Positions 1-24,600 of a DNA stretch of 24,600 nucleotides are shown piece by piece. The stretch spans positions 1 to 24,600 of the IMG/VR virus record IMGVR_UViG_3300046736_000079; one strand, given 5' to 3'. A model generated the notes under the pieces. It worked only from the letters and a program-made list of their open reading frames with translations. It was not told the DNA's origin and made no database searches. Positions within the stretch are counted from its first letter, which is position 1; every line of letters starts with the position of its first letter. The position numbers and the translations under genes are program-made. This stretch comes from a virus.

Positions 1-1
1 C

Positions 2-208
2 AGCCGTCCGTGTGGCGACCCGTTGCTCTTGTGGCGGCTGCGCGGCCAGATCGTGCGCGGGACGGTCACCGGCCAGAACCTCGTTGCCCCGAACGCGCCG
101 GGCAAGCTGGGCACCTGGGTTGACGACTTCATCCACCTGGATCAGACCGTCAACCTCTGGGACGGGCTGGTTGAGTGGCGCGACGAGGTCATAGCCAGAT
201 GCTACTGA
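2..208 (+). CDS. Hypothetical protein, C-terminal fragment (5' end outside window)
   Basis: The reading frame is open from the left edge and ends at a TGA that overlaps the ATG of the next gene. About 68 residues are visible. They are rich in Trp, Leu and Val with alternating hydrophobic and polar residues, including KLGTWVDDFIHLDQ and NLWDGLVEWRD, which suggests a small beta-rich or mixed domain. I do not recognise the family. The tight stop/start overlap with the next gene supports it as a real member of the same transcription unit. An internal TTG could serve as a start, but the frame is open further upstream, so a longer protein entering from the left is more likely. Confidence 0.6.
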   Translation, partial: SRPCGDPLLLWRLRGQIVRGTVTGQNLVAPNAPGKLGTWVDDFIHLDQTVNLWDGLVEWRDEVIARCY

Positions 209-492
209 GTGAGCGCACCCCAGACGGCCATCCTCAAGTCTGGTTACTGTATAGGCCAGAGCCGTTCGCGCCGTGGTCGGATGACGACCGCAGTATCCAT
301 CTCTGGGTCAGACGGGCCGACGTCTTTACATCCCGAGTAAACGCTATCGCGTTCCTCGACAACCTGCTGGGCTATCAGGTGACCTGGAAGGAATACAACG
401 AGGCGTTCCCGGAGCTGTGGATAGGCTGGGCCCGGGGTGACCGATGGCTCTTGTGTCCAGCGCCGGTCGATCCGCCAGGAGGTCAGCGGTGA
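199..492 (+). CDS. Hypothetical protein, 97 aa
   Basis: This ORF of unknown function begins at an ATG that overlaps the upstream TGA. The frame is also open upstream to a GTG at 175, but the overlapping ATG fits the junction style of the window. The protein is aromatic and Trp-rich (VWLLYRPEPFAPW, GYQVTWKEYNEAF, LWIGWARGDRWLL) with many Asp and Arg residues and no clear membrane segment or signal peptide. It ends inside the start of a small Cys-rich gene. The residues give no enzymatic motif I can name. Its place just before the phage glycosyltransferases suggests an accessory virion or nucleotide-related role, but that is inference only. Confidence 0.65.
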   Translation: MLLSERTPDGHPQVWLLYRPEPFAPWSDDDRSIHLWVRRADVFTSRVNAIAFLDNLLGYQVTWKEYNEAFPELWIGWARGDRWLLCPAPVDPPGGQR

Positions 493-692
493 GCGAGACC
501 GTCCCCTGCAAGTTTTGCGATGGGACCGGCCGCGTGCCGGCCGTCATCTGCTCTCAGATCGTGAACGGGCGCCCCTGTAGGCTCGCGGTCAACCCTGATC
601 CGGCGTACTACGAGTTGTATCCAGAGCGCGCACCCCTCAAGGGGATGTGCAACATGCACCGGAATGCTTATGTGCGGGACATGCTCCGATGA
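489..692 (+). CDS. Small Cys-rich, zinc-finger-like protein, 67 aa
   Basis: The GTG start overlaps the previous stop (GTGA junction), and the stop overlaps the next ATG. The N-terminal part has CKFCDGTGRVP, which resembles the CxxCxGxG zinc-binding repeat of DnaJ-type cysteine-rich domains. It is followed by further Cys/His residues (VIC, RPCR, MCNMH), enough ligands for one or two zinc ions. The frame is open upstream to 444, but that extension is Arg/Ser-rich and overlaps the preceding gene, so the GTG is preferred. Small zinc-ribbon proteins of this kind are common in phage genomes, and their roles are usually unknown. It may bind nucleic acid or a partner protein. The zinc-binding reading is a motif inference. 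Confidence 0.7.
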   Translation: MSETVPCKFCDGTGRVPAVICSQIVNGRPCRLAVNPDPAYYELYPERAPLKGMCNMHRNAYVRDMLR

Positions 693-1309
693 GGAAGTTA
701 GTCAGCGTCGTGACCGGCACCTACCAGCGTCACGAGTTGCTGCTGGGCGCTATCGAGAACGTGCGCGCGCAGACGTACCGGCCGCTTGAGCATGTCATCG
801 CTGCTGACGGACCGGACGAAGATCTAGAGACGCTGGTGCGGATCGCGGCAGAGTCCGGCGAGGACGTCGCTATCCGCTACCACGAGCTCGGCTTCTGGTC
901 GTCGGGCCTGTTCACCAACAGCATCAGCGCGGCGCCGTTCATGACAGCTCAACTGTTGGCGCGCGGCGACTATCAGATCACCCTATCGGATGACGAACGC
1001 TTCCTCGATCCTGACGCTATCACGAAGCTCGTGGACGCGCTCGAATCGTATGAGGCCGACTTCGCCTACTCGCAGGCTGAGATCACGTTTGCCTGGAACA
1101 ACCCGGCAATGGTGATCGGGCTCTCGACGCCGGCGAGCGGGCAGATTACGCAGTTCCTCTATAAGCGCGAGATGCTGGACAAAGGCATGCTGTTTCGGAC
1201 GCACGTTGGATCAGCGACCGACTGGGACGCGGTCAGCCGGACGATGGCAAGCGGGGCGCAGTGGGCGTTCGTGCCCGAGGTTCTGGTGACACATCGTGCT
1301 GATAAGTAG
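689..1309 (+). CDS. GT2-like (GT-A fold) glycosyltransferase, 206 aa
   Basis: This is probably a nucleotide-sugar-dependent glycosyltransferase. The N-terminus has the family 2 pattern: a beta-strand VSVVTGTY (residues 5-12), then a helix and the segment AQTYRPLEHVIAADG (27-41), whose Asp40 would contact the nucleotide. A DxD-like metal site sits at LSDDERF (99-105). Further GT-A features are the hydrophobic core and the C-terminal segment ending VLVTHRADK. At 206 residues it is close to a minimal GT-A catalytic domain with no membrane anchor. The ATG overlaps the upstream TGA. A second, GT-B type glycosyltransferase lies about 290 bases downstream. The acceptor is unknown; capsid, tail or other phage or host glycans are possible. 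Confidence 0.82.
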   Translation: MRKLVSVVTGTYQRHELLLGAIENVRAQTYRPLEHVIAADGPDEDLETLVRIAAESGEDVAIRYHELGFWSSGLFTNSISAAPFMTAQLLARGDYQITLSDDERFLDPDAITKLVDALESYEADFAYSQAEITFAWNNPAMVIGLSTPASGQITQFLYKREMLDKGMLFRTHVGSATDWDAVSRTMASGAQWAFVPEVLVTHRADK

Positions 1310-1318
1310 GAGGCGACG

Positions 1319-1447
1319 ATGCCTCATCCCGGTTGCTCGCCGGCTGCACCGGTACGACATCGTGCGGTTCTGCCCCTTCACGTATCGCCTTGGCCTTCTG
1401 GGTGGCCTGAGAGAGAGGATGCGCGCTCATGCCTGACGAACCGCTGA
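1319..1447 (+). CDS. Doubtful small ORF, 42 aa, with strong ribosome binding site
   Basis: An excellent AGGAGG lies five bases before this ATG, directly after the glycosyltransferase stop, which argues that translation starts here. The encoded peptide, rich in Pro, Arg and Trp, does not look like a typical protein. The frame starting one base later encodes a more natural-looking sequence (IPVARRLHRYDIVRFC, then FTYRLGLLGGLRERMRAHA) ending at TGA 1434-1436, reachable from a GTG at 1296 that lacks a good ribosome binding site. Either this is a real tiny gene, or a one-base change has separated the start from the original frame. Treat the product as uncertain. Confidence 0.25.
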   Translation: MPHPGCSPAAPVRHRAVLPLHVSPWPSGWPEREDARSCLTNR

Positions 1448-1602
1448 CCATCTGGGGGCTCCCCGTCGTCGTCAAGCACGACCTGACGGACAACGAGATT
1501 GTCTTGCTCGCCGGAGGGGGCGTCGTCCGACAAGACGGAGTGCTGGAGTGGAAAGACGGCGTACTCGTCGTCAAGAACATCGGCGAGCCCTACGATGCCT
1601 GA
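1429..1602 (+). CDS. Small hypothetical protein, 57 aa
   Basis: The ATG follows a purine-rich GAGAGAGGA stretch, and the stop overlaps the start region of the next glycosyltransferase. The protein reads as a compact beta-rich domain with alternating strands: LTIWGLPVVV, NEIVLLAGGGVVR, GVLEWKDGVLVVKN. No Cys, signal peptide or membrane segment is present. I do not recognise the family. Its position between two glycosyltransferases in a tightly spaced unit suggests co-expression with them. Confidence 0.65.
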   Translation: MPDEPLTIWGLPVVVKHDLTDNEIVLLAGGGVVRQDGVLEWKDGVLVVKNIGEPYDA

Positions 1603-2734
1603 CCTGCTGACCGGGCCAAGCATCCTCGCATTGGTTGGGAGACAACAAACGGGACCAGATTTATGGAGAGTCTTGAGTCCGATCACGGCGCTGGAGAAGC
1701 AAGGCTACCCGGCCGGCTGGGATTTCAAGGACGCCGACCTGCTGGGCCTGGTTGCCAGCGCGGCTGAGGCCATCCTGATACCGCGCATGGAGTGGCCGCC
1801 GGAGTACCGGCGGGTCGCGGAAGCGTGGTTTCAGAAGAACCGCCAGGACGGCAAGGCCACGATCTACGATGCCGACGACGACATCTTCACGGCCGCCGAA
1901 ACCCAGCGCCGGGTCGAGTTGGGATGGCAGGAAGGCAAGAGCTACGAGCAACTGGAGGCGTCACGCTTTGAACGGATCTGGGCCATGCAACAGTGTGACG
2001 GCGTGACGGTCAGCACCCAACGGCTCGCTACCATCGTCCGCAGCCTCACCACGAAGCCCGTGATTGTCGTCCCCAACGCGATAGACCTTGTCTGGTTCAA
2101 AGGCGTTGTACGGGCCACCAAGCGCCAGATTCCGGGCCTCACGATTGGCTGGGCTGGCGGGCGCAGACATGACCGCGACGTGGAGATGATGGCCGAGGCC
2201 TGGGGCCGAATCGCACGGCGCTATCCGGCCGTCCGCTTCGTCGTGCAGGGCCACGTCCCGCCGGTCATCCTGGAGAACGTCGAGCGCGACCGGCTGGCTA
2301 TCCTGCCGTGGATGCGGCTACAGGAGTACCCCTATGGCATCCGGCAAATCGACATCGGCTGCTGTGCCGTGGCAGACACCCCATTCAACCGACCTAAGTC
2401 CAACATCAAGGCAATGGAATACGCCGCCGCTGGCGCCGCTGTGGTCGCGAGTCCCACGCTCTACGGATCTCTGGTCGATCATGGTTCATCCGGCTTTCTG
2501 GCTGAATCCGTGGGAGAGTGGGAGGACGCGCTCGCCCAGCTCGTCGAGTCGAACGCCCTCCGGCGGATGATGGCGACGCGGCTGCTCAAGACCGTCGAGA
2601 AGCGGCACAGCCTGGCCGGCAATCTCTGGCGCTGGCCGGCAGCATGGTCGACGATCCAGGAGTCCGCAAACGAGCGGCGGATCATCCTTGGCACCGGCGA
2701 GCGGTCGCCTTTTCGGGGAGTGATTCACGCATGA
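1595..2734 (+). CDS. GT4-like (GT-B fold) glycosyltransferase, 379 aa
   Basis: This is probably a retaining glycosyltransferase of the GT4/GT1 superfamily, acting in the cytoplasm on a nucleotide sugar. The N-terminal half carries YDADDDIF (91-98) and ends at VIVVPNAIDLVWF (156-168), the usual linker into the second Rossmann domain. The C-terminal domain begins LTIGWAGGRRHDRD (182-195) and holds the donor-site signature FNRPKSNIKAMEYAAAG (264-280), with Lys268 and Glu275 as likely donor contacts, followed by VVASP. The length is normal for the family. The chosen ATG overlaps the preceding stop; the frame is open further upstream but that part overlaps the preceding gene. No membrane segment is seen. 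It pairs with the GT2-like gene upstream, so a two-step glycan addition is plausible. The acceptor is not evident. Confidence 0.85.
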   Translation: MPDLLTGPSILALVGRQQTGPDLWRVLSPITALEKQGYPAGWDFKDADLLGLVASAAEAILIPRMEWPPEYRRVAEAWFQKNRQDGKATIYDADDDIFTAAETQRRVELGWQEGKSYEQLEASRFERIWAMQQCDGVTVSTQRLATIVRSLTTKPVIVVPNAIDLVWFKGVVRATKRQIPGLTIGWAGGRRHDRDVEMMAEAWGRIARRYPAVRFVVQGHVPPVILENVERDRLAILPWMRLQEYPYGIRQIDIGCCAVADTPFNRPKSNIKAMEYAAAGAAVVASPTLYGSLVDHGSSGFLAESVGEWEDALAQLVESNALRRMMATRLLKTVEKRHSLAGNLWRWPAAWSTIQESANERRIILGTGERSPFRGVIHA

Positions 2735-2913
2735 CGGAAACAGACACCGACCTAGCACGGCTGCGAGAACTGTACGAGGCCATCAAAGCACTCACGAACG
2801 ACGGGCGGGGCTACCGACGCGGGGAGCCCGGCAAGGCGCTCCTTGCGAAGCTCAAGCCGCTGTACGCCGAGGCTGATGAGATCGAGTTGCGCCTTGCCGG
2901 AGCTGAGGACTGA
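2731..2913 (+). CDS. Small helical hypothetical protein, 60 aa
   Basis: The ATG overlaps the stop of the upstream glycosyltransferase (ATGA). The protein is predicted to be nearly all alpha-helical: LARLRELYEAIKALTND at the start and KALLAKLKPLYAEADEIEL near the end, separated by a Gly/Arg loop. The two amphipathic helices suggest a helical hairpin or a dimer. No catalytic motif is visible. It sits just before a Com-like zinc ribbon gene, with only two bases between them, so the two are likely co-translated. Function unknown. Confidence 0.65.
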   Translation: MTETDTDLARLRELYEAIKALTNDGRGYRRGEPGKALLAKLKPLYAEADEIELRLAGAED

Positions 2914-2915
2914 TC

Positions 2916-3083
2916 GTGGCGTCATCCTGGCGTGAGCCGACGCCGGCCGACCGCGAAGAACGGCGGGTCATCGACCGACCGCCGAAATGCTGGCGCTGCG
3001 GCAGGGCGCTCGGCGAGTACGTCGCGCGTCCCTGGTCGATCAAGTGCCGACGCTGCAACGCCGAGAACCGATCCAAGCCCTAG
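2916..3083 (+). CDS. Com-like zinc-ribbon protein, 55 aa
   Basis: The frame starts at GTG two bases after the previous stop. The protein has two CxxC pairs, Cys25-Cys28 in KCWRCGRALGEY and Cys44-Cys47 in SIKCRRCNAEN, separated by 15 residues and surrounded by Arg/Lys. This spacing and the basic character resemble phage Mu Com, a small zinc protein that binds the mom mRNA and exposes its translation start. The match is by motif and size only. It is the last gene before a non-coding gap with a strong hairpin over the ribosome binding site of the protease gene, which makes an RNA-binding role worth testing. It could equally be a generic zinc ribbon of unknown role. Confidence 0.65.
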   Translation: MASSWREPTPADREERRVIDRPPKCWRCGRALGEYVARPWSIKCRRCNAENRSKP

Positions 3084-3093
3084 ACTTCCTCTA

Positions 3094-3122
3094 TTGCGCT
3101 TCGCTCTTTCATCAGCCATACT
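3094..3122 (+). promoter_or_regulatory. Possible sigma-70-like promoter for the head operon
   Basis: In the only sizeable gap of the left block, TTGCGC (3094-3099) is followed after 17 bases by CATACT (3117-3122). These match the -35 and -10 consensus at three and four of six positions. The surrounding stretch is AT-richer than the neighbouring genes. The match is modest, so this is a suggestion rather than a firm call. Confidence 0.3.
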
Positions 3123-3148
3123 GATTTCACGAATCGAATAACCACCAG

Positions 3149-3190
3149 CGGCCCCCTCTGCATCGCGGCCCCAACGCAGAAAGGGGGCCG
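3149..3190 (+). promoter_or_regulatory. Strong hairpin burying the protease ribosome binding site
   Basis: CGGCCCCCT (3149-3157) pairs with AGGGGGCCG (3182-3190), and inside it CTGC (3158-3161) pairs with GCAG (3176-3179), leaving a 14-base loop and a two-base bulge. The right arm contains AAAGGGGG, which is the only Shine-Dalgarno-like sequence for the ATG at 3196, eight bases downstream. Folding would hide it. Only three T residues follow the stem, so it is a weak candidate for an intrinsic terminator; an mRNA element that tunes translation is at least as likely. Confidence 0.55.
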
Positions 3191-3195
3191 TTTGC

Positions 3196-3924
3196 ATGCC
3201 GCTCGAATACAAGAGCATCCCGTTTGAGGTCAAGGAAGTCGTCAGCGTCGAGTCGGGCGGCTGGGAGATCGCCGGCTACGCCAGCACCTTCGGCGGCGAG
3301 CCTGACTCCTACGGCGACGTCATCGCCGCCGGCGCCTTCACCGAGTCCATTGCCACCCGGCCGACGAAGTTTCTCTACGAGCACTTCGAGCCCATCGGCA
3401 AGCAGCTGGAAATCCGGGAGGACGAGCACGGCCTGTTCGGCCGCTGGTCTATCGTCAACACCCGGACCGGCGAGGACGCCTACAAACTGGCGAAGGCTGG
3501 CGTCCTCGACTCCCTGAGCATCGGGTACTTCACGCAGGATGCCGACTACGACAAGGATGGCGTCCGCATCCTGCGGAAGATCGACCTATACGAGGTGTCG
3601 GCCGTCGCCATCCCGGCGAATAAGTCGGCCGTCATCACCGACGTCAAGTCCCGTCCCTTCGAGATCCACTCTGCGGATGTGCAGGTTGCCCTCCGCGAGT
3701 ATCTGACGCGCTGTAAGGCCGGGTTGGCCCAGCGCCAGAAGGACGGGCGCGAACTGTCCACCGCACGCCGAGACCAGATGGCTGCCATGAGCGGGTCGCT
3801 CCGAAGTGCAGCCGATGAGGTCGACGCGCTGCTTGTGCCGCCTGCCCCGCCCGAGGTCATCAACGTCGGCGCGGAGCTACGCCGTCGGCGCTACCAGAGC
3901 GCCGGCCTGGAGCGACCCGCATGA
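3196..3924 (+). CDS. HK97-family prohead protease, 242 aa
   Basis: This capsid maturation protease should cleave the delta domain of the capsid protein and then itself inside the prohead. The sequence shows the fold of the HK97 gp4/U35 family: a beta-rich start with GYASTFGG (27-34), catalytic His63 in FLYEHFEPIGK, Ser108 in the LSIGY motif, and the conserved tail of the domain LYEVSAVAIPAN (131-142). The C-terminal 80 residues are charged and helical, as in proteases with a self-cleaved tail. The length is normal. The stop overlaps the start of the capsid gene (ATGA), the classical order. The ribosome binding site lies in a strong hairpin, so translation may be controlled. Confidence 0.93.
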   Translation: MPLEYKSIPFEVKEVVSVESGGWEIAGYASTFGGEPDSYGDVIAAGAFTESIATRPTKFLYEHFEPIGKQLEIREDEHGLFGRWSIVNTRTGEDAYKLAKAGVLDSLSIGYFTQDADYDKDGVRILRKIDLYEVSAVAIPANKSAVITDVKSRPFEIHSADVQVALREYLTRCKAGLAQRQKDGRELSTARRDQMAAMSGSLRSAADEVDALLVPPAPPEVINVGAELRRRRYQSAGLERPA

Positions 3925-5285
3925 GTTCACCAGTAGCAGACCACGCCCTGACCGTCGACAAGGTCAGGAACATGAGCCTATCGGAGTGCATGGCCGAGAG
4001 CCGCACCCGCTACGAGAAGTGCGCCGCCATTGAGGCGAAGCACCCGAACGGCGTCACCCCTGACGCGGCCGAGGACTTCGCCGAGGTCAAGCGCCTGCTG
4101 ACCGAAGTCGACCTGATCGAGACCCGGACCGCCGAGCTTGAGGACGCCGGCAACCGCACCCGCCGGATCACCGAGAACACCAGGCGGCTCGGCCGTCCGG
4201 CCGAGACCCACTCGCAGCCGTCCGGCGGCGACACAAAGAACATCATGACGATGTTCGGTTCTCAGTTCGTCGAGGACCAGCAGTACAAGAGCGTCGTTGA
4301 GTCGGGCGTCCTCAACAACGGGATGGCCCGACCCGAGTTCGGCATCAATCTCAAGGGCTCGATGCTCGACTACATGACGCACAAGGCGCTGGTCTACAGC
4401 GCCTCCGGTCAGGGCGGCAACCTCATCACCAATGATCGGCTGCCGGGCTTCCGCGAGATCCTTCAGCGGCAGTTGACCATCCTCGACCTGATCCCGACCG
4501 CGCAGACGACCAGCAACACCATCGAGTACGTGAAGGAAAAGACCTTTACGAACAACGCCGCCGAGGTTGCCGAGGCGACGGCCACCACCGGCACGACCGG
4601 CACCAAGCCCGAATCTGTACTGAACTTCGAGCTTGCGACCTCGGCCGTCCAGACCATCGCCCACTGGATTCCGGTTACGAACCAGATGCTCGCCGATGCG
4701 CCCCAGATCAGGGGCATCATCGACAACCGTCTGATCTACGGCCTGAACCAGCGGCTTGAAACCGAGATCCTGGGCGGCAACGGCACACCGCCGAACCTGC
4801 TCGGCATCCTGAACACGCCGCTCATTCAGACGCTCGGCCTCGCTGCCGGCGCCACCTACGGCGGGCAGGCGACCGTGGTCGACGCCGCGTTCGCTGCGAT
4901 GGTCCAGATCCAGGTGACCGGCCTCGCGAATCCCAACGGCTTCGTGTTCAACCCGGTTGACTGGGCAGCCGTCCGTCTGATGCGTGAGTCGGCGGTCACC
5001 GGCAACGTCAACCCTGGCGGCTACCTCTACGGCCCGCCGAGCGTGGCTGGCCCGATGACCCTCTGGGGTCGCCCGGTCGTTGAGGCGGTCGGCATGACGC
5101 TGAACACGATGCTCGTTGCCGACTTCCAGCTCGGCTGCATGCTGTTCGACCGCGAGCAGGCGGCTATCCGGGTCGGCACGATCAACGACCAGATGATCCG
5201 CAACATGCAGACGATCCTGGCGGAGCTCCGGGCGGCGTTCGTCGTCTTCCGTCCGACTGCTTTCGCGCAGGTAACGGGAGTCTAG
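3921..5285 (+). CDS. HK97-fold major capsid protein, 454 aa
   Basis: This is the main shell protein. The first 105 or so residues are charged and helical (for example EDFAEVKRLLTEVDLIETRT, 51-70), as expected for a delta scaffold domain removed by the protease just upstream. The mature part probably begins near NIMTMFGSQF (108-117). It then follows the HK97 pattern: an N-arm, GNLITNDRLPGFREIL, a beta-rich P-domain with WIPVTNQMLAD, an A-domain around VFNPVDWAAVRLM, and a C-terminal strand with LRAAFVVFRPTAFAQ. The length fits an uncleaved precursor with delta domain and no separate scaffold gene is seen. The cleavage site itself is inferred, not visible. Confidence 0.94.
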   Translation: MSSPVADHALTVDKVRNMSLSECMAESRTRYEKCAAIEAKHPNGVTPDAAEDFAEVKRLLTEVDLIETRTAELEDAGNRTRRITENTRRLGRPAETHSQPSGGDTKNIMTMFGSQFVEDQQYKSVVESGVLNNGMARPEFGINLKGSMLDYMTHKALVYSASGQGGNLITNDRLPGFREILQRQLTILDLIPTAQTTSNTIEYVKEKTFTNNAAEVAEATATTGTTGTKPESVLNFELATSAVQTIAHWIPVTNQMLADAPQIRGIIDNRLIYGLNQRLETEILGGNGTPPNLLGILNTPLIQTLGLAAGATYGGQATVVDAAFAAMVQIQVTGLANPNGFVFNPVDWAAVRLMRESAVTGNVNPGGYLYGPPSVAGPMTLWGRPVVEAVGMTLNTMLVADFQLGCMLFDREQAAIRVGTINDQMIRNMQTILAELRAAFVVFRPTAFAQVTGV

Positions 5286-5289
5286 TCAG

Positions 5290-5475
5290 GTGACGACGTA
5301 CCGGGTCGGAGAGGCAGGGGCCACGGTGTTTGATGCCGATGGCAAGCCTGTCGCCCGCCTCCGACCCGGCTACGTCGTCGTTGAGGGCACCATCGACACG
5401 GCCAGGGCGCCCGAGCCATCCAAGCGGCTCGGGCGCTACTCCGACAAGAAGATCAGGCCGGAGTCCGACAAGTGA
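5290..5475 (+). CDS. Small head-module protein, 61 aa
   Basis: The GTG start has a GGGAG about nine bases upstream and lies five bases after the capsid stop. The protein has a beta-rich first half (TTYRVGEAGATVFDADGKPV, then RPGYVVVEG) and a basic, Lys/Arg-rich tail. It lies between the capsid and the head-tail adaptor, where many siphoviruses encode a short protein that may decorate the capsid or act as a connector accessory. I cannot name a family. The stop overlaps the next GTG, so it is probably translationally coupled to the adaptor. Confidence 0.65.
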   Translation: MTTYRVGEAGATVFDADGKPVARLRPGYVVVEGTIDTARAPEPSKRLGRYSDKKIRPESDK

Positions 5476-6044
5476 CCGCGTACACCGATGCCAATAAGAT
5501 CGCCCTGTACCTGGGCGTGACCTTGACGGGCGCTCAGCAGAATCAGGCTGGCGTTGCCGCTCAGGCAGCTTCGGACTGGTGCGACCTTTATCTCGCGCGA
5601 TCGTGGCAGGACGCATCGCCTATCAGCGGCGAGGTGCATTCGATCCTGGACGACCGCGTCTACCTGAATGCGCGGCCGGTCGTCGCCATCACCAGCGTCA
5701 GCACCCGCTCACCGATCTACGCGGGTGGGTCGTGGACGTCGCTCGCAGTCGGGCAGTACGAGCTGCTGAACGCCGAGAATGGCGTACTGCTGATTCAAGG
5801 CTGGGGGCCAGGGCTCGCGCAGGTCGCCTACACCCACGCGACGCTACCGCCCAGCAATGTCGCGTTTGCCGCGACCATGATCGCCGCATCGCTGCTCGGC
5901 CCGACGATCCGCCCGAACACGAGCGGCATCGACACCATCGCGGTAGGCCAGAACGACGTGAGCGTCAAGTTCTCGGTTGACTACGGATCGGTGCCGAGTG
6001 AGGCGCTCTCGCTGCTCGGTGCCCGCGGCGTCGTCATCGCGTAA
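5472..6044 (+). CDS. Head-tail connector (adaptor, HK97 gp6-like), 190 aa
   Basis: This protein likely forms the ring below the portal that links head to tail. The N-terminus has the typical helical start (TDANKIALYLGVTLT, then AAQAASDWCDLYLAR), followed by beta-strands with RPVVAITSVSTRSP and YELLNAENGVLLIQGWGPG. This is the helical-bundle-plus-beta arrangement of the gp6/gp15 adaptor family. The C-terminal part adds helices (AATMIAASLLGPTI) and a final segment ending GARGVVIA. The order after protease and capsid and before a stopper protein agrees with the assignment. Start is GTG overlapping the upstream TGA. Confidence 0.82.
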   Translation: MTAYTDANKIALYLGVTLTGAQQNQAGVAAQAASDWCDLYLARSWQDASPISGEVHSILDDRVYLNARPVVAITSVSTRSPIYAGGSWTSLAVGQYELLNAENGVLLIQGWGPGLAQVAYTHATLPPSNVAFAATMIAASLLGPTIRPNTSGIDTIAVGQNDVSVKFSVDYGSVPSEALSLLGARGVVIA

Positions 6045-6053
6045 GGAGGAACC

Positions 6054-6269
6054 GTGCAGGTCATCATCAGCAACGACAAGACCGGCGAGCAGTATGAGAT
6101 CGACTCGGCCGACTTCCGCCGGGGCAAGCACTACCAGCAGCCCGATGGCGAGATGGTCAGCTTCGAGGAAGCCGGCTTCAAGATCGTCAGCCATCCGAAC
6201 GGCGAGCCGTACACCGGGCCGCTCAACGACCCGCCGAAGACTGAGGCGAAGGCCGAGAAGGCTGACTAG
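6054..6269 (+). CDS. Small head-module protein, 71 aa
   Basis: A textbook ribosome binding site (TAAGGAGG) precedes this GTG. The start is beta-rich (VQVIISNDKTGEQYEIDSAD) and the C-terminus is a Pro/Lys/Glu-rich tail, KTEAKAEKAD. No Cys or membrane segment is present. It lies between the adaptor and the stopper genes, a place where siphoviruses often encode a short head-tail interface protein. No family is recognised. The strong ribosome binding site suggests high expression, as expected for a virion component. Confidence 0.65.
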   Translation: MQVIISNDKTGEQYEIDSADFRRGKHYQQPDGEMVSFEEAGFKIVSHPNGEPYTGPLNDPPKTEAKAEKAD

Positions 6270-6271
6270 CC

Positions 6272-6625
6272 GTGATCGTCCCCGTCGACTTCCTCCGCGC
6301 CCTGAGTAACCAGTTCCTCCCGGATACCTGCACGATCCAGCGATACGTCGAGACCAGCACCGGCGACGGCACCACGCAGACGTGGTCCGACCTGTCGACG
6401 GGTGTCGCCTGCCGGGTCTCGCCGCTGGCGTCTGGTTCGACGGAGGCGCTCGGAGCTGATGCGTCGTTGCAGGCAGTCGCGCAGTGGACGATCTGGCTTC
6501 AGGCCGGGCAGGACGTGACGGTCAAGGACCGTATCGTCTACGGGAGTCGGACATTCGAGGTCGCCAGGGTCGGAGCGCGGAGCTACGAGACGGTGCGGGA
6601 ATGTATCTGTCGTGAGGTCGTGTAG
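6272..6625 (+). CDS. Head closure / head-tail stopper protein, 117 aa
   Basis: This protein probably seals the neck after DNA packaging. The N-terminal stretch LSNQFLPDTCTIQRYVETST and the following TWSDLSTGVACRVSPLAS are characteristic of the SPP1 gp16-like head-tail joining family. The remainder is beta-rich: WTIWLQAGQDVTVKDRIVYG and RTFEVARVGA. The length is normal for the family. It follows the adaptor, as expected. The usual next gene would be the tail completion protein, but here about 2.5 kb of small accessory genes intervene. Confidence 0.8.
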   Translation: MIVPVDFLRALSNQFLPDTCTIQRYVETSTGDGTTQTWSDLSTGVACRVSPLASGSTEALGADASLQAVAQWTIWLQAGQDVTVKDRIVYGSRTFEVARVGARSYETVRECICREVV

Positions 6626-6631
6626 TGCCTG

Positions 6632-6958
6632 ATGTCAGACGTCGTGCTCTCGCCCCAGACCGTCGCCCTGGTGGGCGGCTTGATGTCTGCGCTGGTGCTG
6701 GCGATATCGGCACTCAGTGGGGCCATCGTCTTCCTCTACCGCCAGATTCTCACGGAACGCGACCGACTCCTTACCGAGCGGGACCGCGTGTTGGAGGAGC
6801 GAGACGCCCGGCTGGTGGACCTCTGGCGCGACCTCGAAGAGAAAGAGATCAGGATTACGGCGCTTACAGCCAGCAACGAGCGGCTACAGAAGCTCGCTAC
6901 CGACGCGACCGAAGGATGGAAGGAATCTGTAGTGCTCTCGCGAGCGAGTCCGACCTGA
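6632..6958 (+). CDS. Membrane-anchored coiled-coil protein, 108 aa (paralogue A)
   Basis: One transmembrane helix spans roughly residues 10-37 (ALVGGLMSALVLAISALSGA and on to AIVFLY), followed by a highly charged coiled coil with near-perfect seven-residue repeats TERDRLL, TERDRVL, EERDARL. The N-terminus before the helix is short, so the coiled coil probably faces the cytoplasm or periplasm depending on insertion. A second gene 240 bases downstream has a similar layout (SPQ-xxAL, hydrophobic helix, charged coil, and GW near the end), suggesting duplication. The location inside the head-to-tail block is unusual. Holin, spanin-like or superinfection roles are all possible; none is shown. Confidence 0.75.
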   Translation: MSDVVLSPQTVALVGGLMSALVLAISALSGAIVFLYRQILTERDRLLTERDRVLEERDARLVDLWRDLEEKEIRITALTASNERLQKLATDATEGWKESVVLSRASPT

Positions 6959-7194
6959 TGTGCCGGCCGACCGATGCACTCCGTCATCTGCTCGGCATTG
7001 GGGACTACGAGCCTGGACTGCACCCGCCCGCGAAGGTCCGGAAACCAACGAGGTACGGCGCGCGATCCACGAACGGGCACGCTCCGGGGCTGACCGTGAT
7101 TCCCGACCCGGCCGTCGCACACCTGACCCGCAAGCATCGGCTCATTCGCCAGATGCTCGCCGATGCCGAGCGCTGGGCGAGGGGGCACGAATGA
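6958..7194 (+). CDS. Hypothetical basic protein, 78 aa
   Basis: The ATG overlaps the preceding TGA (TGATG). An earlier ATG at 6916 would add 14 residues but overlaps paralogue A by 43 bases and has a GAAGG directly abutting it, so the later start is preferred. The protein has a helical start (TDALRHLLGIGDYEPG), a Pro/Arg/Gly-rich middle and a helical, basic C-terminus (HLTRKHRLIRQMLADAERWA). It has no predicted membrane helix, which sets it apart from its neighbours. It sits between the two membrane coiled-coil paralogues. Function unknown. Confidence 0.6.
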   Translation: MCRPTDALRHLLGIGDYEPGLHPPAKVRKPTRYGARSTNGHAPGLTVIPDPAVAHLTRKHRLIRQMLADAERWARGHE

Positions 7195-7437
7195 ATGGAC
7201 AACGATACGTGCTTCTCGCCTCAAGCTCTGGCACTCCTTGGCATCCTGGGTGGCCTGATTCAAGGGGCGGTGATCTTCCTGTTTCGCGGCTGGGTCGGAT
7301 CGCTCAAGGATCAGATCTCCGCATGTCAAGCGGAGATCGGACAGGCACGGCTAGAGCGGGATCGGGCAATGGATGGCTGGGAGGCAACTATCGGTCTCGG
7401 GGAGAAGGCCGTACGGCGGGAGCGAAGGCGACCCTGA
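7195..7437 (+). CDS. Membrane-anchored coiled-coil protein, 80 aa (paralogue B)
   Basis: The ATG directly follows the previous TGA. A single transmembrane helix (ALALLGILGGLIQGAVIFLF, 11-30) is followed by a charged helix (SLKDQISACQAEIGQARLER) and a basic tail. It shares with paralogue A the motif SPQ before the helix, the GA-I-FL pattern in the helix, and DxxxGW near the end of the coil. It is shorter in the coil and has one Cys there. The two probably arose by duplication. The layout (short N-terminus, one helix, soluble coil) is compatible with a small pinholin- or anti-holin-like protein, but no family match is claimed. Confidence 0.7.
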   Translation: MDNDTCFSPQALALLGILGGLIQGAVIFLFRGWVGSLKDQISACQAEIGQARLERDRAMDGWEATIGLGEKAVRRERRRP

Positions 7438-7613
7438 TGCAATGGCTCAAGGCGATCTTTGGCAGGCAGGACGACGACCGACCGCAGGCTGACCGTGAGG
7501 CGTTCCAGCGCCGAGAGCGCAGCCTCCAGGACCGACTGCGACGACTGGAGCGGATGGCGATTGAGGCCGACGTGATCCAGCGAAACGACACCCCGGAGTG
7601 GCAGGCCAAGTGA
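7437..7613 (+). CDS. Small amphipathic helical protein, 58 aa
   Basis: The ATG overlaps the upstream TGA. The first ten residues, MQWLKAIFGR, look like a short amphipathic membrane-surface helix, and the rest is a very charged coil, REAFQRRERSLQDRLRRLER, with no full transmembrane span. It could associate with the inner face of the membrane. It follows two membrane coiled-coil paralogues and precedes a multi-span membrane protein, so these may form one complex; this is inference from context only. Confidence 0.6.
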   Translation: MQWLKAIFGRQDDDRPQADREAFQRRERSLQDRLRRLERMAIEADVIQRNDTPEWQAK

Positions 7614-8038
7614 CCCCTACAGCGAGCCCTCTTGAACTGACCTGGACGGTGATCGCCGTTGCCGGCCTGCTGTTCAGCGGGTGGCTTGCGCTCGCCGGCT
7701 GGTTCGACCTCAAGGCTGTGCGTCAGGCGATTGACGACGTACCGCCGAGGGCTCGTATCTGGGGACCGCGCTGGTGGATTGCGCTCGCTGCCGTCGTCGC
7801 GAATGTCGCGCTGTGCCTGGTCTGGATGGGCTTTATCTTCATCGGGCTCATGGCGATGCGCTACCCGCCGCCGCCGCCGACGACAGAGCAGGCCGTCTCA
7901 AATCAGTGGGTCGGCTGGGTGCTGATCGCGATGGAGTTTCTGTTGGCTGGCGTTCAGGGCTGGCATCTGTTTGTGCGCGGTCGTATCGAACATCTCGCAG
8001 CCTTCGTGAATCACGCCCCGCAGGGGACACAGCCATGA
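7610..8038 (+). CDS. Multi-span membrane protein, 142 aa
   Basis: This membrane protein has three hydrophobic spans: TWTVIAVAGLLFSGWLALAG (about 11-30), WWIALAAVVANVALCLVWMG (about 54-73, continuing to residue 82) and WVGWVLIAMEFLLAGVQGWH (about 100-119). The loops carry the charged AVRQAIDDVPPRARI and a proline run, YPPPPPTTEQ. I chose the GTG that overlaps the previous stop (GTGA); an in-frame GTG four codons earlier is also possible. The size and three spans resemble class I holins in a general way, but the length is above the usual range. No conserved motif tells its function. Confidence 0.65.
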   Translation: MTPTASPLELTWTVIAVAGLLFSGWLALAGWFDLKAVRQAIDDVPPRARIWGPRWWIALAAVVANVALCLVWMGFIFIGLMAMRYPPPPPTTEQAVSNQWVGWVLIAMEFLLAGVQGWHLFVRGRIEHLAAFVNHAPQGTQP

Positions 8039-8133
8039 GCCTGCAACGACGGCTGCTGGTCCGCGCGGTGGTGCCGACTGCCGCATTCCTCGCCGGCATG
8101 CTGACGATGAAGTGTCTGGATCGACGGCCGTGA
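8035..8133 (+). CDS. Very small single-span membrane peptide, 32 aa
   Basis: The ATG overlaps the previous TGA and the stop overlaps the next GTG, so this tiny frame is sandwiched in the same coupled array. A basic N-terminus (LQRRLLVRA) leads into one short hydrophobic stretch, VVPTAAFLAGML, with a Cys near the end (MKCLDRR). This resembles either a mini membrane protein or a short export signal. Because it is so small, its reality rests mainly on the coupling at both ends. Confidence 0.5.
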   Translation: MSLQRRLLVRAVVPTAAFLAGMLTMKCLDRRP

Positions 8134-8357
8134 GCCTGCACACCTGGGTCACCGATCCCGAGCACCGCATGACGCTGCATGCGTACGCGGCGTGGCTCTG
8201 GCTCGCGCTTGCCATCCTGACGACAGCCTGGGCGCTGTACGACCCCGAGAACCGCTACCTGTTGGCGTGGGTCATTTTCATGTCGGCGTATGCGAACACG
8301 GCAAGCCACTGGTCAGCTCGCGAGGGCGCCGCGCCGTCCGCTCGGGAGGCCGCGTGA
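8130..8357 (+). CDS. Small two-span membrane protein, 75 aa
   Basis: The GTG start overlaps the stop of the upstream peptide. Two hydrophobic helices are visible: YAAWLWLALAILTTAWALY (about 19-37) and RYLLAWVIFMSAYANTA (about 42-58), joined by a tight loop DPEN. The C-terminus is Ala/Arg-rich and soluble. Such a helical hairpin fits class II holin topology, although many phage membrane proteins share it. It is followed by an even smaller membrane peptide in the coupled array. Confidence 0.6.
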   Translation: MSLHTWVTDPEHRMTLHAYAAWLWLALAILTTAWALYDPENRYLLAWVIFMSAYANTASHWSAREGAAPSAREAA

Positions 8358-8434
8358 TCGGGCTTCTGCTCACGGTGCTGGCGATCGTGATTCTGTTCTT
8401 CGTCGTGCGGATTCTGCTCTACGGAGTGGCGTAA
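8354..8434 (+). CDS. Very small membrane peptide, 26 aa
   Basis: The GTG start and TAA stop both overlap neighbouring genes. The peptide is almost entirely one membrane helix (VIGLLLTVLAIVILFFVVRI), ending LLYGVA with a single Arg inside. A toxin-like or holin-accessory peptide is conceivable. Its coupling at both ends is the main support, because a short hydrophobic frame can arise by chance in any sequence. Confidence 0.45.
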   Translation: MIGLLLTVLAIVILFFVVRILLYGVA

Positions 8435-8604
8435 TGAGCCTACCGGACTACCAGCGTATCGAAGACGCCTATAAGGCGACGGCTGAGGTGGTCGAGCATA
8501 TCCCGGAAAGCACCGAGACGAAGCGGGCACTGCATCACCTGGAGATCGCCGAGAAGTACACGTATGAAGCCCGGGAGCGGGCGAAGGTAGAGGAACAGGC
8601 ATGA
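8434..8604 (+). CDS. Small helical soluble protein, 56 aa
   Basis: The ATG overlaps a TAA. The protein is acidic and almost wholly helical: DYQRIEDAYKATAEVVEHIP and TKRALHHLEIAEKYTYEARE. It has no hydrophobic span, so it is the cytosolic exception in the membrane cassette. A helical hairpin that binds a partner is plausible. The stop overlaps the start of an exported protein. No family recognised. Confidence 0.6.
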   Translation: MSLPDYQRIEDAYKATAEVVEHIPESTETKRALHHLEIAEKYTYEARERAKVEEQA

Positions 8605-8972
8605 GACGCTTTGCATTGATCCTGGGGCTTCTGGTGGCTGTTATGAGCCCGCTGTCAGCCAGCGCCTCGCACAGCATGGCCGGCGGCGCCGAGTGCGGCT
8701 CGCGGTCATTTGATGGCGTAGCCGACATGACGAAGGGCCGGACGGATGGGATGGTCGTGTCGGCCTCCTACAGCACCGGCTGCAAGAGCTACAGCTACCG
8801 GAACCTCGTCGGCACCGGCATCGGCGAGGACTACGGATACAGCGGTCAGCAGGCGAACTGCGTCCGTGTTGGGCAGACCGATGTCACTCGATTCTTCGAG
8901 TTCTACTACGACACGAAGATTGATCCGGGCGCGGTCAAGGTCTCGTGCTCGGCGTACGGAGGGCCAGACTAA
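8601..8972 (+). CDS. Secreted Cys-containing protein, 123 aa
   Basis: A clear signal peptide is seen: MRRFALILGLLVAVMSPLSA followed by a likely cleavage site near SASASHS (about 20-24). The mature part is about 100 residues, aromatic and Gly/Ser-rich, with four Cys (AECGSR, STGCKSY, QANCVRV, KVSCSAY) that could form two disulfide bonds. Beta-strands such as VKVSC and FFEFYYD suggest a small beta fold. It probably acts outside the cytoplasmic membrane. In phage genomes, exported small proteins may exclude other phages or modify the surface; which one applies here is unknown. A secreted protein in the morphogenesis block is odd. Confidence 0.75.
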   Translation: MRRFALILGLLVAVMSPLSASASHSMAGGAECGSRSFDGVADMTKGRTDGMVVSASYSTGCKSYSYRNLVGTGIGEDYGYSGQQANCVRVGQTDVTRFFEFYYDTKIDPGAVKVSCSAYGGPD

Positions 8973-9112
8973 TGCAGCTCGGACTTGGTGGTGTCTGCTA
9001 CATCGTCGCGGTGATCCTGTTCATCCTGGCAGCCGTGCCGCTGACCGACCCCTGGAGCGGCCGCCTGTCTACGATCGGGCTGGCGTTCTTCGCGGCTGGG
9101 CATCTGCTCTGA
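8972..9112 (+). CDS. Small two-span membrane protein, 46 aa
   Basis: The ATG overlaps the preceding TAA, and the TGA overlaps the ATG of the tail completion gene. Two hydrophobic segments, VCYIVAVILFILAAVPL and STIGLAFFAAGHLL, are separated by a short loop TDPWSGR. The length and the hairpin resemble tiny class II holins or other phage membrane peptides. It is the last member of the membrane cassette; after it the normal tail genes resume. Confidence 0.5.
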   Translation: MQLGLGGVCYIVAVILFILAAVPLTDPWSGRLSTIGLAFFAAGHLL

Positions 9113-9438
9113 TGGCCGGCACCGGCGTCCAGGTTCGCATCGTGTCGAACCGCTTGCCTGCGATCTCGGCGGCCATCCGCCCGCAGATCTCGGCCGAGGT
9201 CAAGAAGGCGGCGTTCGACATCGAGGCGCTCGCAAAAGCGCGGGTGAACGTCAAGACGGCGACGCTCCAGCGGTCGATCCATACCGTGTTCCCGACAGAC
9301 ACATCCGCCGTGGTCGGTACGGATGTCTTCTACGCCATCTTCCAGGAGCTTATCCATAAGGCGTTCATGCGACCGGCGGCTGAGGCCGTACTGCCGAAGT
9401 TCGCGGCGACGATCAAAGCCCTGCTGGGGAAGCTCTGA
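9112..9438 (+). CDS. Tail completion / neck protein (HK97 gp10-like), 108 aa
   Basis: This protein likely sits at the neck between stopper and tail terminator. The first half has helical and basic segments (RLPAISAAIRPQISAEVKKA, FDIEALAKARVNVKTATLQR), matching the HK97 gp10-like pattern with the conserved RVNVKTATLQRSI stretch. Then come TSAVVGTDVFYAIFQEL and MRPAAEAVLPKF, where a typical motif places a large hydrophobic strand and RPA. Length is normal. It begins immediately after the membrane cassette and is followed by the terminator-like protein, the usual order. Confidence 0.85.
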   Translation: MAGTGVQVRIVSNRLPAISAAIRPQISAEVKKAAFDIEALAKARVNVKTATLQRSIHTVFPTDTSAVVGTDVFYAIFQELIHKAFMRPAAEAVLPKFAATIKALLGKL

Positions 9439-9854
9439 TGCTGGAAGGGCAGCGCGTGGCGAGTCTGGTGTTCGACCTCTTGAAGGCCGACACCGGCGGC
9501 TCTGGCGTCAACACGCTGACGGGCGGGCGCATCTACCGCGACCGCGTGCCGCAGACAGCGCTCCTGCCGGCCGTCACCGTCACGCTGGTATCCGCCACTG
9601 ACACGAACACCCTCGGCGGACTTCGTGTCTTCCAGAACGTGCTGGTGGATGTCCGGGTGGTCAGCGACGGGACGGTCTACTCGAACGCCATCGCGGACCG
9701 GGTCGACACCGTCTTGCAGCAAGCGGCCGGCATCAAGGAGGCGGTCCACGTCAACGAGCTACGCCGCGAGCAAGTGATGGCGTTCGTCGAGGACGACGCC
9801 GGGAAGTCGTACGCGCACATCGTGAGCACGTACAGATCCGAAGCCTACGCCTGA
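9438..9854 (+). CDS. Tail terminator-like protein (DUF3168 type), 138 aa
   Basis: This is probably the ring protein that caps the tail tube at the head-proximal end. The sequence shows an N-terminal helix ASLVFDLLKAD, the typical loop RIYRDRVPQTALLPAVTVTL with the conserved P-Q-x-A-x-x-P-A pattern, and a beta strand FQNVLVDVRVV, followed by a helix IADRVDTVLQQAAG. This is the known fold order of the gpU/DUF3168 family. The length is normal. It overlaps the upstream gene and precedes the major tail protein, as in HK97-like phages. Confidence 0.83.
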   Translation: MLEGQRVASLVFDLLKADTGGSGVNTLTGGRIYRDRVPQTALLPAVTVTLVSATDTNTLGGLRVFQNVLVDVRVVSDGTVYSNAIADRVDTVLQQAAGIKEAVHVNELRREQVMAFVEDDAGKSYAHIVSTYRSEAYA

Positions 9855-9871
9855 GAAAGGGGTGAGAGATC

Positions 9872-10867
9872 ATGGCCGATAGGTATCCAGTCAGCGAGAA
9901 GGTTCAGATCGGGATCGAGTCCACGATCGGCACGAACGTCGCGCCGACTATCGAACTCCAGGGGCTCAACGTCGAGCTTGACACGGCCCTGGAGGTTGAC
10001 GAGTTCGGGCCAATGGGCATGATCCCGCAGACGCTCGTAGCCCCCCGTCAGGAGTGGTCGACGGGCGCGCTCAGCGGCTACCCGACCTACACCGAGATCC
10101 ACTACGCACTCGCCAACCTGCTCGGGGCGGCGACCATCACGACCCCATCAGGTACCGTCCGGCAATGGCTCTGGTCGCCCGACGAGTCGACACCGTGGAC
10201 GCCGAAGTCGTGGACGATCCGGCGGGGCGTGCCGGGCGGGACGGCCGAGGAGGCGGGCTACGGGCTGCTCTCTGGCCTGAATATGTCGTTCTCGCGGACG
10301 GCGACGCCGGAGATCGGCGGCGACCTGTTCGCCCGCCGGCTGGACTACGCGGCGACGCTGGCGACGACGGGGCTGACATCGCCGACGCTCATTCCGATCC
10401 TGCCGTCCGAAGGGGATATCTGGCTCGACCCCAGCGCGGCTACCCTCGGCACGACCAAGCTGCTCCGCGACTTCGCGTTCTCGTGGAGCATCTCTGATCT
10501 GCTCGGCCCGATCTGGCCGATCAACTCCAGCTTCAACTCGTTTGCCGCGCACGGCGTCCAGAAGCCCACGCTTGAGGCGATGCTGCGGATGGGCAACGAC
10601 TCGGTCGGGATCGGGCCCGTCACCAACATGCGGGCAGGGTCGTCCACCTTCGTTCGGTACAAGGCGACGAGCGGAACGGTCGTGCCGGGCTCGGCCACGC
10701 CGTACTCGTTGCAGATTGACCTGGCGCTCAAGGTGGCCGGGGCGCCTGCCAGAGGCGACGAGGACGGCCTGCTCTCCACGCTCGAATGGACGTTCCGCAA
10801 CGTGTATGACGCGACCTGGGACGCCTGGGTCAAGGTAACCCTCATCACTGGTGCAACCGGACTTTAG
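9872..10867 (+). CDS. Major tail (tube) protein, 331 aa
   Basis: This is the likely tail tube subunit. A good ribosome binding site, AAAGGGG, stands before the ATG. The N-terminal part (VQIGIESTIGTNVAPTIELQ and VELDTALEVDEFGPMG) is typical of siphovirus tail tube proteins related to the gpV type, with beta-rich repeats later such as TFVRYKATSGT and SLQIDLALKVAG. There is no obvious extra immunoglobulin domain. The order terminator, tube, frameshifted chaperone, tape measure is classical. The length is in the normal-to-long range for tube proteins. Confidence 0.88.
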   Translation: MADRYPVSEKVQIGIESTIGTNVAPTIELQGLNVELDTALEVDEFGPMGMIPQTLVAPRQEWSTGALSGYPTYTEIHYALANLLGAATITTPSGTVRQWLWSPDESTPWTPKSWTIRRGVPGGTAEEAGYGLLSGLNMSFSRTATPEIGGDLFARRLDYAATLATTGLTSPTLIPILPSEGDIWLDPSAATLGTTKLLRDFAFSWSISDLLGPIWPINSSFNSFAAHGVQKPTLEAMLRMGNDSVGIGPVTNMRAGSSTFVRYKATSGTVVPGSATPYSLQIDLALKVAGAPARGDEDGLLSTLEWTFRNVYDATWDAWVKVTLITGATGL

Positions 10868-10875
10868 GAGGCTTT

Positions 10876-11421
10876 GTGCCATACGATCTTCAATCGGTCG
10901 AGCGCGGCTACGGCGAATGTGATGTTGACTGGAACGGCAACAGCATCCTTGTCCGTTACCGCGCCGACCTCAACAACCGCGCGCTCATCGCCATGAAACG
11001 GGTCATGATCGGCGTGGTAGCACTCGACGGAACTACCCGCTTCCCCGACGTCGAGGCGATCATTGACGAGCTGATCCGCGTGTTGCTGCCGTCCGGGCCA
11101 GAGATCGACGAGGACGAGCGGGGCTGGGATCTGACGGACGGTGGCGTCTCGATCCCGATCACGTTCGACACGCTGGTCGATCTACCGCCGGGTCTGCCGG
11201 CTGCGATCATGGGTGCCATCTTCCGAGACGTGAATGACCCAAACCGTCGAAGGCCCTCCAGAGGTGGCTCGGCTCGGGGGGCAAGCTCGGTGCCGACGCC
11301 GTCCCCGACTACTACGGCCTCATCTGCGATGCCAAATGGGCAGGGCTCGCTCCCTGGTCCATCGCTGGTCTTGACGACAGCCGGGAGTGGGTCTGCTGGC
11401 GAATCTGGATTCGGAGTGTGA
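10876..11421 (+). CDS. Tail assembly chaperone, unshifted product (gpG-like), 181 aa
   Basis: A strong ribosome binding site (TAGGAGG) precedes the GTG. This chaperone helps the tape measure guide tail tube polymerisation. The first 123 residues are acidic and well-formed (FPDVEAIIDELIRVLLPSG, DLTDGGVSIPITFDTLVDL), and the zero frame then runs on for 58 more codons of a Ser/Pro/Arg/Gly-rich sequence. That tail overlaps the frame of the shifted product and looks poorly structured, so it may be dispensable or translated only as a by-product. The frame ends at a TGA inside the shifted gene. The protein is longer than usual because of that tail. Confidence 0.82.
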   Translation: MPYDLQSVERGYGECDVDWNGNSILVRYRADLNNRALIAMKRVMIGVVALDGTTRFPDVEAIIDELIRVLLPSGPEIDEDERGWDLTDGGVSIPITFDTLVDLPPGLPAAIMGAIFRDVNDPNRRRPSRGGSARGASSVPTPSPTTTASSAMPNGQGSLPGPSLVLTTAGSGSAGESGFGV

Positions 11422-11510
11422 GGCAGGCCGAGAACGGCGCCGAGTATGAGCGCCAGAAGGCCGAGCAACGCCGCTCGAAGATGCGGAATGCTGCCGGAGG
11501 TAGGCGTTAG
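10876..11510 (+). CDS. Tail assembly chaperone, frameshifted product (gpGT-like), about 211 aa
   Basis: Programmed -1 slippage at C CCA AAC (11238-11244) joins the first 123 codons to 88 more in the -1 frame. That frame reads as a natural protein with SKALQRWLGSGGKLGADAVP, then DYYGLICDAKWAGLAPWSIA and WVCWRIWIRSVRQAENGAEY, ending in a basic helix and a TAG that overlaps the tape measure start. The longer product would bind the tape measure by its C-terminal part, as in lambda gpGT. The arrangement, position and slippery heptamer all support it. The exact ratio is unknown. Confidence 0.85.
11238..11244 (+). other. Slippery heptamer CCCAAAC for -1 ribosomal frameshift
   Basis: In the zero frame it reads C CCA AAC, the X XXY YYZ pattern for simultaneous -1 slippage of both tRNAs, to CCC AAA. 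The -1 frame after it is open to 11510 and protein-like, while the zero frame becomes low-complexity. It lies between the tail tube and tape measure genes, the standard place for this event in siphoviruses. Confidence 0.88.
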
Positions 11511-14500
11511 TGCCTGACGTCGCCGCCCTGAACGTCACCATCACCGCTGACACCAGAGACCTGGAGTCCGGAGTAGCTAGGGCTGAGAAGTCCGTCGCCG
11601 GCCTCGGGGCGACCATGTCCTCGGTCCTGACCGGCATCGGCGTTGGCGTCGGCATGAAGGCGTTTGACGGCATCGTCAGCGGCTTCGAGGCGGCCGGTAA
11701 GGCGGCCATCGGCTTCAACTCCAACATGGAGCAGTCGACGATTGCGTTCACGTCGATGCTTGGGAGTGCCGAGAAGGCCCAGGCGTTCCTGGACGAGATG
11801 AAGCAGTTTGCGGCGACCACGCCGTTTGAGTTCCCGGACCTGTTGCAAGCCTCGAAACAGATGATGGCGTTCGGGTTCGCCGCGAAGGATGTTAAGCCAC
11901 TTCTGACCTCGGTCGGCTCGGCAGCGGCGGCGATGGGCACCGGGCGGTCCGGCGTCGACTCGATCACGAAGGCGCTGGGCCAGATGCGCGCGGCGACCGT
12001 CGTTCAGGCTGGCGAACTCAACCAGTTGACAGAGCAGGGCGTACCGGCCTTCCAGATCCTTGCCGACGCTATGGGCATCAGCACCGGCGAGGTCAAGAAG
12101 CTAGCAAGCGAGGGCAAGATCGCCTCCGACGTGTTCATCACGGCGTTTCAGACCTGGGCGGATGCCAAGTACGGCGACATGATGGGGAAACAGGCGCTCA
12201 CCTTTGAGGGCGCCATGTCGAACATCAAAGACTCGCTGACGTTCGCGGTTGCCGAGGGCGCGAAGCCGTTCTTCGAGGCGATCTCAGCCGGCGCGGTCAC
12301 GCTCAGTCAGTTCGTGCAGTCTGACACGTTCACCGCCTGGGCAAAGAGTTTTGCCGACACCGCTCGAGATGCCTTCCGCCAGGTCGCCGATGGTGTCAGG
12401 ACGGTGCAGCAGGTACTCGCCGGAGACTGGGCGCCGGCCGATTCAATCGAGCCGTTCGCCCTCGCCGTTGGCAACGCCGCCGTCATGCTCCGCGACACGT
12501 TCGGGCCGGCCGTTACGGCGGTCGCGGGGTTTGTCACCGGCACGTTGATCCCGTCCGTGCAGGCGTTCGCAGCGCCGATCGCCGCGTTTATCGCTGGTTT
12601 CAGCGGCGCCCTCGTCTCCATCGGACTGGTCACGGTGGCCGTCACCGCTATCAGCGTCGTCCTCGGCGCGTTGCTTTCCCCCATCGGCCTGGTCGCTATC
12701 GCGGTCGGGGCGTTGGCGGCTGCCTGGACGACGAACTTTATGGGCATCCAGGAGGCGACGGCTGCCGCCTGGGCCTACCTGCTACCGATCTTTACCCAGA
12801 TCGTCGATTGGCTCGGCCCGAAGATTTCGGCTGTCCTGACGTGGCTGACGACGACCGGCTGGCCGATGATGCTGGCCGCTGCGCAGGCGGTTGGCGAGTG
12901 GATTACGACCGTAGCCATCCCGGCCCTGACGGACCTGATTGCCTGGCTCGGGCCGAAGCTGAGCGCGGTCGTGACCTGGATCACGGACACTGGATGGCCG
13001 GGGCTCGTTACGGCGGCGACCGCCGTCTCCGACTGGATCACCGGCACGGCAGTTCCCGCGTTCACTGAACTGGTTTCCTGGATCGGAGAGAAGACCAGCG
13101 CCGTAGTAACGTGGCTTACGAGTACCGGCTGGCCTGGACTGGTGACGGCAGGCGAGAAGGTCTGGGCGGTCGTGCAAGAGATTATTCGGTTCTTCAAGGA
13201 ACTGTATGTTGAACTGGACAAACGCGAGGTCTTCACGACGCTCGCGAGGCTCTGGGATGAGCTGGTCTTGGCCGGCGGGAAGGTCTGGGAAGCCATCAAG
13301 AAGATGGACGAAATCTTTCGTCCGTTCCAGCAGTTGACCGCTGAGTTCAACAGCGGTCCTGGCAAGGTGCTCGTGGAGACGTTCGGCCAGATGGGCACGT
13401 CCGGCGAGGCAGCCGGCAAGGGCATTGACATCGTTGCCGTTGCCGCGAAGGCGATGGGCACGGTCTTCGAGACCGCGCTGTTCCCGCTGAAGAACTTTCT
13501 ACAAAACCTCAAGGATCTGGGCGAACTGATCGAGAGGGCAAAGGGCTGGACACTGCCATCATGGCTGGGCGGTGGTGGCGGTGGCGGAGGGAGCGGCGGT
13601 GGTGGCATCGGGACGATGTCGTTCAGGCCCGGCGGCGGCACGCCTGATGAGCAGATCACACGGGCCGCGCTTCAGCGTGGCTATGACCCTGCCGCGCTGA
13701 TCTCGTATGCCAGACATGAGACAGGGAATTACAGTAGCGGGTTGTACGAGCGGGCTAATAACCTGTTCAGCCTTAAGGGGACTGGTCCGGCCGGTTCGGT
13801 CCAGATGAAGGACGACGAGCCGGGCCTCTCGACATTCCGCGCGTACAACAGCATCGAAGAGGCTATCAATGATTTCATGGACGTTATCGAACGCCAGTAT
13901 CCCGATGTTGCTGCGCTGAAGGGCAGCCCCGACAAGATGTTTTCGGCTCTGCAAGGCAAGGGGTGGGCAACCGATCCGAACTGGGCGGCGAATGTACTCA
14001 AGGGCCGTTCCACGGTGAGCGTGCCCAACGTCGGCGCCGGGCTTGGCGACATCAAGATCAGCCAGGCGCAGTGGGGGGCTAGCGTTGGCATGACCCCCCA
14101 GGAGGCTGCGGCAGCCTGTGGGCCCTATGCAGCCGCCCTCTTTGCGCAGGCTACCGGGCGAATGCCGAACCCGGCCGAGGCCGAGAGGCTGGCGCGGGCC
14201 GCCGGCTGGACTGAGGCCGGTATGGGCGGTACCGGTAACTTTATGAAGCTACTTGGCTCAATGGGCGTCAACGCCGTCCGTACCAACACGGCCGGCATGT
14301 CGGCCGCCGATATCACGGCGATGGCATCAAACGCCGGCTCGATGACGGGGTTCTCGACGCCGGGACACTACTTTGCCTCGACAGGGTTCGACCCGGCCTC
14401 TGGCAAGTTCAACGTCGGTGCGACCGGCACGTTCGCTGGTGGCTCGACGTGGATGACCGTCTCCGAGATGACGGCGCTGATGGGGCCGATCCAGGACATC

Positions 14501-15667
14501 ATCACGCTGGGCGGCCAGATGGGCGCGGCGTTCACGACGGGCGGCAAGCAGGTAACTGATGGCGTTGGGATCATCCCCCCTGCGATCGCTACGGCTGGCG
14601 CTGCCGTGACGACGTTCGGAGAAACCACCGCGACCACCGCCGCCGGCGTGGTTGCCAACACCAACCTGATGGCATCTGGCGCCCTGACCTCTGTGACGGC
14701 GATGGAGACCGGCATCCTGACGACCGTGCAGACCACCGCCGGTACCACCATCGCGACCGTCACGGACATGCAAGGGCAGGTGACGAGCCAGTACGCCACG
14801 CTCGCGAACGGCGCCACCTTGACGATGGGCGACATGGCGGCCGGCGTCATGACCAGCACTACCGACCTCGGTACCGGCGTCATGACGACCGTGCAGGACA
14901 TGAGCGGCAACTACATCACGACCATCACGGACCTGAGCGGGAACGTCACGGCGCAGTACACCCAGTTGGCCGCCGACGCCGTGGCGCAGACCGCCGTACA
15001 GAGTACGGGCGTCCAGGCCGAGACGGCGACGATGGCTGAGAACGTCCTGACGTCCGTGACGGACATGGGCGATGGTGTCATCACCACCGTCACCGATACG
15101 AACGGTCAGACGACGGCGACGGTCCGGGATATGTCCGGCAAGGTCACCAGTCAGTACAGCACGATGAGCACGCAGTCCAGCGGCGCCGTGACGAGGTTAG
15201 CGCAGACCAGCGTTGAGCAGTTCGGCAACATCGCCGAGGGCGCCCGGAAGCCTATCGAGCCGATCAACGGTCTGGACAAGGCGATGGGCTCGATCAAGCC
15301 GCCGAACCTCTCCAGCGTCGTCAGGGAGTTCGACAAGGTCACGGATGCCGCCAAGCGGGCGGCCTCCGCGATGGACAAGGTTGCAGACAAGGGCGGTAAC
15401 AAGAGTGCGAAGGAGTTCGCCAAGAAGGCAGCAGGCGGCCCGGTCTCTGGGATGACCCCGTATCTGGTCGGTGAGCAGGGCCCCGAGCTGTTCATGCCCG
15501 CGACGAATGGCACCATCATCCCGAACAACCGTCTTGGCGGCGGCGGAGCTGTGGTCTATCAGGTGACGGTCAACGTCAACGGCGCGCTACTCGCCAATAA
15601 TCGGATGATCGAGGAGGCCGTTGTCCAGGGGCTCGACTCGGCCAGGCGCAGAGGGAGGGAGGCGTGA
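11510..15667 (+). CDS. Tape measure protein with two wall-cutting-like domains, 1385 aa
   Basis: The protein sets tail length and is probably delivered into the host envelope. Residues 1-250 match the tape measure N-terminal domain (for example FTSMLGSAEKAQAFLDEMKQ and the AGELNQLTEQGVPAFQILAD stretch). Hydrophobic segments cover about 330-430. A 45-residue repeat starts near 434 and occurs about 2.5 times. After a Gly-rich linker (about 685-715) comes a GH73-like glucosaminidase region with ARHETGNYSS (catalytic Glu737) and ANNLFSLKG. A papain/C39-like region follows, with Cys870 in AAACGPYAAA and His953 in TPGHYF. Three 40-residue repeats start at 1059, 1114 and 1180. The C-terminus has the GGPV...LVGEQGPELFMPATNG motif seen in many tape measure proteins. 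Start is a GTG overlapping the chaperone TAG. Confidence 0.93.
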   Translation: MPDVAALNVTITADTRDLESGVARAEKSVAGLGATMSSVLTGIGVGVGMKAFDGIVSGFEAAGKAAIGFNSNMEQSTIAFTSMLGSAEKAQAFLDEMKQFAATTPFEFPDLLQASKQMMAFGFAAKDVKPLLTSVGSAAAAMGTGRSGVDSITKALGQMRAATVVQAGELNQLTEQGVPAFQILADAMGISTGEVKKLASEGKIASDVFITAFQTWADAKYGDMMGKQALTFEGAMSNIKDSLTFAVAEGAKPFFEAISAGAVTLSQFVQSDTFTAWAKSFADTARDAFRQVADGVRTVQQVLAGDWAPADSIEPFALAVGNAAVMLRDTFGPAVTAVAGFVTGTLIPSVQAFAAPIAAFIAGFSGALVSIGLVTVAVTAISVVLGALLSPIGLVAIAVGALAAAWTTNFMGIQEATAAAWAYLLPIFTQIVDWLGPKISAVLTWLTTTGWPMMLAAAQAVGEWITTVAIPALTDLIAWLGPKLSAVVTWITDTGWPGLVTAATAVSDWITGTAVPAFTELVSWIGEKTSAVVTWLTSTGWPGLVTAGEKVWAVVQEIIRFFKELYVELDKREVFTTLARLWDELVLAGGKVWEAIKKMDEIFRPFQQLTAEFNSGPGKVLVETFGQMGTSGEAAGKGIDIVAVAAKAMGTVFETALFPLKNFLQNLKDLGELIERAKGWTLPSWLGGGGGGGGSGGGGIGTMSFRPGGGTPDEQITRAALQRGYDPAALISYARHETGNYSSGLYERANNLFSLKGTGPAGSVQMKDDEPGLSTFRAYNSIEEAINDFMDVIERQYPDVAALKGSPDKMFSALQGKGWATDPNWAANVLKGRSTVSVPNVGAGLGDIKISQAQWGASVGMTPQEAAAACGPYAAALFAQATGRMPNPAEAERLARAAGWTEAGMGGTGNFMKLLGSMGVNAVRTNTAGMSAADITAMASNAGSMTGFSTPGHYFASTGFDPASGKFNVGATGTFAGGSTWMTVSEMTALMGPIQDIITLGGQMGAAFTTGGKQVTDGVGIIPPAIATAGAAVTTFGETTATTAAGVVANTNLMASGALTSVTAMETGILTTVQTTAGTTIATVTDMQGQVTSQYATLANGATLTMGDMAAGVMTSTTDLGTGVMTTVQDMSGNYITTITDLSGNVTAQYTQLAADAVAQTAVQSTGVQAETATMAENVLTSVTDMGDGVITTVTDTNGQTTATVRDMSGKVTSQYSTMSTQSSGAVTRLAQTSVEQFGNIAEGARKPIEPINGLDKAMGSIKPPNLSSVVREFDKVTDAAKRAASAMDKVADKGGNKSAKEFAKKAAGGPVSGMTPYLVGEQGPELFMPATNGTIIPNNRLGGGGAVVYQVTVNVNGALLANNRMIEEAVVQGLDSARRRGREA
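12809..13150 (+). repeat. In-gene tandem repeat of 135 bases (45 aa) in the tape measure
   Basis: Units begin at TGG codons 12809, 12944 and 13079, exactly 135 bases apart. The aligned protein starts are WLGPKISAVLTWLT, WLGPKLSAVVTWIT and WIGEKTSAVVTWLT, each followed by a TGWP segment. The third unit is incomplete. The repeat is periodic Trp-rich helix and probably contributes to tail length or to membrane interaction. Confidence 0.85.
14684..15166 (+). repeat. Three degenerate 40-residue beta-type repeats in the tape measure
   Basis: Units start near 14684, 14849 and 15047. Each has the pattern x-T-S-x-T-x-M/L-x-x-G-hydrophobic-x-T-T-V followed by a D-x-x-G turn and V-T-x-Q-Y-x-x-L/M. The first is LTSVTAMETGILTTV, the second MTSTTDLGTGVMTTV, the third LTSVTDMGDGVITTV. 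Spacers of about 15 and 26 residues separate them. This Thr/Val-rich, beta-strand-like pattern is unusual for a tape measure, which is normally helical. Confidence 0.75.
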
Positions 15668-17184
15668 GTCCCGCTCCTGCTACAGCAACGCCCCTCGTCA
15701 TGATTGACTGGCTAGCAAATGACTATGCCGCCTCGCTGGCCGATGTCACGGACCGTACCATTGCCACAATGAGCAGTGGTATCTCCATCGAGTACGGCCG
15801 CGACACCGGACGATCAGCCGCGCCTCCGATGATTTCGGCTGTTGATCTGACCCTCTGGAACCAGGACCGGCTGCTCTCTCCAGAGAATCCGTCGAGTCCG
15901 ATCTACCAGTACATCAAGCCCGGGCGCCCGATGCTGGTGGCTCAGGAGTACGGCACCGAAGACCTGTACCGGGGGACCGACGACTACCGAGCCGACGATT
16001 ACTACCGGGGCATGGGTGTCTGGCCGCTCTTGACCGGCTGGACCGACCAATTTCAGTACAGCGATGAGCCGTTTAACTACTTCGTTCAGTTGTCCGGTCT
16101 CGGGTCGGCGGCGCTTCTCAAACGAAAGATCGTCTCGGTTGAGTACAGCGGGACAACGCGGATTGATACGTGTATCGAACGGGTGCTGCAAGCCGCCGGC
16201 TGGCCGACCTCACAGCAGGTCATGACGCTGAGCGACAGCCTCGTCACCGGCTTCTGGGTCGCTGAGCGGCCAGCCTGGGACGTGCTGGTGGAATTGCTCG
16301 CCACCGAGGGGCCGGGCTCGATTCTCTGGGAGGACGGGTTTGGCACGCTCCGTTTCCAAAACAGGAATTGGCGCGGAGTTGCCGAACGGTCGCTGACCGT
16401 GCAGGCGACGCTGCATGACGGGACATCCTCCGGCCTGTTCTATACCCGGTTGGGATATGACCCGCGTTGGGACGACGTTGTCAACCGCGTGACCGTGAAG
16501 ACAACACAGCGTGAGCTGCAAGCCTCTGACGTCATTTGGAAGCTCGGCAACGACATCACGCCCGTCATCGGGACACCCCAGGTCATCAAGGTCAAGCCGC
16601 AAGATCCGTTTCAGAATGCCATCGGGCCAATCATCACGACCGACTACACCGTGTCCGGTGGCACCGTCTCGATCAGCCTGGACTGGACCAACGGCGCTGT
16701 TGCGACACTGACCGTTACCGCGCTAACCGGGACGCCGACCGTCTCCGATCTCCAGGTCCGGGGGCAACCGTTCACGGCCGTTGGAGAAACGGTAGTTGAG
16801 AGCACGACGACCAGCGAGACCGGCGAAGAGAAGACGCACGATATCGGGATCTGGCAAGAGATTGATCCGGCTCAGGCGAAGTCGATCACCGACGCCTACC
16901 TGATGCGGTATCAGGAGTCGCGGCCGATGATTACGGTCACGCTTACGAACAGCGATGCCACGTCGCAAGAACAGATGTTGAACTTTCAGATCAGCGACCG
17001 GGTCAGAATCATCAATGCCCACCTGGGGCTGGATGTGGAAGCCTACATCGAGCGGATTAAGCATGATATCCTGAGCAACACCAGGCACATTATGACGCTG
17101 TCCTGTGAGCCCGTCTCGGCCATCGGCAGCATCGGCAGCCGGTGGGACTTTGGGCTCTGGGATACCGCGACGTGGGGGACATGA
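15664..17184 (+). CDS. Tail hub / tail-tip (baseplate) protein, 506 aa
   Basis: This virion protein at the tail tip likely joins the tube end to fibres. It follows the tape measure directly with a GTG overlapping its TGA. The first 180 residues are beta-rich with GISIEYGRDTGRSAAPPMIS and a conspicuous Asp/Tyr/Arg segment (LYRGTDDYRADDYYRGMGVW). The middle has WDVLVELLATEGPGSILWED, and the C-terminal third contains VRIINAHLGLDVEAYIERIK, a pattern of tail hub proteins related to the gp27/gpD group. The final residues are aromatic and hydrophobic. A distal tail protein is not separately seen here, so this may combine functions; that point is inference. Confidence 0.72.
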   Translation: MSPAPATATPLVMIDWLANDYAASLADVTDRTIATMSSGISIEYGRDTGRSAAPPMISAVDLTLWNQDRLLSPENPSSPIYQYIKPGRPMLVAQEYGTEDLYRGTDDYRADDYYRGMGVWPLLTGWTDQFQYSDEPFNYFVQLSGLGSAALLKRKIVSVEYSGTTRIDTCIERVLQAAGWPTSQQVMTLSDSLVTGFWVAERPAWDVLVELLATEGPGSILWEDGFGTLRFQNRNWRGVAERSLTVQATLHDGTSSGLFYTRLGYDPRWDDVVNRVTVKTTQRELQASDVIWKLGNDITPVIGTPQVIKVKPQDPFQNAIGPIITTDYTVSGGTVSISLDWTNGAVATLTVTALTGTPTVSDLQVRGQPFTAVGETVVESTTTSETGEEKTHDIGIWQEIDPAQAKSITDAYLMRYQESRPMITVTLTNSDATSQEQMLNFQISDRVRIINAHLGLDVEAYIERIKHDILSNTRHIMTLSCEPVSAIGSIGSRWDFGLWDTATWGT

Positions 17185-17187
17185 TAG

Positions 17188-17820
17188 ATGGCCTACCCGG
17201 CATCTGCTGACGTATTCCCGACCATCCTGTCTACCACGAAACGAAACGACGCCGGCTTTGAGCTGGATCTGCTGCTGAATAAGGGCTTTGATGCCATCGA
17301 AGCCCTGGAGGCCGGGCTGGGGATCGGCTCCTCAAACGCGACGCCTACGGCCGGCAAGGTCCGCCGTGCGACCGGCACCGGGACGGCCGAGTGGGGACAG
17401 GTGGCAACCGGCGACATCGCGGATAACGCCGTTACGGTCAGGCCAGCCGTTACGGTCGGCTCGACTGATCCGGTGACCACGAATACGGCTATTGCGGCGC
17501 TAGCGAACCCGACCGTTTCAATTACGATCCCGTCCGGGATGACGGCCGATGTGTACATCTGGGCGTCTGGCATGGTATCCGATGCAACCGGCGGCGCCAT
17601 CGTGGCGTACCACGTCCGCATTGACAGCGGAACGTGGGTGACAATCGCGAATGCGGTCATGACGAGCGCAACACGCGCATACCTCAGCGGGTTCCATGTC
17701 TTCGCTGGAATTACAGCGGGCGCGCACACCATCGAACTTGGCAATAACGCCAGCGCCTCGTTCTCGATCACGCATTACGGCAATGCTCGCCGTATGATGG
17801 CGCTCGCCGTTGCTAAATGA
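17188..17820 (+). CDS. Tail fibre-like protein, 210 aa
   Basis: This is probably a tail appendage. It has an N-terminal helical part (NDAGFELDLLLNKGFDAIEA) that could dock to the tail tip, followed by GKVRRATGTGTAEWGQVATG, a motif common in phage fibre and neck-appendage proteins. The C-terminal 130 residues are beta-rich with repeated Val/Thr/Ala (for example SITIPSGMTADVYIWASGMV) and a final strand SASFSITHYG, consistent with a receptor-binding or jelly-roll-like domain. It is followed by two more probable fibre-related genes. Receptor identity is unknown. Confidence 0.7.
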   Translation: MAYPASADVFPTILSTTKRNDAGFELDLLLNKGFDAIEALEAGLGIGSSNATPTAGKVRRATGTGTAEWGQVATGDIADNAVTVRPAVTVGSTDPVTTNTAIAALANPTVSITIPSGMTADVYIWASGMVSDATGGAIVAYHVRIDSGTWVTIANAVMTSATRAYLSGFHVFAGITAGAHTIELGNNASASFSITHYGNARRMMALAVAK

Positions 17821-17834
17821 AAGGACGACAGGGT

Positions 17835-18227
17835 ATGCAGCTTACACCCGCACTCGTCGCGATCTTGAAGCCGAACCTGTCTGCGCTCGCTGCCGCGCTG
17901 ACGGCCGCCGGTCATACGCATCGCGGCCTCTCGCTCGATGGATCTAACCTTCTCACCAACGACACAGAGGGCAATCCGATTGATCTGTCACTTGCCGCGC
18001 AAGCGTTCGTCAACGCCTGGATAGCGCCGACACCGCCGACACCGCCGAACTGGGGGCCGGACCTCCTGACCGATGACGAGGTGCAAGCGCAGGCCGCCGC
18101 GATTGTCGACGGGCTCAGGGCGTACCGCGCCCTGGCGTCACCGACGCTGGCGCAAACAACACAGGCCGTCAAGGCGATAGCTCAAGTGGCGATCTACTTG
18201 ACGCATCAGCGGTTCCCAAACCTGTAG
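17835..18227 (+). CDS. Hypothetical tail-region protein, 130 aa
   Basis: An ATG at 17817 overlaps the previous stop, but the one at 17835 has a better AAAGGA ribosome binding site nine bases upstream, so I prefer it; the product would be 136 aa from the first start. The N-terminal half is helical (LKPNLSALAAALTAAGHTHR) with a His-Thr-His motif, then GLSLDGSNLLTND. A Pro-rich linker (APTPPTPPNW) joins a helical C-terminal part with DEVQAQAAAIVDGLRAYRAL. It lies between two fibre genes and may help fibre attachment or assembly. No clear family. Confidence 0.6.
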   Translation: MQLTPALVAILKPNLSALAAALTAAGHTHRGLSLDGSNLLTNDTEGNPIDLSLAAQAFVNAWIAPTPPTPPNWGPDLLTDDEVQAQAAAIVDGLRAYRALASPTLAQTTQAVKAIAQVAIYLTHQRFPNL

Positions 18228-18236
18228 GAGTCTGGT

Positions 18237-19163
18237 ATGTCCTGGAGTCCTCCGGCTATCCCGATTAGCGGAGCGTTCATTACGGTGGCGTTTGCCACGT
18301 CGTTGATTAATAACGGCCTGAACTGGCTGCGTCAGTTGACGGGCAACGGCGATCCGTCTGCCGCAAATCAGGTCATCGTGTCCACGTCCACATCCACGTC
18401 CACCTGGCAACAGGTCAACTCGGCCGTCATCGCCACCGCCGGCGTCAGTGATGCCAACATGGCGAATCAGAAGGTCAACCAGCTGAATCCGGCCTATACG
18501 ACATTCGGCGGGATGATCGACAAGGGAAGCGGGTTCTTCGATGCCGAGGGCACCGCCGTTGACGCGCCTGTCGGCGGCTCGGCCGAATGGCTGGTCTGGC
18601 AGAATCGGCACTGGAACTGGTCGGCCGATTATCGAGGCCAGATCGTCGTTGATATGCAGAATCAGAGCAATCTGTATTACCGTAATGTCCAGGCGGGCGC
18701 GGCCCAGGCTTGGGTCAAGATGTGGCACTCCGGCAACGATGGCGCCAGCTCGGGCCTGGACGCTGACCTCCTTGATGGCGTCCAGGGTGCCGGCTACGCG
18801 CTCGTTGCGGCAGGCGTTCCAGTTGGCGCCGTCGTCTGGTTTCGCACGCTCGCCGAGGTCACATCTGCCGGTGCGTCCTGGACGAGGGAGACCAACCTTG
18901 ACGGGCGGCTGCCGATTGGTGCTGGCACCACGTTCAGCCAGACGTTTGCCGAGGCGACGAACTACGGCGCGAACTGGACGCCGTCAAGCGGACTTACGAT
19001 TAGCGCGATTGCAGTCACGGCTGACACGCCATTCCTCGTCAATGTCGGCACGAACACGAACGTTACAACCTCGACGCACACCCATCCGGCACCGACGCTC
19101 AACGGCTCTGGCACCGCATGGCTACCGCCGATGAGAGCGGGCATCTGGGCTAGAAGGATCTAG
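18237..19163 (+). CDS. Tail fibre / receptor-binding protein, 308 aa
   Basis: AGGAG stands before the ATG. The central part contains a fibre-type knob region: WSADYRGQIVVDM followed by WVKMWHSGNDGASSGLDADL and LLDGVQGAGYALV, a widely shared tail-fibre motif. The C-terminal part has a tail-collar-like end: LDGRLPIGAGTTFSQTFAEA and, near the terminus, STHTHPAP with His281 and His283, a His-x-His arrangement that binds metal in some phage fibre trimers. The protein probably contacts the host surface. The N-terminal 30 residues are hydrophobic and may form the attachment helix. Role in host range is an inference from the fibre-like motifs. Confidence 0.78.
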   Translation: MSWSPPAIPISGAFITVAFATSLINNGLNWLRQLTGNGDPSAANQVIVSTSTSTSTWQQVNSAVIATAGVSDANMANQKVNQLNPAYTTFGGMIDKGSGFFDAEGTAVDAPVGGSAEWLVWQNRHWNWSADYRGQIVVDMQNQSNLYYRNVQAGAAQAWVKMWHSGNDGASSGLDADLLDGVQGAGYALVAAGVPVGAVVWFRTLAEVTSAGASWTRETNLDGRLPIGAGTTFSQTFAEATNYGANWTPSSGLTISAIAVTADTPFLVNVGTNTNVTTSTHTHPAPTLNGSGTAWLPPMRAGIWARRI

Positions 19164-19164
19164 C

Positions 19165-19410
19165 ATGACCGACCGACACCCGATTGAGAACTGGGGCGAG
19201 CGTCTGAATATCAAGGGCGAGGAACTGACGATTGAGCAGGCGATGCTGCTCAGCCTCGGCCATCTGAATGCACGGATGGAAAAGATGCTGGATCATCTTG
19301 AGGACATGCGCGTCCGTTTGACGCGGCTGGAGCTGTGCGTCAGGACGCTGGTGCCGGACTATGACGAACGGACACAGCCGGCCGTGCATGTGCTCCAGGA
19401 GGCATCGTGA
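19165..19410 (+). CDS. Small coiled-coil protein, 81 aa
   Basis: The protein is helical: LTIEQAMLLSLGHLNARMEK and MLDHLEDMRVRLTRLELCVR with a heptad-like pattern and one Cys. It lacks a membrane segment or signal peptide. It starts at an ATG two bases after the fibre stop and overlaps the lysin start, so it may be coupled to the lysin or be a tail-tip accessory. Function unknown. Confidence 0.65.
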   Translation: MTDRHPIENWGERLNIKGEELTIEQAMLLSLGHLNARMEKMLDHLEDMRVRLTRLELCVRTLVPDYDERTQPAVHVLQEAS

Positions 19411-20930
19411 GTTCAATCGGGCTGAACGTCGACCGCGAGGGGCGCCACGATCCCGCCCTGATTCGCTCGCTGGGTGCGACGTGGCTGCGGATTGTCGCTC
19501 TGCCGGACCATGACCTGTCCGACTACTTCCGGCGCTGCCGGAGTGCCGGCCTCCGAATCCTACTCGTGCTGGCCAGAGAATCGGGTGGGGACTACGCCGC
19601 GCTTGCCGCACGGTACGCCACGCTGGTTGATGCCTGGCAGGTCGGCAACGAGGCCGACCTCGACTCCGAGTCGTCCTGGACGATGTCACCAGCGGAGCTG
19701 GCATCGCTGGGGCGAGCCGTACGGGGCATCCTGCCGCGACCGCATGTCCTCGTCTGCGCGGGCCTTGCCTCGGGTCAGCCGGACTATCTCGGGGACATCC
19801 CGGACCTCTCCTGGGCCGATGCGGTCGCCATTCATCCGTACCTCAAAGATGCGCCGAATCCTGGTGACGTCGAGGATTTGCCGGACGTCAATGACATGCT
19901 GGCGTCATACCGCGAGTACGCCCCAGAGGGTATGCCATTCCTGATTACGGAGTGGGGCTGGTGGTCGGACGACGAGCCGCGAGCCAGCCAGGAAGTCCGG
20001 GACATGGTCGGCTGGGCCGGAGCGACCGGCGACTGCGAAGTGTTCTTTTACTTCTGTACCGACGATCAAATGGTGCCGCCGTTCGGGCTACTCCGATCTA
20101 ACGGGCACGAGAAGCCGAAGGCTAAGCCGTTCAAGGAGCAGGCGCCGCTGGCGGTGCATAGCCTCTGGCCGGAAACCGCCTATCCCGTCGACCCCCCGGA
20201 TGATCAGGCCGACCCCTGGCTGCGGTGGTCTGCCGAGCAGATCGCGGCAGCGGCACAGTGCCCGGTTGATGCCGTGCGGGAGAACTGGCCGCGCCTCGTG
20301 GCGCAGATGTGGCTGTGTGGGCTCAGCGATCCGCTGACCGATATCGCCATGATCGGGACGATTGCCATTGAGTCGGCCAGCAGCTTCCGTCCGGTGCGCG
20401 AGGCGTTCTACCTTGGCGAACCGGAGCCGGCCGAGTCGCACCGCCGGACGCTCCGCTACTACCCCTACTACGGGCGCGGATTCATTCAGCTGACCTGGCG
20501 GGAGAACTACGCGGCCTACTCACAGAAGGTCAACGACCTGTGGGGCGCTAGCGGGGCGATAGACCTCGTCGCCCGCCCGGACGATGCCCTCGACCCTGAT
20601 GTCTCGGCCGCCGACTCGGCGCTGTACTTCCGGGATCATGGCGGGGACGGGCTCTGTCTGATCCCGAAGGCGGCAGCCCGGAGCGACTGGCTGGAGGTTC
20701 GGCGGCTGGTCTACGGGGGAGCTGATCCGAACGGCGCCGCGCGTATCAGGCGCATCGAGCAGGCGCTCGGTGGCGGTATCTCTCCACCGATCCCGCCGAA
20801 GCCGAGTAAGGACGACCTGATCGCCGGCTACGAGCTGGCGCTGCGGACGCTCCGAGACACGACGATCCCGGGCATCCGAGCCCAGGTAGACGAACTCGAC
20901 CGGATCGTCCGGCAGTTCATCGGATCGTGA
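19407..20930 (+). CDS. Bimodular lysin: GH-A-like barrel plus GH19-like domain, 507 aa
   Basis: This is the likely endolysin. AGGAGG precedes the GTG. Residues about 1-245 read as a TIM-barrel glycosidase of clan GH-A: strand starts IGLNVDREGR, LRIVALP, ILLVLARES, the acid/base-type Glu82 in WQVGNEAD, and a nucleophile-type Glu182 in LITEWGWWSD, about 100 residues apart as usual. A linker rich in Pro/Asp (about 255-275) joins residues 276-465, a GH19-like lysozyme with Glu322 in IAIESASSF and YYGRGFIQLTWRENY. The last 40 residues form a helix (DDLIAGYELALRTLRDTTIP). There is no signal peptide, so a holin would be needed. The two-enzyme design is unusual. Confidence 0.85.
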   Translation: MSSIGLNVDREGRHDPALIRSLGATWLRIVALPDHDLSDYFRRCRSAGLRILLVLARESGGDYAALAARYATLVDAWQVGNEADLDSESSWTMSPAELASLGRAVRGILPRPHVLVCAGLASGQPDYLGDIPDLSWADAVAIHPYLKDAPNPGDVEDLPDVNDMLASYREYAPEGMPFLITEWGWWSDDEPRASQEVRDMVGWAGATGDCEVFFYFCTDDQMVPPFGLLRSNGHEKPKAKPFKEQAPLAVHSLWPETAYPVDPPDDQADPWLRWSAEQIAAAAQCPVDAVRENWPRLVAQMWLCGLSDPLTDIAMIGTIAIESASSFRPVREAFYLGEPEPAESHRRTLRYYPYYGRGFIQLTWRENYAAYSQKVNDLWGASGAIDLVARPDDALDPDVSAADSALYFRDHGGDGLCLIPKAAARSDWLEVRRLVYGGADPNGAARIRRIEQALGGGISPPIPPKPSKDDLIAGYELALRTLRDTTIPGIRAQVDELDRIVRQFIGS

Positions 20931-21106
20931 CCGACCTCGCGCCCGCCCTCGAACGGATCAAGGCCGAGGCTGCCGAGGAGGCGACGAGAGCGGTATCCCG
21001 GTTCTGGTGGGCCGAAGCGCAGAAGATCAGCGAGGTTACGACCGACCCAGAGGCGCGGTGGGATCTGCTGCTGACGGCGTTGCGCCGGGTCGGTTGGCCG
21101 GCATAG
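20927..21106 (+). CDS. Small helical protein after the lysin, 59 aa
   Basis: The GTG overlaps the lysin TGA. The protein is helical and charged: LAPALERIKAEAAEEATRAV, then SRFWWAEAQKISE and RWDLLLTALRRVGWPA. Aromatic residues near the middle could contact a membrane surface, but there is no complete transmembrane span, so it is a poor holin candidate. It is the last gene of the rightward block, followed by hairpins. Confidence 0.6.
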   Translation: MTDLAPALERIKAEAAEEATRAVSRFWWAEAQKISEVTTDPEARWDLLLTALRRVGWPA

Positions 21107-21109
21107 GAA

Positions 21110-21132
21110 CGGGCGCCCCAGGAGAGCGCCCG
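21110..21132 (+). terminator. Hairpin at the end of the structural operon
   Basis: CGGGCGC (21110-21116) pairs with GCGCCCG (21126-21132) around a nine-base loop, just after the final stop of the rightward block. No T-run follows, so it is a candidate terminator or mRNA end-stabilising stem rather than a textbook intrinsic terminator. Confidence 0.5.
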
Positions 21133-21160
21133 ACGTAGTGTCCGGATATCTTCGGCACTC

Positions 21161-21174
21161 AGGGCTTGCGCCCT
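21161..21174. terminator. Short hairpin between convergent operons
   Basis: AGGGC (21161-21165) and GCCCT (21170-21174) flank a four-base loop. It lies between the rightward block and the end of the leftward operon, so it may act in either direction. Stem is short and no T-run is evident on either strand. Confidence 0.35.
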
Positions 21175-21177
21175 AGG

Positions 21178-21276
21178 TTACGCGGTCTTCTCGGGGCACT
21201 CCCCGTTGTCTGTAGACCACCAACACTGCTCGCTCTCGATCTCGTTCGTGATGCGGTCGGGTGGCGGGTAGCTCAT
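21178..21276 (-). CDS. Very small hypothetical protein, 32 aa
   Basis: On the minus strand, the ATG overlaps the stop of the upstream small gene (ATGA). The peptide is acidic with two Cys and two Trp: RITNEIESEQCWWSTDN, then GECPEKTA. It could be a small zinc-associated or regulatory peptide. Support comes from the coupling and from its position as the last gene of the leftward operon. Confidence 0.5.
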   Translation of the reverse strand: MSYPPPDRITNEIESEQCWWSTDNGECPEKTA

Positions 21277-21458
21277 CTCGCCCGCTCCCTCTTCACAGTG
21301 ATGACGATGGTCTCAACGGGGCCGCCGACGAGCGAGTGCATCGTGTAGGTCTCCTCGAAGACCTTACGGCGTGACTGGATGGCATCGTCCACCATCTCGC
21401 GTACGACAGCCATGCTCTCGTCCAAGAATCCGGCGTCCCAGCGGAGCTTATTTGGCAT
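21273..21458 (-). CDS. Small hypothetical protein, 61 aa
   Basis: GGAGG is placed eight bases before the ATG. The protein has a helical part (FLDESMAVVREMVDDAIQSR) and a strand-rich C-terminus, GPVETIVITVKRERAR, which reads like a small alpha/beta domain. No Cys. Function unknown. It lies in the middle of the leftward operon. Confidence 0.65.
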   Translation of the reverse strand: MPNKLRWDAGFLDESMAVVREMVDDAIQSRRKVFEETYTMHSLVGGPVETIVITVKRERAR

Positions 21459-21470
21459 CGCTCAGCCCTC

Positions 21471-21719
21471 CTAGAACGGCTGCGTCTCGTGATCCTGGTA
21501 TCGTGCAAGGGCTCGCGAGAGCGTGTCCACGAGTCGATTCAGGCGATCAACCTCGGCCTCTGTTGCGTCGAGCGCCTGCTGTAACCTGACCATCTCGTCG
21601 GGCTGTGGGCCGGCATCTTTGGGCCAGCCGGCGTGGCATTTGCAAGGACAGGCGTCTCCCTTGCAGTGATCGCGGGGGTAGTTGAAGCAGCAGTCCTCGG
21701 TGTATTCGGCGGTTGCCAT
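21471..21719 (-). CDS. Cys-rich coiled-coil protein, 82 aa
   Basis: The N-terminus has a Cys/His cluster (EDCCFNYPRDHCKGDACPCK then CHAG), six Cys and two His in about 22 residues, able to bind zinc, followed by a coiled coil VRLQQALDATEAEVDRLNRL. AGGAG is found five bases before the ATG. A GTG at 21767 that overlaps the upstream gene's stop would add 16 residues and is an alternative start. A regulator or nucleic-acid-binding role fits the composition but is not shown. Confidence 0.65.
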   Translation of the reverse strand: MATAEYTEDCCFNYPRDHCKGDACPCKCHAGWPKDAGPQPDEMVRLQQALDATEAEVDRLNRLVDTLSRALARYQDHETQPF

Positions 21720-21763
21720 AATCGCTCCTGACTCGAAGAGTGCCCGAACTAAGGCTGAGTAGG

Positions 21764-22186
21764 TCACGCAACCTTCTTGAGTCGGTACACCGCTCGCACT
21801 GGCATGTTGTAGATGTCGGGGCTCGGGCCGTAGGTCACGAGATGGACGTAGCCGGGCTCGGCAGCCTTGATCCCCAGGAATAAGCTGTCGTCGAGATAGG
21901 TGCCGCTCATCTGGTCGACCCTGGTGCCGAGCGCCATCACGCCGTCGCCGTTGAGACGGCCATTCCCGACGTAGGCTGCGGCGTGCGTCCCGTACGGGTT
22001 GGCCCAGATGACGCTGATATCGCCGCACGGATACACCATCAGGCGCATATACGGGGACTCGTAGGTGCCGGCGATGTCGTGCTGTGGGAACAGCCCCGGC
22101 TGACAGTAGGGCGGCGGGGCAGCCTCGGCCGGCGCGACCGGCAGGGCGAGAGTTGCGGCGAGTGCGATCACGAGTAGGTAGCGCAT
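21764..22186 (-). CDS. Secreted protein, 140 aa
   Basis: A typical signal peptide (MRYLLVIALAATLALPVAPA) with probable cleavage after AEA opens the protein, following GAGGAGGAAG as a strong ribosome binding site. The mature part is aromatic and beta-rich: YESPYMRLMVYPCGDISVIW, NPYGTHAAAYVGNGRLNG, VHLVTYGPSPDIYNM. Two Cys are present. The alternation suggests a small beta barrel or sandwich. It should act outside the cell or in the envelope. It could be a superinfection or host-interaction factor; no motif names it. Confidence 0.75.
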   Translation of the reverse strand: MRYLLVIALAATLALPVAPAEAAPPPYCQPGLFPQHDIAGTYESPYMRLMVYPCGDISVIWANPYGTHAAAYVGNGRLNGDGVMALGTRVDQMSGTYLDDSLFLGIKAAEPGYVHLVTYGPSPDIYNMPVRAVYRLKKVA

Positions 22187-22452
22187 GAGTCTTCCTCCTC
22201 CGGGTCTGGGATGATCTCGAAGCAGTCGGCGCACACGAGGTAGCGGTGCCCCGAGTCCATCGTGAAGTAGGTCAGGTCGTTGTCGTGCGGGCAGTATTCG
22301 GGTGGCTGCATCGCATCGTACTCGGCCTGTTCTCGTGCAGCTCGGGTGCGGCGGGCCATCTCGACGGCTTCGTCATATAGCCGCGCTGCGTACTCGGGGT
22401 CGATCTGTGCCTGCTGGTAGCGGTTCTCGTCGTTGGTGGTCCAGACTGCCAT
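22168..22452 (-). CDS. Cys/His-containing hypothetical protein, 94 aa
   Basis: The protein overlaps the start of the secreted-protein gene by 19 bases. Its helical N-terminal half (AARLYDEAVEMARRTRAARE) is followed by a Cys/His part: PPEYCPHDNDLTYF, then HRYLVCADCFEI, a CxH...CxxC layout that could hold zinc. An acidic tail ends in DPEEEDSCATYS. The ATG lies eight bases after the GGCGCCACCAGCGCCAGGG leader repeat. Role unknown. Confidence 0.65.
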   Translation of the reverse strand: MAVWTTNDENRYQQAQIDPEYAARLYDEAVEMARRTRAAREQAEYDAMQPPEYCPHDNDLTYFTMDSGHRYLVCADCFEIIPDPEEEDSCATYS

Positions 22453-22460
22453 GTCCGTCT

Positions 22461-22479
22461 CCCTGGCGCTGGTGGCGCC
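22461..22479 (-). repeat. Leader repeat, copy 2 (GGCGCCACCAGCGCCAGGG on minus strand)
   Basis: This 19-base element lies eight bases before the ATG of the second gene of the leftward operon. The same 19 bases occur at 22726-22744. It can form a GGCGC/GCGCC stem with a CACCA loop. The trailing AGGG may assist ribosome binding. Confidence 0.75.
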
Positions 22480-22513
22480 GCCGAGGGTAGAGACTCGGCG
22501 GCGCCGCTTGCTG

Positions 22514-22714
22514 TTAGCGGTAGCGTCGGCCCGCGCGAAGGTTCTCAGGGCTGACGATTCGGGTGATGGCGTCGAAGTTCTGGAGTTCGGTCTGAATGCG
22601 GCTGTAACGGACGACATCGTAGTCGTTGGAGAAGTGGCGGTAGACCACAGCCATTCCGTCGTTGGCGTACAGCGCGTCGATGCACGCCTGATCAATTGCC
22701 TGCGCTTCGTTCAT
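22514..22714 (-). CDS. Hypothetical protein, 66 aa, first gene of the leftward operon
   Basis: AGCAGGGA lies before the ATG, and the same 19-base leader repeat stands 11 bases upstream. The protein is alpha/beta: MNEAQAIDQACIDALYAND, then VVYRHFSNDYDVVRYSRIQT and LQNFDAITRIVSPEN. The clear position as the first gene after a good promoter suggests early expression or a regulator role, but no DNA-binding motif is visible. Confidence 0.65.
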   Translation of the reverse strand: MNEAQAIDQACIDALYANDGMAVVYRHFSNDYDVVRYSRIQTELQNFDAITRIVSPENLRAGRRYR

Positions 22715-22725
22715 CGTCCCTGCTC

Positions 22726-22744
22726 CCCTGGCGCTGGTGGCGCC
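22726..22744 (-). repeat. Leader repeat, copy 1 (GGCGCCACCAGCGCCAGGG on minus strand)
   Basis: Identical over 19 bases to the element at 22461-22479. It lies in the short 5' leader of the leftward transcript, between the predicted start of transcription and the first ATG, and can form the same five-base-pair stem. Confidence 0.75.
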
Positions 22745-22761
22745 TCGTTTGATCTGATGTC

Positions 22762-22790
22762 ATCATAGCACCCCGTATGCCTCTTGTCTA
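22762..22790 (-). promoter_or_regulatory. Sigma-70-like promoter for the leftward operon
   Basis: On the minus strand TAGACA (22790-22785) is followed after exactly 17 bases by TATGAT (22767-22762), each matching five of six consensus bases. The first leftward ATG is about 48 bases further on. The -35 box overlaps the left arm of the GTCTATACC inverted repeat. Confidence 0.7.
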
Positions 22791-22863
22791 TACCTATGTA
22801 CGCGCAAAGTGCGTAAGAACGCGCACTCTTGTACGTAGACGGTATAGACGTAGTGCGCTATAC
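22786..22863. promoter_or_regulatory. Divergent operator region with nested inverted repeats
   Basis: GTCTATACC (22786-22794) and GGTATAGAC (22841-22849) are a perfect nine-base inverted repeat. Inside it AGTGCG (22808-22813) and CGCACT (22822-22827) form a second one with the same centre. A third half-site, CTATAC (22858-22863), pairs with GTATAG (22842-22847) across the rightward -10. These arms overlap the leftward -35 and the rightward spacer and -10, so a bound protein should block both promoters. Confidence 0.65.
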
Positions 22864-22864
22864 T
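22836..22864 (+). promoter_or_regulatory. Sigma-70-like promoter for the rightward operon
   Basis: TAGACG (22836-22841) is followed after exactly 17 bases by TATACT (22859-22864), matching four and five of six consensus bases. The expected start of transcription is only about ten bases before the ATG of the ribbon-helix-helix gene, so the leader would be very short, with GGAGG near its 5' end. Confidence 0.65.
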
Positions 22865-22880
22865 GGCAGTGGAGGTAACG

Positions 22881-23045
22881 ATGCCAGAGGACAAACAGCG
22901 GATGAGCGTGTGGGTGACGCCCGAGGATCGCCAGGCGATGAAGCTCATTGCCAAGCACATCGGGCTCGGCTCTGATAGCGCCGCACTGCGGTACGCCGTG
23001 CTTCAGATGGCGCGCGAGATCAAAGCGAAGGAGCAGGCAGCATGA
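22881..23045 (+). CDS. Ribbon-helix-helix (Arc/CopG-type) DNA-binding protein, 54 aa
   Basis: This probable repressor follows a GGAGG site and the divergent operator. The sequence fits the fold: an N-terminal strand RMSVWVTPEDR (7-17), helix QAMKLIAKHIG (18-28), a turn with GS, and a second helix SAALRYAVLQMAREIKA (33-49). Strand residues Arg7, Ser9 and Trp11 would contact DNA in a dimer. Size is typical of Arc-like proteins. As the first gene next to inverted repeats on both sides of the promoters, autoregulation and control of the leftward operon are likely; the binding site is inferred. Confidence 0.8.
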   Translation: MPEDKQRMSVWVTPEDRQAMKLIAKHIGLGSDSAALRYAVLQMAREIKAKEQAA

Positions 23046-23230
23046 CCACCGTAGAAGACCTCGCGCGGCGAGATGCCGCGATCGTGCTCGCAGCCGAGCA
23101 GGCGCGCGAACAGGCCGAGATCCACAACGCCGTCTGCCGCTACTTGCGGCGCGGGCTACGATGTAGCACATGCACCGACACTCAGGAGCGGGCGGCACGG
23201 CTGGCCCGGCTCGCTGGCGGCGCCTCGTGA
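23042..23230 (+). CDS. Small helical protein with CxxC, 62 aa
   Basis: The ATG overlaps the stop of the repressor gene, so it is probably coupled. It is helical (VEDLARRDAAIVLAAEQARE) with three Cys, NAVCRYLRR and RCSTCTDTQ, and a basic middle. An antitoxin-toxin pair with the upstream gene was considered, but the residues show no toxin family motif. Function unknown. Confidence 0.6.
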   Translation: MTTVEDLARRDAAIVLAAEQAREQAEIHNAVCRYLRRGLRCSTCTDTQERAARLARLAGGAS

Positions 23231-23445
23231 GGGGCGCACCCAGCATTTATGGGCCGCTCACACCCGAGGCTGAGGTGTCGTACTCGCGCTGGATCATGGC
23301 CCTGTTCGACCTGACCGAGCACGTCTCGTGGTGCAAGGCCGGCTGCCGAGACGCCGACTACCGCTGCCCGGTCGGGCGCGGGTTGTACGTCGCTGAAATG
23401 ATGACCTGGGCTGACTGGAAGGAGGCGAGAGATGGCGACGCTTAG
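23227..23445 (+). CDS. Hypothetical Cys-containing protein, 72 aa
   Basis: The GTG overlaps the TGA of the preceding gene. The protein has LTPEAEVSYSRWIMALFDLT, then a Cys part, SWCKAGCRDADYRCPVGRG, and an aromatic helical end, YVAEMMTWADWKEARDG. The CxxxC...C arrangement might bind metal. Next to it is a helical protein with its own strong ribosome binding site. No family recognised. Confidence 0.6.
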   Translation: MRGAPSIYGPLTPEAEVSYSRWIMALFDLTEHVSWCKAGCRDADYRCPVGRGLYVAEMMTWADWKEARDGDA

Positions 23446-23677
23446 AGAGTGCATCGACCTCTACGAGGCTGACATAGCGGCGCGCACGCTGAGGCAGCGC
23501 GTTATCCGTGTAGCGATGCTCAAGACGAAGGTCTGGCGGCAGGACGTGAAACACCTTGAGAGTAAGTTTCTCGCCCTCGCCCCTGGCATCGACTCGCGAG
23601 ACGCCGAGCGGTGCCGCGTGATGGCCGAGACCGGGGAGCTGTGGGGACTGGAGCGCGTCGGGCTGGTGGCCCCATGA
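23432..23677 (+). CDS. Basic helical hypothetical protein, 81 aa
   Basis: AGGAGG precedes this ATG, which lies 14 bases inside the upstream frame. The protein is highly basic and helical: LRECIDLYEADIAARTLRQR, then VIRVAMLKTKVWRQDVKHLE and RDAERCRVMAETGELWGLER. It may bind nucleic acid, judging from charge alone. The stop overlaps the following membrane peptide. Confidence 0.65.
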   Translation: MATLRECIDLYEADIAARTLRQRVIRVAMLKTKVWRQDVKHLESKFLALAPGIDSRDAERCRVMAETGELWGLERVGLVAP

Positions 23678-23769
23678 GCGACATGCCCGAGTGGGTGCCG
23701 CCTGTTTACCTGGGCTTCCTGGTTGGCGCCGTCGTCACGCTCTGGTTGCTCCTGGGAGGGCTGCCGTGA
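23674..23769 (+). CDS. Very small membrane peptide, 31 aa
   Basis: The ATG overlaps the preceding TGA and the stop overlaps the following GTG. One hydrophobic helix, YLGFLVGAVVTLWLLLGGL, follows a short N-terminus SDMPEWVPPV. It may be a small membrane effector. Its coupling at both ends supports it. Confidence 0.5.
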   Translation: MSDMPEWVPPVYLGFLVGAVVTLWLLLGGLP

Positions 23770-23966
23770 TCCCACGATTCTGGCGCCGCCAGAGAAGCCG
23801 GCGACCCTCCGAGGTCGGGCGGCAGGCGACCCTGTCAGCACAGATCAGAGACACCGTCACATGGCTCGAAGCGAGCGGCTGGCAGTCGGAACCGGGTCAG
23901 CTCCGGGGCTACGCGCTCCTGCTCCTGGAGATGCGCGACCGCTACGAGCGGGTGAGGGTTTCGTGA
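23766..23966 (+). CDS. Basic helical hypothetical protein, 66 aa
   Basis: The GTG overlaps the upstream TGA. The first 15 residues are strongly basic (IPRFWRRQRSRRPSE), suggesting nucleic acid or membrane contact, followed by two helices (AQIRDTVTWLEASGW and LRGYALLLLEMRDRYER). No clear family. The next ATG overlaps the TGA. Confidence 0.6.
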   Translation: MIPRFWRRQRSRRPSEVGRQATLSAQIRDTVTWLEASGWQSEPGQLRGYALLLLEMRDRYERVRVS

Positions 23967-24217
23967 TGGCGCACACCCGCACCATCATGCTGCGCGGCAT
24001 CGCCCGCCGTGATGCGCGGCCGACTCCGGTCGCAGTCGATCCGCACCCGGGCGGCTTCGGGCTCACCGGCGGGGTCCGGTGCAAGCGGTGCGGCGCAACA
24101 CGAGCACCCTTCCAGCACTGCCGTACGTGCGAGATCGCCAGTGGGAGACGGGTCGGTTCCTACGGCCCGACAGAAAACACGACGCCAACGCAGCGAAAAG
24201 AGAGGGCCACCCTGTGA
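23966..24217 (+). CDS. Small zinc-ribbon-like protein, 83 aa
   Basis: The protein starts with a basic part, TIMLRGIARRDARPTPVAVD, followed by a Cys/His cluster GVRCKRCGATRAPFQHCRTC (two CxxC pairs), which fits a zinc ribbon. The tail is Ser/Thr/Arg-rich. It could bind nucleic acid or regulate transcription. Its start overlaps the upstream TGA (TGATG) and its stop overlaps the next GTG. Confidence 0.65.
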   Translation: MAHTRTIMLRGIARRDARPTPVAVDPHPGGFGLTGGVRCKRCGATRAPFQHCRTCEIASGRRVGSYGPTENTTPTQRKERATL

Positions 24218-24480
24218 GCGACAACCTGCTCAGGCTCAAGCCCGATGACATGGCCGAGCCCATCAATCAGCCGATGCACGAGGATGTGATCTCGGCGATG
24301 ACCGAGGCCCAGCTGCTCCAGGTCGTCGGCGCGCTCGGCGCCGCTCAGAAGTACATCCTGCTGACCTTCGAGCAGCAGATGAGTCCGTCAGCTCGCCGGC
24401 CGCTACGTCTGGCCTACGGGGCCGCGAACGACGCCATCCGGCTGGCGCAAGCCCTGGTCGACTCGACGAGGCGGTTCTGA
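24214..24480 (+). CDS. Hypothetical acidic helical protein, 88 aa
   Basis: The GTG overlaps the upstream TGA. The protein is mostly helical with EDVISAMTEAQLLQVVGALG, AAQKYILLTFEQQM and RLAYGAANDAIRLAQALVDS. It has no Cys or membrane segment. Its helical bundle could mediate protein contacts. No family is recognised. The stop overlaps the start of the last gene in the window. Confidence 0.65.
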   Translation: MSDNLLRLKPDDMAEPINQPMHEDVISAMTEAQLLQVVGALGAAQKYILLTFEQQMSPSARRPLRLAYGAANDAIRLAQALVDSTRRF

Positions 24481-24600
24481 TGCCCCGTAAGTATCCGAGG
24501 GGTGAGGTCGGGAAGTGGCAGACACCGCCTCCCCCGTTCCAGCGCGACAAGCATCTCTGGCAGCGCTTCTGCCGGACGGTCGAGCAGCGCATTGAGTGGA
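24480..24600 (+). CDS. Hypothetical protein, N-terminal fragment (continues past window)
   Basis: The ATG overlaps the previous TGA and the frame is open to the right edge, giving 40 visible residues. They are basic and aromatic with a Pro run (KYPRGEVGKWQTPPPPFQRD) followed by LWQRFCRTVEQRIEW. The product cannot be identified from this part. Confidence 0.5.
   Translation, partial: MPRKYPRGEVGKWQTPPPPFQRDKHLWQRFCRTVEQRIEW

Follow-up and report, generated by a model that had tools for sequence, protein, structure and literature searches.

The ribosome binding site of the head maturation protease gene in a family of soil phages lies in the right arm of a two-part RNA hairpin that is preserved by compensatory changes, and a gene for a small Com-like zinc ribbon lies upstream of it. 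Judged from sequence comparison, this arrangement is rather probably a Com/mom-type translational switch that has been redirected from DNA modification to control of the head operon. The stretch of DNA analysed, hereafter the window, is the IMG/VR virus record IMGVR_UViG_3300046736_000079 (24600 bases), where glycosyltransferase genes, a small gene (2731-2913), the zinc-ribbon gene, the protease gene and the gene of the major capsid protein follow one another (Table 1). Because the start of the capsid gene overlaps the protease stop by 4 nt (3921-3924), both genes are probably controlled together, and the likely unit is protease plus major capsid protein instead of the protease alone that the first-pass annotation had proposed. 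The two glycosyltransferase genes just 5' of the head genes (647-1309 and 1592-2734) have family 2 and family 1 domains, and the one at 1592-2734 matches phrog_7162, of the moron category.

Table 1. Coordinates of the features around the head protease start in the window, and the basis of each assignment.
Feature	Position	Strand	Basis
Com-like zinc-ribbon gene (GTG start, 55 aa, CxxC...CxxC, SSWREP N-terminus, class IV, divergent)	2916..3083	+	phrog_6417 match, position, motif
Promoter-like TTGCGC-N17-CATACT, predicted leader transcript start near 3129	3094..3122	+	TTGNNN-17-NANNNT scan
Bipartite RNA hairpin pairing the protease G-run (ribosome binding site)	3147..3192	+	Folds; structure-anchored covariation, 28 leaders
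AAAGGGGG, Shine-Dalgarno-like G-run in the hairpin right arm	3180..3187	+	8 nt from the start codon (ATG, 3196)
Head maturation protease gene, Peptidase_S78	3196..3924	+	PF04586 E 5.8e-26; phrog_80 E 3.9e-47
Major capsid protein gene, Phage_capsid	3921..5285	+	PF05065 E 2.5e-39

As folded, the outer stem of the window hairpin joins AGCGGCCCCC (3147-3156) to GGGGGCCGTT (3183-3192) through 10 pairs, G-U included, and the inner stem joins TCTGC (3157-3161) to GCAGA (3176-3180) through 5 pairs. A two-part stem of 13 base pairs had been described for this site; its two parts were recovered, and the size was near that of the 10 + 5 pairs folded here. In the folding model, freeing the protease G-run costs 17.4 kcal/mol, the highest value among 39 greedy gene starts in the window (the next is 8.5). 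The folding energy of the 181-nt region is unremarkable, with 17 of 200 shuffles equally stable (z -1.53), and since plain folding energy is ordinary, the case for the hairpin rests on its conservation. Rfam covariance models gave no match at E<=1 in the window and six loci.

Two protease scans of IMG/VR yielded 43 loci at 63-99% identity, which together with the window make 44 loci and 28 distinct leaders, taken as the last 80 nt before the start. A Com-like gene was found upstream in 26 of the 28; in the other two it is cut by the contig end (L013) or lies beyond it (L038), so that every contig reaching far enough carries a small gene with SWRE and four cysteines upstream of the leader. This gene adjoins the leader in 18 of the 28, with its stop ~80-130 nt before the protease start, and lies 0.7-2.3 kb upstream, with other genes between, in eight. 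In these eight (L006, L008, L014, L015, L026, L043, L045 and L048) the genes that separate it from promoter and leader are varied, and one gene of the L026 insert looks ParB-like by eye; the contig of L009, which has the same leader as L008, is too short to show the zinc gene.

The proteins have ~60 aa, and the cysteines C20, C23, C40 and C43 are invariant in all 26 aligned. They were sorted by sequence, by eye, into classes I to V, with L013 and L038 placed in class III by their leaders; class IV has two members, the window and L026. Likeness to Com is canonical in classes I, II and V and weak in class IV, while no class III protein matched the Com models; class III aligns with classes I and II at 96-98% by hhalign, helped by the common SWREP start. 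Among 18 aligned adjacent members, 13 match phrog_6417 (best 2.6e-7) and 11 gpCom, at E<=0.1, and nine match PF10122 (Zn_ribbon_Com; best 1.5e-4), with L034 at 20.9 bits, below the cut-off of 22.9; canonical members match Com families at 1e-4 to 3e-7. Of the Com families PF10122, phrog_6417 and phrog_13819, the window protein matches a single one, and weakly (phrog_6417, 'translational regulator', E 0.0087), and its nearest relative, that of L026, matches the same family at 0.0055. The position of the window gene and its SWRE and four-cysteine pattern are the same as in 25 relatives. The window protein appears to be a divergent Com, and the earlier description of the upstream gene as a Com-like zinc ribbon holds, with four cysteines in place and better matches for most counterparts in relatives.

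All 28 leaders have a common layout: a C-rich left arm, an inner hairpin, a G-rich right arm and the start codon. Since MAFFT alignments of the leaders misplace some arms, pairs were counted in a structure-anchored table, anchored on the C-run, besides three class-wise alignments (A7-A9). In this table the outer-stem positions -3 to +4 are paired in 25, 28, 28, 28, 28, 27, 28 and 27 of the 28 leaders, and four of these positions show three or four pair types; at position -2 the pairs are A-U in 15 leaders, C-G in nine, G-C in three and G-U in one. Over positions -3 to +5, 11 G-U pairs stand against four A-C mismatches, which favours an RNA of the + strand. Both-side changes occur in 3 of 16 pairs in A7, 4 of 12 predicted pairs in A8 and 4 of 17 pairs in A9, and the covariation score of A7 was reached by 1 of 500 shuffles, although such binomial and shuffle figures overstate independence because the leaders share descent. 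Each large leader class shows both-side stem changes by itself. The search for co-variation in related phages called for by the first-pass annotation thus gave clear compensatory changes, across the 28 leaders as well as within each large class, and stem conservation in relatives, the absence of which had been named beforehand as a refutation, was found in 28 of 28. Together with the modelled opening costs in the window, this supports the view that the ribosome binding site is locked in a hairpin. In the fold model the start site is closed in all 28 leaders. From the last G of the paired G-run to the start codon there are 7-9 nt in every leader, and the modelled cost of opening the G-run ranges from 8.5 to 19.4 kcal/mol.

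The 24 more distant protease relatives inspected (~33-47% identity; L021-L024, L049-L052, L054-L062 and L079-L085) showed no such leader, the hairpin of L059 aside. At this locus (38%) a short GC hairpin and a T-run precede the matched start (position 3001), in a terminator-like arrangement. A pattern scan for the class IV leader recovered the L026 contig alone, and one for the class I left arm with its upstream mini-hairpin, described below, found six contigs, five from these phages and one (L120) without the hairpin. A class I covariance model had no match in the window; each class I or V contig gave a single strong leader, with further matches weak, and multiple copies of this leader type are therefore not indicated. 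Class-wise scans with the zinc proteins returned only contigs already carrying this leader.

The published Com site, in the available text of PMC6483171, is a hairpin loop C-N2-3-GA. Hairpins of at least 3 pairs with such a loop occur in 17 of the 28 leaders, against a mean of 3.4 and a maximum of 11 in 1000 composition shuffles, and two or more of them in 10 of the 28, against 0.22 in shuffles (maximum 3), a count that for class I includes a weak overlapping one; random 66-nt windows of the same loci have one such hairpin in 18% of cases and two or more in 1.5%, and all these statistics ignore the common descent of the leaders. By class, the loops are present in 7/7 leaders of class I, 5/8 of class II, 2/2 of class V, 3/9 of class III and 0/2 of class IV. 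Their N positions vary and the C and GA stay; in L031 a stem C-G is flipped to G-C beneath an unchanged loop. Most relatives have small hairpin loops at two sites, one at the tip of the occluding hairpin and one in an upstream mini-hairpin of the form GGGC-loop-GCCC or [A/G]GGCG-loop-CGCC[C/T], the 3' strand of which doubles as the left arm of the stem that closes the start site. This mini-hairpin was detected by script in 23 of the 28 leaders and by eye in L042, and is absent from class IV (the window and L026) and from the pair of class V. Its p values in single leaders run from 0.006 to 0.38 and combine to 2.7e-10 for the 28 leaders and 2e-5 for 14 representatives, with common descent ignored. 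When the G-run was forced open in the model, the mini-hairpin appeared, and the inner hairpin persisted beside it, in several leaders of classes II and III (among them L002, L003, L010, L039, L015 and L045); it did not form in those of class I.

The window leader has neither a C-N2-3-GA loop nor a mini-hairpin, so the proposal that this very leader is a Com target finds no recognisable Com site there. In the class III leaders L005, L027, L032, L041 and L042, UUCGG takes the place of C-N2-3-GA in the mini-hairpin, and the apical loops are mostly UUCNGGU-like; these loops fit the divergent zinc protein of that class, and a second recognition code is possible. The upstream GGGCCAT of some class I leaders could alternatively base-pair with ATGGCCC around the start codon. 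The idea that this element serves start-codon pairing only was set aside, as L025, L031 and L036 keep the mini-hairpin without the complement; in L034, L043 and L048 such pairing may add to closure.

The zinc protein and the leader have varied together. Among the 26 phages whose zinc gene is complete, the Mantel correlation between zinc-protein and leader distances is r 0.754 and remains 0.753 when partialled on the protease (permutation P 0.0002), as against 0.081 between zinc protein and protease and 0.139 between leader and protease. Zinc-protein distance correlates at 0.45 with the region from -140 to -70 and at 0.12 with the 5'-terminal 60 nt of the protease gene. The window and L002 align up to 2697 and then only over 34 bases at the SWREP codons (2915-2948, 97%); no similarity was detected from 2949 to 3180, and the alignment resumes at 3181, inside the right arm, at 88.6%. 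The same pattern of joint replacement was found between L039 and L041 and between L042 and L043. Because alignments break and resume at these borders, the body of the zinc protein, the promoter region and the leader appear to move as one cassette. The SWRE codons at the start of the zinc gene are near-identical in DNA in 26 phages, in contrast to the remainder of the gene; this block may be a joint for recombination or serve some separate function. Physical linkage would suffice to account for the joint transfer, as the Com-like gene adjoins the leader in most cases; the agreement of leader type with Com class across the 0.7-2.3 kb of other genes in eight leaders is a suggestive, not decisive, sign of something beyond linkage. 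It is conceivable, if rather doubtful, that the Com-like protein and the leader of the capsid genes act as an interchangeable lock and key. The body of the zinc protein and the leader as far as the ribosome binding site would then be exchanged in one piece, bounded by short conserved joints at the SWREP codons and at the protease start, which would give related phages mutually private capsid controls. The driving force might be satellites, co-infecting relatives or host interference by which expression of the capsid is exploited or blocked.

Between the zinc gene and the hairpin, within the interval 3084-3205 to which the first-pass annotation had drawn attention, sits the promoter-like element. 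In 21 of the 28 leaders the best script match is a TTGNNN-17-NANNNT pattern located at -100 to -125 relative to the start codon, and a similar element was seen by eye in L043 and L048; the window element taken alone has a shuffle p of 0.24 and was not matched in a separate promoter and terminator scan. A real promoter at this place would mean that transcription of the zinc gene comes from another site and that the gene acts in trans.

The proposed switch would start from a leader RNA of ~66 nt, the probable source of which is a separate promoter directly behind the Com-like gene. In the OFF state the leader would fold and pair the protease ribosome binding site and, through the gene overlap, close the capsid gene as well. 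The Com-like zinc protein, encoded upstream, would act in trans on the small hairpin loops of the leader. In most relatives, mini-hairpin and occluding stem would compete for one C-run, making the outer structures mutually exclusive, and in the ON state the protein, by holding the mini-hairpin, most easily during RNA synthesis, would leave the G-run free. The decision would be expected during transcription, because the modelled opening costs are large for activation at equilibrium. The direction, activation, is inferred by analogy with Mu. As for the earlier suggestion that a Com-like protein acts on the start-site hairpin, the covariation of the stem, the co-evolution and co-transfer of protein and leader, and the Com-site loops of the relatives point to it; the lack of such a loop in the window leader and the promoter-like sequence between the two genes speak against it.

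In the BglG/SacY antitermination leaders, a protein-bound 5' hairpin overlaps the left arm of a downstream hairpin. The same topology is found here, the mini-hairpin sharing the left arm of the GC-rich hairpin that follows it. Transcription attenuation, in which the GC-rich hairpin would be an intrinsic terminator and the mini-hairpin, alone or with the Com-like protein, an antiterminator, might also account for the U-rich spacers of several leaders (6-7 T in the last 8 nt of L008, L015, L043 and L048). We consider this unlikely. Among relatives the number of T in the 8 nt that precede the start is not conserved, ranging from 1 to 7, and the window spacer CCGTTTGC has no U-tract (3 T in 8), nor was the site called by a terminator scan. 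The constant spacing of the G-run is a need of a ribosome binding site and not of a terminator, so together with the variable T content it fits occlusion better. The leaders studied here differ from those of BglG/SacY in this fixed spacing, in their poor U-tract and in the zinc-ribbon nature of the protein.

A hairpin that merely holds translation low and constant, or protects the mRNA at its 5' end, with the Com-like gene having some other target and the co-variation reflecting recombination linkage at the conserved protease start, would agree with the adjacency of the gene in 18 of the 28 leaders and with swaps that span Com gene to leader as one block. Such a constitutive brake or stabiliser seems decidedly improbable to us, given that leader type still matches Com class where other genes intervene, that the loops match the published Com site and that no second class I leader copy was detected in the searched contigs. 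Hardly credible, finally, is a Com-like repressor that binds the apical loop, stabilises the closed hairpin and shuts off the head genes. The tip loop would be accessible in the closed form as well; nevertheless, Mu Com activates, as far as the available part of PMC6483171 goes. Two loops in the open form against one in the closed form mean that binding should favour opening.

The translational switch on the head operon therefore remains our preferred reading, and the first-pass idea appears right in kind and broader than proposed, with partial support. The role known for Com is to activate translation of the DNA modification gene of Mu. If the switch is true, Com would no longer be a special case but one of a class of translational regulators, with the head operon as a target throughout a phage clade, and some phages would gate capsid synthesis through RNA structure. 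Natural variant pairs, natural swaps among them, would then serve for learning how a zinc ribbon reads RNA, the structure of the Com-RNA complex being described as unsolved in the available text of PMC6483171. A search of the accessible papers returned nothing on Com-like control of head genes.

The closest known system is Com/mom of Mu, where Com is a translational activator in the accessible portion of PMC6483171. The likeness, within that portion, lies in a small four-cysteine zinc protein encoded just upstream, in a start site closed by a hairpin (a translation inhibition structure there, a modelled one here) and, for part of the leaders here, in a short hairpin with a C-N2-3-GA loop that partly overlays the closing structure. 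The two systems differ in several ways: here regulator and target are separated by a promoter-like site, two loop positions are occupied in many leaders, the zinc protein varies together with the leader as a cassette that is exchanged, and the published loop motif is missing in 11 of the 28 leaders, including that of the window. The target there is mom, and here it is the head protease and capsid (Peptidase_S78 and Phage_capsid), with no DNA modification gene. Com genes also stand beside presumed targets in prophages of Pseudomonadota, where PF10122 matched in 25 of 398 sampled genomes. The leader of one such locus (L143), where, as in L131, the Com gene is followed by a Mom-like gene, has a CCATGAG motif with complementary flanks shortly before the mom start. 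The two matches in annotated phages are followed by a DNA adenine methylase (Curvibacter phage TJ1) and by hypothetical genes (Pseudomonas phage Komp_PAO1_1). Among 30 Com loci fetched, the next gene could be assigned in 25, and 21 of these are DNA modification genes (18 MethyltransfD12, that is, D12-class adenine methylases, two Mom and one C5 methylase), whereas in the soil phages the Com-like gene accompanies the genes of the head.
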